64,000 nt of DNA from Natronosalvus caseinilyticus (GTDB taxonomy: Archaea > Halobacteriota > Halobacteria > Halobacteriales > Natrialbaceae), in the NCBI RefSeq assembly GCF_017357105.1, contig NZ_CP071596.1, positions 1,612,001 through 1,676,000 of the forward strand, read 5' to 3'. This document shows, one piece after another, positions 1-64,000 of this stretch; position 1 is the stretch's first letter; each line of letters opens with the position of its first letter. The position numbers were made by a program, and so were the translations under genes. The notes under the pieces are model-generated. The model ran no database searches. It saw nothing but the letters and a program-made list of their open reading frames with translations, and was not told the origin of the DNA.

Positions 1-693
1 GTGACCATCGGCTGTCTCAGCGTCGTCGCCGGGAGCACCCTCGCGGTGATCCAGCGCGACGTCATGCGACTGCTGGCGTACTCCTCGGTGTCCCAGTTCG
101 GGCTGATCGTCGCCGCTTACGGCGTGCTCACCGAGCAGGCGCTCTCTGGCGCGCTCATCCACCTCGTCGGCCACGGCCTGACGAAGGCCGGCCTGTTCGT
201 CGCCGTCGGCTGGATCGCCATCGCTCACGGCGCCCGAACGGTCGACGAGTACGCCGGCCTCGCCGGTCGACAGCCGTTCGTCGCCGGGGCGGTGGCCGTC
301 CTCTTGCTTTCGCTCGTCGGCATCCCGCCCTCGGTCGGCTTCGTCGGCAAGTGGTACATCGCCCTCGGCGCCGTAGAGGCCCAGGCCTGGCCCGTCGCCG
401 CCGTCATCCTCTTCAGCACCATGCTCACCCTCGCCTACGCCGCCCGGTTGCTCGAGACCATGTACGTTACTCCACCCCTCGATTCGACGGTCGAACCGGC
501 CCACGACACCCCGGCGGCGACCGACGGGGGGCACTCGAAATCGAGTATCGCGACCCGGAAGTCGGTCCCGCTCGGCACTCTCACGGTGCTCGTTCTCGCC
601 GCCGTCCTCGCCGTCGCGCTCGGGTTCGCCGGTGAGCTGTTCGTCGACGTGCTCGAGCCGTTCCTCGAGAGCGTCCTGGAGGTGTCTTCCTGA
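1..693 (+). CDS. Mrp/Nuo-like antiporter subunit D homologue, 5' end cut by window
   Basis: C-terminal 230 residues of a proton-conducting membrane subunit of the NuoL/M/N-MrpA/D family. The segment contains the family landmarks LLAYSSVSQFG and HLVGHGLTKAGLFV, with the conserved lysine in a membrane helix, followed by several hydrophobic helices and a short acidic/His linker before a last helix. The open frame already starts at base 1 with GTG, but the family is about 500 residues long, so the real start should lie upstream of the window. The stop TGA overlaps the next start (TGATG at 691-695), which indicates an operon with translational coupling. Expected role: membrane part of a multi-subunit Na+/H+ antiporter. 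The exact subunit cannot be fixed from the fragment. Confidence 0.85.
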   Translation: MTIGCLSVVAGSTLAVIQRDVMRLLAYSSVSQFGLIVAAYGVLTEQALSGALIHLVGHGLTKAGLFVAVGWIAIAHGARTVDEYAGLAGRQPFVAGAVAVLLLSLVGIPPSVGFVGKWYIALGAVEAQAWPVAAVILFSTMLTLAYAARLLETMYVTPPLDSTVEPAHDTPAATDGGHSKSSIATRKSVPLGTLTVLVLAAVLAVALGFAGELFVDVLEPFLESVLEVSS

Positions 694-2609
694 TGGTAGA
701 ACACGCCGTCGCCGACCCGCGACCGCTGGCGGCCGTCCTCGTTTCGGCCGTCACCGTCGCCTTGATTATCGCCTCGTATCGCCACCCGAACGTTCGCGAG
801 GGCTGGTCCGTCCTCGCCGCGATCTCGAAGTTCGCCATCGTCGCGAGCATGCTCCCCGGCGTGATGGACGGGACCGTCTACGAGTGGCGTCTCAGCGAGG
901 CGACGGGCTACACGTTCGTCTCGGGGATCGACTTCACCCTGCGGGCCGACCCGCTGGGTCTCTTCTTCGCCCTGCTCGCGAGCTTCCTGTGGATCTTCAC
1001 CTCCTTTTACGCCGCGGGCTACATGCGCGGACTGGACGAGCACGCCCAGACGCGCTTTTTCGCCGCGTTCGCGGCCAGCCTCTCGACGGCCGTCGGCATC
1101 GCGTTCGCCGGCAACCTGGTCACCATCTTCGTGTTCTACGAACTCCTCTCGCTCGTGACCTACCCGCTGGTCGCGCACAACGAGGACGACGAGGCCAGAA
1201 TCGCCGGCCGGAAGTACCTCTTCTACACGTTCTTCGGCGGCGGCGTCCTCCTGCTCGCGGGCACGGTGTTGGTCTACTGGCTCACCTCGGGCGTCGGGGA
1301 ACCCACGCTCGCCTTCGAATCCGGCGGCATGTCGGCACTCGCCGACGCCGCCGCGGCCGATCCCGCGATGGCCCAGGCCGCCTTCTACCTCCTGATCGCC
1401 GGCTTCGGCGTCAAAGCCGCGGTGATGCCGCTTCACTCCTGGCTCGCCGACGCGATGGTCGCGCCGACGCCCGTCTCCGGCCTGCTCCACGCCGTCGCCG
1501 TCGTCAAGTCCGGGGCATTCGGCGTCGCCCGCGTGATTCTCGAGGTGTACGGCCCCGAGACCATCCGCGACCTGCCGCTCTCGGTCCCCGGCGTCGGCGA
1601 GGTGGGACTCAACATCCCCGTGGCGATCATGGCCGCGTTCACGCTGACCGCGGCGAGCATCATCGCCATGCGGAAGGATCACCTCAAGCGCCGGTTAGCG
1701 TACTCGACGACGGCTCAGCTCTCGTACATCGTCCTCGGGCTCTCGCTGTTGCACCCGTGGACGATCTTCGGCGCGCTGTTCCACATCCCGGCCCACGCGT
1801 TCGGCAAGCTCACGCTGTTCTTCTGCGCCGGGGCCATCCACGTCGAGACCCACACCGACTACATCAGCGAGATGGCTGGCATCGGCAAACGGATGCCGCT
1901 CACCCTGTCGGCGTTCACGATTGGCGCGGCTGGCATGGCTGGCATGCCCCTGGTCGCCGGCTTCGTCAGCAAGTTCTACATGCTGATCGGCTCGGTCAGA
2001 CTCGAGGGATCCGAGTGGATCTACCTCGACGGCTGGGGCTGGCTGTTCGCAGCCACCCTCCTGCTCTCGGGCGTGCTCAACATCGCGTACTTCTGGCCCA
2101 TCGTCTACACCGCGTTCTTCGAACGCGAGGATCGCCACGACGCCAAGCCGCTCGTCGAGTTCCCGATGGGTGGGCAGTTCCGGTCCTACACCGGGCGGGT
2201 GGCCGACCCCGTCCAGCCCGACGGCGGGCGAAACGAGGTCGATGCGGACGCTGGGAGCCTCGAGGGCGAGACCGACACCGACACTGAAACGGTCGGTCAC
2301 GCGAACCACGCCGTCGACGCGAACCCGAGCGACGCCGACGTCCCGTTCGGAGCCGGAACGCGGCGCGGACCCCGCGGGGAGCCCGTCCCCCTCGATAGCG
2401 ACCACCACGACGGCCACCACGGCGGCCCGCCCGCCGACGGCTGGGCGCGACACACCCCACTCACCGAGAGCACGTGGCTCATGCTCGTCCCCATCACCGT
2501 GATCGCCACCGGGGCCGTCGTTCTCGGCGTGGTCCCCGACTACGCGATCTTCCTCGAGCTGGCGGGAACCATCGTCGAGAACGTCACCGGGGAGGTGGTC
2601 CTCGGATGA
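693..2609 (+). CDS. Mrp-type Na+/H+ antiporter subunit D-like protein
   Basis: A 638-residue multi-helix membrane protein of the NuoL/M/N family. It shows the conserved glutamate helix (IFVFYELLSLVTYPLV) and the lysine-containing segment GVKAAVMPLHSWLADAM, followed by PTPVSGLLHAVAVVKSG, which is the typical proton-channel signature. Residues about 490-575 form a hydrophilic loop rich in Asp, His and Gly before a final helix; this is longer than in bacterial homologues. The start ATG overlaps the stop of the preceding subunit, and the stop overlaps the next start, so the three genes form one unit. Probable function: proton translocation in a multi-subunit cation/proton antiporter. An alternative is a complex-I-like module, but no complex I subunits are visible here. 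Confidence 0.9.
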   Translation: MVEHAVADPRPLAAVLVSAVTVALIIASYRHPNVREGWSVLAAISKFAIVASMLPGVMDGTVYEWRLSEATGYTFVSGIDFTLRADPLGLFFALLASFLWIFTSFYAAGYMRGLDEHAQTRFFAAFAASLSTAVGIAFAGNLVTIFVFYELLSLVTYPLVAHNEDDEARIAGRKYLFYTFFGGGVLLLAGTVLVYWLTSGVGEPTLAFESGGMSALADAAAADPAMAQAAFYLLIAGFGVKAAVMPLHSWLADAMVAPTPVSGLLHAVAVVKSGAFGVARVILEVYGPETIRDLPLSVPGVGEVGLNIPVAIMAAFTLTAASIIAMRKDHLKRRLAYSTTAQLSYIVLGLSLLHPWTIFGALFHIPAHAFGKLTLFFCAGAIHVETHTDYISEMAGIGKRMPLTLSAFTIGAAGMAGMPLVAGFVSKFYMLIGSVRLEGSEWIYLDGWGWLFAATLLLSGVLNIAYFWPIVYTAFFEREDRHDAKPLVEFPMGGQFRSYTGRVADPVQPDGGRNEVDADAGSLEGETDTDTETVGHANHAVDANPSDADVPFGAGTRRGPRGEPVPLDSDHHDGHHGGPPADGWARHTPLTESTWLMLVPITVIATGAVVLGVVPDYAIFLELAGTIVENVTGEVVLG

Positions 2610-4438
2610 CAGAGATGGCAGCCACCAGCGTCGAGACGCTCGTCTACGCCTACCCGCCCCTGCTCGTGCTGACGGCGGCGCTACTCGCGCTCGTCCTGCC
2701 CCGTGCCCTCGGCTACGCCGTAGGCGCACTCTCGCTGTTCGGCGTCCTCGCCGTCTCCCTGCTCGTTCCGGAGGGCCAGCACCTGACGACGACGTTCCTC
2801 GGGTTCGCCGACGTCCAGCCGTTCTTCGTCGACGACTTCAGCCGGATGATCGGGACCGGGATCGGCTTCCTCGGGGGCATGGCCGTCGTCTACGCCTACT
2901 CGAGCGAGGCCAGCCGTCGACTCCTCGCACTCTCGCTGTTCTACGTCGCCTCCTGTCTCGGCGCAGCGTTCGCCGGCGACTGGCTCGCGCTGGTGTTCAT
3001 GTGGGAACTCATGGCGATGACCAGTACCCTGCTCGTGTGGCTCCACGGCGACGACGCCGTCCGCGCGGGCTTTCGGTACGCGCTGTTCCACGGCATCGGC
3101 GGCGTGCTGGTGCTGTTCGCCGTCACCGCTCACTACGCCCAGACGGGGACGTTCGCCTACGAGGGCGGCATCGCGGACGGCATCCCGACGATACTGGCGA
3201 TGGTCGGCATCGGCGTCAACGTCGGCTTCATCGGCCTGCACACCTGGCTCCCCGATACCTACCCGCGCCCGCACTTTGCCGCGTCGGTGTTCCTCTCGGT
3301 GTTCACCACGAAGACGAGCGCGTACGTCCTCTACCGGGCGTTCCCTGGCGAAGGAGACCTCGCGCTGGCGTACATGGGCGGGCTGATGGCCGTCTACGGC
3401 GCAACGTTCGCACTCCTTCAGCACGACATGCGCGCGCTGCTGTCCTACCACATCCAGGCCCAGGTCGGCTACATGGTCGCCGGCATCGGCATCGCCTCGA
3501 ACCTCGCCGTCGCCGGGGCGATGGGTCACCTGTTCAACAACGTCCTCTTCAAGAGCCTGCTGTTCATGGCCGTCGGCGTCGTCATCTACCGGACTGGCGA
3601 GGAGGACCTGTACAAGTTGGGAGGACTCTGGCGCGAGATGCCCCTGACTGCCGCCGCGTTCGGCCTCGGCGCGCTCTCGATCACCGCCGTTCCCGGGTTC
3701 AACGGCTACATCAGCAAGGGGATGATCCTCGACGCGGCCGATCCGGGCTACTACGGTGCGCCCGAGTACCAGGCGCTGTACTACCTGCTCTTGCTCGGCG
3801 CCATCGGCACCTTCCTCTCGTTCATCAAGCTCGGCTACTACGCCTTCCTCCACGGGGAGAGCGACGTCCAGGTGGCCGACGCGCGGCCGGGTCAGACCGT
3901 CGCCATGCTGTCGGTCGGCGGCGCGTGTCTCCTCCTGGGCGTCTGGTGGCAGGGGCTCGTCGACTTCCTGCCGCTGATCGAGGGGACGGCCTTCGAGTAT
4001 CCCGGCGGCGAGAGCCACCTGCACCCCTACAGCGAGAGTCACCTGATCGAGTCGGCCCTGCTGCTGGGCATCTCGGTCGTCGGCTTCGCGCTCGTCCGCA
4101 AGCCGCTCTCGAAACTCAACCTCGCGGACCCCGCGACCATCGTCTACCCCGTGGGCTACTACGTCGGGCGGTGGTCGACACTCGCGGTGACGGAACTATT
4201 CGCCGCCGTCGACCGGGCTGCCGTCTCGCTCGTACGCTCGGGCTACTGGGTCGGAAACAACCCCGTACTCGCCGTCGAACGGGCGACGCGCGGACTCCCG
4301 TCGTGGCTCGTGGACCTCGAGGAGGCGGGACGAACCGACGGTGGCCGCCCCTCGACGCTCTCGCTCCGGGCGACCATCGGGACCAGCGTCCTCCTCATTA
4401 CGCTCGCCCTGACGGTCGTCCTCGCGCTCGTGCTCTGA
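2606..4438 (+). CDS. Mrp-type Na+/H+ antiporter subunit D-like protein (third copy)
   Basis: A 610-residue NuoL/M/N-family membrane protein and the third consecutive member of this family. The start is set at ATG 2606 because it forms an ATGA overlap with the previous stop; a longer frame from 2474 would run through the preceding gene. Visible landmarks are the Glu helix LALVFMWELMAMTSTLLV, the HTWLPDTYPRPH segment and LLSYHIQAQVGYMVAG, with LFKSLLFMAVGVV carrying the conserved Lys. The C-terminal 130 residues include a hydrophilic stretch and one last helix. It is the last gene of the operon: 4439-4650 holds no gene. Role: ion-conducting membrane subunit, paired with the two upstream paralogs. 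Confidence 0.9.
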   Translation: MTEMAATSVETLVYAYPPLLVLTAALLALVLPRALGYAVGALSLFGVLAVSLLVPEGQHLTTTFLGFADVQPFFVDDFSRMIGTGIGFLGGMAVVYAYSSEASRRLLALSLFYVASCLGAAFAGDWLALVFMWELMAMTSTLLVWLHGDDAVRAGFRYALFHGIGGVLVLFAVTAHYAQTGTFAYEGGIADGIPTILAMVGIGVNVGFIGLHTWLPDTYPRPHFAASVFLSVFTTKTSAYVLYRAFPGEGDLALAYMGGLMAVYGATFALLQHDMRALLSYHIQAQVGYMVAGIGIASNLAVAGAMGHLFNNVLFKSLLFMAVGVVIYRTGEEDLYKLGGLWREMPLTAAAFGLGALSITAVPGFNGYISKGMILDAADPGYYGAPEYQALYYLLLLGAIGTFLSFIKLGYYAFLHGESDVQVADARPGQTVAMLSVGGACLLLGVWWQGLVDFLPLIEGTAFEYPGGESHLHPYSESHLIESALLLGISVVGFALVRKPLSKLNLADPATIVYPVGYYVGRWSTLAVTELFAAVDRAAVSLVRSGYWVGNNPVLAVERATRGLPSWLVDLEEAGRTDGGRPSTLSLRATIGTSVLLITLALTVVLALVL

Positions 4439-4661
4439 CCGGAGTCGACCGATTCCGAGCGGCACCGACGACGCTCGAGGGCCGCCGAAACGCCGTTCGT
4501 GATAGCTCGAGACTACAGTTCCCGCAAGCGTCGCATAACAATGGGCGAACGGACGAATCTCAGTCGTAGATGAGACGCACTTCTACCCACGTACCGATAT
4601 CGGCTCCCCGCGAGTCCGACGCTCGCTCTCCGAGCACGTCGCCTGCGCGGAGGTGAGCGCC

Positions 4662-5921
4662 GTGTACCGAGCACACAGCGTCGGCGTCGTGGTGCCCGCC
4701 TACAACGAGGAGGGGTTCGTCGGCCAAGTGATCGAAACGATGCCCGCGTTCGTCGACCGGGTGTACGTCGTCGACGACCGCTCGACGGACGGCACCTGGG
4801 ACGAGATTACGCGCTACGCCGAGCGGGCGACCCCGCAACTGGTGACGGACGGAAACGGTTCCTCGAGCGCTGTCCAGGCCTCGAGTGATGGAGAGGGCCG
4901 GGTCGAGCGTTCTGACCAACCCGACCGGACGGCTCCCGACGGCGGCTCGAGCGTCGCCTCCAGTACCGACGCCGAGACAGATCGCCTGCCAGAGTCGGAC
5001 CTGGGCAGTATCGAGCGAGAACGTGAACTCGACCGCCCGATAGACGACCACGCACAGCTGTCCGATGCCCCCCTCGAGACGTCCGATCGCTCGAGCCAGT
5101 CTGACGATGAGGCCAGCGAGGACGCTTCGACGACGGTCGTCCCCATTCGCCACGAGCGAAACCGTGGCGTCGGCGGCGCGATCAAGACCGGCTACCGCCG
5201 CGCCCTCGAGGACGGGATGGACGTCACCGCGGTCATGGCCGGGGACGCCCAGATGGACCCCGACCAGCTCCACCGCTTGCTCGATCCGCTCGTCGAGGGC
5301 CAGGCCGACTACGCCAAGGGCAACCGCCTCGCGGGTCGCGACCATCGGGAGTCGATGTCGAACTGGCGACTCTTCGGTAACGTCACCCTGACCGTCCTGA
5401 CGAAGGTCGCCAGCGGCTACTGGGAGATGATGGACCCCCAGAACGGCTACACGGCCATCTCGAAGGACGCGCTCGAGGCCGTCGACCTCGACGCCCTCTA
5501 CGAGGAGTACGGCTTCGCGAACGACCTGCTCGTCGAACTCAACACGGCCGGCTACCGGATCGCGGACGTGTCGATGCCGGCAGTGTACGGCGACGAGCGG
5601 AGCCACATCGAGTACCGGACCTTCGTTCCGCGGCTCTCAAAGCTCCTCCTGACGGGCTTCCTGCGCCGGCTCGGCCGACGGTACGTCGTCCGCGAGTTCC
5701 ACCCGCTGGTGGTGCTCTACGGACTCGGCGTCGCGGGCTGGCTGCTGGCGACGGCGGCGTTCGGGTGGGCGGCAGCCAATCGCGCCCGTGCGGAGACGCG
5801 GACCGGTCGCGTCGGCTGGACCGTCCTCTACGCCTTCCTCGGGGCGATGTGTCTCGCGTTCGCGATGACGCTCGACCACGATGCCAACGTCGGCACGGTG
5901 ACGGTGGTGAGCGAGGAATGA
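4662..5921 (+). CDS. GT-A (family 2) glycosyltransferase with acidic insertion
   Basis: Family 2 glycosyltransferase related to dolichol-phosphate sugar synthases. It has VVVPAYNEEGF near the N-terminus, the nucleotide-binding VVDDRSTDGTW, NRGVGGAIKTGYRRAL, and GDAQMDPDQL as the DxD-like metal site. Near residues 63-160 a Ser/Asp/Glu-rich low-complexity stretch of about 100 residues splits the GT-A core between the VDDRSTDGT helix and the NRGVGGAI strand. Two hydrophobic helices end the protein, so it is membrane attached. GTG 4662 is preferred because GGAGGTG at 4649-4655 is a good ribosome site 6 bases upstream; GTG 4653 is an alternative that overlaps this site. The stop overlaps the next ATG (ATGA), so both genes are coupled. 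Likely role: polyprenyl-phosphate sugar synthesis or surface glycan work. Confidence 0.88.
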   Translation: MYRAHSVGVVVPAYNEEGFVGQVIETMPAFVDRVYVVDDRSTDGTWDEITRYAERATPQLVTDGNGSSSAVQASSDGEGRVERSDQPDRTAPDGGSSVASSTDAETDRLPESDLGSIERERELDRPIDDHAQLSDAPLETSDRSSQSDDEASEDASTTVVPIRHERNRGVGGAIKTGYRRALEDGMDVTAVMAGDAQMDPDQLHRLLDPLVEGQADYAKGNRLAGRDHRESMSNWRLFGNVTLTVLTKVASGYWEMMDPQNGYTAISKDALEAVDLDALYEEYGFANDLLVELNTAGYRIADVSMPAVYGDERSHIEYRTFVPRLSKLLLTGFLRRLGRRYVVREFHPLVVLYGLGVAGWLLATAAFGWAAANRARAETRTGRVGWTVLYAFLGAMCLAFAMTLDHDANVGTVTVVSEE

Positions 5922-6997
5922 AGGCCGTCGTGACCATCCAGCACCCCGCCCACGTCCACTTCTATCGCCACGTCATCGACGAACTCGAGGCGCGGGGCCA
6001 CGAAGTGTTCGTCTTCGCACGCGAGAACGACCTGGCGGTGCCGCTGCTCAACGCCTACGGCATCCCCCACGAGGTGCTAACGGGCCCCCAGGACTCGCTG
6101 TCGGAACTCGCGAAGGTGCAACTGGCCTACGAACTCCGACTGCTCCGGCGAGTTCGGAAGATCGGTCCGGACGTGATGACTGCCATCGGCGGTGTCGCGG
6201 TATCCCACGTCGCCCCGCTCGTCGGCGCCCGGAGCGTCGTCTTCGTCGACAACGAAGGGACGACCTCCCACCGAATCACGACCCCGTTCGCCCACGTGGT
6301 CGCCACCCCGCGCCACTACGACGAGGACTACGGCGCGAACCACGTCCGCTACGAGGGCTTCCACGAACTCGCCTACCTCCACCCGGAGTACTTCGAACCC
6401 GACCCGGACGCACTGGTCGCCCACGGCGTCGACCCCGACGCCACCTACTTCGTTCTCCGGTTTCGCCGGTGGGACGCGCTCCACGACGTCGGCGAGGGCG
6501 GCCTCTCGCTCGAGGGCAAGCGTCGACTCGTCTCGATGCTCGACGAGCACGGCGACATCTACATCACGAGTACGGATCCGCTTCCGTCGGACCTCGAGGC
6601 CTACCAGCTGCCCGTTCCGCCGACGTTGATCCACGACCTGCTCTACTTCGCCGACTGTTACGCGGGTGACTCGGCGACGATGGCGACCGAGTCGGCGCTT
6701 CTCGGGACGCCGACCGTTCGCATCCAGTCGTTCGCCGCTCGCGAGAAGGACATGACTAACTTCGTCGAACTCGAGGAGACCTACGACCTGCTCCGGTCGA
6801 CGCCCGACGAGGAGGTGGGACTCGACCTGGTTCGGGAGATCGTCGAGGATCCCGAGACGAGAGCGCGCTGGCGAGCGCGCCGGGAACGGCTGTTCGACGA
6901 CAAGATCGACGTCGCGGCGTACGTCACGGAACTGCTCTGCGAGCAGGGTGGAGCGGCGGTGGAGATGGTCGAGCAGCGGGCCGTTTCGGCGGATTGA
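5918..6997 (+). CDS. DUF354 family protein (GT-B-like)
   Basis: A 359-residue protein matching the archaeal DUF354 family. It begins KAVVTIQHPAHVHFYRHVI, the usual N-terminal strand with a HPxHVHF-type motif, and later has FVDNEGTTSHRI and YAGDSATMATESALLGTPTVR, which resembles the nucleotide-sugar-binding half of GT-B/UDP-GlcNAc 2-epimerase folds. The start ATG overlaps the stop of the upstream GT2 gene by 4 bases. This coupling suggests a joint role in glycan or polyprenyl-sugar metabolism. The family has no firmly assigned reaction as far as I know, so substrate and product are left open. Confidence 0.85.
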   Translation: MKAVVTIQHPAHVHFYRHVIDELEARGHEVFVFARENDLAVPLLNAYGIPHEVLTGPQDSLSELAKVQLAYELRLLRRVRKIGPDVMTAIGGVAVSHVAPLVGARSVVFVDNEGTTSHRITTPFAHVVATPRHYDEDYGANHVRYEGFHELAYLHPEYFEPDPDALVAHGVDPDATYFVLRFRRWDALHDVGEGGLSLEGKRRLVSMLDEHGDIYITSTDPLPSDLEAYQLPVPPTLIHDLLYFADCYAGDSATMATESALLGTPTVRIQSFAAREKDMTNFVELEETYDLLRSTPDEEVGLDLVREIVEDPETRARWRARRERLFDDKIDVAAYVTELLCEQGGAAVEMVEQRAVSAD

Positions 6998-7010
6998 TCA
7001 GGGGACTAGA

Positions 7011-7065
7011 CCTCCAGCCTCCAGCCTAAGTCCTCCAGCCTTGATCCTCCAGCCTCGAGCCTCAG
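7011..7065 (+). repeat. Short direct repeat CCTCCAGCCT
   Basis: The 10-mer CCTCCAGCCT occurs at 7011, 7032 (with the last T at 7041) and 7046, with a partial copy at 7021. This lies between the DUF354 gene and the convergent recombinase-like gene. No function is apparent; slippage is likely. Confidence 0.6.
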
Positions 7066-7106
7066 GCATCGAGCTCCTGGGAGCTCGGGTACCCGTGTTG
7101 GGTCGA

Positions 7107-8297
7107 TCAGGATTCGTCCGCGTCCGCGTCGACATCCGCATCCGCACCCGAATCCGCGTTCGCGTCGACATCAACCTCCACGTCCACCAGATCGTCGACG
7201 CCGCCGAGCCCCAGGTCGGGCCGATCCTCGACGATGGCGATCGATTGCTCCGAGGACTGCTGGCGGAGGGCCGTCTCCACCGAGGCCTGCTCGCCTGGAT
7301 AGGTTCGCTCGCCCAGTCCCGTTCGGGCTCCCCGCGGGGTCAGGTAGTCGCCACCGACGTCGATCTCGGCGGCCGTACACAGCCGCTTCAGGATCGAACG
7401 CGCGCCCTCGGTGGTGATCGCCGGCGGCGCGATAGCGAACCGTCGAGAGAGCTCCGCGGACGTGTGTTTCTCACAGAGCGATTCGATCTCGTCGTCCCCG
7501 AACCCGCGTTCCTCGAGGACCGTCCGTACCCGCCGGGAGACCGAGGGGGCGTGTCGCGTCGGGAACAGCGGCCACTCGTTCGAGGGCGGGTCCTGGACGA
7601 CGCGGTAGCGCCGGAGCGGCGTCCGCGCCGAGGCCGGTAACGGGACGTCCTCGAGGCGCTGTGATCGCCCCAGGACGCGGATCGTTCCCGAGTAGAAGTC
7701 GACGTCAGCCCAGGTCGCCCCGGTGCGGCGGTCGTCCTCCGGAACCCGGAAGAGTTCGGCGCCGCGGACGCCCGAGTGAGCCAGCACGGCGACCATCGCG
7801 TACTCGCGCAGTCGGGCGAGGCGCTCGGATCTGGGGGCGTCCTCGGCCTCGAGCGATCGCTCGCGGACGAACGCCTCGAGCGCGTCGCGTTGCTCGCGGG
7901 TCCAGGATCGGTCGCTGGCGTCGGCGCCGTCGTCGACCGGGAGGGGCCCCTCGGCAGCGTCGGTCGCCGCGGGATTGGTCTCGAGGATGCCGCCGCGGAC
8001 GCACCACGAGAGGAAGGCCCTGACGACGGCGAAGTACGTGCCGGCCGTCGATGCGGTGTAGTCGCCCCGGCGCGTTCTGCCGTCGAGTTCCTCGGCGTAG
8101 GCGCGCATGTGTTCGACGTCGAGGTCGAACAGCGAGGCGACGGCGTGTTCGCGCTCGAGCCACTCCGCCCACCGGCGGAGGACGGACTCGGCGTTCGAGG
8201 CGTAGGTGCCGGCGCCGGGTCCGTCCGGGTTGCCGACGGCCTTGCGCTGGAGGTAGGCGTCGACGGCGTCGGCGACGCGAACGCGGACCTCGCTCAC
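7107..8297 (-). CDS. Tyrosine-recombinase-like protein lacking the usual nucleophile
   Basis: A 396-residue protein with the architecture of XerC/phage integrases. An N-terminal SAM-like core-binding domain covers about residues 8-110 (GTYASNAESVLRRWAEWLE, FLSWCVRGGILETNPA). A catalytic-domain-like region follows with HSGVRGAELF, which supplies the first Arg. In the C-terminal box the usual H-x-x-R appears as TPRGAR, so the first His position is Arg, the later His/Trp position is Gln (ALRQQ), and where the nucleophilic Tyr should follow there is SIAIVED. The end is a long Asp/Ala tail. Strand cleavage therefore looks unlikely; an exapted DNA-binding role is inferred. The start is GTG, overlapping the stop of a small upstream ORF (GTGA). 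Confidence 0.75.
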   Translation of the reverse strand: MSEVRVRVADAVDAYLQRKAVGNPDGPGAGTYASNAESVLRRWAEWLEREHAVASLFDLDVEHMRAYAEELDGRTRRGDYTASTAGTYFAVVRAFLSWCVRGGILETNPAATDAAEGPLPVDDGADASDRSWTREQRDALEAFVRERSLEAEDAPRSERLARLREYAMVAVLAHSGVRGAELFRVPEDDRRTGATWADVDFYSGTIRVLGRSQRLEDVPLPASARTPLRRYRVVQDPPSNEWPLFPTRHAPSVSRRVRTVLEERGFGDDEIESLCEKHTSAELSRRFAIAPPAITTEGARSILKRLCTAAEIDVGGDYLTPRGARTGLGERTYPGEQASVETALRQQSSEQSIAIVEDRPDLGLGGVDDLVDVEVDVDANADSGADADVDADADES

Positions 8298-8548
8298 GCA
8301 GCGATCACCTCGCGTCGGTCACTTTTGTCTGATCCGTCGCGTTCCTCACATTCCTCTGGTTGGCCGTATTGATCGCGTTCTTCTCCCTCGCGGGACGTCA
8401 CTCGGTCCTCACCGGACACCACTCGGCCCTCGCGCTGGATGCGACGTCGAGCGCTCGAGAAACGGCTCTGGAATAGTTGGACAGCGGACGCGACGATCGA
8501 CGCGTCTCCCCCGACGCCACCCTTTGCCGAGCAGGACTCGACCGTCAT
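8294..8548 (-). CDS. Possible small protein upstream of recombinase-like gene
   Basis: An 84-residue frame, not recognised. It is hydrophilic and rich in Arg, Glu and Asp. Its stop TGA overlaps the GTG start of the recombinase-like gene (GTGA), the arrangement used for translational coupling in this window. Against it: codon third positions are less GC-biased than in neighbouring genes and no homologue comes to mind. The remaining bases between 8549 and 8626 show no feature. Confidence 0.35.
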   Translation of the reverse strand: MTVESCSAKGGVGGDASIVASAVQLFQSRFSSARRRIQREGRVVSGEDRVTSREGEERDQYGQPEECEERDGSDKSDRREVIAA

Positions 8549-8626
8549 TCTCGTCGCTTTCTACTCGACCCTCGTACATCTGCGTTTCGGTGTCGAGAAA
8601 CGGAAAGAAAGGTGCCGCTTCGGACG

Positions 8627-10159
8627 TCAGTCATCCGCCGTCGGTGTCTCCGGACGGTACGACCGGCTGATTTGCTTCCACTTCCCCGTCGAGAATCGGT
8701 AGTAGTTGACCGCGGCAGGGACGGCCGTCTCGGCGACGAACGCGAGGTACAGCCCCATCAGCCCGATCGCGGGTATCGAGACGCCGGGGGCCGCGACCGT
8801 GGCGTCGACGAGGGGGACGGCTGCCTCGAGCGGCGGGAGCTCGAGGCCGTTCGCGCCGAGGTATGCGAGCGGAATCGCGAAGCCGAACATCCCGAGGAAC
8901 TGGCTGTAGAACGGCCAGCGGGTGTCGCCACTGGCGTTGAGCGGGCCGGAGGCGCCGCCGGATACGCCGCGAAGCACGACGGCCACGCAGGCGGCGTGGA
9001 CGAGCGAGACGGCGATCGGAATCGCGGGATCCGTCGGATCGTTGCTGAACAGCAGCGTGATCTGCTCGGCGAAGACGAAGACCAGGAACGCCGAGACTGC
9101 GTAGACGGCGACGGCGAAGCGGATGATCTCGCGGCCGTACTGCTCGGCGGTTCCCTCGTCGCCGGTGCCGAGTACCTGCCCGACGAGACTCGAGGAGGCC
9201 AGCCCGAAGCCCCAGCCGGGGGTGTTCATGACGCCCCAGATGCGCCGGGCGATGACGTAGGCGGCGACGGTGTCCTCGCCGAAGACGTCGACGATGGCGA
9301 GCATGGGGAACTCGGCGAGGGTCCAGACGAGGTTGGTGCCGAACACGGGGAGGCCGATGGTGACCAGGTCCCGCAGCGTCGGGGCGTCCACGTAGCTCCC
9401 GACGGGATTGACGCGGACGGGGAACGCCCTCGCCCCGGGCAACCGACCGGCGGTCAGGCCAATCGCGAACACCGCGGTGACGACGACGTTCGAGAGAACG
9501 GTCCCGAGGGCGGCGCCGACGACGCCCAGGTCGAGGCCGAAGATCAACACCGCGTTGATCCCGATGTTGGCGACGGCGCCGCCGGCCCGGACGACCATGG
9601 GCGTCCAGGCGTCGTCCATGCCGACGAATACGCGGCTCCCGATGAGGTTGAGCCCCGCGAAGGGGATGCCAAGGGCGACGACCTGGAGGTAGTCTGAGCC
9701 GTACCGAATCGCGTCCGGGTTGTTCGTGATCAGCCCGATGAATGACTCGGCGTACAGCCAGAAAGTAGCCGTGATGGGGAGCGAGACGACGACCACGAGG
9801 AAGACGCTCGAGCGAACGGCCTGTCCGAGCTGGTCGTAGGCCTCGGCGCCGTAGCGCTGGGAGACGAGTGCGATGGTGCCGCCGGCGACGCCGCCGCCGA
9901 CGGAGAACGCGAGCCCCCAGAACGGGCCGGCGAACCCGACGCCGGCGATGGCCGACGAGCCAACCGCGATGCCGACCATCGCGACGTCGACGGCGCTCTT
10001 GGACATGCGGGCGATGCCGGTGACGATGCGCGGCCAGGCGAGGTCGGTGGTCCGCCGGGCCCGTTCGCGCTCGATCAGCCCCGCTCGAGCGAGGGCGAAG
10101 CCGATCCAGAGAATCAGCAATCGAAACGGGTTCGGGACGCGACGGACCACCGGAATCAC
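8627..10159 (-). CDS. MATE family efflux transporter
   Basis: A 510-residue integral membrane protein of the MATE/MatE (DinF-NorM) family. Two homologous halves of about six helices each are seen, with VDVAMVGIAVGSSAIAGVGF in the first half and the matching IGLPVFGTNLVWTLAEFPML in the second. Motifs such as VSQRYGAE and SLVGQVLGTGDEGTAEQYG at equivalent positions of both halves fit the family. Length is slightly above the bacterial norm because of an N-terminal cytoplasmic extension. Expected function: Na+- or H+-coupled export of organic cations or drugs. It stands alone, with 158 bases to the next gene upstream. Confidence 0.92.
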   Translation of the reverse strand: MIPVVRRVPNPFRLLILWIGFALARAGLIERERARRTTDLAWPRIVTGIARMSKSAVDVAMVGIAVGSSAIAGVGFAGPFWGLAFSVGGGVAGGTIALVSQRYGAEAYDQLGQAVRSSVFLVVVVSLPITATFWLYAESFIGLITNNPDAIRYGSDYLQVVALGIPFAGLNLIGSRVFVGMDDAWTPMVVRAGGAVANIGINAVLIFGLDLGVVGAALGTVLSNVVVTAVFAIGLTAGRLPGARAFPVRVNPVGSYVDAPTLRDLVTIGLPVFGTNLVWTLAEFPMLAIVDVFGEDTVAAYVIARRIWGVMNTPGWGFGLASSSLVGQVLGTGDEGTAEQYGREIIRFAVAVYAVSAFLVFVFAEQITLLFSNDPTDPAIPIAVSLVHAACVAVVLRGVSGGASGPLNASGDTRWPFYSQFLGMFGFAIPLAYLGANGLELPPLEAAVPLVDATVAAPGVSIPAIGLMGLYLAFVAETAVPAAVNYYRFSTGKWKQISRSYRPETPTADD

Positions 10160-10317
10160 GCGAGCCTAGCAGCCTCCGCTTAAAAGCACTTCCCGACGCG
10201 GCATAGCCGACCGGTTTCGAATCGAAACCATCTCCCACGGGTGGGGCTCGCATGCCCTATTATCGTTCGTGACCCTGGCTCCGACTCATCGCTCCTCTCA
10301 CCCGTCACGTTCGCCCG

Positions 10318-10623
10318 TCAACTCCCGGAGCCAGCGCTCCCGGACGCCTCGAGTCGCCGCTCGTACTTTTCGAGCGATTCCTCGAGGGCTGCTCCGGCGT
10401 CGACGTCGGCTTCGGTACAGAGTGCGAGCAGGGCGAAGAGCGCGTCCCCGAGTTCGTCTCGAGCGATGGCGGCGGCCTCGGGGTCAGCTCCGTATGTCGT
10501 CGACTCGTTGAGTTCCTTCGCCACCTCACCGACCTCGGAAGCGAGGTCGAGGGCACGGTAGGCCGGATCCGTCTGGAGTTCGTGTCTCTCGAGAAACGCC
10601 GCGACGTCGTCCTGTGCGTCCAT
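10318..10623 (-). CDS. MazG-like nucleotide pyrophosphohydrolase
   Basis: A 101-residue all-alpha protein of the MazG-like NTP pyrophosphohydrolase superfamily. The metal-binding pattern is visible as LASEVGEVAKEL in helix one and ARDELGDALFALLAL in the second helix, that is ExxE followed by ExxD. Such proteins hydrolyse (d)NTPs to monophosphates plus pyrophosphate and help to clean nucleotide pools. The length fits single-domain MazG-like proteins. The gene is monocistronic; the 177 bases upstream of it contain no other gene. Confidence 0.88.
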   Translation of the reverse strand: MDAQDDVAAFLERHELQTDPAYRALDLASEVGEVAKELNESTTYGADPEAAAIARDELGDALFALLALCTEADVDAGAALEESLEKYERRLEASGSAGSGS

Positions 10624-10800
10624 GACTGGGACGTGTGGCGATCGATCGAAAAAAGCGCCGGTTTCGTGACTACTCGAGTAAGTCGCTCGTTCTCCTCCGT
10701 CGGTCGTCCGTTTAGCGCCTCGTCAGTCACTCGAGCGGGCGCACGTCTATGGGTCTGGTGACGGACGGCTGAAAAATAGCGACTCGACGTCCGGTCGTGC

Positions 10801-12663
10801 CTAGACCAGTCCGACGACGCCGATCGGAATACGGGAGTCCGTATCCGTGTCGTCGGTTTCGTTGTCGTCGGTCTCGTTGTCGTCGTAGTCGTCGGTCTCG
10901 TCAGTGTCGTTGTCGTCAGTGTCGGTTTCGTTATCGTCCGCGTCGTCCCCATCGGTCTCGGTGTCGTCCATCTCGTCTTCCTCCGTCAGCTCGATGAAGG
11001 CTACTTCACCGAACTCGTCAGTGAGGACCATGTGGACGTACTCGCCGGCTTCGACGCCGGTGGTGTCGACCTCGAACTCGACGGTGTCACTCGAGTCCGC
11101 GTCGAGTGTCACCGATTGCGACTCGACGAGGTTGCCCTGGAGCCTGAACTCGACGTCCTGGGTGGCCTCCTCGTCGTTGGGGTTGGTGACGGTCGCGTTG
11201 ACCGTGATGGTGTCACCGGCGGTGGCGTTCTCCGGTGCCTCGAGGCTTTCGATGGTGAACGATTCCATGTCGCCGTCGAGGCCGTCGTCAGTCTCGTTGT
11301 CATCGAGGCCATCATCAGTCTCGTTGTCGTCTAAGCCGTCGTCGGTCTCGTTATCGTCGAGGCCATCATCGTCGCCGAGACCGTCGTCTGTTTCGTTGTC
11401 ATCGAGACCGTCATCGTCGTCTAGGCCGTCCTCGTCAGTCTCGTTGTCGTCGAGACCATCGTCGTCAGTCTCGTTGTCGTCGAGACCATCGTCGTCAGTC
11501 TCGTTGTCGTCGAGACCATCGTCGTCAGTCTCGTTGTCGTCGAGACCATCGTCGTCATCGAGGCCGTCCTCGTCGTCTAGGCCGTCATCGTCGGTCTCAT
11601 TGTCGTCGAGACCATCGTCGTCAGTCTCGTTATCGTGGACGCCATCCATGTCGTCTTCACCGTCGACGACGGTTACGTTCTCTTCGTCTCCCAGCATCTC
11701 CTCGAGCCGGTCGAGCGCTTCCTCGTCGTCGAGGACGAGGATGTAGACGTTCTCGATCGTGACTTCCTCGATCGTCACCGACGAGAAGTTCGCGTTGACG
11801 ATCGTCACGCCGTCTTCGACGGCGTCAGCGTCGGGCTCCATAACGGGAGCGTCGTCGCTGTCGTTGGCTGGTTCTTCGTCGGCGTGGTCAGCCGGATCCT
11901 CGTCGGTGTCGTTGGCCGGTTCTTCGTCAGCATCGTCGGCCGGCGGTTCGGCTTCGGCGTCGTCGGTCTCGTTATCGACGCCGTCGTGCTCGTCGTCAGC
12001 GTCGTCGCCGTCATCCTCCTCGACGGGGCACTCAGACGGCTCTTCGGCATCGGTGTCGTCCGTCTCGTTATCGGCTTCCGTGTCATCGACGTCGTCGGTG
12101 TCGTTGGCCGGCTCTTCTGCCGACTCGAGGGTCACCGCAGCCTCGTCGGTCACCGGTTCACCATCTTCGGTGAGGTAGGGACCGTCGTCTTCGCCCTCGG
12201 TCTCGACGAAGTCGTAGGTCTCGTTGTCGTTCGTATCGAGGTGGGGCATCGCGATCAGCGTCTCGCTCTCCTCGAGCGAGGAGTCGAGTTGGACCTCGAC
12301 GTCTTCGTGCGTGCCCGCCTCGAGGTACTCGGAGGTTCCGAGGACGCTCTCGAGCGCGTTGCCGACGAGCAGCGAGCTATCGTGGATCGTCACGAAGCCG
12401 CCCTCCTCCATCGTCACCTCGTCGACGACGACGGAGGTTCCGTCGGTAGTCTGGTCACTGAACGTCACGCTCGCGGACGGTTGTGCTGTTTCGTCGTCCG
12501 CCTCGCTCGTGTCGTTCGCTGTGTCGTTCTCAGTGTCGTTCGCCTCGTCGTCCTGTATTGCCAGGCTCGCTCCTGATGCGGATGCCGCCCCCACCAGGGC
12601 AACACCGCTCGTCAGCATCATCAGGGCGACGAGTACGACGACTACGTGTTTTCGTGTGCTCAT
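10801..12663 (-). CDS. Secreted Asp-rich glyco-repeat surface protein
   Basis: A 620-residue exported protein. Start ATG 12663 gives a signal peptide (STRKHVVVVLVALMMLTSG, cleavage near residue 25); the longer frame to 12744 adds only a non-signal extension. The mature part alternates folded segments of the DUF7282-like type (SVTFSDQTTDGTSVVVDEV, and the NANFSSVTIEEVTIENVYI region) with very acidic linkers. A long array of DDGLDDNETD units follows (ten NETD copies; each carries an N-x-T sequon), then a CARDB/BGTF-like beta domain (ENATAGDTITVNATVTNPN). The protein ends in IPIGVVGLV directly after an Asp/Asn/Thr stretch, so the usual PGF-CTERM helix and basic tail are missing. It is probably released or loosely held. 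Confidence 0.8.
   Translation of the reverse strand: MSTRKHVVVVLVALMMLTSGVALVGAASASGASLAIQDDEANDTENDTANDTSEADDETAQPSASVTFSDQTTDGTSVVVDEVTMEEGGFVTIHDSSLLVGNALESVLGTSEYLEAGTHEDVEVQLDSSLEESETLIAMPHLDTNDNETYDFVETEGEDDGPYLTEDGEPVTDEAAVTLESAEEPANDTDDVDDTEADNETDDTDAEEPSECPVEEDDGDDADDEHDGVDNETDDAEAEPPADDADEEPANDTDEDPADHADEEPANDSDDAPVMEPDADAVEDGVTIVNANFSSVTIEEVTIENVYILVLDDEEALDRLEEMLGDEENVTVVDGEDDMDGVHDNETDDDGLDDNETDDDGLDDEDGLDDDDGLDDNETDDDGLDDNETDDDGLDDNETDDDGLDDNETDEDGLDDDDGLDDNETDDGLGDDDGLDDNETDDGLDDNETDDGLDDNETDDGLDGDMESFTIESLEAPENATAGDTITVNATVTNPNDEEATQDVEFRLQGNLVESQSVTLDADSSDTVEFEVDTTGVEAGEYVHMVLTDEFGEVAFIELTEEDEMDDTETDGDDADDNETDTDDNDTDETDDYDDNETDDNETDDTDTDSRIPIGVVGLV
11275..11640 (-). repeat. 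Coding tandem repeat DDGLDDNETD (N-glycosylation sequons)
   Basis: Imperfect 27-33-base units in the surface protein gene, including several 30-base copies that are nearly identical around 11440-11560. Translation gives DGLDDNETD with occasional spacers (DDEDGL, DDDDGL). Each NET is an N-glycosylation sequon. Confidence 0.9.
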
Positions 12664-12840
12664 GTCATCTCGTGCCGTAAAGGCGTACGAAACTTGACGA
12701 AGGCGGGCATAAACCGGCCCAACGCTTTCGACGGGAAACGACAAACTGCTCCTTACCGATATCGTTCCAACCGGCGCCCGCGCCAGAAATGAGCCATTTC
12801 GTTTGGGTTTACGTCGGACACCGCATCGTGTACTCGATAC

Positions 12841-13356
12841 CTACTGGGGATCGCGCGGCGGCTCGTGCGATCGGGTCGCGGTGGGCTCGTTCCCCCGAAT
12901 ACACACGAGGTTCTCGCGACCGATCCGCAACTTCGTGATCTCGCCCTCGTCCTCGAGGTCGGCCAGCAGGCGACTCACCTTCGCCTTCGACCAGTCGACT
13001 GAGTCGACGATCGCCGACTGCTTCATCCGCCCGCCATTGCGCTGGATCAGCGAGCACACCCGCTCGCGGTCGGTAAGCATCGACTCGCCCTCCGAAGAAT
13101 CTCTCGAGTCCGCTTCCTTGCCCACGGCGAGTCGCTTCCGGAGAACCAGGCCACCGGCCAGAAACGCCAGCGCCAAGATGCCGACGATCGCGGCCAGGTG
13201 GGACTCCTCGCCGCCCTGGGTCTGGGCCTGGAGGTGTGTCTGGAGCGCGAACACCTGTGCACGTGTCTGGGCACCGATACCGGTGATCGACCACTCGAGG
13301 GTCGACCACTCGGCCGGGGCAGATACGACCGGGTTAGAGATGGTGGCTGGATTCAT
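12841..13356 (-). CDS. Membrane-anchored winged-helix regulator
   Basis: A 171-residue protein. Residues about 55-75 form one membrane helix (LAAIVGILALAFLAGGLVL) followed by RKR. After a short linker, residues about 92-155 form a winged helix (DRERVCSLIQRNGGRMKQSA, DWSKAKVSRLLADLEDEGEI). This topology, with extracytoplasmic N-terminus and cytoplasmic HTH, is common in haloarchaea. It points to a sensor-like transcription regulator, targets unknown. Its start lies 485 bases before the start of the surface-protein gene on the same strand, and the stop is 177 bases upstream of that gene, so a link with the surface protein is possible but not shown. Confidence 0.82.
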   Translation of the reverse strand: MNPATISNPVVSAPAEWSTLEWSITGIGAQTRAQVFALQTHLQAQTQGGEESHLAAIVGILALAFLAGGLVLRKRLAVGKEADSRDSSEGESMLTDRERVCSLIQRNGGRMKQSAIVDSVDWSKAKVSRLLADLEDEGEITKLRIGRENLVCIRGNEPTATRSHEPPRDPQ

Positions 13357-13628
13357 GCGACGAGTGTAACTCGGTTGAAACTGGTCGAAACGCCGTTCTG
13401 TGGGGGTCTGTCAGCAATCATCGACGCGCGGCGCTAAAGTAGTTTTTATAAGAGTACAAGTGATATTGTATTCGGCGACACTCAGGCGACTCGAGAGGTT
13501 GGCTTGATACCCGCGTCCAGCGCGGGGAGCTGGCGTGTGACGCCCGTCGAGCAGTGTGGTCGAGGGGTCGATCCCGGCGACTCGAGCTTGGCGGTCCGCC
13601 TCCAATGGCTCAACCCGTCGAACACGAC

Positions 13629-13988
13629 TCAGACGCCCGGGACCCCCGCCGCGTCGAACGTCGTCACGCCGAGGAACGCGAGGATGTAGAGCACGATGAG
13701 CACGCTCAGCCAGGCCACGAGCGTGATCGCCGCCGCCTGAATCCAGCCGCCCGGATAGCGCGCGTTGATCACCGCGAGGTACGCGATGAGGACGATCGCT
13801 GGACCCAGGAGGGGAATCCAGCCGAGGAAAAACCCGACGACGCCCCAGACGATCGCCCCAATGAGGGCCGTGACCAGGGCGTAGGTGTAGTCCTCCGTGT
13901 CGACGATGACTTTGGCCCCGACGTAGATTCCGAGGGCTCCGATGAGCAAGCTCACGGCGAACACGATGATGCTGTCGATTGTAGCCAT
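13629..13988 (-). CDS. Small haloarchaeal membrane protein
   Basis: A 119-residue hydrophobic protein, not recognised as a named family. About four membrane helices are visible: SIIVFAVSLLIGALGIYVG, YALVTALIGAIVWGVVGFF, LLGPAIVLIAYLAVI and an AITLVAWLSVLIVLYILAF segment. No catalytic motif is seen. Codon use matches the neighbours, and the start ATG gives a compact, fully membrane protein. It is monocistronic. Confidence 0.75.
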   Translation of the reverse strand: MATIDSIIVFAVSLLIGALGIYVGAKVIVDTEDYTYALVTALIGAIVWGVVGFFLGWIPLLGPAIVLIAYLAVINARYPGGWIQAAAITLVAWLSVLIVLYILAFLGVTTFDAAGVPGV

Positions 13989-14212
13989 ACCCAGGGAGTA
14001 GGGCTGCTCCCTCGTTAGTTATCGGCGTCCTACACGCACGCGAGCGTGACTCCCAAGAAGCCGTGGCTGTCTCGAGTCGCTCACAGATGAGAGCGTCGCC
14101 GGACTCTCGTCGCAGTAAGTCGTCCCTTCCGTGACGGTCACCGGAGACGAAAAAGAGACCACGCACGAAAGGGACACCGAGTCCAAATCGTGGGCGCGGT
14201 CGTCCCAGGTGT

Positions 14213-15223
14213 CTACGCGTCCTGCCGGCCCCCGCTCGTTCCCCGCTCGCCGCCGACCTCGTTCGTCGGGCGACCCTCTGTCTGCTGTACTGCCCGGGAG
14301 TCCGTCTCCCCTTCGACGAGGCGCTCGAGCCCCGGCTCGAGGTCGATTCGTGCCGTAAAGTCCAGCTCGTCGCGCGCTCGAGCCACGGACGCGACGCTGT
14401 GGCGGACGTCGCCCGGGCGGGGTTCGACGTGGACGATGTTCGAGTCCGAATCGGTGACGTCTCGAATCGTCTCGGCGAGATCTCGAATCGACGTCCGCGT
14501 GCCGGTTCCGACGTTGTACGCCCGCCCGACCGCGTCGGTCGTCGCCGCCAGGAGATTCGCCTGGACGACGTCCGAGACGTGGACGAAGTCGCGCGTCTGC
14601 TCGCCGTCGCCCTCGATCGTGATCGGTTCGCCGGCGCGAGCCTGCTCGAGGAACGTCGCGATCACGCCGCTGTAGGGGCCCTGCTGGCGAGGGCCGTAGG
14701 CGTTGAAGTAGCGCAGAGCGACGGTCTCGAGCCCGTATAACTCGTTGTACGCGCGTGCGTAGTGATCGAGGGCGAGTTTCTGGATTCCGTAGGGCGAGGT
14801 TGGCGTCAGCGAATCGGACTCCGCGACGGGGACGCTCTCGGGATGACCGTAGATCGCCGCGCTCGAGGCCAGGACGACCCGGGCATCCTCGAGGCGGGCC
14901 TGCTCGAGCACGCCGAGGGTTCCCTCGAGGTTGACGTCGTTCGTGTACCGGGGCTCGTCGACGCTCTCGGTAACGCTGACGATGGCGCCCTCGTGGAAGA
15001 TGACGTCGACGCCACGGGCCGCACGCTGGAGGGCGATCGGATCGCGGAGGTCGCCCTCGATCACGGTCGCGTCGTCGTGGACGTGTTCACGCGTCCCGTT
15101 GACGAAGTTGTCGAGGACGCGAACCTCCGCGTGGGGGGCCAGCGCGTCGACGAGGTGGCTGCCGATGAAGCCGGCGCCACCGGTGACGAGGACACGGCGG
15201 TCGGCGAGTGGGAGGTGCTCCAT
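14213..15223 (-). CDS. NAD-dependent sugar-nucleotide epimerase/dehydratase
   Basis: Extended short-chain dehydrogenase of about 336 residues. It has the Rossmann signature VLVTGGAGFIGSHLVDAL, the DLRD acidic site, SSAAIYG and the catalytic YGIQK (Y-x-x-x-K), then RYFNAYGPRQ and RDFVHVSDVVQA. These are typical of UDP-glucose 4-epimerase and dTDP-glucose dehydratase relatives, so the reaction is on a nucleotide sugar, but the sugar cannot be named. Start ATG 15223 (MEHLPLADRR) is preferred; the frame opens four codons earlier at 15235. A hydrophilic tail follows the fold. Likely role: precursor supply for surface glycans or S-layer glycosylation. Confidence 0.9.
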   Translation of the reverse strand: MEHLPLADRRVLVTGGAGFIGSHLVDALAPHAEVRVLDNFVNGTREHVHDDATVIEGDLRDPIALQRAARGVDVIFHEGAIVSVTESVDEPRYTNDVNLEGTLGVLEQARLEDARVVLASSAAIYGHPESVPVAESDSLTPTSPYGIQKLALDHYARAYNELYGLETVALRYFNAYGPRQQGPYSGVIATFLEQARAGEPITIEGDGEQTRDFVHVSDVVQANLLAATTDAVGRAYNVGTGTRTSIRDLAETIRDVTDSDSNIVHVEPRPGDVRHSVASVARARDELDFTARIDLEPGLERLVEGETDSRAVQQTEGRPTNEVGGERGTSGGRQDA

Positions 15224-15300
15224 CGGGGAGGCCAACCAGTCGCCCGCGGTTTAGTATAGGCGACGTACCCCGTCGTATTCGATTCCTACGAGGGCAGTGT

Positions 15301-15372
15301 GCTCGAGTGGTTCGCGTTGCTCGAGTGGTTCGCATCGTCTAAGTCGTTCACGTCGCTCGAGCCGCTCGTGTC
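15301..15372 (+). repeat. Intergenic 18-bp tandem repeat with CTCGAG core
   Basis: Four adjacent 18-base units begin at 15301, 15319, 15337 and 15355. The first two share GCTCGAGTGGTTCGC; the third and fourth are degenerate. The array lies between the epimerase and the ITP/XTP pyrophosphatase genes. Confidence 0.75.
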
Positions 15373-15410
15373 TCTCCTGCGAGTTCGTCCCTCGAGAGAG
15401 TTCCGAGGCG

Positions 15411-16013
15411 CTACCGATCCGCGTACCAGTCGGTGAACGCCGCCAGCGCGCGTCCGCGGTGGGAGATGGCGTTCTTCTCCGCGGCCGTCATCTCCGCGAA
15501 CGTCTGGCCGTTGTACTCGAAGATCGGATCGTAGCCGAAGCCCGCCTCGCCCCGCGGGGCGACGATGGTACCGGCGACGGACCCCTCGAAGGTCTCGACG
15601 CCCTCGGCGTCGGCGTAGGCCATGACCGTGCGGAAGTGTGCGCGACGGTTGGGTTCGTCCTCGGCCTCGAGCAGTCGCCAGACGCGTTCGACGCCGACAG
15701 TCGTCTCGACGTAGGCCGAGTACGGTCCCGGGAAGCCGCCGAGGGCGTCGATGAAGAGGCCGGTGTCGTCGACGAGGACGCCGTCGACGTCGGCTTTCTC
15801 GGCCGCCAGCTCGTCGTCTCCCGCCAACGCGTCGCCGGCCTTCAGCGCGTCGTAGGTCTCCCGCGCACCCGTCGCGGCGATCTCCCCCAGGTCGTCGCTC
15901 TGGATCTCGGTGTAGTCGTACTCGACCTGCTCGAGGGCCGCCTGCCCGTCGAGGTACTCGCGGGCCTCCTCGAGTTTGCCCGCGTTGCCGGTGGCGAAGT
16001 AGAGTGTGTCCAT
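15411..16013 (-). CDS. dITP/XTP pyrophosphatase (RdgB/HAM1 family)
   Basis: A 200-residue HAM1/RdgB protein. Family marks in order: YFATGNAGKLEEA at the N-terminus, VDDTGLFIDALGGFPGPYSA in the middle, and EAGFGYDPIF then AEKNAISHRGRAL at the end. It hydrolyses dITP, ITP and XTP to monophosphates, keeping deaminated purines out of nucleic acids. Length is normal for the family. There is an acidic insert around residues 60-80 compared with bacterial proteins. The start ATG is well placed at the conserved N-terminus. Confidence 0.93.
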   Translation of the reverse strand: MDTLYFATGNAGKLEEAREYLDGQAALEQVEYDYTEIQSDDLGEIAATGARETYDALKAGDALAGDDELAAEKADVDGVLVDDTGLFIDALGGFPGPYSAYVETTVGVERVWRLLEAEDEPNRRAHFRTVMAYADAEGVETFEGSVAGTIVAPRGEAGFGYDPIFEYNGQTFAEMTAAEKNAISHRGRALAAFTDWYADR

Positions 16014-16123
16014 ACGCGTGGGCGCGCACGGGAGCGGGAAAGCGCCGTCGATTTCTCCTTTTCTCTCCCCCGTCGGTCGCCGCCTCCGCTAGCCTTTTCC
16101 TCCCGGCAGCCGAGTTTCTGGGC

Positions 16124-16888
16124 ATGGATGCTACGCTCGATCACGTCATGTTGCGCGTCGAGGACCTCGAGGAGAGCCTGGAGTGGTACGGTACCCACTT
16201 CGACTACGAGGAGAAGGGACGCTGGGAGGCCGACACCTTCACCAACGTCTACCTCGGTCCCGAGGATGACCACGAGGACGGCGCAGTCCTCGAGTTGACG
16301 TACAACCACGACGACCGGAGCTACGAGGTGGGCGACGCCTGGGGCCACATCGCCGTCCGGGTTCCCGAGGACGAACTCGAGTCGAGCTACCAGCAGCTGA
16401 TGGACGAGGGCGTCGAGGACTACCGCGATCCCGAGTCCTGCGGGAATCGCTACGCGTTCGTGAAGGACCCGGACGGCCACGAGATCGAGATCGTCAAGCG
16501 CGACTACGGCGAGAAGTGGAGCCTCGACCACACGATGATCCGCGTCGAGGACGCCGACGAGGCGCTGGGCTACTGGTCCCGAAAGTTCGAGTACGACGAG
16601 ATCGGTCGCTGGGAGTCCGACACCTTCGCGAACTACTTCGTCCAGCGGGAGGGCGCCTCCAGAGAGGAGATGACCCTCGAGCTCACGTACAATTACGACG
16701 GCCGGAGCTACGACATGGGCGACGCCTGGGGCCACCTCGCGGTTTCCGTGGACGATCTGCACGAAGCCTGGGATCAGTTGCTCGAGCGCGAGAGCGAGGA
16801 CTATCGCGATCCGGAGTCGTGTGACGACCGCTACGCGTTCACGAAGGATCAGGACGGCCACGAGATCGAGATCGTGACTCGAGACTGA
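16124..16888 (+). CDS. Two-domain VOC (glyoxalase/dioxygenase-like) protein
   Basis: A 254-residue protein made of two similar VOC domains (residues about 1-125 and 130-254). Each begins with LDHxMxRVED, has a GRWE-DTF segment, a YxVGDAWGHxAV/YDMGDAWGHLAV strand and ends with FVKDPDGHEIEIV or FTKDQDGHEIEIV. His and Glu residues fit the metal sites of glyoxalase I-type folds (H5/E and H of GHIAV/GHLAV with the final E). A lactoylglutathione lyase role is uncertain because haloarchaea lack glutathione; gamma-glutamylcysteine is the known haloarchaeal thiol. The start at 16124 was chosen because the longer frame runs through an untranslated-looking stretch. Confidence 0.85.
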   Translation: MDATLDHVMLRVEDLEESLEWYGTHFDYEEKGRWEADTFTNVYLGPEDDHEDGAVLELTYNHDDRSYEVGDAWGHIAVRVPEDELESSYQQLMDEGVEDYRDPESCGNRYAFVKDPDGHEIEIVKRDYGEKWSLDHTMIRVEDADEALGYWSRKFEYDEIGRWESDTFANYFVQREGASREEMTLELTYNYDGRSYDMGDAWGHLAVSVDDLHEAWDQLLERESEDYRDPESCDDRYAFTKDQDGHEIEIVTRD

Positions 16889-16971
16889 GTAGCCGACGTT
16901 TTGGGTCGTCTGTTTCGAGGCATCTCAGTTGGATTCACGGGACGGACTCGATCGAGGAAGATGGTCAGTGA

Positions 16972-17373
16972 TTACCACGTTTCAATCTCGACACCGAGCG
17001 CCTCGAAGTCGGCTACGTTGTCTGTTAGAACGGTATCCTCGAGTACTGTTGCAACCCCCGCAATCAGCGCATCGATGTCGTCTGCACCCGAATTACCTGG
17101 ACCACCCGCGTCTTTGTCGGCCGCGGCTAGTAACTGTCCGGCACAGCGAGCGAACTCCGCGTTGATTTCGACGTGTGGGTACATACGGAGCACATTTCGA
17201 GTTCGTCGCCGCTCGTCCGCATCGCCGACCATTTCGACGCCGTACTCGAGTTCGGCGATTACTGGCGTTGGAACCCACTGAATGTCACCTCGTTCGGCGA
17301 TCGAGACGCCCGTTTCGAACGCAGCCTGATCGTGGCGTCCGAGCGCGATCAAAAAAGAGCTATCGAGAATCAT
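16972..17373 (-). CDS. vapC: VapC-type PIN-domain toxin
   Basis: A 133-residue PIN protein starting at ATG 17373 (MILDSSFLIAL). The four acidic PIN positions can be seen: D in ILDSSFLI, E in VIAELEYG, D in GADDIDALIAGVA and D near the end in VLTDNVADFEAL. Such proteins are Mg-dependent ribonucleases. The gene start overlaps the 3' end of the upstream antitoxin gene by 14 bases, as is typical of vapBC operons. The upstream frame to 17499 reads through the antitoxin in another phase and is not the true N-terminus. Confidence 0.88.
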   Translation of the reverse strand: MILDSSFLIALGRHDQAAFETGVSIAERGDIQWVPTPVIAELEYGVEMVGDADERRRTRNVLRMYPHVEINAEFARCAGQLLAAADKDAGGPGNSGADDIDALIAGVATVLEDTVLTDNVADFEALGVEIETW

Positions 17374-17602
17374 CCATGCTGTCAACCAGATCACGTCGAT
17401 TCTCGATGCTTGCGTCTCTCTTTTTGTCGATAGCCGCTTCCATTTCAGCGGCCGTTTCTTCCGAGAGGAAACCGGCGACAGCTTCTGGATGCGGTCCACC
17501 GGAGAGTCGGATTAACGCATCGGCCATCGTTTCGTCCGATCGTTTGGCCTTCGCGACGCGGTCGTGGAACCACTCGGGAACCCGGATCGTCTTCCCGCTC
17601 AT
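17360..17602 (-). CDS. vapB: VapB-type antitoxin
   Basis: An 80-residue protein. Residues 1-35 resemble a ribbon-helix-helix DNA-binding unit (KTIRVPEWFHDRVAKAKR, then DETMADALIRLSGG). The hydrophilic C-terminal half with an ETAAEMEAAIDKK helix would bind the PIN toxin. It is directly upstream of and overlaps vapC. The two genes are likely autoregulated by the complex, as in characterised vapBC loci, although I see no clear palindrome upstream. Confidence 0.8.
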   Translation of the reverse strand: MSGKTIRVPEWFHDRVAKAKRSDETMADALIRLSGGPHPEAVAGFLSEETAAEMEAAIDKKRDASIENRRDLVDSMDDSR

Positions 17603-18236
17603 ATGTCTCGGGTTACACGGGCGTACACTTGAGCGTTCTTCCGAAACGGGTCACGAGATCAAAATCGCAATCGCGATCACGATCCTGACTCGAGACTGAA
17701 TTCCCGATAGCGATCGACAGCCGCGGACGCTCCTTCTCTCTTCAGCGCTTTCGACCCTTCTCACGGCATCGATGGTATAGTGACACAGCGTCGTCCGGCT
17801 CGAGCAGCTCGAGAAGTTAGAGTGATTTGAGCGGCTCGAGTGGTTCGAGCAGTGCGACCCTCGAGAGCCGATCACTGGTGGCCACGCTGCGCACGACTCG
17901 TCTCGAGTCTGCCCCATAGTCGTCATGTCATCATCACGTTCGCCGGCAGCCCTGAGACTGGTTGGATCGTTGAAGCGGTAATCCGGTCTTACGATTGCCC
18001 GAAACTCCATCCTCTCGGCAATCCTGGACACTCACTCCCGACGAATAGTTCGGTCTAACCACTAATACTGGAGTCGGTCCTGCGCCAAACCGTGACCCTC
18101 ACCAATCCGTGACAGTTACTGGCCTTTATATGTATTCTCGAGCTGGACGTCGACCGCGTTCGGCGCTAATACCGGACTGAGCGGGGTCTGAGGGAGATTG
18201 TGCAGGGTTGGCATACCCCGAGACCACCACAAAGCA
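17603..18236. other. Gene-poor intergenic region upstream of S-layer gene
   Basis: No convincing gene. A 126-codon frame on the minus strand (17651-18031) has a Ser/Arg/His-rich translation unlike haloarchaeal proteins and is taken as spurious. The stretch 17800-17852 holds CTCGAG-containing imperfect repeats (GGCTCGAGTGGTTCGAGCAG) related to those at 15301. A TATA-like CTTTATATG lies at 18124-18132 with no gene assigned to it. Confidence 0.6.
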
Positions 18237-18244
18237 TTTATAAC
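18237..18244 (+). promoter_or_regulatory. Probable TATA box of the S-layer gene
   Basis: ATTTATAA at 18237-18244 would place transcription start around 18265-18270 and a leader of about 100 bases before ATG 18365. Long leaders are known for haloarchaeal S-layer genes. Confidence 0.55.
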
Positions 18245-18302
18245 AATGGCTCTTCGGTATCTAATACCCCTACCCAGGGTGACAGTAGTAAGTATGGCCT
18301 CA

Positions 18303-18349
18303 CGCACGGTAATGTGCGATTGGCAGGAACGATACTGTTGCCGTAACAG
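18303..18349 (+). promoter_or_regulatory. Two stem-loops in the S-layer mRNA leader
   Basis: CGCAC-GGTAAT-GTGCG at 18303-18318 and CTGTT-GCCGT-AACAG at 18335-18349 are perfect 5-bp stems shortly upstream of the start codon. No Shine-Dalgarno sequence is seen between the second stem and the ATG at 18365. They could affect stability or translation of this abundant mRNA. Confidence 0.5.
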
Positions 18350-18364
18350 AATACAACGATAACA

Positions 18365-20767
18365 ATGACAGGCAATTACAAGGATAAGTTCAGCGCAGTC
18401 CTCATGGCTACGCTGATGGTCCTCTCCGTTGTTGCGATCGGTGGCGCGGCCCTTGCGGGTTCCGCCGCTGCATCGAACCACGGTGATGACGTCACGTCTA
18501 CGTCCCTGCTCTGGCAAGGCCAGACTGGACACTACGACACTACGAATGATGTACAGCTCCGCCACGGAACCGGTCCTGGTGATGATGACGGGCTCGTTCG
18601 GGAGCTCTCGCCAGAGAACGGGTACGTTCTGATTGATTCGACGAGTCTTCAGAACGGCGACTACTGGATCAAAGACACCCAGGATGGAGACGCCGACGAC
18701 GTTGGGGCAACCTTTGAAGTCGTCGAACAGTCTCTGACGTCTGAGTGGAGTGAGGACTCCGTCTACAACTCGGGCGACAGCACGTCCGCCACGCTCACGA
18801 TCGACTCGAACCGTGGCGACTACCAGACCAACATCAGTGCTGATGGTCTCGACGGCAGCGAACTCGAGAGCATCTTCGGAACTGACGCTGGTGCTGCCGA
18901 GGGCGACGTCTACGTCGTCCAGAACGGCGACGCGGAACTCGATGCCGACTTCTCGGGTATCGCTGCTGGTGAATACAACTTCACCGTCGATGTCCCTGAC
19001 ACGACGGCTGAAGCAACTCCCTCGATTACTGTCGAGGAACCACCAGAGCTCCAGACTGACATCTCGTTCGATCAGAACACCTACGAGGTTGACGCTGGCG
19101 ACTACGTCGACATCACGATTCAGTTCGAGAACGCCGACACGGCCACGTTCAACATCGTTGAAGAGGACGAGAACTACAACGCCAACGTCACGGTGACCGA
19201 CACCGAAGAGGCAGGCGAAGTAACTGTCCGCTTCAACTCCTACAACGCAGCTAACGACGATGGACCAACGTTCGAGGTCGTTAGCGACAGTGGTTCTGTG
19301 TCCGTCAGCGACGAAACTGACTTCGATGCTCAGTTCGACGAAGAATACCGCCTCCAGCCCGCTGACTTCGAGCTCGAAGTCTACGAGGGTACCGAGGCGG
19401 CTGGTGACGAGTACGACGCCGCACTCCTGCTGCTCCAGGACCGTTCGACCGGCGAACTCAACACCTGGACCGCACCAGCTAGCTACAACTACGACGACGA
19501 CTTCAGCAACATCCAGGACGACCTGACCTCGACCGACACTATCGCTAACGATGACCTCGTTATCGTTGAGGTTGAGGCAACTGGTGTCTACGGATACCTG
19601 TTCAACGCCGACGGTACCTGGAACACTGACAGCAACGTCTCCCTGACGTTCTCCGACACGAACGAGCCTCGATACGGTGAGGCTCCCTCGTTCAACGTCA
19701 CTGAGACTGACTACCAGGTCGTACCTGACGCCGAGAACGGTACGTTCTACGTCGTGACTGACCTCAGCGCTCACAGCGAGGTCGACGCCGGCGAAACCTG
19801 GAACGTTGACTTCACGGTCTCCGAAGACAACCCGTACGTCACTGAGGACGAAGGCGACGACTCTGACCTCAGCATCGAAGAGCGTACGATCGACTTCGAC
19901 AGAGTCAACGATGACGGCGATGTCGAACTCGATAACGTCGAAGAATCCGCAGTCTCCGTGACGAGCAACGTCGCGCCCGGTACGGAAGTCGACTTCCGTC
20001 TCCGCTTCGAGACCTCGGTTCTTTCCCAGTCCGGTATCGTCATCGGTGACGACCACACGGCAACTGCAACGTTCGACCTCAGCGACCGCGAGGTTGGTGA
20101 GGAACTTCGCACCGTTCGCGCGACCGAAGCTGGTGGCGCTTCCGCTGAGTACACCGGCGTAGTCGTCGAAGGCGAAGACGACTCTGAGCCCGGTGCTGCC
20201 TGGAAGGCAACCGCAACCGTCCCTGAGAACGCTGTCGAAGGTGACGTCCTCGAGTTCTCCGTTGATCTCGAGAACAACGGTGACGCCGAAGGCACGACCA
20301 CCGTTCAGCTCGTCGTGGACGGCGAGAAGAACGTCATCGACGAGGAACCGACCGTCGGCGCTGGCGAATCCGTGACGCTCGAAGGCACGGACGAGAAGGC
20401 CTCTGCTGGTGACCACGACTGGCAGCTCATCGTTGGTGACAATGTCATCGACGAGGGTACCTTCACGGTCGAAGAAGGTGAAGACACTGACGGTGACGAC
20501 ACCGACGGTGACGACACTGGCGACGACACCGGCGACGACACTGGTGACGACACCGGCGACGACACTGGCGACGACACCGGCGACGACACTGGTGACGACA
20601 CCGGCGACGACACCGGCGACGACACTGGTGACGACACCGGCGACGACACTGGTGACGACACCGGCGACGATGACGACGACTCCGATGATCAGCCCGGATT
20701 CGGCGTCGCTGTCGCCCTCGTCGCAATCCTCGGCGCTGCGATGCTGGCACTCCGCCGCCAGGACTAA
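18365..20767 (+). CDS. csg: S-layer (cell surface) glycoprotein
   Basis: An 800-residue haloarchaeal S-layer protein. It has the S-layer-type signal peptide (NYKDKFSAVLMATLMVLSVV, cleavage near SAAA-SNHG at about residue 37), many N-x-S/T sequons (NISAD, NFTV, NVTVT, NVSLT, NVTET, NGTFY) and repeated beta-sandwich segments. A Thr/Gly/Asp spacer of TGDD repeats precedes the PGF-CTERM anchor: QPGFGV, a membrane helix and RRQD at the end. PGF-CTERM proteins are processed by archaeosortase ArtA and lipid anchored, as shown for Haloferax. Length is close to known haloarchaeal S-layer proteins. The gene stands alone with its own leader and terminator and should be very highly expressed. The shadow frame on the other strand is not a gene. 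Confidence 0.95.
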   Translation: MTGNYKDKFSAVLMATLMVLSVVAIGGAALAGSAAASNHGDDVTSTSLLWQGQTGHYDTTNDVQLRHGTGPGDDDGLVRELSPENGYVLIDSTSLQNGDYWIKDTQDGDADDVGATFEVVEQSLTSEWSEDSVYNSGDSTSATLTIDSNRGDYQTNISADGLDGSELESIFGTDAGAAEGDVYVVQNGDAELDADFSGIAAGEYNFTVDVPDTTAEATPSITVEEPPELQTDISFDQNTYEVDAGDYVDITIQFENADTATFNIVEEDENYNANVTVTDTEEAGEVTVRFNSYNAANDDGPTFEVVSDSGSVSVSDETDFDAQFDEEYRLQPADFELEVYEGTEAAGDEYDAALLLLQDRSTGELNTWTAPASYNYDDDFSNIQDDLTSTDTIANDDLVIVEVEATGVYGYLFNADGTWNTDSNVSLTFSDTNEPRYGEAPSFNVTETDYQVVPDAENGTFYVVTDLSAHSEVDAGETWNVDFTVSEDNPYVTEDEGDDSDLSIEERTIDFDRVNDDGDVELDNVEESAVSVTSNVAPGTEVDFRLRFETSVLSQSGIVIGDDHTATATFDLSDREVGEELRTVRATEAGGASAEYTGVVVEGEDDSEPGAAWKATATVPENAVEGDVLEFSVDLENNGDAEGTTTVQLVVDGEKNVIDEEPTVGAGESVTLEGTDEKASAGDHDWQLIVGDNVIDEGTFTVEEGEDTDGDDTDGDDTGDDTGDDTGDDTGDDTGDDTGDDTGDDTGDDTGDDTGDDTGDDTGDDTGDDDDDSDDQPGFGVAVALVAILGAAMLALRRQD
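20516..20671 (+). repeat. 13 tandem 12-bp units encoding TGDD
   Basis: Thirteen consecutive 12-base units (ACY GGY GAC GAY) near the 3' end of the S-layer gene, translated as TGDD. Synonymous variants ACT/ACC and GGT/GGC alternate, so copies expanded and later drifted. The repeat forms the spacer before the cell-surface anchor. Confidence 0.95.
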
Positions 20768-20779
20768 GCAGCTGAACTA

Positions 20780-20813
20780 ACCGGAGCAGTTCCGGTCCCG
20801 CGTTTTTCATTTT
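20780..20813 (+). terminator. Terminator of the S-layer gene
   Basis: ACCGGA-GCAGT-TCCGGT stem at 20780-20796 followed by the T-rich CGTTTTTCATTTTAT, starting 13 bases after the stop codon. Confidence 0.65.
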
Positions 20814-21759
20814 ATCGAACACTGACCCGACAGCGACAGCGCTCGAGATCGGTGGACAAATAAATCGAGAATAGCGGTTGGCTCGTACTGCTGGTCCTGG
20901 TATCTCTTCTCTCACTTGTGAGGCTCCGATACGACCTCGTCCGTGCAACTGAGCCCATTTGCAGAGTACGGATCTCAGACGCGTACGCGCTCGTAGCGAA
21001 CTCCACCTCCACATCGTCTCAGGAGTCGCTCGCAACGTTCGGTTCGAACGCTCGAGCAGACCAGACCCCGATTTTGAGTCCAGTCGTCGACGGTTCGTAC
21101 TCGAGCACTGCTCGAGGCCTCGTTCCCGAACGACGATGCCTGACGCCCCTGGGGACTGTGATCTCTGGAAATGACCAGCCGTAGACTAACTCTCAACTAT
21201 CGACTTTCTCGCGTGTATTCGCTGGTCACTGTGTACGAACCCATCGTTCAGGTGCTGATCGCCAGTAGTCGATACCGAAGGATACGGCAGCGTCGGCCCG
21301 TGGATTATTGGCACGCCTACGAGAGCAGGCCCCTTCCGAATCGCTCAGTCAGCCTCCGGTGTCGGGTAGGAGTCGTCAGTCGAGTCAACACCACGGCCTC
21401 GAGCACTCGTATAGTCTCGTTCTCCGATCGTTTTTCTCGGGTTCTTCGGATCTTGCGTTCGGCCTCGAGAGTTGGACGGGGCCCTGGATGAACGCCATGC
21501 ATTTCGGGGCTGACGAACCGGTCGGTGACAGCCGACAGGACCTGGAACTCACTCCGGTCTACGGTACGTCTGCGACTGTGACGACAAGTCACCCAGAGAA
21601 CTCCCCGGAAAGCGATAGTGCACTGTCGATACGGATACATGGGGGTAGTTGACGGTGCCAGCACGTATTCTAACAACAACGAAAATAGCGCGATTCGGTG
21701 GGACGCAGCCGTTCTCTAATGGCTCACGTCGAGAAGGACGTCGATCACTGAACGTCTCC
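20814..21759. other. Long intergenic region without supported gene
   Basis: About 950 bases between the S-layer terminator and the HTTM gene. Short frames exist on both strands (for example 21308-21652 plus and 21317-21679 minus), but they overlap each other, have Arg/Ser-rich translations and lack recognisable motifs. Base composition is somewhat less GC-rich than coding DNA. No RNA gene or IS end was recognised. Confidence 0.5.
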
Positions 21760-23307
21760 CTACGCCGACTCCTGTACGAAGTCGCCCGAGCAGTCGTATT
21801 CGATGAGCGTGAATCGGGCGACGTCCGGTTCGTCGTCGTACGGTCCCGATCGATCCGTCATTCCGTAGATGGTCAGGCTCTCGACGTCAGTCTCGTGCTC
21901 CTCGTTCCAGCGATCACAGAGGTAGTTCGCCGTGTACGACCGATGTTTTTCGTTGTCGACGTATCGCATGTTCGAGAGGTACTTGCGCCAGCGCGCACTC
22001 TTGTAGGTCTCGTCGACGCTCGGTGGCCTGTCCCAGTCGACTTCCCCGCCGTGCATGACGTCGACTTCCGAACCGTCCTCGAGTTCACCAGGGACGACGA
22101 ACCACTTGGCGTTCGAGGTGGGGTTCGGGGCGAACATCCGCCAGCTCTGATCGATCATCGTAGTGTCGATGACCTGCTCTGCAGGGTCGGGGACCTCGGT
22201 GTAGTCGACAGCCTCTGCGTTGGCGAACAGGACGAGGAGCAGGAACATGGCGGGAAGAACGGAGAAAAACGCGTCGCGCCCGCCTGCGGTTACCGTCGAG
22301 AGCGACGGGTGAGACAGCGATGCCGACGGCGAGGGGAATCTCGGGGCGGTCCGCTGCAGCCACTCGAGTCGTGCTCGAAGCGGCGTATCCAGGCCGAGAT
22401 AGGCGCCGAGTGCGGTCACCCGATCCCACACCGCTGGTGGATAAAAGAGGAGCAACCCGGAGACGGCGATCAGGGGGAAGAGATCGATACGGAGGGTGAC
22501 GACCATCCCGAGGTGCATTCCGGCGAGAGCCGTCGCCAGCAGGGCTCGAGGATACCCGGTGAGGAGGATTAACAGTGGGGAAGCGAAGATACAGACGAGC
22601 CAGGCGTACGTAAACAACTTGAGCAGCAGGAACTGATCCGCGAGCACATTGCCGAGGAGGATCGTCAGGTGGTCCGCCTGGAAGATGAAGCCGACCGCTT
22701 CTCCGCTCATCCACTTGTCGCTCCCGTACTTGTGGATGGCGTTAGTGAAGTACATCAGGAACACCTGTAATAGGACGGCCATCGTCGCTTCGCTCGAGAG
22801 CGTCGACCGTGGCAGATCGATCCGTCGGGCGTCGATGGCCCACCGCTCCCCGAGCGGGAGGAAGATTCCCCAGAACAACAGTAATCGCAACAGGATGTCG
22901 CCCGAGTTAAGTACCATCGGCATTCGAATGTGCAGCGACACGAGCAGGAACCAGGAGACGACGGTTGCGAGTCGAGTTCGATACCCGAGTATCAACGCGA
23001 GTGCAAACCCTCCTGCAATGGCGAATAACAGCGCCTGTACCCACGGTTCGCCCGAAATTGCGTGTACTGAGTAGACGTCGGAGTAGTCCGAGAAAAGTGC
23101 CCGTAGCGGAAGGACGCCCTCGTCGGTGTGGAACTCTCTGAGGTGACGAGTCCGATTCAGCAGGTCGAGGATGATGAGGAGCCCGAGTGCGATTCGAAAC
23201 GCGGCGAGCGCCCGGAGGTCTATCTCGAACCGTCGCTGGAGGGCGACGGCGAACCGATCCATGGCGGCTGACAGCCGGTCCAGACTGGAGGTGGATTGCG
23301 AGGACAT
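21760..23307 (-). CDS. HTTM-domain membrane protein
   Basis: A 515-residue membrane protein of the HTTM group (homologues of vitamin K-dependent gamma-carboxylase). It has the family's N-terminal LAAFRIALGLLIILDLLNR, several helices (SWFLLVSLHIRMPMVLNSGD, FLMYFTNAIHKYGSDKW with the typical K-W motif), and a C-terminal soluble region with QSWRMFAPNP. HTTM proteins in prokaryotes are of uncertain function and often sit beside DCC-family thiol oxidoreductases, as here in divergent orientation. ATG 23307 (MSSQST) was chosen over 23403 because the extra Arg-rich residues do not match the family N-terminus. Confidence 0.88.
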   Translation of the reverse strand: MSSQSTSSLDRLSAAMDRFAVALQRRFEIDLRALAAFRIALGLLIILDLLNRTRHLREFHTDEGVLPLRALFSDYSDVYSVHAISGEPWVQALLFAIAGGFALALILGYRTRLATVVSWFLLVSLHIRMPMVLNSGDILLRLLLFWGIFLPLGERWAIDARRIDLPRSTLSSEATMAVLLQVFLMYFTNAIHKYGSDKWMSGEAVGFIFQADHLTILLGNVLADQFLLLKLFTYAWLVCIFASPLLILLTGYPRALLATALAGMHLGMVVTLRIDLFPLIAVSGLLLFYPPAVWDRVTALGAYLGLDTPLRARLEWLQRTAPRFPSPSASLSHPSLSTVTAGGRDAFFSVLPAMFLLLVLFANAEAVDYTEVPDPAEQVIDTTMIDQSWRMFAPNPTSNAKWFVVPGELEDGSEVDVMHGGEVDWDRPPSVDETYKSARWRKYLSNMRYVDNEKHRSYTANYLCDRWNEEHETDVESLTIYGMTDRSGPYDDEPDVARFTLIEYDCSGDFVQESA

Positions 23308-23556
23308 CGTTTGGGTCGATCGTTTCCGAGGTGTCACGCGCAATGATGCATAAGCTTGTTGTCTTCTTCGGGCCTGACGTGGCCTTGCGGCCGGTATCGT
23401 CACGCGATTTGCGCTCGTCTTTGCTCAAGCCCGCGCGTTCGTCTATCACTCGACCTGGGACGTCCGTGCAACTGTGAGAGTCGACGGATAGAGTAAACGG
23501 AGACCCCAATCACCGCCATCGGAATGCTGAACTACACACCGAACGAAAATCGACCA

Positions 23557-23991
23557 ATGAGCGCCGACCTCGAGGTTCCCGCAGACGCCCCAATCCTCCT
23601 CTTCGACGGCATTTGCAACCTCTGCAACGGCTTCGTCCAGTTCGTCGTCCCCCGCGATACGGACGAGCAGTTCTACTTCGCTTCGATCCAGTCCGACGTG
23701 GGCAAGGCGCTGTGTGCCGAGCACGGTCTGCCGACCGACGAACTCGAGTCGGTCGTCCTGATCGAGGGCGAGGACAGTTACGTCAAGTCGGGAGCGATCA
23801 TCCGCACGGCGAGCCATCTCGGTGGGATCTACGCCCTGCTATCGCCGTTTCGGTTCGTCCCGCGCCCGGTTCGAGACTGGGCGTACGACTTCGTCGCGAA
23901 CCGGCGCTACCGCTGGTTCGGGAAGAAAGAGCAGTGTATGATGCCGACGGGGGACGTGCAGTCGCGGTTCCTCGAGCGTACCGATCCCTGA
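23557..23991 (+). CDS. DCC-family thiol-disulfide oxidoreductase (DUF393)
   Basis: A 144-residue DUF393 protein with the defining motif FDGICNLCNG (D-x-x-C-x-x-C), a thioredoxin-like fold and the C-terminal RYRWFGKKEQCMMP typical of the family. The twin cysteines should perform thiol-disulfide exchange. Start ATG 23557 is preferred; an earlier ATG at 23524 adds 11 residues without conservation. It is divergent from the HTTM gene with 249 bases between the two starts, an association seen in many bacteria and archaea, where DCC and HTTM domains are also found fused. The substrate is unknown. Confidence 0.88.
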   Translation: MSADLEVPADAPILLFDGICNLCNGFVQFVVPRDTDEQFYFASIQSDVGKALCAEHGLPTDELESVVLIEGEDSYVKSGAIIRTASHLGGIYALLSPFRFVPRPVRDWAYDFVANRRYRWFGKKEQCMMPTGDVQSRFLERTDP

Positions 23992-24002
23992 CTGGAGTCG
24001 GG

Positions 24003-24365
24003 TTTGACCTCCTCCACGCCCTAAAGGACGTGGAATCCGCCCATCGGATTTCCGCCGAGTGTGGCGTTCGAGGTTCCAACCCGCACTCAGAGGGAACCGG
24101 CGACACACCGGGGGAACTCTCGTTTCCTCCCTCGTATAGGGCTGTGGCCCGGTCAAACAGGCCCCATCGAATACCATGTCATCGCCGTGCGAACCACCGC
24201 TGGCTCGCTTCCCCTTCTGGTTCGGGGACGGCATCTCACGGTATTCGTAGCAGTTCATGTTACTCGGAAGCACACGAAAACGATTGCGGTCGAAATCTGT
24301 CCCGGCCACCGACTGCGAGTGGCTCGCTGGGCCTACCGCTTGACCTCCGCCTAAAGTCGGAGGTA
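24003..24365 (-). mobile_element. IS200/IS605-related remnant or MITE
   Basis: Two related end sequences flank this stretch: TTGACCTCC followed by a CCACG...CGTGG hairpin (24014-24033) and TTGACCTCC with CCTCCG...CGGAGG (24344-24363), both with CTAAAG in the loop. They resemble the terminal hairpins of haloarchaeal IS200/IS605/IS1341 elements, including those at 32572 and 34241 in this window. No transposase core remains; a minus-strand frame inside looks like the variable tail that often follows tnpB. It is best read as a non-autonomous or decayed copy. It also accounts for the gap between the DCC and Grx-TrxR genes. Confidence 0.5.
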
Positions 24366-24403
24366 TGCGCTATCGGTCTGTATCAGCCGACAACCGTCAG
24401 TCG

Positions 24404-25768
24404 TCAGTCGTCGGCCGCCGGAACTTCCTCTCTCTCCTCGAGCACGGCGTCCTCGCGCTCTCGCTCGAGGTCCTCGAGGTACTCGTCGGCGTCGATGGCC
24501 GCCTTCGAGCCCATGCCCGCGGCGGTGACCGCTTGCTGGTAGTGGTAGTCAACGACGTCGCCGGCGCCGAAGATACCGGCGACGTCGGTTTCGGTCTGGC
24601 CGCCGCCGTCGCCGCCTTTTGTCTCGAGGTAGCCTTCGTCGTCGGTTTCGATGCCGAGTCCCTCGAGGTAGTCGGTGTTGGGCGTGTGGCCGATGGCGAA
24701 GAAGACGGCGCCGACGTCGAAGTCGAACTCCTCGGTTTCGGGGTCGTCGAGGCGGTCGGTGGGGTGCCCCTTCTCGTTGCGAACGAGGGTGACGTGGTCG
24801 ACACCTTCCTCCTGGGAGCCGTGAATCTCGATCAATTCGGTGTTCTTCATGATCTCGATGTTGCCGTCCTCGACGTGCTCGTGGACGCGGTCGATCCAGT
24901 AGTCCTCGGCGCGGAACTCCTCGCGGCGGTGGGCCAGGTAGACCGTGTCGGCGAACTTCGTGAGGAACGAGGCTTCCTCCATGGCTGCGTCGCCACCGCC
25001 GACCACGAGCATGTCCTCGTCGCGGAAGAACGCGCCGTCGCAGGTCGCACACGTCGAGAGGCCGTAGCCCATGAGTTCGTCCTCGCCAGGGATGCCGAGG
25101 GTTCGGGCGCTGGCGCCGGAGGCGACGATGACGGCGTCGGCGGTGTAGCGGTCGCCGTTGGTGAGGTCGACGCAGAAGGAGTCCTCGGTGGCGCCCTCCA
25201 CGACCGAGGGATCCTCGAGCCGTTCGACGTTCGCGACGATGCCGTTTTTCAGCTCGGCGCCGAACTGGCGGGCCTGTTCCTTCATGTCGTTCACGAGTTC
25301 CGGGCCGCTGATCCCCTCGGGGAAGCCCGGGTAGTTCGCCACGTCGGTCGTCAAGGTGAGCTGGCCGCCGGGTTCGTCGCCCTCGATGACCAGGGGCTCG
25401 TTGTTCGACCGGCCGGCGTAGATGGCCGCCGTCAGGCCGGCGATACCCGTTCCGGCGATGATCAGGCGACGGTGCTCGACGACCTCGCAGTCGTCTTCGC
25501 GGGCGATCCCGAGCATCTCGTCGAGTTCGCCGGTCTCGTCGAGGGCGCTGGTCTCGTCCCAGCCGCCGATCAGTTCGTCGTTCACGAACACTTCGGGGGC
25601 GGTCTTGCGGCCCTCGGCGCGGTCGACCATCTCCTCGAACAGGTCCTCGTCACCCGTGACGTTGTAGGTCTCGTAGGCGACCTCCTTGGCGTCGAAGAGG
25701 TCCTTCGCCTTCTCGCAGTACGGGCAGTTCTCTTTGGTGTAAATTTCGACTCGAGGGGCGTCGCTCAT
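24404..25768 (-). CDS. Glutaredoxin-thioredoxin reductase fusion
   Basis: A 454-residue fusion. Residues about 5-85 are glutaredoxin-like, with the dithiol CPYC (TKENCPYCEKAKDLF) and TAPEVFVND. Residues about 98-440 are a low-molecular-weight thioredoxin reductase: FAD-binding GTGIAGLTAAIYAGR, redox-active CATCDG, a second dinucleotide site VVGGGDAAMEEA and terminal GIFGAGDV. An acidic tail closes it. TrxR reduces thioredoxin with NAD(P)H; the attached Grx domain may be its built-in acceptor, which would make a self-contained reductase since haloarchaea use gamma-glutamylcysteine rather than glutathione (inference). Its ATG overlaps the stop of the upstream DUF389 gene (ATGA), so both are co-translated. 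Confidence 0.93.
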   Translation of the reverse strand: MSDAPRVEIYTKENCPYCEKAKDLFDAKEVAYETYNVTGDEDLFEEMVDRAEGRKTAPEVFVNDELIGGWDETSALDETGELDEMLGIAREDDCEVVEHRRLIIAGTGIAGLTAAIYAGRSNNEPLVIEGDEPGGQLTLTTDVANYPGFPEGISGPELVNDMKEQARQFGAELKNGIVANVERLEDPSVVEGATEDSFCVDLTNGDRYTADAVIVASGASARTLGIPGEDELMGYGLSTCATCDGAFFRDEDMLVVGGGDAAMEEASFLTKFADTVYLAHRREEFRAEDYWIDRVHEHVEDGNIEIMKNTELIEIHGSQEEGVDHVTLVRNEKGHPTDRLDDPETEEFDFDVGAVFFAIGHTPNTDYLEGLGIETDDEGYLETKGGDGGGQTETDVAGIFGAGDVVDYHYQQAVTAAGMGSKAAIDADEYLEDLEREREDAVLEEREEVPAADD

Positions 25769-27186
25769 GTATCCGTACTACGCACAGGCGACCTAAACGC
25801 CTTGCGTTCCTGGCATTCCGCGGTCGGTCCTGGCGACCCTCCCATTCCGCGGTCGTCCGCATGTCGGTTCACCGAGTCGAACCGCGCGTCGCCAAGGTTC
25901 GCTCCGGTGTCCCGGTCGACGTACTCGACGGTCACGTCGATCTGGCGACCCGTCCGATCCTCGAGCGCGTCCTCGAGGGTAGAGACGAGGTCCGGGTAGG
26001 CGACACCGTCGGGACGGCGAATTACGGCGGTCACCTCGTAGGAGGTAGCCAGGTCGCCCCCGGCGAACTCCGTCCGGAGTTCGACGAGCTCGAGCCGGTC
26101 GTACTCGGGATTATCGAGGACGGTTCGGATCTCCTCGTTGACGTCGTTTTCGAAGGAGACGTGGTGGAAGAGGACGCCGCCGGCGAGCAGGCAGACGAGC
26201 GAGAGGACGAGGATTGCGGGAACGATCGCGCCGAGGCGGTCGCGGGCCAGGTTCCCACGCAGATCTCCCGGGACCCAGTGGTCGGGCCGGTAGCCGAGGT
26301 ACCAGAAGACGGCGAGGCCGGAGAGGACGATGGACGCGGCGTTGATCGTGAGCAGGACGAACGCTCCGGCCGCGACCAGGGGCGCGTTCCAGGCCAGGCC
26401 GATGCCCACGGCCGCCGCGGCGGGGATGAGCGCCGCGGCGATCATGACGCCGACGAGTGAGACGGGCAGGGCGGTCGCCAGCCCGAACGCGCCCGCAGCA
26501 CCGGCGCAGATGCCAATGAGCAGCGAGAGGAGGTCGGGCGAGATGCGGGTGCTCACCTGGTGGATGGCCGTGATCTCGATAGTCGAGGGGACGATGGCCC
26601 CCGAGCGGACGAGCCAGGCGAACGCGAACGCCCCGGCCATCGCGGCCACCAGCCCGCCGACGAGCGAGGAGATGCCGCCGACGATCATGCCGCGGTCGTT
26701 GAGCACCATCCCGACGGTGCCGGTCAGCGCGGCGCTCACCTGCGGGGCGATGACCATCGACCCCACGACGATAGCCGGCGAGTCGAGCAGAAGGCCGGCC
26801 GTCGCCACGACTGCACTCAGAAGCGTCATCGCGTAGTAGGTGAGGCGGTTCGGCGTCATGTTCAGTGCCCGCGTCCGAATCTCTTCGTAGAAGATACTGT
26901 CGTCGGACTCGCTCCCGCTGACGAAGCGCTTCTCGAGGGACTCGAGGCCCGGCGTCCGTGCCGTCTCGATCGAACTGACGACGATGAAGTCGTCGTCGAC
27001 GCCGGCTTCCTCGAGCGTCTCGAGGACCTCCTCGACGGCCTGTGTGGGCAACGGAAACTGGACGATGACGCTGTCTTCCTCGTCGGTGTTCTCCCGGAGG
27101 GTTACGTAGTCGATCCCCTCGGTGTCGAGCGCGAACAGCACGTCGTCCCGGACGGCGGAGGGGACGAGCGCCTGTATCAGTCGCAT
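25765..27186 (-). CDS. DUF389 / TIGR00341 family membrane protein
   Basis: A 473-residue protein. The N-terminal 100 residues form a regulatory-like alpha/beta domain (MRLIQALVPS, then DFIVVSSIETART). A DUF389 membrane domain follows with about eight helices and the signature NRLTYYAMTLLSAVVATAGL and SPAIVVGSMVIAPQVSA. A C-terminal soluble part has an acidic alpha/beta segment. Start ATG 27186 matches the family N-terminus; the frame opens five codons earlier. The function of DUF389 is not known to me beyond a predicted transporter or sensor. The stop overlaps the Grx-TrxR start by 4 bases, tying it to thiol redox metabolism in this genome. Confidence 0.88.
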   Translation of the reverse strand: MRLIQALVPSAVRDDVLFALDTEGIDYVTLRENTDEEDSVIVQFPLPTQAVEEVLETLEEAGVDDDFIVVSSIETARTPGLESLEKRFVSGSESDDSIFYEEIRTRALNMTPNRLTYYAMTLLSAVVATAGLLLDSPAIVVGSMVIAPQVSAALTGTVGMVLNDRGMIVGGISSLVGGLVAAMAGAFAFAWLVRSGAIVPSTIEITAIHQVSTRISPDLLSLLIGICAGAAGAFGLATALPVSLVGVMIAAALIPAAAAVGIGLAWNAPLVAAGAFVLLTINAASIVLSGLAVFWYLGYRPDHWVPGDLRGNLARDRLGAIVPAILVLSLVCLLAGGVLFHHVSFENDVNEEIRTVLDNPEYDRLELVELRTEFAGGDLATSYEVTAVIRRPDGVAYPDLVSTLEDALEDRTGRQIDVTVEYVDRDTGANLGDARFDSVNRHADDRGMGGSPGPTAECQERKAFRSPVRSTDT

Positions 27187-27344
27187 CGCCGGCGATACCA
27201 CGGCCCCCTAGTTACGTCTTTATCGTCCTGACAGTCGCCGTGAACGGACCGTCCGCAGTCGAAGGTGATGGTGACGGCGATGGCGTTGGCGTGGGGTGAT
27301 CACGATGACGATGCGTTTACGGCCCGTCCGACCGACTCGCGAGT

Positions 27345-27629
27345 ATGCCCGCTGAACTCGAGGAGAAGACCGATCGCTACGGCACCCTCTTGGCGGAGGC
27401 GCTCGAGGCGGCGACCATCGCGCCGCCGGAGGGAACCCCGATGGCGGAGGCTGCCGCGGAGTGTCACGAGATGGCCCGGTCGTACCTCGAGGACGGTCGC
27501 CACTTTCGGGAGGAAGGCGACCTGGTGAACGCGCTCGCGGCGTTCTCCTACGGACACGCCTGGCTCGATGCCGGGGCTCGGATCGGACTATTCGACGTGC
27601 CAACCGAGGGTCACCTCTTCACCGTCTGA
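27345..27629 (+). CDS. DUF357 family protein
   Basis: A 94-residue helical protein of the archaeal DUF357 family, with MAEAAAECHEMARSYLED followed by GDLVNALAAFSYGHAWLDAG near the C-terminus. The fold is predicted as a small antiparallel helical bundle resembling TPR-like modules. Function unknown. It sits 208 bases upstream of the TFB gene on the same strand, separated by a clear promoter, so they are probably separate transcripts. Confidence 0.85.
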   Translation: MPAELEEKTDRYGTLLAEALEAATIAPPEGTPMAEAAAECHEMARSYLEDGRHFREEGDLVNALAAFSYGHAWLDAGARIGLFDVPTEGHLFTV

Positions 27630-27735
27630 CGGTGCCGGGAATTCCAGCGCTCGACAGCTGATCAGCAACGAACGATCATGTAATAACCGAAACGTACATA
27701 ACTACTCGCGTGACTTCTTTATAAAGAAGGCAAAA

Positions 27736-27746
27736 GCTTTATATGC
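27736..27746 (+). promoter_or_regulatory. TATA box region of the tfb gene
   Basis: AAAGCTTTATATG around 27732-27744 is a strong archaeal TATA element, about 95 bases before the TFB start. An inverted TTCTTTATAAAGAA at 27715-27728 lies just upstream and could be the BRE/operator side or a second TATA. Confidence 0.55.
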
Positions 27747-27836
27747 CTTTCGCCCTTACCGTATGTTAGCTGGAGCGTCCGGGTTTTCTTCTGGTTCCCC
27801 CCACCCGGGAGCTCTGAGTAACTGAGTCGATACACC

Positions 27837-28802
27837 ATGACAGATACGACAATTCGAACCTACAGTGGCGAGACACAGCGGGAACAGGAGCCGCGAGCCA
27901 GCGAGGACGAGCAGTGCCCCGAGTGCGGCGGCCGACTGGTCTCGGATAGCGAGCACGCCGAGACGGTCTGCTCGGAGTGTGGCCTGGTCGTCGAGGAAGA
28001 CGAAATCGACCGCGGGCCCGAGTGGCGCGCGTTCGACTCCGCCGAGAAGGACAAGAAGTCTCGCGTCGGCGCGCCGACGACCAAGATGATGCACGACCAG
28101 GGCCTGTCGACCAACATCGGCTGGCAGGACAAGGACGCCTACGGGCGTTCGCTCTCGAGTCGCCAGCGCCAGAAGATGCAGCGCCTGCGCACCTGGAACG
28201 AGCGCTTCCGCACCCGGGACAGCAAGGAGCGCAACCTCAAGCAGGCCCTCGGCGAGATCGACCGCATGGCCAGCGCTCTCGGCCTCCCGGAGAACGTCCG
28301 GGAGACCGCCAGCGTGATCTACCGGCGAGCGCTCGACGAGGACCTGCTCCCGGGACGCTCGATCGAGGGCGTCGCCACCTCGGCGCTGTACGCCGCCGCG
28401 CGACAGGCGGGGACGCCGCGCAGCCTCGACGAGATCGCCGCCGTCAGCCGCGTCGACCGAATGGAGCTGACCCGGACCTACCGCTACATCGTCCGCCAGC
28501 TCAACCTCGAGATCAAGCCGGCCGACCCCGAGAGCTACGTCCCACGGTTCATCAGCGACCTGGACCTCTCGGACGAGACCGAGCGCCGGGCCCGGAGCCT
28601 GCTCGAGTCGGCCCGCAAGCAGGGCGTCCACAGCGGCAAGTCGCCGGTCGGCCTCGCGGCCGCGTCGGTGTACGCCGCCGCCTTGCTGACCAACGAAAAG
28701 GTCACCCAGAACGACGTCAGCGAGGTCGCGAGCATCTCCGAAGTGACCATCCGAAACCGGTACAAGGAGTTGCTCGAGGCCAGCGACACGATGACGGTCT
28801 AA
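27837..28802 (+). CDS. tfb: Transcription initiation factor TFB (TFIIB)
   Basis: A 321-residue TFB. The N-terminal zinc ribbon shows CPECGG and CSECGLV. The B-reader/linker region has RGPEWRAF and the charged KMQRLRTWNERFR. Two cyclin repeats follow (about residues 120-215 and 220-310), with SVIYRRALDEDLLPGRSIEG and the second-repeat GVHSGKSPVGLAAASVYAAA. The end NRYKELLEASD is typical of haloarchaeal TFBs. It recruits RNA polymerase to TBP-bound TATA boxes. Haloarchaea usually have several TFB paralogs with partly different promoters; which paralog this is cannot be told here. Confidence 0.96.
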   Translation: MTDTTIRTYSGETQREQEPRASEDEQCPECGGRLVSDSEHAETVCSECGLVVEEDEIDRGPEWRAFDSAEKDKKSRVGAPTTKMMHDQGLSTNIGWQDKDAYGRSLSSRQRQKMQRLRTWNERFRTRDSKERNLKQALGEIDRMASALGLPENVRETASVIYRRALDEDLLPGRSIEGVATSALYAAARQAGTPRSLDEIAAVSRVDRMELTRTYRYIVRQLNLEIKPADPESYVPRFISDLDLSDETERRARSLLESARKQGVHSGKSPVGLAAASVYAAALLTNEKVTQNDVSEVASISEVTIRNRYKELLEASDTMTV

Positions 28803-28906
28803 GATCGGTCGACAGCGTGTCCGTCGGTTCGGTGTCGATCGACTCGTCGTTTCATCGTTTCAGGTGCGCGGTAACGTTTTTGACGGTGGGTGTGTATTGA
28901 CATAGC

Positions 28907-29086
28907 ATGGTCGAAACGACCGTCCAACTCGTCTGCCCTGAATGCGTCAAAGAATGGCAACTGACGCCCGCTGAATTGCCCGACTCCACCTCAATGTTTC
29001 ACTGTCCTAACTGCCACGCTTCCCGGCGAATGGCCGAATTTACCCGGACGGATCGCGATCTGCGAACGTTGAAACAACTCGGGTAA
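28907..29086 (+). CDS. Small CxxC zinc-ribbon protein
   Basis: A 59-residue protein: start MVETTVQLVCPEC, end LRTLKQLG. Two CPxC knuckles (CPEC and CPNC, about 26 residues apart) form a classic zinc ribbon. A basic helix follows (HASRRMAEFTRTDRDL). Similar small zinc ribbons are widespread in haloarchaea; function unknown, nucleic-acid or protein binding is plausible. A stop-free frame, the paired cysteines and a normal codon bias support it. It follows tfb by 104 bases and may share regulation. Confidence 0.8.
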   Translation: MVETTVQLVCPECVKEWQLTPAELPDSTSMFHCPNCHASRRMAEFTRTDRDLRTLKQLG

Positions 29087-29602
29087 CTGCGACGTTCGTC
29101 GAGCTTTTTTCGATCGCACCCGTGCAGAGCGCCGCCGCTCGAAGGGTGAACGAGCGCTCGATGCTCGAGTCCGGGTTCGCGTCGAGTTCGCGCGAGTTCG
29201 AGTTCGCACGAATCCAGGTTGACTCCGGCCTCGACCGTCGACGACCGGAACGCGACCATACGTCGGTTTTCGACCCCGGTTTCCGACCAATTTACACGGC
29301 AGTGACTCGACGTCAGCGAGCGACACGTTCCGTCGTTCGTGTCGATTTCTCCATCCCTACTGGCGACCAGTTTCGTCCGCACAGCCACTCCGATCGGCGG
29401 TCCGAGGAAAACCTCGTTGGATTCCGTCAGAAACCGGAGATTTCGTCGTTCAAATCCTCGTTAGGCCGATCCTTCCGAGTGGTTTTTGAAGAGCGATTTC
29501 CCCTCGAGATGGTCTCGAACGGCGAAATTTCGTTCAATCGTCACCTGGAGCGTGTTAACGAGACTCAAGATAATAATATAACCCTGCAGTGGGTATGATT
29601 GC
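29087..29602. other. Intergenic region, no supported gene
   Basis: About 516 bases between the zinc-ribbon gene and the UPF0058 gene. Frames on either strand (for example 29122-29598 plus) overlap each other and give Arg/Ser-rich translations without motifs. AT content rises toward 29570, where AATAATATAACC (29571-29582) is a likely TATA element for the UPF0058 gene, placing a start of transcription at or next to its first codon (leaderless). Confidence 0.55.
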
Positions 29603-29608
29603 ATGGTT

Positions 29609-29845
29609 ATGAAGAAACAAGAGCTCATTCACCTTCACGGCCTTCTTGCCGAAGTATCGAACCACTGTGCTAACTGGGAGGACTGTTCGGTTTCGCTCGA
29701 CGAGTACGAGTCTCTTGGGATTCGACCGACATCGATCCACAAATCGAAAACCGATCACAAAGCTGCTGTTTTTGCGCTGGCTGGGGGAATTACGCAACCG
29801 ATGCGAGAGGGGGAGGCGGAAGCAGTCGCAGCCACGGCCGACTGA
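29609..29845 (+). CDS. UPF0058 family protein
   Basis: A 78-residue protein of the archaeal UPF0058 family. The family's opening KKQELIHLHGLLAEV and the central GIRPTSIHKSKTDHK are intact, and the His/Asp-rich pattern suggests metal binding. ATG 29609 gives the usual N-terminus (MKKQEL); ATG 29603 adds two residues and is equally possible. A TATA-like AATAATATA ends about 27 bases upstream. Function unknown. Codon use is less GC-rich than in the neighbours. Confidence 0.85.
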   Translation: MKKQELIHLHGLLAEVSNHCANWEDCSVSLDEYESLGIRPTSIHKSKTDHKAAVFALAGGITQPMREGEAEAVAATAD

Positions 29846-29905
29846 GTTTCCTGCGATACCCTGATCAACGACACCACCGACTGGAAAGACTGGCGCTATC
29901 TGACG

Positions 29906-29975
29906 TTTGATTTCGATTTCGATTTCGACTCTCGACGTTCGACGTTCGTTTTCGACCCCGACCTTCGACTTCGAC
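29906..29975 (+). repeat. TTCGAT/TTCGAC hexamer repeat
   Basis: Intergenic run of 6-base units: TTTCGA three times from 29910, then TTCGAC variants to about 29975. No gene is seen in 29846-30130. Confidence 0.6.
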
Positions 29976-30130
29976 GCAAAAACCAGTTTTGCCGTCTCTC
30001 TTTGTGTTTCACTACCCACAGTCGTTCTTCGAGCGCCCTCGGCGACGGACTGTGCTGCTCTCGCTCGAGGCGTACGCTGGCTCCGTATTCGTGCGATGAC
30101 TGGTCGACTATTGCGTCCGGTTCGTGACTG

Positions 30131-30679
30131 TCACTCGAGCAAATCTTCGAATTCGGGGAGAACGTCGTCGTCCGTCTCGGAGCTCTGATCGTCAGCGGCG
30201 TCTTCGCTGGGAGTCTCGTCGTCTCGAGCCGATTCGTCGGTCGACGTTTCGTTGTCGCTATTGCTGTCCGTGTCGCTGTCGTCGTCCGTGTCGCTGTCGT
30301 CGTCCGTGTCGCTGTCGTCCGTGTCGCTGTCGTCGTCCTCGTCGTCCTCGAGCACCTCGACCGAAAGCACCTCCAGCGGGATGTTCTCGAGGCGCTGACC
30401 GATCTCCTTGCGGGCGATTCGGGAGGCGTGTTCCTCGCGTTCGACGTTGAACACGGTTATCTCGAGCTCGAGGGCGACGAGGGCCTCGTCGGCGGCGATG
30501 AACGCGGGCGGCAGTTCCTCGCCGCCGGGGGAGGTGCGCTTGCCCATGTTGATCTCGACGTAGTTCAGGTCAGGGTTCAGCATCTCGCCAGTTTTCGAGA
30601 TGGCGATACGGATTGCCTCGTCCTCCGTCTCGACGTCGAACACCGGCACGGCAGCTTCGACGACAACCCTGCAGTGCAT
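30131..30679 (-). CDS. DUF555 (UPF0212) family protein with long acidic tail
   Basis: A 182-residue protein. Residues 1-110 match the archaeal DUF555/UPF0212 family (HCRVVVEAAVPVFDVETEDE, ISKTGEMLNPDLNYVEI, GEELPPAFIAADEALVAL). After residue 110 comes a Ser/Asp/Thr low-complexity tail with DDSDTDD repeats and two short conserved-looking ends (VLPEFEDLLE). The DNA repeat is visible at 30260-30350. Function unknown; the fold seems to be two related alpha/beta halves. The gene is divergent from the glycosylase gene at 30828. Confidence 0.85.
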   Translation of the reverse strand: MHCRVVVEAAVPVFDVETEDEAIRIAISKTGEMLNPDLNYVEINMGKRTSPGGEELPPAFIAADEALVALELEITVFNVEREEHASRIARKEIGQRLENIPLEVLSVEVLEDDEDDDSDTDDSDTDDDSDTDDDSDTDSNSDNETSTDESARDDETPSEDAADDQSSETDDDVLPEFEDLLE

Positions 30680-30827
30680 AGTGAGCTATTGTATCGCATT
30701 CGGTATGAAGGTTCGCCCGTAGTGGGCCACAGGCGTCGGTCTCGGTCTCGCTCCCGCTGTCGAATTTTCGAACCGGGCCGAAATCAGAAGGCCCATACCC
30801 GCACCCACGAAGGCCACGACGAGAGCG

Positions 30828-31739
30828 ATGGCGACAGCCACTGTCAGCGACACGATTGCCGTCGAAGCCCTCTCGGGCGGGTTCGACCTGTACCTCACCC
30901 TCGAGAGCGGCCAGAGCTACCTCTGGACGCGAAGCGACGGCGAGATGTACACGGACCGTCGGGCGCCCGAGACGTGGTACCGGACCGTCGTCGACGACGT
31001 TCCGATCCGGGTGCGCCAGCCCGACGGCCCCGGTGGCGACCTCGAGTGGCACTCGACGGTCGACGCCGACCCGCTCGTCCGCGAACTGTTGCGTCTCGAG
31101 GACGACCTCGAGGCGATCGCCGCGGACGCGCCCGACGATCCGCTGATACGGGCGGCGTACGCGGCCCACGACGGGATGCGACTGGTCGACGACCCACCCT
31201 TCGGGACGTTGATCTCGTTCATCTGTTCGGCGCAGATGCGCGTTGGACGGATCCACGGCATGGTTTCGACGCTCGCGCGGGAGTACGGCGACGCCTACGC
31301 GCTCGCCGGCCAGACCGTCTACGCCTTCCCGACGCCCGACCAGCTCGCGAGGGCCACCGAAGCCGACCTCCGGGACCTGCGCCTGGGGTATCGCGCCCCC
31401 TACGTCCAGCGCACGGCCGAGATGGTCGCAGACGGCGAGGCCCGCCCCGAGGACGCCTGCGACCTCGAGTACGAGGCCGCTCGCGAGTACCTCACGCGGT
31501 TCGTCGGCGTCGGCGACAAGGTGGCCGACTGCGTCCTGCTCTTCTCGCTGGGGTTCGACGAGGCCGTGCCTCTCGACACGTGGATCAGGAGCGCCATCGC
31601 GGAGTACTACCCCGATTGCGACCAGGGATCGTACGCCGAGACGTCTCGAGCGATTCGCGAGCGACTCGGCGGGCGTTACGCCGGGTATGCCCAGACGTAC
31701 CTCTTCCATCACCTGCGGACGGGTGCCGTCGACGCGTAA
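30828..31739 (+). CDS. 8-oxoguanine DNA glycosylase (OGG1-like, HhH-GPD)
   Basis: A 303-residue HhH-GPD glycosylase/lyase. The N-terminal beta domain shows LTLESGQSYLW. The HhH-GPD core has FICSAQMRVGRI and the helix-hairpin-helix GVGDKVADCVLLFSLG with the Schiff-base lysine K231 and the catalytic aspartate D250 in VPLDTW. The 19-residue K-D spacing equals that of human OGG1 (K249/D268). It excises oxidised purines in base excision repair and can also nick abasic sites. The start ATG 30828 precedes a conserved IAVEALSGG segment. It is monocistronic. Confidence 0.92.
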   Translation: MATATVSDTIAVEALSGGFDLYLTLESGQSYLWTRSDGEMYTDRRAPETWYRTVVDDVPIRVRQPDGPGGDLEWHSTVDADPLVRELLRLEDDLEAIAADAPDDPLIRAAYAAHDGMRLVDDPPFGTLISFICSAQMRVGRIHGMVSTLAREYGDAYALAGQTVYAFPTPDQLARATEADLRDLRLGYRAPYVQRTAEMVADGEARPEDACDLEYEAAREYLTRFVGVGDKVADCVLLFSLGFDEAVPLDTWIRSAIAEYYPDCDQGSYAETSRAIRERLGGRYAGYAQTYLFHHLRTGAVDA

Positions 31740-31945
31740 GCGGTTCGCGAGAAATTCGGCCCGCAACCGATTCGGCCCCTCGAGCTGGCGTCGACGCGTG
31801 ACGCGAACAGCAGTCCGTCTCTCGAGATGCCGACGAACGCTCGAGGTAACTCGAGAGTAACAACGCGAGTCTGGAGTCACCCGCGACTCGAGAGCCACAG
31901 TGCGAGTCGAGAGTTACAGCGAGGGTCGAAGACGACGGGCTGGCG

Positions 31946-32479
31946 TCAGTGGGCCGGCTCTTCTGCCGGCGCGACCATGTCCTCGATCCGGAGAATCAGG
32001 ATGTTGTTCGTGTCGTCTTTCCCATCGAGTACTCCCTCGATGACCAGTTTCGACAGCGGCGTCGGCCCGACGGTGACGCTGTCGCCCTCGTGGATGTCAC
32101 CGGTCGAGCCCTGGACGTGAATCTCGGCCCGGCAGAGTTCCGGGTGGTGGACGCTCGAGAGGTCGATCTCCTCGACGATGATCCCCTCGATCGGGGTGCC
32201 CTCGTGGGTGAGCGGGACGGCCGCCGGCTCGTCCATTTGCTGGATCTCGAGGGCCTCGAAGGCGGCTGCAGTCGGTTTGTAGCCGCCTTTGGGGCCAGGT
32301 ACGCCCTCGACCAGCTGGAGGGCCTTCAGGCTCTGCATCTGGTTGCGGATGGTTCCCGGGTTGCGGTCGACCTGCTCGGCGATGTCTTCACCTTTGATCG
32401 CATCTTCGTCCTCGGAGTGAAGATTGGTGAGCGCACGCAAAATTTTCTTTTGGCTCGGGGTAAGCTCGATTGATGACAT
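31946..32479 (-). CDS. Haloarchaeal HTH regulator (Rrf2-like winged helix)
   Basis: A 177-residue regulator. A winged helix covers about residues 1-75 (LTPSQKKILRALTNLHSEDE, KGEDIAEQVDRNPGTIRNQM, LVEGVPGPKGGYKPT), which resembles Rrf2/MarR-type wings. The second half is a beta-rich sensor or dimer domain of unknown ligand (GIIVEEIDLSSVHHPELC, HEGDSVTVGPT). No Fe-S cysteine triad is present (a single Cys), so it is not an IscR-type Fe-S sensor. The 3' side borders repeats in 31840-31940. Targets unknown. Confidence 0.82.
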   Translation of the reverse strand: MSSIELTPSQKKILRALTNLHSEDEDAIKGEDIAEQVDRNPGTIRNQMQSLKALQLVEGVPGPKGGYKPTAAAFEALEIQQMDEPAAVPLTHEGTPIEGIIVEEIDLSSVHHPELCRAEIHVQGSTGDIHEGDSVTVGPTPLSKLVIEGVLDGKDDTNNILILRIEDMVAPAEEPAH

Positions 32480-32566
32480 GGTGAATCCTTGGTAATTGAT
32501 TTGCTTAAATCCGATGGTCAGGTTCGGTTTCGATAGCTATCTCGAATTTCTTCACGACCGTAGTGA

Positions 32567-33751
32567 CTACTCCCACGACTGGAGTCGTGGGCTTCCCTCA
32601 CTGAGGGTTAGGCTCACGTCTTCCGGGGAGTTCGCAGGTTCTGTCTCACCGTTTGTTCCCTCGAGTCTGACCTGCGTTTCGGGCTGAGCCACAACAGCCC
32701 CCACCGTCGATAGCGGGCTCTGAAGGTCCTTACCGACGGCTCGTTTTCCGATGTTCGACGCACCGTTCTTGTCCGCATTATCATCCAACTCACACTCGTG
32801 ACACTCCAATCGACCCTGCACGTCACGACTCGTATTCTGTGACCCACACCGCCAACACGTCACCGACGTGTCCGCCTCGTTCACCGGCAAACACTCTCGA
32901 CCGTCGAGATGCGCTTTGTACGTGAGGATGGTCGCCAGCTTCGCGTACGGCATCTTGTGCGTCTTGTCGTTCACGTACCGCCCCTTATCGTTGTCGAAAC
33001 GCAAGCCCGTCAAATCACCGAACACGATGGCAGCGTTCCGTTTACGAGCGCGGGCGACGAGTCCGTTCGCCACCTGATGTAACTCGTGTTCGACCGTTCG
33101 CGACTCTTTGTCGCCGATGCGGTCGATAACCTGTGCCCCCGAACGAACCTTCGCCTTCCCGATGGACTTGCGGAGTTGCTTGTAGTGTTCGCGAATGCGT
33201 CGCACTTCCACGCCGTGGAATTTGGTCTCACGGTCGGAGAGGAACGTACTGACGGCTATCCATTTGGCACCCATATCGACGGCGAGTACGTCGTCGTACG
33301 CGTCTGCAACGGCCACAGACCGCTTGCAGACGAGATGGACGTACCACTCACCGTCGCGGCGGACGAGTTCCGAGTCTCGGATGTACTCGTCGGTGAGGAG
33401 GCGCGTGTCTTTCTCAGGAACGTGAACGGGTACCCAGATGCTGTCTCCGCGTTCTCGCTCGGGGTTGTAGACGGGGAGTTTAAACCACCACGACGAGAGA
33501 ACCGTATCCTCGTCGTGTTCAATGGTGATGCAGTCATTTCGAAGAACGACTGGTTGTTCGGTATCCTCGCGTGGGTTCTTGTTCGATTGGACTTTCCCCG
33601 CCTGTTGTTTGGTGGCGGAGTAGAGGTTCGCGTCATCGTCACCGTGAACGGCGTCTTGGAACGCGGTGTATTCGCGTTCGATGAGTCGGGCTTTCCGCTG
33701 AGTGAGTGAGTGGAGCCTGACCCGTATCGTGGTGGTGACTTCGCGACGCAT
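32567..33751 (-). CDS. tnpB: RNA-guided endonuclease TnpB (IS605 OrfB)
   Basis: A 394-residue TnpB starting at ATG 33751, one base after the tnpA stop; an ATG at 33787 inside tnpA would add 12 residues. The RuvC parts are VDMGAKW (D159, first catalytic Asp), FGDLTGL where the family's RuvC-II Glu would be, and DNADKNGASNIG (D327). The spacing of 86 and 82 residues equals that of the active ISDra2 TnpB residues 191/278/361, so the Glu position is Gly here (G245). A zinc finger CWRC...CHEC lies between. The reduced triad questions its cleavage activity. The last codons run through the right-end hairpin. Confidence 0.9.
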   Translation of the reverse strand: MRREVTTTIRVRLHSLTQRKARLIEREYTAFQDAVHGDDDANLYSATKQQAGKVQSNKNPREDTEQPVVLRNDCITIEHDEDTVLSSWWFKLPVYNPERERGDSIWVPVHVPEKDTRLLTDEYIRDSELVRRDGEWYVHLVCKRSVAVADAYDDVLAVDMGAKWIAVSTFLSDRETKFHGVEVRRIREHYKQLRKSIGKAKVRSGAQVIDRIGDKESRTVEHELHQVANGLVARARKRNAAIVFGDLTGLRFDNDKGRYVNDKTHKMPYAKLATILTYKAHLDGRECLPVNEADTSVTCWRCGSQNTSRDVQGRLECHECELDDNADKNGASNIGKRAVGKDLQSPLSTVGAVVAQPETQVRLEGTNGETEPANSPEDVSLTLSEGSPRLQSWE

Positions 33752-34256
33752 TTTATTGGCCGGTCTGGGCTTCGATGTATTCCTCAATGGTCTGGCTCGA
33801 TACCTCGCCTGCTGAGGAGACGAAGTACGAGCGCGTCCACAGCGAGGGGAGGCCGAAGTCGAATTCGTCTCGGAGGTTCCGCGAGGTGTAGCCCTTGATC
33901 TGTTGGATGATTTTGTTCGGGGAGAGTTTCGGATTCCCCGTGATGAACAGGTGTACGTGGTCGGGCTGGATTGCCAGCCGGAGTATGTCGAGGTCGAGTT
34001 CGTCGGCTTTCTCCTCGATGAGTTGTTCGAGACAGTCTACAACCTCGTCAGTCAGCACCGGCTTGCGGTACTTCGGACACCACACGAAGTGGTAGTGGAG
34101 GTTGTGTACCGACGTTCGCTCTCGACTATACCCACGAGGCATAGCCTTAGATAAAACTCACTCACTATTAGTTGCTTTGATTCTATCAACCCTACACCGT
34201 GCTAGGAGGAGCGATTGTGTCGGATTTGTCGGATACATCTCACGACTGAAGTCGTG
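32572..34256 (-). mobile_element. IS200/IS605-family element with tnpA and tnpB
   Basis: Transposase TnpA and RNA-guided nuclease TnpB in tandem on the minus strand, flanked by related hairpins: CCCACGAC-TGGA-GTCGTGGG at 32572-32591 (right end, inside the 3' end of tnpB) and CACGAC-TGAA-GTCGTG at 34241-34256 (left end, about 100 bases upstream of tnpA). Both are followed by GGGCTT, showing the two ends are homologous. Exact cleavage sites lie a few bases outside and were not fixed. The right-end region should also encode the omega RNA. Confidence 0.85.
33753..34142 (-). CDS. tnpA: IS200/IS605 transposase TnpA (HUH)
   Basis: A 129-residue Y1 HUH transposase. It has the HUH pair in PDHVHLFITGNP and the helix with catalytic Tyr in SSQTIEEYIEAQ, plus the typical LHYHFVWCPKYRKPVLT N-terminus. 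Full length for the family. It catalyses single-strand excision and insertion at the element ends. It is followed by tnpB with a one-base gap. It could drive movement of both this element and related MITEs such as the one at 24003. Confidence 0.95.
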   Translation of the reverse strand: MPRGYSRERTSVHNLHYHFVWCPKYRKPVLTDEVVDCLEQLIEEKADELDLDILRLAIQPDHVHLFITGNPKLSPNKIIQQIKGYTSRNLRDEFDFGLPSLWTRSYFVSSAGEVSSQTIEEYIEAQTGQ

Positions 34257-34310
34257 GGCTTTCTCCTTGACTTCGTGTAATCAATTCCCGCCCGCCCGTT
34301 CGCCGACGGA

Positions 34311-35000
34311 TCACGACCGGGCGTCCACCGGCGTCGCGACACGGACGTGGCGGGCCACCTCCTGTGGGAGCGAGACCTGGGTTTCGGTATCCGTCGACTC
34401 GAGCGGCCGCGCGGTCACCATCCCGAAGGGGGCGACCTCGAGGATCTCGAGTTCGACGCCGGGCTCGACGCCGTGTTCGGCCAGGTACGAGAGAATCTCG
34501 GGGTCGTGATCGGCGACTTCCCGGACGACGACGCGGTCGCCCGCCTCGAACGCCGAGATGGCATCGCCGGTCGGCGTCTTCGGTGCCTCGAGGTCGGCGC
34601 TCGGGATGGGGGCGCCGTGGGGGTCGACGTCGGGGTCGTCGAGGGCGGCGGCCACTCTGGCCTCGAAGTCCTCGCTGATGTGGTGTTCGAGGCGGTCGGC
34701 CTCCGCGTGGACCTCTGACCAGTCGTAGTCGAGGTGCTCGGTCAGGTAGGCCTCGAGCAGGCGGTGGTGACGGATTACCTCGAGGGCGACGGTCTCGCCC
34801 TCCGGGGTGAGGACCACGCCGCGGTACTTCTCGCGGTCGACGAGGCCACGCTCCTCGAGTTTGGTGAGCATGCTGGTGACGGTGGGGGACGTGACCTCGA
34901 GTTCGTCGGCGATGGCGGAGGTCTTGACCCGCTCGTCGCGTCCCGCCTGGAGCTGGTAGATCGCCTTGAGGTAGTCTTCCATGACGTCACTCAGCATCAT
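34311..35000 (-). CDS. DtxR/MntR-family metal-dependent repressor
   Basis: A 229-residue DtxR-family protein. The HTH domain (residues about 4-70) reads VMEDYLKAIYQLQ, VKTSAIADELEVTSPTVTSM and RGVVLTPEGE. The dimer/metal-binding domain (about 70-140) carries VIRHHRLLEAYL and HHISEDFE, the His/Glu ligands of MntR/DtxR sites. A C-terminal SH3-like FeoA domain (about 150-225) has GDRVVVREVADHDPEILSYL. It probably represses metal uptake genes at high Fe2+ or Mn2+. Two ATGs in a row (35000 and 34997) make the exact start uncertain by one residue. A palindrome ends 9 bases upstream of the start. Confidence 0.93.
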   Translation of the reverse strand: MMLSDVMEDYLKAIYQLQAGRDERVKTSAIADELEVTSPTVTSMLTKLEERGLVDREKYRGVVLTPEGETVALEVIRHHRLLEAYLTEHLDYDWSEVHAEADRLEHHISEDFEARVAAALDDPDVDPHGAPIPSADLEAPKTPTGDAISAFEAGDRVVVREVADHDPEILSYLAEHGVEPGVELEILEVAPFGMVTARPLESTDTETQVSLPQEVARHVRVATPVDARS

Positions 35001-35008
35001 CGTCCGAA

Positions 35009-35030
35009 TTTAGGTGCGTCTATTCCTAAA
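35009..35030 (-). promoter_or_regulatory. DtxR-type operator at the repressor's own promoter
   Basis: TTTAGG-N10-CCTAAA, a perfect 6-bp inverted repeat just upstream of the DtxR-family start. Its half-site matches the TTAGG of known DtxR/IdeR boxes. Location so close to the start suggests a leaderless message blocked by its own product. Confidence 0.7.
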
Positions 35031-35143
35031 GGTTCCGACGACCGAATCCGACCGCGACCGCCCCGTATCCAGCGGTTTCGTGGAATCGGATACTCGAATC
35101 CGAAATCGGGTCACTCTAAACGTCGGGTGGAGAACCTCGAGGT

Positions 35144-36064
35144 ATGGATCGAGCTGTCCACGTAATCGGTGCACCGATGGACTACGGGGCCGACCGACGC
35201 GGCGTCGACATGGGAACCTCCGCGATCAGGTACGCGGGCCTCGCCGACGAACTCGCCGACGCCGGCGTCGAGGTTCTCGACCAGGGTGACCTCCCGATGC
35301 CCCGTGCCGAGGAGCGCGACCCCGACGCGAATCAGCCGGTCGAGGGCAGCGCCAAATTCCTCCGGGAGGTCGAGGACGTGACCACGCGCGTCGCCAGTTC
35401 CGTCGCCGCGACCCTGGAGACCGGCGCGTTCCCGCTCGTCCTCGGCGGCGACCACTCCATCGCCATCGGATCGATGGGCGGCTCCTCACGGGACGCCGAT
35501 CTCGGCGTCGTCTGGTTCGACGCCCACGCCGACCTCAACACGCCCGCGACGTCCCCAAGCGGGAACGTCCACGGGATGCCCCTGGCCGCGACGCTCGGTC
35601 GCGGCATGTTCGAGGGCCTCGAGTGGGCTCACGCCCCGCGGGTCCGCGAGGAATCGATCGCCTACGTCGGCCTCCGGAGTATCGACGAGCGCGAGCGCGA
35701 ACTCGTTCGCGAGAGCGAGATGACCGCGTTCACCATGTCCGACATCGACGAGCGGGGCATCACGGCGGTCGTCGAGGACGCCCTCGACGTGGCGACGGCG
35801 GGCACCGACGGCGTCCACGTCAGCCTCGATCTGGACTGGCTCGACCCTAACGCAGCCCCCGGTGTCGGGACCCCCGTCCGCGGTGGCGTCACCTACCGGG
35901 AGGCCCACTCCGCGCTCGAGACTGTCTACGAACGTGACCAGAACGAGGGGATTCTCCGGTCGATGGACGTCGTCGAGGTCAATCCGATCCTCGACGAACA
36001 GAACGAGACGGCCGAACTGGCCGCCGAACTGGCGGCGAGCGTCTTCGGAAAGCGGATTCTGTAG
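35144..36064 (+). CDS. rocF: Arginase
   Basis: A 306-residue ureohydrolase. All metal-site signatures are present: GGDHSIAIG, FDAHADLNTPATSPSGN and SLDLDWLDPNAAPGVGTP. The PSGNVHGMP stretch corresponds to the arginase-type substrate loop, so arginine to ornithine plus urea is favoured over agmatinase. It requires two Mn2+ ions. Start ATG 35144 fits the conserved VHVIGAPMDYGADRRGV. The gene is divergent from the DtxR gene (144 bases), where a shared regulatory region with a metal-dependent repressor is notable, and precedes an NDH-2-like gene that has its own ribosome site. Confidence 0.9.
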   Translation: MDRAVHVIGAPMDYGADRRGVDMGTSAIRYAGLADELADAGVEVLDQGDLPMPRAEERDPDANQPVEGSAKFLREVEDVTTRVASSVAATLETGAFPLVLGGDHSIAIGSMGGSSRDADLGVVWFDAHADLNTPATSPSGNVHGMPLAATLGRGMFEGLEWAHAPRVREESIAYVGLRSIDERERELVRESEMTAFTMSDIDERGITAVVEDALDVATAGTDGVHVSLDLDWLDPNAAPGVGTPVRGGVTYREAHSALETVYERDQNEGILRSMDVVEVNPILDEQNETAELAAELAASVFGKRIL

Positions 36065-36174
36065 ATATGTAGACTAATCGATTGTTTCTGTCGAGTTCTG
36101 TTACATGCGAACGGTGCGCACGCCTATCCGGGTTTCAACACCTTTGTATCGGTGTGTTACGGAGGTTGGCGTAT

Positions 36175-37329
36175 ATGACCGAGAACGTCGTCGTGCTCGG
36201 CTCCGGCTACGCCGGCGCCGGCGCGATCAAGTCGCTCCAATCGGAACTCGACGAGACCGCTCGACTGACCTGGATCTCCGACACCGACTACCACCTCGTG
36301 TTGCACGAGTCCCACCGCGTGATTCGAGATCCCTCGGTTCGCGCTGACATCACCATCCCTGTCGCCGACATCGCCGACCCGCGGACCCGATTCATCACCG
36401 ACACCGTCACCGGCCTCGACACTGAGGAACGCGTCGTCGAACTCGCAGACGGCGAAGACGTCGAGTACGACTACGTGCTGGTCGCCCTCGGGAGCGGTAC
36501 TGCCTACTACGGCATCCCCGGCCTCGCGGAGCACTCCCTGACGCTCAAGAGCCTCGATGACGCCCTCGAGATCAACGAACAGATCACCGAGGCGAGTCGC
36601 GACGCGACCCGCGGCGAGCCGGCCCAGGTCGTCATCGGCGGCGCCGGTCTCTCGGGCATCCAGACCGCCGGCGAGGTCGCGGCGTTCCGCGACGAAAACC
36701 GCGCGCCCCTCGAGATCCATCTGGTCGAGGCACTCGACGAGATCTTCCCCGGGAACGACCCCGAGATCCAGCAGGCCCTGCGCGACCTGCTCGAGGAAGC
36801 CGGCGTCAAGATCCACACCGACGACCCGATCACCGAGGCCGAGGACGGCGTCATCCACTTCGACGAGGGCGACCCCCTCGAGTACGACGTGTTCGTCTGG
36901 ACCGGCGGCATCACGGGGCGTGAGGCCCTCGACGGGACCGACCTCGATAACCAGCACAACCGCGTCGAGGCGAAGGCGAACTTCCGAACCTCCGACGAGC
37001 ACGTGTTCGCCATCGGCGACTCGGCGATCGTCGATCAGGGCAGCCAGCCCGCCCCGCCGACCGCACAGGCCGCCTGGCAGGCCGCGGAGGTCGTCGGCGA
37101 GAACATCGCCCGTGCGATCGACAATCGCCCGCTCAAGACCTGGGAGTACGACGACAAGGGAACGGTCGTCTCCGTCGGCGACGAGGCCGTCGCTCACGGC
37201 GTCAAGATGCTCCCCGTCGACACCTTCGGTGGCTTCCCCGCGAAGAACCTCAAGAAGCTCATCGCCGCCCGCTGGATCGCCGACCTGACCTCCTGGAATC
37301 GGGCCCGCAAGGCCTGGTCCGTACTCTGA
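36175..37329 (+). CDS. NDH-2-like NAD(P)/FAD oxidoreductase
   Basis: A 384-residue flavoprotein of the type II NADH dehydrogenase/sulfide:quinone oxidoreductase group. FAD-binding VVVLGSGYAGAGAIKSL at the N-terminus, NAD-binding VVIGGAGLSGIQTAGEV at about 155-170 and the terminal FAD contact VFAIGDSA are in the right order. The C-terminal part has a predicted amphipathic membrane-contact helix (KNLKKLIAARWIADL) as in NDH-2. The SQR cysteines are absent, so NADH dehydrogenase is more likely. ATG 36175 has GGAGG at 36161-36165. The next gene follows after 18 bases. Confidence 0.88.
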   Translation: MTENVVVLGSGYAGAGAIKSLQSELDETARLTWISDTDYHLVLHESHRVIRDPSVRADITIPVADIADPRTRFITDTVTGLDTEERVVELADGEDVEYDYVLVALGSGTAYYGIPGLAEHSLTLKSLDDALEINEQITEASRDATRGEPAQVVIGGAGLSGIQTAGEVAAFRDENRAPLEIHLVEALDEIFPGNDPEIQQALRDLLEEAGVKIHTDDPITEAEDGVIHFDEGDPLEYDVFVWTGGITGREALDGTDLDNQHNRVEAKANFRTSDEHVFAIGDSAIVDQGSQPAPPTAQAAWQAAEVVGENIARAIDNRPLKTWEYDDKGTVVSVGDEAVAHGVKMLPVDTFGGFPAKNLKKLIAARWIADLTSWNRARKAWSVL

Positions 37330-37347
37330 TCGAGGGCTGAGAATTTC

Positions 37348-37971
37348 GTGGACCCGATCGTTTTCGACGCTTTGGTGTCGCTCGACCGCTCTCTCGGTAT
37401 CCTCGGCGGCGGATCGGTTTCGAATGTGGTTCCGGTTCCGAACCCGAGCACGGGCCCGGTCACAGGGTTAGCTCAGGCGCAACTCGCCAGCGTCGAGGAG
37501 TGGACTCGAAACCTCCTCGACGCCGCCAGCGGCCCCTGGCAGTACGTCCTCGTCTTCGCGCTCGCGGCGACTCCCCTGCTCGAAATCCTGGTCGTGATCC
37601 CGCTCGGTATCGCCCTCGGACTCGATCCGATCGCGGTCGCCGTGACGGCGTTCGCCGGCAACGTCCTCCCGATCTACGGCATCGTCCTCGCGGCCGACCG
37701 GGTCGCGGCGTGGCTCGAGAACCGTCGCTCGGACGAGCCCTCCGCACGACGGAAACGGGCGGTCCGCATCTGGAATCGCTACGGGCTGCCGGGGCTGGCG
37801 CTGCTCTCACCCGTCACGACCGGAGTCCACCTCGCGGCCGTCCTCGCGCTCTCGCTGGGCGCCCGTGGCCGGGACACGCTCGCGTGGATGACCGGCAGCA
37901 TCGCCCTCTGGACGGCCCTCATCACGCTCGTCAGCGTCGCCGGACGGTCGGCGCTCGAGGGCGCCTTCTAG
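37348..37971 (+). CDS. Small multidrug export-type membrane protein (COG2426)
   Basis: A 207-residue membrane protein of the Sm_multidrug_ex group, with LVFALAATPLLEILVVIPLG, AVTAFAGNVLPIYGIVLAA and RYGLPGLALLSPVTTGVHLAAV, about four helices. The family name comes from homology; export has not been shown for archaeal members. GTG at 37348 starts an N-terminal extension of about 55 hydrophilic residues that is longer than usual; a later start is possible. It directly follows the NDH-2 gene. Confidence 0.8.
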   Translation: MDPIVFDALVSLDRSLGILGGGSVSNVVPVPNPSTGPVTGLAQAQLASVEEWTRNLLDAASGPWQYVLVFALAATPLLEILVVIPLGIALGLDPIAVAVTAFAGNVLPIYGIVLAADRVAAWLENRRSDEPSARRKRAVRIWNRYGLPGLALLSPVTTGVHLAAVLALSLGARGRDTLAWMTGSIALWTALITLVSVAGRSALEGAF

Positions 37972-37977
37972 TCGCTT

Positions 37978-38427
37978 CTACGGACTCACTCGGTTTGCCC
38001 CGCCGTCGCCGACGACCAGCACCGGCCTCGAGGACAGGCGAACCAGCGCGTCGACCGTGCTCCCGAGCAGGGCGTCGCGAAACGCCGACCGACCCTGTGC
38101 GCCGACGACGATCACCGAACAGGCCTGCTCGTCGGCGTAGTCGAGGACCTCCTCGTGGGGCGTTCCTCGTTTCCGGGTTGTCGTGACGGGGACGTCGGAC
38201 TCGCTCGCCGCGGCCTCGACTCGCTCGAGGGCGTCGTCGGCACGGGACCGCTGTCGGTCGCGAACCTCCTCGGGGTCGACGATACCCGAATCGTATGCCG
38301 TTCGGTCCTCGAGCACCGAGATGGCGAACAGCGGGACAGCGAGCGTCTCGGCGAGGAATACGGCGTGTTCCACCGCTCGCTCGGCCGTCTCGCTGCCGTC
38401 GGTGGCGACGAGAATCGACTCGTACAT
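37978..38427 (-). CDS. Universal stress protein (UspA family)
   Basis: A 149-residue UspA-fold protein. MYESILVATDGSETAERAVE opens the first strand, and VVGAQGRSAFRDALLGSTVD with VLVVGDG forms the ATP-binding G-x2-G-x9-G(S/T) region. Start ATG 38427 matches the family; the frame to 38556 is an upstream read-through. Haloarchaea have many such paralogs. It is convergent with the COG2426 gene (6 bases apart) and divergent from the DUF3179 gene. Confidence 0.92.
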   Translation of the reverse strand: MYESILVATDGSETAERAVEHAVFLAETLAVPLFAISVLEDRTAYDSGIVDPEEVRDRQRSRADDALERVEAAASESDVPVTTTRKRGTPHEEVLDYADEQACSVIVVGAQGRSAFRDALLGSTVDALVRLSSRPVLVVGDGGANRVSP

Positions 38428-38512
38428 ACCTGGCCTTGGTCGCCGGTCGGAAAGAAGATTCACCTCCTGGATCGAGCCCTGGATTTTTCTCGTATCCGGA
38501 CGAGGGCCTCGT

Positions 38513-39517
38513 ATGAACGTCAGACAGGTTATTCCGCGGGACGCGATCCCAAGCATCGACGATCCCCGGTTCGGCCAGGACCACCGGGGACCGGCCTCCG
38601 ACGAAGCCGTCGTCCTCGAGGCCGAGGATGGCCCTGCACGAGCGTACCCGATCCGGATTCTCGACTACCACGAGGTGGTCAACGACGAGGTGTCGGGCGC
38701 CTCGGTTGCCGTCACCTGGTGTCCGCTCTGTGCCAGTGCCGTCGTCTACGACGCCGTCGTCGACGGTCGTCGGCTCACGTTCGGCGTGAGCGGAAAGCTC
38801 GCCGACGACGACCTCGTCCTCTACGACCGAGAGACTGACTCGGCGTGGAAACAATCCTCGGGCGTCTGCATCGACGGCCCCCTCGAGGGGGCGCGACTGT
38901 CGCCGCGGGCGTCCTCGCTGACGACGGTCGACCGTTTCTTCGAGCGCTACCCCGACGGACGAGTCCTCCAGCCAGTCCCTGACGCCGAGAGCGAGGCCGC
39001 GAGCGAGGACGACGACCCGGCGCCGGTCGACTACGACGAACGACCGTACGCGGGGTACTTCGCGAGCGACGAGGTCGGTCTCGCTGGTCTTCGTGGCGAC
39101 GGCGACGGGGGCCGGACGTGGGACCGCCGCGATCTTGACCCCAAAGCGGTCGTCCTCGGCATCGAACGAGACGGTGACGCGCTCGGTATCCCGTTTCCGT
39201 GGGTTCGCGAGGCAGGCGGCGTCCTGAGGACGTCGGTCGGCAAGAACGAGATCGTCGTTGTGGCCGGCGAGGCCGGCATTCACGCGTTCGAGGCGCCCGA
39301 CTTCGCCCTCGAGTTCGCGCGAGCGGTGGAAGACGCGAACGCGGACGCGGATACGGATGCGACCGACGACCCACCACTCGTCGGCGACGGCACGACCTGG
39401 GACCCCGTCACCGGCGAGAGCGAGGACGGGCGCCGCCTCGAGACCGTCCCCGCGAAGCGGTTGTTCGCGTTCGCCTGGTGTGACGACCACGGGCAGGAAT
39501 CGCTCGTCGATCGGTGA
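38513..39517 (+). CDS. DUF3179 family protein
   Basis: A 334-residue DUF3179 protein. It has the hallmark TWCPLCASAVVYD (Cys pair), the preceding ILDYHEVVND and later GVSGKLADDDLVLYDRETDS with WKQSSGVCIDG. Biochemistry of the family is unknown to me; conserved cysteines suggest metal or redox function. No signal peptide is seen, whereas some relatives are exported. Acidic inserts (around residues 160-180 and 275-300) occur. ATG 38513 is the first methionine before the conserved region; the longer frame to 38183 overlaps the universal stress gene. Confidence 0.85.
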   Translation: MNVRQVIPRDAIPSIDDPRFGQDHRGPASDEAVVLEAEDGPARAYPIRILDYHEVVNDEVSGASVAVTWCPLCASAVVYDAVVDGRRLTFGVSGKLADDDLVLYDRETDSAWKQSSGVCIDGPLEGARLSPRASSLTTVDRFFERYPDGRVLQPVPDAESEAASEDDDPAPVDYDERPYAGYFASDEVGLAGLRGDGDGGRTWDRRDLDPKAVVLGIERDGDALGIPFPWVREAGGVLRTSVGKNEIVVVAGEAGIHAFEAPDFALEFARAVEDANADADTDATDDPPLVGDGTTWDPVTGESEDGRRLETVPAKRLFAFAWCDDHGQESLVDR

Positions 39518-39589
39518 GCCGGCAGCGAGCGTACCCCCTGGGGGTCGGTGCCGGTGAACGCGCCGCTCGGCGACGAACGCCGCGTTACC

Positions 39590-40063
39590 TCACGCTCGAG
39601 GGTCCCGGTCCGGCCCCGGATAGCCACCGTCCTCGACGGCCTCGTAGAGGCTCTCGGCGTCGAACACCGTCGCGAACGCGTCCGGCGTCCGCACGCTCAC
39701 GGCGACCCGCGGCTGTAAGGTCATTCCCGCTTTTGCCGACCCCAGGTGCTCGTCGAACGAGAGGAGGTGCGCGGCGTTTCCCCGGTAGGCCGAGGCGAGC
39801 GCCGGGTGGTCCTCGGGCGGGTGCTCGACGCGAACGCGCTCGTGCTCGAGTCGGTCGCGGTGGCTTCGCGCGAGGTCAGTGTCGGCTAGCGCTGCCACGA
39901 GCGATTCAGTTGCCTCGAGGAGGTCGTCGCTCGCGACCAGGTCGAGCCAGGAGTGGCGGCGCACGTAGTCGAGGGCGTCCCTGGCCGCCCCGCCGACGAG
40001 GAGATCCGCCGCGAGCACGTCCGCGTCAGCGACGATGCGTGCCGGGTTCGGCCGGTCAGGCAT
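39590..40063 (-). CDS. PIN-like domain protein
   Basis: A 157-residue protein with a PIN-like layout: IVADADVLAADLL near the start, acidic residues in the middle (EDHPALASAYRGNAAHLLSF) and SFDEHLG as the late Asp. Such folds are Mg-dependent ribonucleases, but the sequence is distant from VapC. It is preceded by a small acidic ORF whose stop overlaps the start by 8 bases, resembling a toxin-antitoxin gene order. The C-terminal segment SLYEAVEDGGYPG has no assigned role. Either a tRNA/rRNA-targeting nuclease or a housekeeping PIN protein. Confidence 0.75.
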   Translation of the reverse strand: MPDRPNPARIVADADVLAADLLVGGAARDALDYVRRHSWLDLVASDDLLEATESLVAALADTDLARSHRDRLEHERVRVEHPPEDHPALASAYRGNAAHLLSFDEHLGSAKAGMTLQPRVAVSVRTPDAFATVFDAESLYEAVEDGGYPGPDRDPRA

Positions 40064-40274
40064 CGTCGGCCTCCGGGTTCGATTTCGATGCTGGTTCCAG
40101 GGCCGATTCCGATTCCGAGGCTGAGGCTGAGGCCGATTCAGGTTTCGACCCCGAATCCGGGCCAGAATCGTCGGCAGCCGACTCGCGCCGTCTCGCCAGT
40201 TCGTTTCGAATCGTCTCGAGGTCGACCGCGAACGACTCCCCCCGGTCGAACAGCGTTTCCCAGCGTTCGGTCAT
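40056..40274 (-). CDS. Small acidic partner of the PIN-like gene
   Basis: A 72-residue protein, not recognised. N-terminal 30 residues (TERWETLFDRGESFAVDLET then IRNELARRRE) could form a helical, possibly coiled-coil interaction module; the rest is a Ser/Glu/Ala low-complexity tail. Start ATG 40274 is chosen over 40301. Its end overlaps the PIN-like start by 8 bases, so translation is coupled. It could serve as an antitoxin-like or scaffold partner. Confidence 0.65.
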   Translation of the reverse strand: MTERWETLFDRGESFAVDLETIRNELARRRESAADDSGPDSGSKPESASASASESESALEPASKSNPEADDA

Positions 40275-40456
40275 CACTCGAGGTTGGGGGTCGAGCCTCA
40301 AAAGTACTCGAGGGGTGGCGCTCGACGGTCGCGGTTGTTCGAGAGGGACGCCGAGTTCGAGGCGACCCGAGCCGGGCAGCGATTTCGACAGCTAGTAACC
40401 AAATTATTTAGGAGGTAGAGTAGTAATTCACCTATGTGTGATTGTTCGTGAGAAAA

Positions 40457-41152
40457 ATGCATCGGTCCCCCAACGCACAACGGAGCGCCTCCGCCGTCGA
40501 AGTTACATTTTCGATATCTGATGATTCGTATCCGTTCGTCGCAGCATCGACCATCGACGGCTGTGAAATCGAGTTAGCGAAGCTGCTTCCGCGGGACGAC
40601 GGCCGGTTCGCGGAGTACTTCACCGTCACCGGCGCCGATACAGGTCGAATCCACGACCTCGCCGCGGACCACGCCTCCGTGAACGTTTCGCTCCTCGAGA
40701 CGTACGACCACGGTGGGTTGTTCGAATTTCTGGTCTCCACCGACTGTCCCGCCGTGACGCTGGCGACGTGCGGCGCGCTCCCCAGGGAGGTTCGCGGCGT
40801 CGACGGTGAAGGGCGGATCGTCGCCGAAATTCCGTCGCCGTACGACGCCGGCGACGTCATCGAGACGTTTCTCGAGGAGACCGCCGGCGTCTCGCTCGTC
40901 TCGAAGCGCGAAACGGGGTCCGTCACACCGCTCTTTACGGAATCGTCGTTCGAGCAGGTCCTGGAGGCCCAGCTCACCGACCGCCAGCACGAGGTGCTCG
41001 AGGTCGCATACCAGGCGGGCTACTACGACTGGCCGCGAACGTGTACCGGCGAGGAGGTAGCCGAGCGCCTCGACATTACCTCCGCGACGTTCTCCGAGCA
41101 CATCCACACGGCCGAGCGAAAGTTGCTCACGATGCTTTTCAGCGGGCCGTGA
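40457..41152 (+). CDS. Bacterio-opsin activator-type HTH-10 regulator
   Basis: A 231-residue haloarchaeal transcription regulator. The C-terminal 65 residues are the HTH-10 domain: LTDRQHEVLEVAYQAGYYDW and AERLDITSATFSEHIHTAERKLL. The N-terminal half is a beta-rich sensory-like domain with no co-factor motif. ATG 40457 is chosen; TTG/GTG starts upstream are possible. AAATTATTTAGG at 40401-40412 is a likely TATA element. Target genes unknown; it lies beside a HalOD1 gene and a histidine kinase. Confidence 0.92.
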   Translation: MHRSPNAQRSASAVEVTFSISDDSYPFVAASTIDGCEIELAKLLPRDDGRFAEYFTVTGADTGRIHDLAADHASVNVSLLETYDHGGLFEFLVSTDCPAVTLATCGALPREVRGVDGEGRIVAEIPSPYDAGDVIETFLEETAGVSLVSKRETGSVTPLFTESSFEQVLEAQLTDRQHEVLEVAYQAGYYDWPRTCTGEEVAERLDITSATFSEHIHTAERKLLTMLFSGP

Positions 41153-41215
41153 AGGTAGGGCCTGGGGCCGATCCGGAACCCGACAGAATGCGATAGAACG
41201 CGACGGAACGCGTCG

Positions 41216-41536
41216 TCAATTGCGCTCGGAAACCGTAATGGTCGTCCGGCCGCTGGTGGAGACGGTCACGTCACACCCGTGAAACCGGAACTCGACGACA
41301 CCCGTTCGCAGCGACGGCATGTGGCTTGTCGGTTCGAACAGTTGGTCCAGTGCCTCGGGATCGACGGCCTCGTAGAGCGGAGGGAGGGATTCCGGCGTCG
41401 ACCCAGTGGCGGCGGCGACTGCCTCGACTACTGCCTCCGAGGGTGATTCGTCGCTCGCCCAGTCGGAGGAGACGGTGTACGTGTCAGTCTCCGGATCGTA
41501 CCCAATCCTGTCGTCGGGTGAGTGGTCTGAGGACAT
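41216..41536 (-). CDS. HalOD1 output-domain protein
   Basis: A 106-residue protein, essentially a HalOD1 domain (ESPSEAVVEAVAAATGSTPE, LPPLYEAVDPEALDQLFEP, VEFRFHGCDVTVSTSGRTTI). HalOD1 is described in haloarchaea as a small output domain often linked to response-regulator or HTH proteins. The gene lies 119 bases downstream of the multi-PAS histidine kinase on the same strand and may be co-transcribed with it. Confidence 0.85.
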   Translation of the reverse strand: MSSDHSPDDRIGYDPETDTYTVSSDWASDESPSEAVVEAVAAATGSTPESLPPLYEAVDPEALDQLFEPTSHMPSLRTGVVEFRFHGCDVTVSTSGRTTITVSERN

Positions 41537-41655
41537 TGGAGGACAGAAGTGATGATTGACTATCGGGGACGACGAGAAGTGACACCTTAGTTTCGGCCCC
41601 TACATCTCGAGGGCCGTGATCGGGTTCGAACCGTCAACCGGGTATCCGGTTTTCT

Positions 41656-44600
41656 TCACTCGTCGTCGCCGTCGCCGTCGACACCGACGTCGGCCGCGGC
41701 CGAAAGGGTAAACGAGAAGGTCGCACCTTCGCCCGGTTCGGAGTCGACCCAGATCTTGCCCCCGTGGCGCTCGAGGACGCGCTGGCAGATCGCCAGGCCG
41801 ATGCCGGTGCCGGTATCTTCCTCGCGCGAGTGAGCGCGATTGAAGACGTCGAAGATTCGATCCGCCTCTCGGGGATCGATGCCGATGCCCTCGTCTCGCA
41901 CCGAGATGATCCAGTCCGATTCGTCGCGCTCGGCCGAGACATGCACGCGTGGCGGGGCGTCGCCAGCGTAGGTGAGCGCGTTGGCGATCAGGTTCTGAAA
42001 GACTTGCCTGAGCTGACTGCCGTCGGCCCGAACCCACGGCAGCGGATCGGCGGTAATCACCGCGTCGGTCTCGACGACTCGCACCTCGAGATTGGCGAGC
42101 GCCTCCTCGAGGGCCTCGCCGGCGTCGACCGGTTCGAGCGGGGCGCCCTGGGTGTCGATACGCGAGTACTGGAGCAGGCCGTCGATCATCTCGCGCATCC
42201 GATCGGCGCCGTCGACGGCGAATTCCAGGAACTCCTCGCCGTCCTCGTCGAGTTCGTCGCCGTACCGGCGCTCGATCAGCTGGAGGTAGCTCGAGACCAT
42301 CCGCAGGGGTTCCTGGAGGTCGTGGCTGGCGGCGTAGGCGAACTGCTCGAGACGTTCGTTCGAGGCCTCGAGGCGGTCGATCGTCCCCTCGAGTTCCGCC
42401 CGGTAGTCGGTGCGCTCGATCGTTTCCGCGAGGATGTTGGCGACGCTTTGCACGAAGTTCACGTCCTCGTCGGTGAACGACCGGTGGTCGGTGTCGTGGA
42501 CGCCGAGGATGCCCCACGGATCGTCGGCGGAGCCGATGATAGTACTAATGCCGCTCGAGACGTCGTGGTCGGTCAGCAGGTCGGGACCCTGGAATCGGCT
42601 CTCCGACTCGAGGTCGTCGACGACGACGGGTTCCTCCGCGACGAGCGTGTATCCGGCCTGGGAGTTGTCGGTGGCGGAGACCGTCGCCGTGCCGACGATT
42701 CCCGCCTGCCAGCCGACGCCCTGCCGAAGGCGCAGTTCGTCGGCGACGGGGTCGAGATCAAGGACCTTGCAGTAGTCGGCCTCGAGCGCGTCGGCGACCT
42801 GTCGCGTCGCCTCGTGCATGAGCTCGTCGATGTCGTTGGTCTCGATGGCGAACTGACCCAGGTCGGCGATGACCGCCTGTTGGACGGCACGACGTTGCAG
42901 TCGGTTTCGCGACCGGACGCGCTCGGTGATGTCCGTGAGGTAGACCGACTGGCCAGTCTCGGAGGGATAGACCGTCACCTGGAGCCAGGCGTCGGCTGGC
43001 TCGTAGAACACCTCGCGTTCGACTGTGGTTCCGGTTTGCTTCGCCTCGTGGGCCGCATCGGAACACGCGGTTGCCTCGAGTTCGGGGAGGGCGTCCCAGA
43101 TCGGTGCGCCGAGCAGTTCCGACCCCGAGACGTCGACTAGGTCGGCGAATGCCTCGTTGGCGTAGATGACGTGCCAGTCGGTGTCGACCGCGAAGAAGGC
43201 GTCGTCGATCCGCTCGAACAGGTCGTCGAGTTCGGTTCGCAGGTCGTCGCGCTGTCGCTCGATACGCTCGGCCTGTACTTTCAGTTGCGTGATGTCCGTC
43301 ACCGCGGCGACGACGTGGCGAACGCTGCCGTCGCCTCGCGTGACGGGCGTGGCGTTGATCGAGAGCCATCGGGGCTGGCCGTCGGCGTCTTCGATCCAGA
43401 TCTCCGTGTCCGTCACCGGCTCACCGGTCTCGAGCACCCGGCTGATCGGCCGCTCCTCGAGGGGAATGTGCTCGCCGGTCGCGTCGTACATGTCCCGCTG
43501 ACCGGCGCTGTAGGCTTCCATCGTCTCCACCGATCGGTCGAAGATCTCCGCCAGCCGATCGTTCGCCCGCACGGTCGTTCCGTCCGGATTCGCGACCATG
43601 ATCCCGACCGGACTCGTCTCCAGGACACGATTGATCAGGTCGCGCTCGTGTTGCAGTTGCTGTTCGTGCTCGCGCCGGTCGGTCATGTCGCGGGTGACTT
43701 TGAGGAACCCCCGGTGGGTGCCGTCGCCGTCGAAGATCGCCGTGATGGTGACGTTCGCCCAGAACGTCGTGCCGTCGCGCCTGACGCGCCATCCCTCGTC
43801 CTCGACCGATCCCCGCTTGAGGGCGGTAGCGAGGTTTCGTTCGGGGACGCGCTCGGCCCTGTCGTCGGCCGTGTAAAAACTCGAGAAGTGCTTTCCGACG
43901 ATCTCCTCGCGGTCGTAGCCCTTGATCTTCGAGGCACCCTCGTTCCAAGAGACGACCCGCCCCGCGGGATCGAGTCGAAAGATGGCGTACTCCTCGACGG
44001 CGTCGACCAGCGACGCGAACTCCGCCTCGCTCTCGAGGAGGGCACCTTCTGAGCGCTTCTGTTCGGTAATGTCGGAGTAGAGTTCGACCCGCCCGCCGGC
44101 GTACTGGCCTGTCTCGATCGGCTTGCTCCAGTGCTCGAGCCAGCGGCCGGTCCGTTCCTCGTCTTCGGTGACGCGACACTCGAAGCGCTCGACGGTGTCG
44201 TTGTTCTCGTAGGTCGCGAGGACGCGTTCCGCGAACGTCTCGGAGTCGGCGATCCGCTTACTGACGTCGTCGACGACGGTGCGTTTGTCGCGACCGACGA
44301 GGTCCGCTCGCGAGAGTCCGAAGTACTCCTCGATCGTCTCGTCGGCCCACGCGACGGTGAACTCGTCGTCGAGAACGATGACGCCGATCTCGGCGTCGTC
44401 CAGGACGCTCGTGATCGACCGGTAGGTCTCCCGGGCGGATTCGGCGCGTTCGCGGTGGCGTTCGCGTTCGGAGACGTCACGCGCGACGCCGATCGTTCCG
44501 GTGAATTCCCCATCCTCGATCAGCACCGTCATCCGGACGTCGCAGGGAACCGCCCCGCCCTCCGCTGTCCGGACCGAAAACTCCATCGTCGACACGTTGG

Positions 44601-44877
44601 CGGCCCCCTCCTCGAGTTGTCGCCTGATCTCCCGTCTCCCTCGAGTGACGTCCTCGTCCTCGAGGAGCATCGAGATGTGCTCACCGACGAGGTCCTCGCG
44701 GGCGAATCCCGTCGTCTCGACGATCGCTTCGTTGACGGCCTCGAAGCGGCCCTCGGCATCGAGCTGGTAGAGACCGTCGTCGACCGTGTCGACGAGCGTC
44801 CGGTAGCGGTCCCGCGCCACGTCGTCGGACACCCCCTCCCAGAAAGTCGTTCGTGTGCCTATCGACCGGTCGTTCAT
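41656..44877 (-). CDS. Multi-PAS, GAF hybrid sensor histidine kinase
   Basis: A 1073-residue cytoplasmic kinase. Five PAS-like segments are seen (about 22-140, 145-270, 275-405, 415-540, 550-665), then a GAF domain (about 685-825), HisKA (about 835-905) with phosphoacceptor H852 in YAASHDLQEPL, and a HATPase domain with N-box NLIANAL, G1 DEGIGIDPRE and GTGIGLAICQ. There is no membrane helix and no receiver domain. PAS2-PAS3 contain motifs of ligand-binding pockets, but cofactors cannot be named. The HalOD1 gene follows and a DapA-family gene precedes it with 107 bases between. A response partner is not in the immediate region. Confidence 0.93.
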   Translation of the reverse strand: MNDRSIGTRTTFWEGVSDDVARDRYRTLVDTVDDGLYQLDAEGRFEAVNEAIVETTGFAREDLVGEHISMLLEDEDVTRGRREIRRQLEEGAANVSTMEFSVRTAEGGAVPCDVRMTVLIEDGEFTGTIGVARDVSERERHRERAESARETYRSITSVLDDAEIGVIVLDDEFTVAWADETIEEYFGLSRADLVGRDKRTVVDDVSKRIADSETFAERVLATYENNDTVERFECRVTEDEERTGRWLEHWSKPIETGQYAGGRVELYSDITEQKRSEGALLESEAEFASLVDAVEEYAIFRLDPAGRVVSWNEGASKIKGYDREEIVGKHFSSFYTADDRAERVPERNLATALKRGSVEDEGWRVRRDGTTFWANVTITAIFDGDGTHRGFLKVTRDMTDRREHEQQLQHERDLINRVLETSPVGIMVANPDGTTVRANDRLAEIFDRSVETMEAYSAGQRDMYDATGEHIPLEERPISRVLETGEPVTDTEIWIEDADGQPRWLSINATPVTRGDGSVRHVVAAVTDITQLKVQAERIERQRDDLRTELDDLFERIDDAFFAVDTDWHVIYANEAFADLVDVSGSELLGAPIWDALPELEATACSDAAHEAKQTGTTVEREVFYEPADAWLQVTVYPSETGQSVYLTDITERVRSRNRLQRRAVQQAVIADLGQFAIETNDIDELMHEATRQVADALEADYCKVLDLDPVADELRLRQGVGWQAGIVGTATVSATDNSQAGYTLVAEEPVVVDDLESESRFQGPDLLTDHDVSSGISTIIGSADDPWGILGVHDTDHRSFTDEDVNFVQSVANILAETIERTDYRAELEGTIDRLEASNERLEQFAYAASHDLQEPLRMVSSYLQLIERRYGDELDEDGEEFLEFAVDGADRMREMIDGLLQYSRIDTQGAPLEPVDAGEALEEALANLEVRVVETDAVITADPLPWVRADGSQLRQVFQNLIANALTYAGDAPPRVHVSAERDESDWIISVRDEGIGIDPREADRIFDVFNRAHSREEDTGTGIGLAICQRVLERHGGKIWVDSEPGEGATFSFTLSAAADVGVDGDGDDE

Positions 44878-44984
44878 ACGTCGTAATGATCACTCGATGG
44901 GATAAAATCTCTGGCATGCTTCTCGGTGAAGCATCCCGTGACGGACGTCACTCGAGCGTCGAAGACGGGCGCGACGACCGATCG

Positions 44985-45854
44985 TCAGGCCTCGAGCGCG
45001 GCCTCGAGCACCGCCGTGACCTCGGCCGCGGCGTCCTCGTCAATCGGCTCGAGCGGTCGGCGCGGGGGCCCGACCTCGAGGCCACGGTGAGCGAGGGCCG
45101 TCTTAATGCCGGGGACGCCGTAGCGGGCCGTGAGCGTCCGGTTGAGTTCCACGATAGCGGCGTTCAGGTCGCGAGCGGCGGCGGCGTCGCCGCTGTGATG
45201 GGTCTCGAAAATCTCGCTCGCCAGGTCGGGAACGGCGTTCGCAACCGCCAGCACCCCGCCGTCGGCGCCGGCATCGAGCGCGTGGGCGTAGACGCTCCCG
45301 TGGCCGACGAGCACCGAGAAGTCGGCGTCGGCGGTAAACCGGACGAGGCGCTGGATCGACTCGAGGCTCCCGCTCGAGTCCTTGATCCCGGCGATATTCT
45401 CGTGGGTCGCGAGCGACTCGACGAGTCGCGGCGAGAGTGGGAAGCCGGTGAACTTCGGCACGCTGTAGAGGTAGATGGGGATCGGCGATTCCACGGCCAG
45501 GTCGCGGTAGTAGCGCCCGAGTGCAGCGTCGTCGCTGCCGTAGTACGACGGCGTCACGACCAGAGCGACGTCGGCACCTGCTGCGGCCGCGTCCTCGGTC
45601 GACTCGAGTGTCGGTTCGTACCCCTCGTGACCGGTGCCCGCGAGGACGGGTTTCTCGGTCGCGTCGGCGACCGTCTCGACGACCTGCGTTCGTTCGTCGG
45701 CCGTCAACAGCGGCGCCTCGCCCGTCGACCCGCAGGGGACGAAGAAGTCGATTCCCGCGCTCGCGAACCAGTCCACGAGGGCCTCGAGGCGCTCGTGATC
45801 GACGCGTCCGTCGTCGGTGATCGGCGTCACCAGCGGCACGCCAGTTCCGTGCAT
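44985..45854 (-). CDS. DapA/2-keto-3-deoxy acid aldolase-family protein
   Basis: A 289-residue class I aldolase of the DHDPS/N-acetylneuraminate lyase superfamily. It has GSTGEAPLLTADER (substrate carboxylate loop), the YLYSVP tyrosine and the Schiff-base lysine in AGIKDSSGS. Length matches. It could be dihydrodipicolinate synthase or a 2-keto-3-deoxygluconate-type aldolase; haloarchaea carry several of these and the sequence alone does not separate them. ATG 45854 (MHGTGVPLVTP) is the conserved start; the frame continues upstream only as an overlap. It is divergent from the AIR-synthase gene. Confidence 0.85.
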   Translation of the reverse strand: MHGTGVPLVTPITDDGRVDHERLEALVDWFASAGIDFFVPCGSTGEAPLLTADERTQVVETVADATEKPVLAGTGHEGYEPTLESTEDAAAAGADVALVVTPSYYGSDDAALGRYYRDLAVESPIPIYLYSVPKFTGFPLSPRLVESLATHENIAGIKDSSGSLESIQRLVRFTADADFSVLVGHGSVYAHALDAGADGGVLAVANAVPDLASEIFETHHSGDAAAARDLNAAIVELNRTLTARYGVPGIKTALAHRGLEVGPPRRPLEPIDEDAAAEVTAVLEAALEA

Positions 45855-45986
45855 GGCGGTTCCTGGGTGATGACGGCTAATAGTTGTGGCCGTTCGGACG
45901 CCGACGATCGTTCCGGGGTCGTCGACGTCGTCGGGACTCGAGCGAGCATCAGCAGGCCTAAGCGCCCGCTTCGAGAACGTTCGACC

Positions 45987-47027
45987 GTGACCGACCCCTC
46001 GCCCGACGCCGACCCTTCGCTCGGCAAGATCGACCGGACGGTGTTCGAGCGACAGATCGCTCCCCGACTCGGCGCCGACCGCGACGACGTCGTGCTTGGG
46101 CCCACCCACGGCGTCGACTTCGGTGTGCTCGACGTCGGCGGTCGTGCCGTCGTGGTGGCGACCGATCCGGTATCGATCCTCCCCGACCTGGGCCTCGAGC
46201 GCGCCGCCAGGTTCGCCCTGGACATCGTGCTCACGGACGTCGCGGTCAGCGGAATCTCACCTTCTCATCTCTCGATTTCGTTTACCCTGCCCCCGGAGAT
46301 GACCGACGAGCAGTTTGCGACGATCTGGGAGGCGATCCACGAGGAGTGCGTCGACCTCGGAATCGCGATCACGGCGGGCCACACCGCCCGTTATGCCGGC
46401 ATCTCGTACTCCTGGGTCGGCGGCGCGACGGTGCTCGGCGTCGGCGACCACGAGGCCGTCGTCCGTCCCGATGGTGCCCGCCCTGGTGACGTGCTCTTGC
46501 TCACCACCGGGCCGGCCGTCGAAGCCGTCGCCCTCCTAAGCACTCTCTTCGGCGACCAGATCGACGTCTCCGAATCGACGCTCGAGGACGCCGGGGCCTG
46601 CCTCGACGATAGCTTCGCCGTCCGGGACGCGCTGACCGCGGCGGTGAGCGCGCCGGTTCACGCGATGCACGACGTAACCGAAGGCGGCCTCGCAGGCGCG
46701 CTCGTGGAGATGTCGGAGGGATCGGGAACTCGTTTCGAGATCGATCGGTCGGCAGTCCCGATCCGGCCGGCCGTGCGAGAGGTCTGTGACGCTCTCGAGA
46801 TGGACCCCTGGCGGGCGACCAGTTGCGGTTCGCTCGTGATCGCGGTCGATCCGGGGGACGTCTCCGCAACCGTGGAGGCGCTCGAGAGTCGTGGAACGAC
46901 CGTCGCTGAAATCGGGCACGTCGAGGGGCCCGGCGATGCTCCCGAAGTTCGCGTCGATGGCGCCGTGCTCGAGCACCCCGGCGTTGACTCCTCGTGGTCG
47001 GCGTTCGAACGCTTCGCCGAGTTCTGA
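45987..47027 (+). CDS. AIR synthase-family protein, copy 1
   Basis: A 346-residue member of the PurM/HypE/SelD/ThiL superfamily. Markers are HGVDFGVLDVGGRAVVVATDP (N-domain), the DVAVSG loop, [19 protein letters not shown] and GGLAGALVEMSE in the C-domain, with the ATP site between domains. It lacks a C-terminal PRVC-like Cys, so it is not HypE. GTG 45987 gives the expected N-terminus. A paralog with the same domains lies at 48924. The product is unknown; ATP-dependent amidation or dehydration chemistry is typical of the superfamily. Confidence 0.85.
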   Translation: MTDPSPDADPSLGKIDRTVFERQIAPRLGADRDDVVLGPTHGVDFGVLDVGGRAVVVATDPVSILPDLGLERAARFALDIVLTDVAVSGISPSHLSISFTLPPEMTDEQFATIWEAIHEECVDLGIAITAGHTARYAGISYSWVGGATVLGVGDHEAVVRPDGARPGDVLLLTTGPAVEAVALLSTLFGDQIDVSESTLEDAGACLDDSFAVRDALTAAVSAPVHAMHDVTEGGLAGALVEMSEGSGTRFEIDRSAVPIRPAVREVCDALEMDPWRATSCGSLVIAVDPGDVSATVEALESRGTTVAEIGHVEGPGDAPEVRVDGAVLEHPGVDSSWSAFERFAEF

Positions 47028-47228
47028 GCGAACACAAATCCAAACAGCCCCGTGGGAGCACTCGATGCTCGATTCAGCGAGATCGATTTCTTTCAGAAAT
47101 CTTCTGTACCCACCTCGTTGTTCTCACTCTGCAAGTCCCCGACCAGTGCTCCAGATTATCGCGACGACCTGGTCGTTGTTCAAACTGTTCAACTTGACGG
47201 CACTAATTTAAACGAGGAGGTATAGTAC

Positions 47229-47605
47229 GTGGATATGAACCGGCGAACCGTCCTCGTCAAATTCGTTGTTGCCTGTTCTATTCCATTTAGTGGCTGTCTC
47301 AGTGAATCCTCCAACGAGCCCAGTGAATCAACTAACCCAGAATCCGATCAGAACGGTTCAGCAGACGAAACGCCCGAAGGCCGAGTAGATTCCGTATTTA
47401 TCGAGAATCTTAGTGAAACTGAAGCACGGGTGGAAGTTGTTGTCCAGAAGGAGAACGGTGACGAAATACTAGCCAACGCGTACAGAATCCCTGGAAGCAC
47501 TGGAATAGAAATACCGGCGGTCGGTATAGAGGGAGAAGAGTACGACGTTTCTGTGCAGTATGACGGTGTCCATAAAGAAGACGAGTGGTCTGTAAAAGAC
47601 ACATG
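47229..47605 (+). pseudogene. 5' part of a Tat lipoprotein gene split by IS5 insertion
   Basis: N-terminal portion of a haloarchaeal lipoprotein with twin arginines (NRRTVLVKF), hydrophobic core and lipobox FSGC, then an Asp/Ser linker and a beta-rich domain. The frame as it stands runs on into the IS and stops at 47669. The start GTG 47229 has GGAGG at 47216-47220; ATG 47235 is an alternative. A TATA-like ATTTAAA precedes it. AT-rich compared with neighbours. The 3' part is at 48581-48734 in the same phase. Confidence 0.85.
47597..47605. repeat. Target-site duplication, left copy (AGACACATG)
   Basis: 9-bp direct repeat matching 48581-48589, flanking the IS5-family element. Confidence 0.9.
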
Positions 47606-48580
47606 GGCCTTGTTTAGACGCTCAAACTTCCGCAGTGCAGAGTCGATCGAACTCGTATCGCCGTGCTAGTAGCTCGGGGAAAATACCAAATTTACTAGGA
47701 AGTGAAGCGGGACGGGTTCGTTGTGCACACGAAGACCTCCCGCTTCACTGAGAAGGTTGTGTCGCTCGCCCAAAAAGCCGTCGTTGGCCAGCACCGGCCT
47801 ATCGTCCGGGAGAAGACGGCTACGCTGACTGGGTGATTCTCGCCGTTCAGGGGTTGAAGGAGTATCTCGGCCATCCGTACCGGAAGCTGATGGACGTCCT
47901 CCGTGAGATGCCGAGAGTGACGAAATCACTGGGGTTGACGCCTGAAACGGTCCCACACTTCTCGACGGTGTGTGCGCGAAAACAGGCGATTCCGATGAAG
48001 CGGTGGCGAGCGATCCTCGATCAGTCCGTCGAACTGTACGATCTCGGTAATGTGCAGGCGATCGACGCAACCGGTGTTGATCGCGTCCAGGCCAGCCAGC
48101 ACTACGCAAAACGGACGGACTACACGTTCGAGGCGGTGAAGACGACGCTGCTCATCGATTGTGAAACCAGTGCGATTCTTGATATACACTGTTCGATGAA
48201 ACAACCGCACGATACGCAAGTCGGCTGGCAGGTGTTAATCCGGAATCTCGACGTATTGAGTACTGTCGCTGCCGATAAAGGCTACGACTGGGAGGAGCTT
48301 CGCACGCGATTGCGTGCAGAACATATCACACCGTTGATTCCGCAGCGCGACCCTGGAATGCGGGGATGGGCGAGAAATCTGCTTATCAAGGATCGGGCGT
48401 ATTACCAACGTTCGAACGCTGAATCAGTGTTTTTCGGCCTCCGACGCAGATACGGCGATACGCTCTGGTCGAGAACCTGGTTCGGCCAATTCCGTGAACT
48501 TGTCATGAAATCCGCCGTCCGCAACATCGAACGCGCCATCGAGGACTCACACCTGTGAAATCACGCGTTCAAACAAGGCC
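47606..48580 (+). mobile_element. IS5-family insertion sequence, 975 bp
   Basis: Terminal inverted repeats GGCCTTGTTTAGACGC (47606-47621) and, on the other strand at 48565-48580, GGCCTTGTTTGAACGC match at 14 of 16 positions. A 9-bp target duplication AGACACATG flanks the element exactly, and removal of the IS plus one copy restores an open lipoprotein frame. It carries one transposase gene that has a frameshift. Confidence 0.92.
47723..48558 (+). pseudogene. IS5-family DDE transposase, frameshifted
   Basis: The N-terminal segment (TSRFTEKVVSLAQKAVVG) lies in the frame starting at GTG 47723, which ends at 47836. The remaining 241 residues lie in another phase, read openly from about 47790 (APAYRPGEDGYADWVILAVQ) to 48558. 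One missing base near 47787-47792 (one C in the GGCCAG run would restore VGPAPAYRPGEDGY) explains it. The DDE triad is present in IDATGVDR, AADKGYDWEE and SNAESVFFGLRRRYG. It is either a true mutant or a programmed frameshift; a mutation is simpler. Confidence 0.85.
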
Positions 48581-48734
48581 AGACACATGTATTCACGAAA
48601 ACGAATCGACAGACCAATCAATACTCATAAAAGAAGACGAAGCTCTGGCTGTATTTACAGAGGGATGTGACGAGAAATCCACTGGAATTCAGGCGGGTAT
48701 AGATTACTTCGACCACGAAAAATATATTATTTAG
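48581..48734 (+). pseudogene. 3' part of the split lipoprotein gene
   Basis: Starts with the second copy of the 9-bp target duplication. Joined to 47229-47605 it yields a 173-residue lipoprotein in one frame ending KYII at 48734. The tail shows CIHENESTDQSIL, KEDEALAVFTEGC and GIDYFDHEKY, which resembles the strand-Cys-strand pattern seen in other haloarchaeal lipoproteins. No start codon serves it now. Confidence 0.85.
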
Positions 48735-48923
48735 TCGGCCAGGGTCAGGGTTTCCGGGCTCGTTCCGGTGTTTTTAGCTCGACCGGATATCACATATTTA
48801 CCTTAACACTGCTGTTCGATACTCTTCCGTAACTCGAGTCCACGCCACGTTCCACTTCGCGACGGTCATTCCGCTAACTCGAGCGAGCAACATCCATTTG
48901 TACAACCGACGAATACCACACGT

Positions 48924-50065
48924 ATGAACGACCTCGGCAAAGCCGACCGCGAGTTCTTCGATCAGTACCTCTACCCGAACCTGGGCGCCGAGCGCGAGGA
49001 CGTGCGACTCGCACCGCAACACGGCGTCGACTTCGGCGTCGTCGACGTCGGCGGGCGGGCGGTGGCGATGGCGACCGACCCCGTCTTCATCATGCCCTCG
49101 CTGGGCTTCGAGCGGGCGGCCTGGTTCGCCTTCCACATCCTCTTCAGCGACGTGGCGGTCTCGGGGCTCGAGCCGGCGTACTTGAGCGTCGACTTCAACC
49201 TCCCGTCGGAGATCACCGACGAACAGTTCGCGACCGTCTGGGAGACGTTCGACCGGGAGGCGCGCGACCTGGGCGTCTCGGTCGTCACGGGCCACACCGC
49301 CCGCTACGCCGGGTGCAACTACCCGATGGTCGGGGGCGCGACCGTCGTCGCCGTCGGGGATCACGACGACCTGATTCGTCCGGACGGCGCTCGACCGGGC
49401 GACCGCGTCCTGGTGACGAAGGGGCCGGCCATCGAGACGACCGGCTTGCTGTCGATTCAGTACGAGTCCCTGCTCGCCGAACGGATGGACCCCGACGCGC
49501 TCGAGGCCGCGAAGGAACGCTATTACGACATGAGCCCCCTTCAGGAGGCGATGCTCGCGGCCGACGTCGGCGACGACGCCGTCACGGCGATGCACGACGC
49601 GACCGAGGGCGGCGTCTACGGCGGGCTGTTCGAGATGGCCCGCTCGGCAGGGGTCGGAATGCGGATCGACCGCGACCGCGTGCCGATCATGCCCGGCGTC
49701 CGCGAGACCTGTGAGGCCGTCGGTGTCGACCCCTGGATCTCGATCAGCGAGGGGACGCTGCTCGCGACGGTCGCTCCAGATGGCGTTGATGCGGTGCTCG
49801 AGGCGCTCGAGGCCGAGGGAATCCCGGCGGCGGCCGTCGGCGAGGTCACGGACGGCGAGGGCGTTATCGTCGACGGCGAGGCGATCGACCACCCCGGGAC
49901 GGACCCGTTCTGGGGGACGTTCGAGCGATTGGCCGAGGAGGCCTCGAGTGGGGATAGGTCGGGAGAAGGAGGCGAGAACGGATCGAGGGAGGGGGAGGCG
50001 AACGGACCGGGAGAAGGAGGCGAGAACGAATCGGGAGAGGAGAACGCGAACGGGGGCGACGACCG

Positions 50066-50069
<4 letters not shown>
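48924..50069 (+). CDS. AIR synthase-family protein, copy 2
   Basis: A 381-residue paralog of the protein at 45987, with the same blocks ([55 protein letters not shown]) and an acidic Gly/Glu/Asn tail from about residue 340. Compared with copy 1 it has an insert [20 protein letters not shown] around residue 180. The stop overlaps the thiD start (ATGA), which suggests a link to thiamine metabolism; the superfamily includes ThiL, but a role in thiamine is only inferred. The 189 bases upstream hold no other gene. Confidence 0.88.
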
Positions 50070-50869
<800 letters not shown>

Positions 50870-51136
50870 GTCCCGAATGGAACGCGGTCGAAGAGACTGA
50901 CTCGAGGGGCCGACATCTGGCGTCTGCTGTCTGGCGTCTGCTGTCTGCTGTCCGATGGACGGTTCCCGTGGTCGAATCACGTCGAGACTTCGGGCCAACT
51001 GCTGACGGGGTGGGCTGCTCGAAACCACTGGCGAGCGTTTGTTTAATCGGTTGTTAGACCCGCTTGAACAGTTGCTCACTGCACAACTGTGGAATATTAC
51101 GTCGATAGTTATGAGATGATTCGACGCTGTGTCGGT

Positions 51137-52402
51137 ATGGGAAAATGGCAACGCCGCTCCTTCCTCGCAACTGGTGCAGCACTGTCGATCGGCGTCGGTC
51201 TCGTCTCGAGTGGGGCGGGAGACGTCGATGCCGACGACGGTGACGGACCCTCCGATGTCAACGCATCACTCGATACAGATCTCCCGGACCCGACACGCCA
51301 GCCGAACGCTACTATGAACGAAGACTGGGCATCCTACCGTGGTGACGCGGGACAGACCAGGTGCATCGCTGACGGACACGACTTCGACGGCGAGGCACTC
51401 GCCCCCGTCTGGTCGGCCGACCACGACGGTTCGGTCGCCGTCGCTGACGACACAGTGTACACCTCGACCGCCGACGGTGTCGTCGCGCTGGACGCCGGGG
51501 ACGGGGCAATCGTCTGGGAGAACACAGATGTCCTCGCGCACGACCCCGCAGTCGCCGACGACGTGGTCTGTCTGACCACCGACGAGGGCGTCGTGGCGCT
51601 CGACCGGTCCGACGGCGGCGTCCGGTGGGAGGCGTCGTTCGATCCAGCAGACTCGGTCACCCGTCACACGGTGGCCTACGACGCCGCGTTCGTCGTCGTC
51701 GACGGAACTCTCTACGCCCTCGAGGTCGACGACGGCTCGATTCGGTGGGAACGTGAGTCGGTCACGCTCGAATCGCCCGCTAGCCCGGACGGGACGTTCG
51801 AGTTCGCCAGGGCCCCCGCCGCGGCGAACGGCGTCGTCTACGCCGCGACACCCCGGACCGTGCTCGCACTGGAGCCCGAAGCCGGGAACGAAGTCTGGCG
51901 AAACGAGGAGGTCTACCAGGACGTCGAGAGTCCGATCCACGCGAACGCGAGCGCGGTCGTCGTCGACTGGTGGTCCGACATCGATCTGGGCGTACACGAC
52001 GCGCAGACGGGCGAGGTGAACGGCCTGATCACGTTGGAGACTGACCACGAAGTCTCGATCGACCAGGACGTGTATACAACCGGTGACGCCTTCAACCTGT
52101 ACGGCGGCTCTCTCGAGGAGTGTGAAAACGAGTGGGAGGTCCCCTGTGCACACAACGCCGGACAGGCGGTTATCTGTGGCGAGACCATCTACGTCTACTT
52201 CGGACGGGCCGAGGGCGACTGGGGCGAGTACGACGAGGAACTCGTCGCGCTGAACAAGGACGATGGCACCGAGAAGTGGGCGATTTCGACGGACGATGCC
52301 CCCGTCGGGTACGTTCGGGCGATCAGCGGTGACACGCTGTACGTCGACCACGACGGGGAACTGGTCGCGTTCAGAGAGGGTGTGCCCGAGGACGGCTGTT
52401 GA
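51137..52402 (+). CDS. Secreted PQQ-like beta-propeller protein
   Basis: A 421-residue exported protein. Residues 1-25 form a Tat signal (QRRSFLATGAALSIG); no lipobox Cys is seen, so it is released or held by interactions. Seven or so PQQ-like repeats follow (for example DGVVALDAGDGAIVWENTD, EGVVALDRSDGGVRWEAS, LYALEVDDGSIRWERE), a BamB-type propeller. ATG 51137 is preferred over 51089 since it places the twin arginines near the N-terminus. The ligand is unknown. Confidence 0.88.
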   Translation: MGKWQRRSFLATGAALSIGVGLVSSGAGDVDADDGDGPSDVNASLDTDLPDPTRQPNATMNEDWASYRGDAGQTRCIADGHDFDGEALAPVWSADHDGSVAVADDTVYTSTADGVVALDAGDGAIVWENTDVLAHDPAVADDVVCLTTDEGVVALDRSDGGVRWEASFDPADSVTRHTVAYDAAFVVVDGTLYALEVDDGSIRWERESVTLESPASPDGTFEFARAPAAANGVVYAATPRTVLALEPEAGNEVWRNEEVYQDVESPIHANASAVVVDWWSDIDLGVHDAQTGEVNGLITLETDHEVSIDQDVYTTGDAFNLYGGSLEECENEWEVPCAHNAGQAVICGETIYVYFGRAEGDWGEYDEELVALNKDDGTEKWAISTDDAPVGYVRAISGDTLYVDHDGELVAFREGVPEDGC

Positions 52403-52452
52403 CGACCTCGAGAACGCGTCGTATCCCTCCAAGACCCTATTCATCAGCGATA

Positions 52453-52491
52453 CTCCCGATCCTGACTCTCGATCCTGACTCTCGATCCTGA
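52453..52491 (+). repeat. 13-bp tandem repeat CTCTCGATCCTGA
   Basis: Three units at 52453, 52466 and 52479 (the first reads CTCCCGATCCTGA), in the gap between the PQQ propeller and the CsaA-like gene. Confidence 0.8.
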
Positions 52492-52571
52492 CCTCGATTT
52501 CGACCCGACTTCACGCGCTGCCTCGAGCGGACCACCGACCTATATCTGTCCAGCGCCCCTGTCTCGAGCCA

Positions 52572-52991
52572 ATGCCGGAGAGTCCGTTCGACGTCGAGAT
52601 TCGGGTCGGCGAGATCGTCCGCGCGGAATCGTTTCCCGAAGCGCGAAAGTCGCACATGACGAAGCTGTGGATCGACCTCGGTGCTGGTGACGACGGCGCT
52701 GGTGGCGACGATACGGAGGATGGCGGTACGGAGGATGACGGGGCGAACGACGACTCGAGCGACGAGAGCACCCTCGTCCAGTCCGCCGGCCAGCACGACT
52801 ACCACTACGATCCCGATGACCTCGTCGGCAGACGGGTCCTCTGTGCCACGAACCTCGGAAGCGTCCGTATCGCCGGCTTCAAATCGGAAGCGCTCACCGT
52901 CGGCGTCCCCAGCGACGACGGGTATCCAGTGCTCGTGAATCCCGACACCGAAGTCGACGCCGACGTGCCACTCGGTGGCGTCCTGTACTGA
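52572..52991 (+). CDS. CsaA-like tRNA-binding-domain protein with acidic insert
   Basis: A 139-residue OB-fold protein of the CsaA/EMAP-II type. The N-terminal FDVEIRVGEIVRAESFPEAR and KLWIDLG form the first strands, and RRVLCATNLGSVRIAGFKSEAL with GVLY form the second part. In between, residues about 37-70 are a Gly/Asp/Glu insert absent from bacterial CsaA (which is about 110 residues). The family binds tRNA or unfolded proteins in a chaperone-like way. The insert sits in an exposed loop and is likely disordered. Confidence 0.83.
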   Translation: MPESPFDVEIRVGEIVRAESFPEARKSHMTKLWIDLGAGDDGAGGDDTEDGGTEDDGANDDSSDESTLVQSAGQHDYHYDPDDLVGRRVLCATNLGSVRIAGFKSEALTVGVPSDDGYPVLVNPDTEVDADVPLGGVLY

Positions 52992-53208
52992 CGGTCAGGG
53001 CCGTTGCCTCGAGCACGGCGAAATCGAGGGTTGGGCGGTGATCTCGCCGTGATCGCTCGCGGTGGGGTGACTCGACGCGTTCGACGACGACGTCGGTGTC
53101 GATGGCCAAGTCGCCCCCTCGAGCGCGCGGCTGAACGTCGACCGGAGGAGGTACCCTGCACGACCGGAGGAGGGAAACCCTGATACTGCCGTCGCCTAAT
53201 CGTCACGC

Positions 53209-53649
53209 ATGGGAACCGAGTGGACCGACCGGATCGTCAGCGAGCGCATGACCGTCGACCGGGAGTTCTCGACGCGAGTCCAGAGCTCTCGTTTTTCGAG
53301 CCAGGAGTGGAGTCTGATCATGACCGCGACCGAGTTCGAAATCGAGAATCCCGACGACCCCGAAACCGCGCGCATGGTCGCCAACACCGACAAGATCGAC
53401 CAGATCCTGCCGGAACTCGAGAACGTCCGTTCCCAGGTGGGGGCGATGGGCGGCGCGCCCGGCGGCGACGACTCGAGCGGCGGGTTCCTCGACTCGATCA
53501 AGGGTGCCCTCGGGATGGGCGGCGGTGGCTCCCACGACGCCGAACGCGAGGCCGCCGAGGCGCTCACCCAGGAGTACGCCGAGGAACTGCAGTCCCGACT
53601 CGAGGAGAACGGCCGCTGGGAGGGGATTTGTGCGACCGCGGCGGAGTAA
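53209..53649 (+). CDS. DUF5799 family protein
   Basis: A 146-residue haloarchaeal protein of DUF5799. The N-terminal half (TEWTDRIVSERMTVDREFST, SSQEWSLIMTATEFEIEN, MVANTDKIDQILPELEN) is conserved, the centre has a Gly-rich GGAPGGDDSSGGFLDSIKG segment, and the C-terminus is a helix ending ENGRWEGICATAAE. Function unknown. It is monocistronic. Confidence 0.82.
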   Translation: MGTEWTDRIVSERMTVDREFSTRVQSSRFSSQEWSLIMTATEFEIENPDDPETARMVANTDKIDQILPELENVRSQVGAMGGAPGGDDSSGGFLDSIKGALGMGGGGSHDAEREAAEALTQEYAEELQSRLEENGRWEGICATAAE

Positions 53650-53718
53650 CGTCGCTCGAGTGACTCGCTTCAGCGCGCGCGTCGCTCCGTCGCCTGGTGT
53701 GCACGACGCTCCGTCGAA

Positions 53719-53862
53719 TCAATCGCCCGCGTGAAACAGCGTCCGCTCGCTCGATTCGTAGATGTTGATCAGTTCGGTCACGAGTTCGTCGTAGGACTCG
53801 TCTTCGATCCGCAGGGCGTCCAGTCGCTCGATCGTTTCCTCGTCGAGTTCGACCTGGGGCAT
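53719..53862 (-). CDS. Very small DUF7557-type protein
   Basis: A 47-residue protein: start MPQVELDEETIERLDALR, end SSERTLFHAGD. It resembles the N-terminal ribbon-helix-helix half of small haloarchaeal antitoxin-like proteins (DUF7557). The preceding and following genes point away from or toward it with a 69-base divergent spacer to the next plus-strand gene. Its acidic composition and intact frame support it. It may be an orphan antitoxin-like regulator. Confidence 0.7.
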   Translation of the reverse strand: MPQVELDEETIERLDALRIEDESYDELVTELINIYESSERTLFHAGD

Positions 53863-53931
53863 GGGCGAACGTTAGATGCCGACGGCAATAAAGGCACAGT
53901 ACCTTTAAGGTGGCCCGCCAAGGGCCAGTCG

Positions 53932-54219
53932 ATGACAGACGACATCGAGACGACTACGTTTTCGATCGAAACCGACGGCGACGCCGACGAAGTCACGCTC
54001 CCGATCGGCCTGGTCGACCTCCTCGCGGAGGAGGGTCAGGGCGAGGCCGAGACCGTCGCGGACATCACCCTGCTTTCCTTTGCGAGCCGCGCCCACCACC
54101 TCGTCCACCACGGCGAGGATCCGGGTGAGGACCTCGAGGCCCAGGAAGAGCGCGTCATGGACCTCTTCGAAGAGCGCTTCGGCGTCTCGTTTGCGGAAGC
54201 GACGGGCCACCACCACTGA
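53932..54219 (+). CDS. Small haloarchaeal protein (DUF7545-like)
   Basis: A 95-residue acidic protein: ETTTFSIETDGDADEVTLPI then VADITLLSFASRAHHLVHHG and the helical ERVMDLFEERFGVSFAEATG. It matches a family of small haloarchaeal proteins; function unknown. ATG 53932 follows ACCTTTAAGG at 53901-53910, a TATA-like element that would give a leaderless or near leaderless message. It is divergent from the small gene at 53862. Confidence 0.75.
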   Translation: MTDDIETTTFSIETDGDADEVTLPIGLVDLLAEEGQGEAETVADITLLSFASRAHHLVHHGEDPGEDLEAQEERVMDLFEERFGVSFAEATGHHH

Positions 54220-54273
54220 GTTGACGCTCGAGACCGCCGGACTCGAGCCGATTTTCGCGGTTTCGACACTACT

Positions 54274-54362
54274 CTCGAGCCCCGTTGCCACCTCGAGTCA
54301 CGTTGCCACCTCGAGCCGTCACCGTCTTCGAGCCGCGTTGCCACCTCGAGCCCCGTCGTCAC
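54274..54362 (+). repeat. 18-bp CTCGAG-containing intergenic repeat
   Basis: Units CTCGAGCCCCGTTGCCAC, CTCGAGTCACGTTGCCAC and further degenerate copies (CTCGAG + GTTGCCAC at 54340) lie between the small protein gene and the biotin operon. They share CTCGAG with other intergenic repeats in the window. Confidence 0.7.
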
Positions 54363-54429
54363 CGATTCTACCACCACCTCGAATCTCGAGGGACCGTGAT
54401 TCGGAGACGGTATTCGTGTGGCGACGGAC

Positions 54430-54457
54430 GTAAACCGAAGCATTAAATCGGGTTTAC
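54430..54457 (+). promoter_or_regulatory. BirA-type biotin operator upstream of bioY
   Basis: Perfect inverted repeat GTAAACC-N14-GGTTTAC ending 14 bases before ATG 54472. Spacing and half-sites match BirA operators described for archaea (GTTAACC/GTAAACC type with N14-16). ATTAAAT in the centre could be a TATA box, so binding would block initiation. Confidence 0.75.
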
Positions 54458-54471
54458 GAGTGACTCGAGGT

Positions 54472-55053
54472 ATGGCTACGTCAACCGAAAATGTCGACCT
54501 CGTCGACGGCGACGTCGTGCGCTCGTTCGCTCGAGCCGCCCTGTTAGCGGTGTTGATCGGCGCGAGCGCCTACGTATCGATTCCACTGCCGGTCTCGCCG
54601 GTCCCGTTCACGCTCCAGGTGTTGTTCGTCTTCCTCGCAGGACTGGTGCTCGGGCCCGTCTGGGGCGTCATCTCGATGGTGCTGTACCTCGCCGCCGGTG
54701 CGATCGGCGTTCCGGTCTTCGCCGGGGGCGTAGGCGGCGTCGGTCACCTGTTCGGCTACACCGGAGGGTACCTCTGGTCGTACCCGATCGCGGCGTTCGT
54801 CATCGGCCTCCTCGTCCACCGTGGCTGGCGGGTTCGAGACCCCGCGACGGTACAGAAGACGACGCTCGCCGCGGCGCTGCTGGTTGGCCTCGGTATCATC
54901 TACGGCCTCGGCGTCCCGTGGCTTGCCTGGGTCCAGAGCCTCTCGCTCGCCGAGGCGGCCATCATCGGCATGGCGTACTACGTTCCCCTCGACCTCGTGA
55001 AACTCGCCGCCGCGATCGCAATCGTTCGGAGCGAACGGATCCCCGTCGCCTAG
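54472..55053 (+). CDS. bioY: Biotin transporter substrate-binding subunit BioY
   Basis: A 193-residue BioY S-component of an energy-coupling-factor transporter. About six helices are visible; family marks include YVSIPLPVSPVPFTLQVLFV near the start, LYLAAGAIGVPVFAGGVGG and GYTGGYLWSYPIAAF. ATG 54472 was chosen since it follows the operator and removes an unconserved tail. It binds biotin in the membrane. bioM starts 3 bases after its stop. Confidence 0.92.
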   Translation: MATSTENVDLVDGDVVRSFARAALLAVLIGASAYVSIPLPVSPVPFTLQVLFVFLAGLVLGPVWGVISMVLYLAAGAIGVPVFAGGVGGVGHLFGYTGGYLWSYPIAAFVIGLLVHRGWRVRDPATVQKTTLAAALLVGLGIIYGLGVPWLAWVQSLSLAEAAIIGMAYYVPLDLVKLAAAIAIVRSERIPVA

Positions 55054-55056
55054 TCG

Positions 55057-55785
55057 ATGATCGAATTTCGCGACGTTCGCTACGAGATCGAGGGCGTCAC
55101 CGTCCTCGAGTCCATCTCGCTCGAGGTCGGGAGCGACGAGTTCGTCGTCCTCGCGGGCGCGAACGGGAGCGGGAAGACGACGCTCCTGCGTCACTGCAAC
55201 GGCCTACTGACGCCGACGTCGGGGGCGGTCCTCGTCGACGGCACGCCGGTCATCGACAATCTCGTGGCCGCCCGCACAGCTGTGGGGATGGTCTTCCAGC
55301 ACCCACGGGACCAGTTCGTCGCCGCGACGGTCGGCGCGGACGTCGCGTTCGGCCCGGAAAACCTCGGCCTCGAGCATCCGGAGATCGATCGACGCGTCGC
55401 CGACGCGCTCGAAGCCGTCCGACTCGAGGGACGCGAGGACGATCGAATCCACACCCTCTCCGGGGGCGAACAGTCCCGCGTCGCCATTGCGGGCGCGCTC
55501 GCGATGGAGCCGACTCACCTCGTCCTCGACGAACCGTTCACCGGCCTCGACGACCCCGCCCGTCGAGCGGTCCTCGAGCGCCTGTCCGCCCTCTCCCGGC
55601 AAGGAACCGGAATCGTCCTCGCGACCCACGACCTGCGGGACGTCCTCGAACTGGCTGACCGGGTGCTCGTCATGCGAAACGGCTCAATCGCGATCGATAA
55701 ACCACCGGCTGACGCTCGCGACTCCCTCGAGAGCGAGGCGTTCGCCGTTCGCGCGCCCGGCAGCGGTACGCGAGTCGGGGACTGA
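55057..55785 (+). CDS. bioM: ECF transporter ATPase BioM
   Basis: A 242-residue ABC ATPase. Walker A GANGSGKTTLL, Q-loop FQHPRDQF, signature LSGGEQSRVAIAGAL and Walker B HLVLDEPFTGLD are all present. It pairs with BioY and BioN in biotin uptake. The gene order Y-M-N is the classical bioYMN set and the spacing of 3 and 6 bases points to one operon under the operator at 54430. Confidence 0.93.
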   Translation: MIEFRDVRYEIEGVTVLESISLEVGSDEFVVLAGANGSGKTTLLRHCNGLLTPTSGAVLVDGTPVIDNLVAARTAVGMVFQHPRDQFVAATVGADVAFGPENLGLEHPEIDRRVADALEAVRLEGREDDRIHTLSGGEQSRVAIAGALAMEPTHLVLDEPFTGLDDPARRAVLERLSALSRQGTGIVLATHDLRDVLELADRVLVMRNGSIAIDKPPADARDSLESEAFAVRAPGSGTRVGD

Positions 55786-55791
55786 CGATCG

Positions 55792-56496
55792 ATGCTCGGT
55801 TACGAACCCGACGACACGCTCGCTCACCGCCTCGATCCACGGTCGAAACTCGCCGTCCAGATCGGGTTCTCCGTCGCGGCGCTGGCTCACCTCTCGCCGC
55901 GACCACTCGCGGCACTCACCGTCCTCGCGCTGGGGTTCCTGTGGTCTGCGGACGTTTCGCCGCTTCGTGCGCTCGTTGCCTACCGATTCGCGCTGCCGTT
56001 TCTGCTCGCGGCCCCGGTCGTCGCCGCGCTCTCGTTCGGCCCGCCGTGGCTCGAGCCTGGCGACGCGGTCGAGCCGACGCTCGCGAGCTACCGCGTCCTG
56101 TTGATCGTCCTCGTCAGCGCCGCTTACGTGCGCTCGACGCCGGTTCGCGCCTCTCGGGCGGCTATCCAACGAACGATTCCGGGGAAACCCGGACAGGTGC
56201 TGGGAATGGGCGTCGCGCTCGTCTTTCGGTTTCTCCCCGTGCTCCGGGCCGATTTGCAGTCGATCCGGGACGCCTCTGCGTCTCGACTGGGGACCGAACG
56301 GGGCTTGCTCGAGCGGGTGACCCACCTCGGAGTGACGGCCCTCGAGCGAGCATTTCTCCGGGCGGACCGACTGGCGATCGCGATGCAGGCGCGGTGTTTC
56401 GCCTGGAACCCGACGCTCCCGGAACTCGCACTCACACGGCTCGACGTCCCAGCGTTTGGGCTGGCCGTCGCGCTATCGGTATCGGCGTTCGTCTAG
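55792..56496 (+). CDS. bioN: ECF transporter transmembrane subunit BioN
   Basis: A 234-residue membrane T-component: RLDPRSKLAVQIGF at the N-terminus, several helices, and two Ala-Arg-type coupling sites, SASRLG (about residue 165) and MQARCF (about residue 200), where family members often show ARG. The Cys in the second site is unusual but tolerable. The product couples BioM ATP hydrolysis to BioY. The stop overlaps the convergent ligase gene by 4 bases. Confidence 0.88.
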   Translation: MLGYEPDDTLAHRLDPRSKLAVQIGFSVAALAHLSPRPLAALTVLALGFLWSADVSPLRALVAYRFALPFLLAAPVVAALSFGPPWLEPGDAVEPTLASYRVLLIVLVSAAYVRSTPVRASRAAIQRTIPGKPGQVLGMGVALVFRFLPVLRADLQSIRDASASRLGTERGLLERVTHLGVTALERAFLRADRLAIAMQARCFAWNPTLPELALTRLDVPAFGLAVALSVSAFV

Positions 56497-57203
56497 ACGT
56501 CGAGGTCCTCGAGAACGAACTCTCGATTGCCGACGAGCGCCGACTCGAGGACGCGCCGCACCCGTTCGGGAGAGACGGTCGAGCCGTCCGCCACGCCGCC
56601 CACCGAATCCGGATCGAACGGCACCTCGAGCGCGTCGTAGACGGCCTCGAGGACGTCTCGAAGCTCGTCGCTCGCCTCGACGAGCAGGATCCCCGAAACG
56701 AGGGCGGCGTCGCTCGTCACTCGCTGGGCGATGCCGACGACTTTTCGGAGCGACCCGCCAACCTCGAGCGAGAGGGAGTGGGTCCCCGGACAGAACGAGT
56801 CGTCGGGCTCGCCCCGAACCGGTTCGACGCCGAGGTCCACGAGAGCCGATTCGACGTCGGCCGTGAGCCGTTCGTAGCGCTCGTCGGTTCCTCGCCGGAA
56901 GTCCGCGACGGGCTCTGCGCGGGCGAACGCCAGCACTCGCGACCCGTCGTAGGCCACCGCTCGACCACCGACGCTGCGCTCGACCGGAGGGAACCCGCGT
57001 TCGTCGGCGGCCTCGCGACCTCGTTCGTACCCACCGCGTCGGGCGTCGCGGCGGCCGAACGCGACCTGGCGGTGGGGCGTCCAGACGCGAACCGCCTGCT
57101 GGCCATCGGCGGCGACCTCGAGGAGGCGTTCGCTCGCCGCCCGGTCGGCGTCGATCGTCGGCTTTCGGCCCCGGAGGACGCGAACCGGCGGAGTCGCTGG
57201 CAT
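56493..57203 (-). CDS. Lipoate/biotin protein ligase-like (LplA/BPL fold)
   Basis: A 236-residue member of the biotin/lipoate A/B ligase family. It shows VRVWTPHRQVAFGRRD (R-x-x-x-V-x-x-G-R), ERSVGGRAVAY (GGR/G loop) and the catalytic Lys in SLRKVVGIAQRV. The absence of a BirA-type HTH means it is not the classical repressor-ligase. It lies convergent to the bioYMN operon, which suggests biotin or lipoate attachment as function; the sequence alone favours lipoate. Arg and Asp rich loops are normal for the host. Confidence 0.83.
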   Translation of the reverse strand: MPATPPVRVLRGRKPTIDADRAASERLLEVAADGQQAVRVWTPHRQVAFGRRDARRGGYERGREAADERGFPPVERSVGGRAVAYDGSRVLAFARAEPVADFRRGTDERYERLTADVESALVDLGVEPVRGEPDDSFCPGTHSLSLEVGGSLRKVVGIAQRVTSDAALVSGILLVEASDELRDVLEAVYDALEVPFDPDSVGGVADGSTVSPERVRRVLESALVGNREFVLEDLDV

Positions 57204-57257
57204 ATTCGTAGCGTGGAGCCGAACTATCTAAATTCCCGCGACTCCGATTTGCGGTCG

Positions 57258-58160
57258 ATGGACGCGCCAGGGCCGGAACCGGTCACGCTCGGACCCTCGA
57301 TGCTCGAGCGCTACGCTCGCTTCTCGCTGTACAACTCGCCGTACCCTGCCCACGACCGGGGCTGTGCGATCGACCTCTATCCCGGGACGCTCCGGGACGG
57401 CCGGACGACCGCGGCGCCGAGTCCCGTCTCGGGAACTGTCCTCGAGACGCGGACTGTCCGGGCGCCGCCGAAACCGTACGCGCCCGATCACGACCACCTG
57501 ATTCTCCTCAAGTGCGACGGGCCGTTCGCTGGACTGATCGCCCGGATCCTCCACGTCGACCCCGCCGTCGAGGCGGGCGAGAGGGTCGAGGCGGGAGAGT
57601 CGCTGGGTCGACTTGTGCGGGCCGGCTTCTTCGCTCCCTGGGTCGACAACCACCTCCACGTCGGCTTTCGTCGACCCGACCAGAACTGTTATCGGGCGTC
57701 GGGATCGCTCCCGCTGGTGCTCGGCTTGGAGGTTCGCCCGCTCGCGTGGGACGGCGCCGGCACAGTGGTCGACGTCGGCGAGACGTACGCGGTGCTCGAC
57801 GCCCCGACGCACCCGTCTCCCGGAGCGGAGTTCGTCGGGGTCGCGGCGGACGATGGCGGGGTCGTAGACGGCGGGATGCCCCACTACGAGGGTGGAGGCG
57901 TCCTCGGGGACGTTTCGGGTACCGACGTTCGCCTCGGTGGAACCCGACTCGGCACACTTGAGGACGGCGGTCGAACGATCGACTGGGACCGCCTCACGGT
58001 AACCGTCGACGGCACGCCGATTACTGGACTCTCGTTCTTTTGCGCCCGCGACGACGGCTTCGGCGCGAAGCTCATCTGCCCGGATCACGATTTCGCCGTG
58101 GGCTCTCAGGTCACAGTCGAGATCCGAAACGGTGGTCTCGGCGCCAACAGAAAAGGTTAG
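57258..58160 (+). CDS. M23-like peptidase-fold protein without signal peptide
   Basis: A 300-residue protein, weakly similar to M23/lysostaphin-type metallopeptidase folds. It has HDRGCAIDLYPG, PSPVSGTV with the hybrid-motif-like beta part, DHDHLILL, and DNHLHVGFR supplying an H-x-H. The first metal His/Asp spacing differs from H-x3-D, so zinc binding is not assured. No signal peptide or membrane helix is seen, and archaea lack peptidoglycan, so the normal substrate is absent. The C-terminal half is a separate beta-rich domain. It is divergent from the ligase gene. Confidence 0.6.
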   Translation: MDAPGPEPVTLGPSMLERYARFSLYNSPYPAHDRGCAIDLYPGTLRDGRTTAAPSPVSGTVLETRTVRAPPKPYAPDHDHLILLKCDGPFAGLIARILHVDPAVEAGERVEAGESLGRLVRAGFFAPWVDNHLHVGFRRPDQNCYRASGSLPLVLGLEVRPLAWDGAGTVVDVGETYAVLDAPTHPSPGAEFVGVAADDGGVVDGGMPHYEGGGVLGDVSGTDVRLGGTRLGTLEDGGRTIDWDRLTVTVDGTPITGLSFFCARDDGFGAKLICPDHDFAVGSQVTVEIRNGGLGANRKG

Positions 58161-58185
58161 GTCCTTCGAGAGACTGGTGTCGGCA

Positions 58186-58416
58186 ATGGCTGCACTGAAT
58201 ACGGAACTCGTCCTCGAGGTGGCGACGTTACTGCTTTACTCGCTGATCGCGGCCGCCCTGACGGTGGCCGGAGCCGCCGCGGAGTTGCTGAGCATCCAGA
58301 ACTTCGGCGCCGGTGAACTGTCCGTGGCCGTCTGGGCGGGAGTACTCGGCTTCGTCCTGCTGTACGCCGGTCTCTACGGCATCGGCTACCAGAAGTTGCT
58401 GGCTCGAGTGATCTGA
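58186..58416 (+). CDS. Small two-helix membrane protein
   Basis: A 76-residue membrane protein with two helices (EVATLLLYSLIAAALTVAGA, AVWAGVLGFVLLYAGLYGI). ATG 58186 gives a compact start; the frame extends upstream to 58132 without conservation. Not recognised further. It follows the M23-like gene by 25 bases and could be in the same transcript. Confidence 0.75.
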   Translation: MAALNTELVLEVATLLLYSLIAAALTVAGAAAELLSIQNFGAGELSVAVWAGVLGFVLLYAGLYGIGYQKLLARVI

Positions 58417-58476
58417 GGCGCCTGTCAGTTCTTCGGTTGATCGTCGTCTACTCAGCGACGGCGTTCCTGGCGGAGT

Positions 58477-58575
58477 CGAGCCATCCTCGAGCCACCGTCG
58501 ATCCGTCTTCGAGTCTCCGCCGAGCCACCGTCGATCCGTCTTCGAACCATCCTCGAACCACCGTCGACTCATCGC
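58477..58575 (+). repeat. 33-bp intergenic tandem repeat
   Basis: GAGCCACCGTCGATCCGTCT occurs at 58489 and again at 58522, with spacing of 33 bases; further partial copies (TCGAACCATCC, TCGAACCACC) extend the array to about 58575. It lies downstream of the small membrane protein. Confidence 0.75.
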
Positions 58576-58621
58576 TGATGAACGATCGCGATCCGGAAAT
58601 TCCACCGATCAGACAACGCCG

Positions 58622-59731
58622 CTACCGGCGAAGAATCAGCTTCAACACGTCCTCGTCCTCGAGCACGTGCTGATCGCCCACCTGCTGTTTGTCGTGGGTC
58701 GCACTGGGCCCGGACACCCGTGCGAACCGGAATCGCTCCTCGAACTCGCCGCCGAGCTTGTCGACGGCGTCCTCGATGGTCGACCCCGCCGAAATGACGA
58801 GCGGTTCCTCGTAGTCGACTCCTCGTCCCGGCTTGTCCATGTAGACACGGATCAGGTCGAGGTTGTCCCACATTCGGTCCTTGAGCGCCTCGAGCCCCTT
58901 CTCTTCCTCGGCGCTGATGAACGTGACCTCCTCGGGGTCGAGGCCACGCTCTCGGAGTTGCTCGTCGACGGTTTCTTTGTACTCTGGGGTGATCAGGTCG
59001 ACCTTGTTGACGCAGGTGATCGACGGGATGTACTCCCGGTTCTCCATTAGGCCGTCGATCAGGCGGTCGATGTCGACCTTCTCGCCGAGGTTGAGGTCGG
59101 CGTTGACGTACCCCTGGTCGCGCAGGACCTCCTTGATCGTGGCCTCATCCAGGTCCTGGTCGGCGCTCGAGGTGACCTTGATACCGTCTTTGATCTTCGG
59201 CCGGACGGTCACCCGCGGTGGTTCCTTGTCGACGCGGATGTTGATGTCGTACAACTCCTCTTGCAGGCGGTCGTACTGCTCGATCTCGAACACCGAGAGG
59301 ACGAAGAGGATGAGGTCGGCGTTCCGGACGACCGAGAGCACCTGCTTGCCGTCGCCCTTCCCGGTCGCCGCGCCCTCGATAAGCCCGGGCACGTCGAGGA
59401 GCTGGATGTTCGCGCCGCGGTGTTTGCACATCCCGGGATTGACGTCGAGGGTCGTGAACTCGTACTCGCCGGTCTCGCTCTCGGCGTTGGTCAGCGAGTT
59501 CAGCAGCGAGGACTTGCCGACGCTCGGAAACCCGACGAGACCGACCGTCGCGTCGCCGGTCTTCTCGACGGAGTAGCCCGTCCCGCCGCCCGCCGAGGAC
59601 TGGTTCTGGAGCTTCTCTTTCTTCTCGGCGAGCTTCGATTTCAGCCGACCGATGTGCGCCTCGGTCGACTTGTTGTAGGGCGTGTTGGCGATTTCCTCCT
59701 CGATTGCCTGGATGTCCTCCTCGAGCCCCAT
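58622..59731 (-). CDS. DRG/Obg-type GTPase
   Basis: A 369-residue GTPase of the DRG family. G1 GFPSVGKSSLL, switch/G3 LLDVPGLIEGA, G4 NKVD, and G5 SAEEEKG are visible. A HTH-like insert lies near residues 170-250 and a TGS domain forms the C-terminus (VYMDKPGRGVDYEEPLVI). The N-terminal 60 residues form a coiled coil (QAIEEEIANTPYNKSTEAHI). DRG proteins bind ribosomes and are conserved in archaea and eukaryotes. ATG 59731 sets the conserved start; the frame to 59908 is not used. Confidence 0.93.
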   Translation of the reverse strand: MGLEEDIQAIEEEIANTPYNKSTEAHIGRLKSKLAEKKEKLQNQSSAGGGTGYSVEKTGDATVGLVGFPSVGKSSLLNSLTNAESETGEYEFTTLDVNPGMCKHRGANIQLLDVPGLIEGAATGKGDGKQVLSVVRNADLILFVLSVFEIEQYDRLQEELYDINIRVDKEPPRVTVRPKIKDGIKVTSSADQDLDEATIKEVLRDQGYVNADLNLGEKVDIDRLIDGLMENREYIPSITCVNKVDLITPEYKETVDEQLRERGLDPEEVTFISAEEEKGLEALKDRMWDNLDLIRVYMDKPGRGVDYEEPLVISAGSTIEDAVDKLGGEFEERFRFARVSGPSATHDKQQVGDQHVLEDEDVLKLILRR

Positions 59732-59923
59732 TCTATCTAGCCTCATCCGCGCGTCGCGAAAAACCCTTTCGACCTCGTGCAGGCGTCGCGGTGGGGTCGC
59801 GGCCGCGAACGGACGAACCGGGAAACCGAAAATCAGGATGCATCCGGAGATCCCCCTTCCACTCGAACCGACGGACACTTCGACACACATAAACGACCGG
59901 CAACGCATCGTTTAGCCGAACGA

Positions 59924-60127
59924 ATGCCAGATCCGTCGAGTCTGCGCGATAGCACGCAAATCGTCCTCCCACAGGAGGCCCTGGCGGGCCTCGAGGCGCA
60001 ACTCGACGAGGAGTTCACGATAACGATTTTCCCCGAAGGCGATCGGTACTGCCGGATCATCGGCAGCCCGGTCGAGATCAAGGAAGCGAGTCAGTTTCTG
60101 GTGCGCCAGGGCGTCAGCTTACCCTGA
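59924..60127 (+). CDS. VNG_1110C-family small protein
   Basis: A 67-residue protein: LRDSTQIVLPQEALAGLEAQ then DEEFTITIFPEGDRYCRIIG and VEIKEASQFLVRQGVSLP. It matches a family of small haloarchaeal proteins (VNG_1110C) with a KH-like beta-alpha-beta pattern; function unknown. ATG 59924 was chosen because the conserved part begins there. It is divergent from the GTPase gene. Confidence 0.82.
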   Translation: MPDPSSLRDSTQIVLPQEALAGLEAQLDEEFTITIFPEGDRYCRIIGSPVEIKEASQFLVRQGVSLP

Positions 60128-60145
60128 CACCTCCGATCCGGCACG

Positions 60146-61513
60146 TCACCGCTCCGGGTGCGTCGGCCCGTCGAACCCCCCTCTGACCAGCGGTTTCGCG
60201 ACGTGGCGGCGCGCACACGGGGGCACCTCGTACCACCCGACCTCGAGGTCGCGTTCGAGCGGTTGGTCGACCTTCGTCGCCGCCGTCGTCCCGCAGTCTC
60301 GACAGCGATAGCCCTGGCCCCGCCCGGCGCTCTTCATCCGTCGGTCGCAGGACTCGCAGGTCGGGGTCCCGCGTTCGGTCTCGACGAGGTCGCGAACCGC
60401 GAACTTCTCGAGTTTCAGGGTGCCGCGGGCGACCTCGCCACAGACGGTGAGCCGGTCGCCGACTCGCAGAGCGCGAACCCGGTCGCGGAAGCGTTTGGTG
60501 GGCTCGAAGGCGGCGCAGGTGAGCGTCTCGGTCGCGTTTGCACTCGAGGCGTCTGCGTTGCCACTCGTGCTCGAGGCGTCCGTGTCGTCACCATTAATCG
60601 GGTCGCCCAGCTCGAAGAACACGTGCCCACCCCGTCGCGTTTCGGGCTCGCTGGCGACTCGCCCCTCGAGGCGGTAGGCCCGTCCGTCTCGAGCCGCCGA
60701 GAGCGACTCGAGGGTCGACCCGTCCCGGAGGTGGACGTCGGTTCCCTGGTTGGTCACGAACCGCTGAGTCCGGGCGACCGGTTCGCCCCCGATCGCTTCG
60801 GACACGGTCCGGACGGCCTCCGGGTCGTCGCCGCGAATCCCGTGCAGGATCGGTCCCGGCGTGTGCGGGACGCAGACTGTCTCGCCCTCGACGCGGTCGA
60901 CGGTGTCCCAGACGGTCGGATAGCCCACCTCGGCGGCCGCGAAGACGCTCTCCTCGTCGATCGTTCGCGGCGTTCCCCACCGTTCCGGATCGCGATAGGC
61001 GATGCACTCGTGGGTCCAGGTCCAGTCCTCGAGGGTACCCCAGGCGCCAATGGCGGCCAGCGCCCCGATCTGGCCGCGGCCGTTGCCCGCTCCCCATCGA
61101 CGGTAGTCGCGGTCGTCGGCGAGCGTCGTCGCTTCGTCGATCGACAGGTGGTCACGGATCGCCGACAGTGCGAACGCGCTCACGTCGTCGGGAACCTCGT
61201 CGGGAGCGTGTTGGGCGACGACCAGTCCCGGGTTCGTCCGCTCGTCGGCCGTCTCCGCGAGGTCCTCGAGTGTCGTCCGGGCGACGTCGTAAACCGTCTC
61301 TGGATCGCACTCCTGGTCGTGGCCGAGGTGGATGGCGAGGGCGGCGTTGCCGCGGGTCTTGTGTTCGACGGCGGGGTTGAGCCGGACCAGGAGCAGGCGC
61401 TGGACGGTCGCGCCCGTTCGTTCGGCCAGGCGGCTGGCCACCTCGGTCGCGACGTAAGTCGTACACATCCCACGCTCGCGGGAGTCCGTATCGTCGAGGC
61501 CGACGACGGTCAT
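60146..61513 (-). CDS. tiaS: tRNA(Ile2) agmatinylcytidine synthetase TiaS
   Basis: A 455-residue TiaS. It starts with VVGLDDTDSRERGMCTTYV, the TCKD/DDTDS catalytic region, includes GRGQIGALAAIGAW and the AHGD-like central part, an OB-fold, and a C-terminal zinc ribbon CESC...CRDC. TiaS attaches agmatine to C34 of tRNA-Ile2 (anticodon CAU) using ATP, an archaea-specific modification needed to read AUA. A low-complexity insert (GDDTDASSTSGNADASSANA) interrupts the OB domain. Full length. Confidence 0.93.
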   Translation of the reverse strand: MTVVGLDDTDSRERGMCTTYVATEVASRLAERTGATVQRLLLVRLNPAVEHKTRGNAALAIHLGHDQECDPETVYDVARTTLEDLAETADERTNPGLVVAQHAPDEVPDDVSAFALSAIRDHLSIDEATTLADDRDYRRWGAGNGRGQIGALAAIGAWGTLEDWTWTHECIAYRDPERWGTPRTIDEESVFAAAEVGYPTVWDTVDRVEGETVCVPHTPGPILHGIRGDDPEAVRTVSEAIGGEPVARTQRFVTNQGTDVHLRDGSTLESLSAARDGRAYRLEGRVASEPETRRGGHVFFELGDPINGDDTDASSTSGNADASSANATETLTCAAFEPTKRFRDRVRALRVGDRLTVCGEVARGTLKLEKFAVRDLVETERGTPTCESCDRRMKSAGRGQGYRCRDCGTTAATKVDQPLERDLEVGWYEVPPCARRHVAKPLVRGGFDGPTHPER

Positions 61514-61730
61514 CGCTGCTCGTTGGGCCGCGAGTCGTTAACCGGTTTCGCCTCGCAGTTTCCCGAACCGACCCTCGCCGATTCTGATCGACTGCACTGG
61601 TCCGGCCAGTTATAAAACCGGGTGCTCGGATCTCGAGGGGTGGCGACGATCCGGCCAAAACCCAAAAAGACCGGACGGCACGGAGTCCTCGGGGAAACGC
61701 TCATATACCAGGAGTGACTTACCTTTCCCT

Positions 61731-62699
61731 ATGTCCCGATCCGCACTGGTCGGCAACGTCACCGCGATGCTCGAAGACGCGGGCTTTACGGTGAGCGACC
61801 GGTGTGCAATTCGCCCGAAGAGCTTCGACATCGCGGCCCGCCGCGGCGAGGATCTGATCCTCGTGAAGATCCTCGGCAACGTCGACGCCTTCAACCAGGC
61901 GACCGGCCACGAGATGCGCCGACTCGGCACCTACCTCGAGGCGACGCCACTGGTCATCGGCCTGCGCAGTCGCGACGAGGACCTGAAACCCGACGTGGTC
62001 TACTTCCGCCACGGCGTTCCGGTGTTCAGCCCCGACACGGCGTACAACCTGTTCATCGAGAACGTCCCGCCGCTGATCTACGCGGCCCCCGGCGGTCTCT
62101 ACGTCAACATCGACGGCGACCTGCTGGCCGACGAACGCGAGGCTCGCGAGTGGAGCCTGGGGCAACTCGCGAACGAACTCGGGGTCTCCCGCCGGACGGT
62201 CTCGAAGTACGAAGACGGCATGAACGCCTCCATCGAGGTCGCGATGGCGCTCGAGGACCTCTTCGACGCGCCCCTGACCAGCCCGGTGGACGTTCTCGAG
62301 GGCACGGAGGACGTGCGCGACCCCGACGCGACGCCCGAAGAGCCGGACGCCGACCCCGACGACGAGGAGGTCGTCGCGGTCCTCACGCGAGCGGGCTACC
62401 GGGTCCACCCGACGCTACGCTCGCCGTTCAAGGCCGTCAGCCAGGACGAGGCCGACGACGAGGACGTCGTCCTCACCGGCCACTCCCAGTTCACCAAGGC
62501 GGCGGAGAAACGCGCCCGGATCATGAGTTCCATCGGCCAGGTCACGCACACCCAGTCGGTCTACGTCGTCGACCGCGCGAAGCAGGAAAACGTCGACGGG
62601 ACGGCGCTGGTCGAGCGCGAGGAACTCGAGGGCCTGGACGACGCCGCGGAACTCCGGAAGGTGATTCGCGAGCGGGCGAAGCGCGAAGAAGCGGCCTGA
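61731..62699 (+). CDS. Haloarchaeal HTH regulator with nuclease-like N-domain
   Basis: A 322-residue archaeal regulator of the UPF0384-like group. The N-terminal 130 residues resemble a restriction-endonuclease-like fold ([36 protein letters not shown]). An XRE-type HTH follows (about 150-190: [20 protein letters not shown]). A long C-terminal part with acidic linker and a second alpha/beta domain closes it. Its role is unclear; the family is conserved across archaea and near-essential roles have been proposed in general terms. Confidence 0.85.
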
Positions 62700-62714
62700 A
62701 ACCGAACTTTTTTC

Positions 62715-62969
62715 TCAGGCTCCGGCGCCGTAAGTCTCCTCGAGATACGCGACGATATCGCTGCTCTCGGCCATCCCCTCGACGCCGTGAGCCTCGTCGA
62801 CGATGACCGGGACGCCGGTTTGACCGCTGATAGCTTCGACTTCGGTGCGCTCGTTGCGAGCCCCCGGGACCTGGACGATGTGGTACTCGAGGTTCAGTTC
62901 CTCGAGTTTGGTTCGGACTTTCGCACAGAACGGACAGCCGGGCAGTTCGTACAAGGTAATGTCTGTCAT
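62715..62969 (-). CDS. Glutaredoxin-like protein
   Basis: An 84-residue glutaredoxin: LYELPGCPFCAKVRTKLEEL with the dithiol CPFC, TGVPVIVDEAHGVEG with the cis-Pro, and SDIVAYLEETYG. ATG 62969 is the expected start. Its partner in haloarchaea should be gamma-glutamylcysteine or a thioredoxin-like system; the Grx-TrxR fusion at 24404 is a possible reductant. It lies 58 bases from the permease stop in the same direction. Confidence 0.9.
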   Translation of the reverse strand: MTDITLYELPGCPFCAKVRTKLEELNLEYHIVQVPGARNERTEVEAISGQTGVPVIVDEAHGVEGMAESSDIVAYLEETYGAGA

Positions 62970-63027
62970 GTATGAAAAACGGGGCTCGAGCGAGAAGAAA
63001 GACGTGGTTGCGGCAGTCAATTACTCG

Positions 63028-64000
63028 TCAGCCGAGCATCCCGCTCGTGTAGACGTAGAAGTAACCCACGAGCGCCAGCGCCATCAGCCACTGGCCGAGG
63101 CGCACGTCCTCGAATTCGCCGGTGGCGGCCTTGATGATCGGATATACGATGATCCCGGCGGCGAGGCCGTTCGCGATGGAGTACGTGAGCGGCATGATCG
63201 TGATGGTCAGACCGGCCGACACCGCCCAGGCCGGATCCTGCCACTCGACGTCGAGAACGCCCTCGAGCATGATGATGCCAACGACGACCAGTGCGATGAA
63301 CGACGCATAGGCGGGAATCAGCGCGATTAACGGGATCAACACCAGCGCGGCGAGGAAGAGAAGCCCGACGACGAACGCGGTCATGCCCGTGCGTCCGCCC
63401 TCCTCGACGCCGGTCGAGGACTCGATGTACGTCGTCACGGTCGAGGTACCCACCATCGCCCCGACGGTGGTGCCGACGGCGTCGGCCATCAGGGGCTTAT
63501 CGATGTCGGGCAGGTTACCGTCCTCGTCGAGGAAGCCGCCGAACTGGGAGACGCCGATGAGCGTCCCGGCGGTGTCGAAGAAGTCGACGAAGAAGAACGT
63601 GAAGACGACCAGCGTGAACGTCAGAGGGTCGACGTCGCTGAGGCCGTCCACGAACGCGAAGAGCAACGGCGAGATGTCGTACTGCGGGGAGGTGACGACG
63701 GCGAACGTGAGGCCGCCATCTTCACCGACGAGCGCCTCCGGCAGGACTGTCGTGCCGGCGAGTCCGGTCAGGTAAACGAGCCAGCCGAGCCCGGTCGTGG
63801 CGACGATGCCGACGATTATCGACCCCTTGATGGCTCGTGCCCAGAGCACGAACGTGAGCAACAGACCGAACAGCCCGAGCAGTGCCGCAGGATTCGTCGC
63901 GAGGCCGCCGAGCGTGACCGCCGTCGCGGGATCGGCGACGACGATCGACATCTCCTGCAGGCCGATAAAGAGCAGGAAGATCCCGATACCGGCCCCGACG
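63028..64000 (-). CDS. AzgA-type purine permease, 5' end cut by window
   Basis: C-terminal part (over 320 residues) of an NCS2/AzgA-type permease. Motifs: GAGIGIFLLFIGLQ, FFDTAGTLIGVSQFGG and ADAVGTTVGAMVGTSTVT, YIESSTGVEEGGRTGMTAFV. These are AzgA adenine/guanine/hypoxanthine permease signatures, but specificity is not certain. The frame is open to base 64000 and lacks a start, so the N-terminus is outside. It is followed by the glutaredoxin gene. Confidence 0.9.
   Translation of the reverse strand, partial: VGAGIGIFLLFIGLQEMSIVVADPATAVTLGGLATNPAALLGLFGLLLTFVLWARAIKGSIIVGIVATTGLGWLVYLTGLAGTTVLPEALVGEDGGLTFAVVTSPQYDISPLLFAFVDGLSDVDPLTFTLVVFTFFFVDFFDTAGTLIGVSQFGGFLDEDGNLPDIDKPLMADAVGTTVGAMVGTSTVTTYIESSTGVEEGGRTGMTAFVVGLLFLAALVLIPLIALIPAYASFIALVVVGIIMLEGVLDVEWQDPAWAVSAGLTITIMPLTYSIANGLAAGIIVYPIIKAATGEFEDVRLGQWLMALALVGYFYVYTSGMLG

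Follow-up and report, generated by a model that had tools for sequence, protein, structure and literature searches.

A haloarchaeal glutaredoxin–thioredoxin reductase fusion and its apparently optional DUF389 neighbour

The window, a stretch of 64,000 nucleotides from Natronosalvus caseinilyticus, contains two minus-strand genes in tandem, one for a DUF389 membrane protein and one for a glutaredoxin–thioredoxin reductase (Grx-TrxR) fusion, with a divergent DUF357 gene upstream (Table 1). The ATG of the fusion (25768-25766) and the TGA of the DUF389 gene (25767-25765) share the bases ATGA (25765-25768). This overlap, the DUF389 assignment and the fusion with its CPYC and CATC pairs had been named in a preliminary description of the region, and all three are borne out: the DUF389 protein matches PF04087 over residues 144-288 (90.8 bits against a cut-off of 23.9), domain profile searches assign the two parts of the fusion to Glutaredoxin (PF00462, residues 7-67, 65.2 bits) and Pyr_redox_2 (PF07992, residues 101-420, 152.9 bits), and both active-site pairs were located. 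Downstream of the fusion lie divergent genes for an HTTM protein and a DCC1-like thiol-disulfide oxidoreductase (window 21760-23991); several loci of Natrialba and Natronorubrum have both genes in this position as well. The window also holds a long, surface-protein-like open reading frame on the plus strand (18365-20767), in which a repetitive D/T/G-rich stretch is followed by a C-terminal hydrophobic segment.

Table 1. Features of the locus, in window coordinates.
Feature	Position	Strand	Remarks
Grx-TrxR fusion gene	24404..25768	-	454 aa
Low-Mr NADPH thioredoxin reductase domain, about residues 97-436	24461..25480	-	CATC at 25040-25051
Glutaredoxin domain, residues 7-67	25568..25750	-	CPYC at 25715-25726
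DUF389 membrane protein gene	25765..27186	-	473 aa; PF04087
Lineage-specific C-terminal extension of DUF389	25765..25899	-	creates the ATGA overlap
Promoter-like block GAACGCAAGGCGTTTAGG	25792..25809	-	TATA-like TTTA near -27; inside the extended DUF389 frame in the window
DUF389 N-terminal domain, residues 1-81	26944..27186	-	modelled PII-like fold
DUF357 gene	27345..27629	+	divergent neighbour shared by fused TrxR loci and the majority of unfused ones

The fusion is encoded in a single, intact, stop-free reading frame. Its reductase part features the FAD and NADPH folds, the CATC pair and the NADPH motif HRR...R of a low-Mr thioredoxin reductase, and the full protein scores 318.7 bits with TIGR01292, below the curated cut-off of 343.45. 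The AhpF profile TIGR03140 aligns with residues 13-431 at 176 bits, short of its cut-off of 502.9, and the high-Mr profile TIGR01438 is absent among the best 25 of 52 NCBIfam matches, the core being TIGR01292-like with CATC. The glutaredoxin part combines the PF00462 match with CPYC, TxP and GG; the latter two motifs are part of the thiol-binding groove of glutaredoxins. A short, variable, acidic linker joins the two domains, and the protein stops shortly past the reductase core. In the structure model (mean pLDDT 81.3, pTM 0.61, 37 sequences) both domains are folded, and the matching PDB structures are thioredoxin reductases and AhpF; because the linker and residues 133-153 are poorly modelled (pLDDT <50), the docking of the glutaredoxin on the reductase cannot be read from it.

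An alignment of 68 fused proteins, one from the window and the others from the 67 named loci, served to compare the motifs. The reductase CATC and residues H280, R281, R282 and R286 are present in all 68. In the glutaredoxin domain C15, T56, P58 and G68-G69 are likewise invariant, and C18 is kept in 67; exact CPYC is found in 56, the others having CSYC, CSHC, CGYC, CSFC and, in one case, CPDS. As judged from the alignment, this pattern supports a working dithiol glutaredoxin, and the invariance of C15, the T.P turn and GG, with C18 in 67 of 68, argues for selection on glutaredoxin function. The CPDS protein (L084), in which residue 18 is lost, is a natural monothiol variant, and given this loss the domain may also operate in a monothiol mode.

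With the whole fusion protein as query, 193 of the 194 genomes of the class gave a match. The glutaredoxin domain alone matched 80 of the 194, 13 of them only weakly, leaving 67 with a strong match: 48 of the 49 genomes of the window's family (f1), seven in f2, six in f6, three in f7, two in f9 and one in f10. The strong matches listed all sit in frames of fusion size; the family's single exception (G029) has a reductase without the glutaredoxin. For the 13 weak-match genomes the best E values range from 1.2e-10 to 8.1e-9, with identities of at most 41% among the rows listed, and these matches are likely to be other glutaredoxin types. A broader sample of 196 genomes from the phylum gave matches in 12, each of which the class sample already contains. 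Its unbroken reading frame and its recurrence in 67 of the 194 genomes show that the fusion is neither an assembly artefact nor a rarity. An origin from a stand-alone glutaredoxin retained in unfused genomes was also considered and rejected: the domain search of the 194 genomes gave no close stand-alone copy among the matches listed at E 1e-8, and the 13 genomes have weak matches only.

Among the best 80 of 189 loci from named genomes, 67 are fused. The divergent DUF357 gene lies upstream of 63 of these 67 and of 9 of the 13 unfused ones; one of the four fused loci without it (L100) has only 171 bases upstream, and one of the four unfused (L113) has 661. As this neighbour is shared by fused and unfused loci, the reductases are mostly positional orthologues. 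On a quick tree of the reductases the fused/unfused state requires nine changes, of which the starred branches force only one, and the single outgroup row is very long, so that the glutaredoxin may have been either gained or lost. The unfused orthologues, together with the altered motifs (CSHC, CPDS) of some fused homologues, would fit a housekeeping thioredoxin reductase that serves separate thioredoxins and carries its glutaredoxin as a vestigial or regulatory appendage, but such a role is hard to reconcile with glutaredoxin residues that are invariant, or nearly so, in 68 proteins, and we regard it as unlikely.

The genome encodes a haloarchaeal glutamate-cysteine ligase (gshA; 694.8 bits, cut-off 395), in keeping with the gamma-glutamylcysteine use that had been proposed for this organism. 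However, the family is present in all 194 class genomes, fused and unfused alike, so gshA does not single out the fusion. Bis-gamma-glutamylcystine reductase has reportedly been studied by Sundquist and Fahey, and also by Kim and Copley. A candidate for this enzyme is L003, a separate flavoprotein of the same type as glutathione reductase and dihydrolipoyl dehydrogenase (NF004946, 780.3 bits, cut-off 634). The fusion could itself be that reductase, as a gamma-glutamylcysteine counterpart of thioredoxin-glutathione reductase, its glutaredoxin retaining the TAP and GG motifs in a genome with gshA; with L003 the better candidate for the known enzyme, and gshA universal, this is improbable. A Grx4-type monothiol glutaredoxin (L147) is also present, at 102.8 bits below its cut-off of 117.1. 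PMC7278568 reports thioltransferase activity in gamma-glutamylcysteine-using haloarchaea; its section 5 treats glutaredoxin and thioredoxin reductase as separate parts and makes no mention of a fusion.

A second low-Mr thioredoxin reductase is found outside the window (L007:1477-2508; G000:C1 near 2280218-2281222), joined by an ATGA overlap to a thioredoxin gene. A TAG within its reading frame follows the GG of the FAD-binding part and may be a sequencing error; relatives in G196, G194, G045, G046, G195 and G197 have longer open frames of 353-466 aa. If the TAG is real, the fusion is the sole intact low-Mr thioredoxin reductase of this genome.

Unlike the fusion, the DUF389 gene is an inconstant member of the locus. 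By coordinate comparison it adjoins the fusion on the same strand in 15 of the 49 family genomes and in none of the 19 fused genomes outside the family, and in 15 of the 67 named fused loci; the counts cover the matches listed, down to about E 9e-83 with the adjacent cases all <1e-143, and weaker adjacent relatives are possible. In Halorubellus (L102) a DUF389 gene lies 1,042 bp from the fusion. On the quick tree its presence requires at least 12 changes among the 68 fused rows. Natrinema versiforme (L070) retains a remnant only, a piece matching residues 349-430, and L046, probably N. hydrolyticus, has short stretches resembling the start and end of the gene in its near relative G046 (L017; E 2.9e-10 and 3.5e-9), which point to gene loss in these two species. 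Other families contain DUF389 relatives that are not located near a fusion. Of two doubts that the preliminary description had itself raised, that about the synteny of the pair was therefore well founded, whereas the suspicion of a rare or artefactual fusion was not. Judging by the locus pattern, DUF389 is probably an optional occupant of the space between DUF357 and the fusion, subject to many losses or gains, and we do not judge it part of the fusion's system; given its recurrence in the family, a loose functional link is possible.

The ATGA overlap occurs only in the window among 28 distinct DUF389–fusion pairs (26 with the window included, plus the genus relatives G196 and G194); in the other 27 the DUF389 gene stops 24-230 bp before the fusion. 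In 25 of these the protein has 429-439 aa and the gap is 57-230 bp. In G196 and G194, whose fusions are 96% identical to that of the window, the frames of DUF389 measure 454 and 469 aa, the gap is 24 bp, and the stop is a TAG within the TATA-like GTTTAGG of the fusion's promoter-like block. A DNA alignment traces the difference between these two and the window to indels in a short GGAATGCC-type repeat directly upstream; the indels set the DUF389 frame and therefore its stop. The indels would have shifted the window's frame past the TAG used by its nearest species and so created the overlap, which appears to be an accidental, species-specific read-through. A four-base gene overlap in a single genome is not, in itself, evidence for an operon.

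The promoter-like block has the consensus GAACGCAAGG(C/G)GTTTAGG and starts 40-46 bp before the fusion ATG in 49 Natrialbaceae rows. Every row matches this consensus, which was derived from the same sequences, at 12 or more of 18 positions, with a median of 17 in rows with DUF389 (n=18) and 16 in rows without (n=31); the window block has 17 of 18. Of 980 trials with shuffled upstream sequences, 4 attained 13 and 17 attained 12, so that the weakest rows (12/18) are within chance by score alone, although one of them, L018, has the block at the usual place. Because of the shared origin of consensus and data, the position of the block and its equality between the two groups weigh more than the score. 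Families outside the Natrialbaceae have a different AT-rich element at a similar place. The block presumably corresponds to the TATA box of a haloarchaeal promoter whose transcript is leaderless or nearly so, and the fusion would thus have a conserved promoter of its own, with or without DUF389. A regulon sharing the block was considered as well and rejected, the core having a single match in the whole genome.

It had been proposed that the two genes are co-translated and form a redox-controlled transporter or a membrane reductase system. Translational coupling through ATGA is rejected on the solitary overlap, the fusion's own block and the frame-shifting indels, and DUF389 as a redox partner finds no support in so patchy an adjacency. 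A co-translated unit in which the reductase controls or energises a membrane transporter has the ATGA and the recurrent same-strand adjacency in its favour, but is very improbable in view of a unique overlap, a block kept irrespective of DUF389, a DUF389 gene that most fused genomes lack or have only as a remnant and that occurs elsewhere with no fusion nearby, and an alignment of 17 DUF389 proteins in which no invariant or almost invariant column is a cysteine.

The N-terminus of the DUF389 protein, in a weak model (mean pLDDT 63.1), superposes on the PII-like PstA (4rwx; Z 12.1, with an rmsd of 1.7 for 73 residues). Such a fold would point to a sensor of ligands that caps the membrane protein. 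The membrane part is also weakly modelled, and its fold matches (zinc transporters in Foldseek, TM about 0.2; HSC channel entries in VIA-align, rmsd near 5 Å) are for this reason uninformative. The searches yielded no function for DUF389, and the leading literature match to its name concerns DUF3893. A DUF389 paralogue (L154, G000:C1:2712000-2724000) lies about 5 kb from gshA; from a reading of their translations, the genes between them are phosphate-permease-like and UspA-like.

We consider it probable that the locus holds two independent things: a thioredoxin reductase, dependent on NADPH and FAD, that carries a fused dithiol glutaredoxin and has an internal relay, and an optional DUF389 gene whose overlap is accidental. 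In low-Mr thioredoxin reductases electrons pass from NADPH to FAD and to the CATC pair, which swings out to a dithiol carrier. Here the carrier would be on the same chain, and the path that we infer runs from NADPH through FAD and C240/C243 to C15/C18 of the glutaredoxin, of the own or the partner subunit, and on to disulfide targets; candidates are proteins, peroxiredoxins and mixed disulfides with gamma-glutamylcysteine. By analogy with known enzymes such an internal relay is likely, and recharging of the glutaredoxin would then be independent of a low-molecular-weight thiol. More tentatively, the enzyme might be a self-recharging haloarchaeal glutaredoxin, the thioredoxin-glutathione reductase (TGR) counterpart of the gamma-glutamylcysteine world, that strips gamma-glutamylcysteine from proteins and needs neither the free thiol nor any separate disulfide reductase, the domain having been acquired or lost at the DUF357–TrxR locus itself; this extension we hold to be possible, though doubtful.

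How archaea with gamma-glutamylcysteine control their thiols is poorly understood, and a search of the open-access PMC literature turned up no description of a Grx-TrxR fusion in haloarchaea. Conserved family-wide and with unfused orthologues at the same locus, the fusion offers a natural comparison of the enzyme with and without glutaredoxin; it merits a biochemical look, which the DUF389–fusion pair does not.

Among known systems, the fusion shares with TrxB, the low-Mr NADPH thioredoxin reductase, the FAD/NADPH motifs, CATC, HRR...R and the best PDB matches; it differs in the additional N-terminal glutaredoxin domain and in a score below the TIGR01292 cut-off. TGR/TXNRD3 likewise carries an N-terminal glutaredoxin on a thioredoxin reductase, but one of the high-Mr type, whereas the core of the fusion is low-Mr with CATC. 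NTRC also unites a thioredoxin reductase and a dithiol carrier in one chain, with thioredoxin at the C end; in the fusion the carrier is an N-terminal glutaredoxin, and no thioredoxin follows the reductase. In AhpF, as in the fusion, a thioredoxin-fold dithiol domain precedes a TrxR-like core; according to PMC12288474, this domain is reduced by its own core and passes electrons on to AhpC, and it consists of two fused thioredoxin folds, compared with the single glutaredoxin domain here. AhpF is the nearest worked example, and the fusion is most likely AhpF- or NTRC-like in mechanism. The same architecture is found in Ilyobacter polytropus trxB (WP_013388892.1; 401 aa, CPYC and CATC), which is 43.6% identical to the fusion over query residues 7-425 but is bacterial (Fusobacteriota) and annotated only as a thioredoxin-disulfide reductase.
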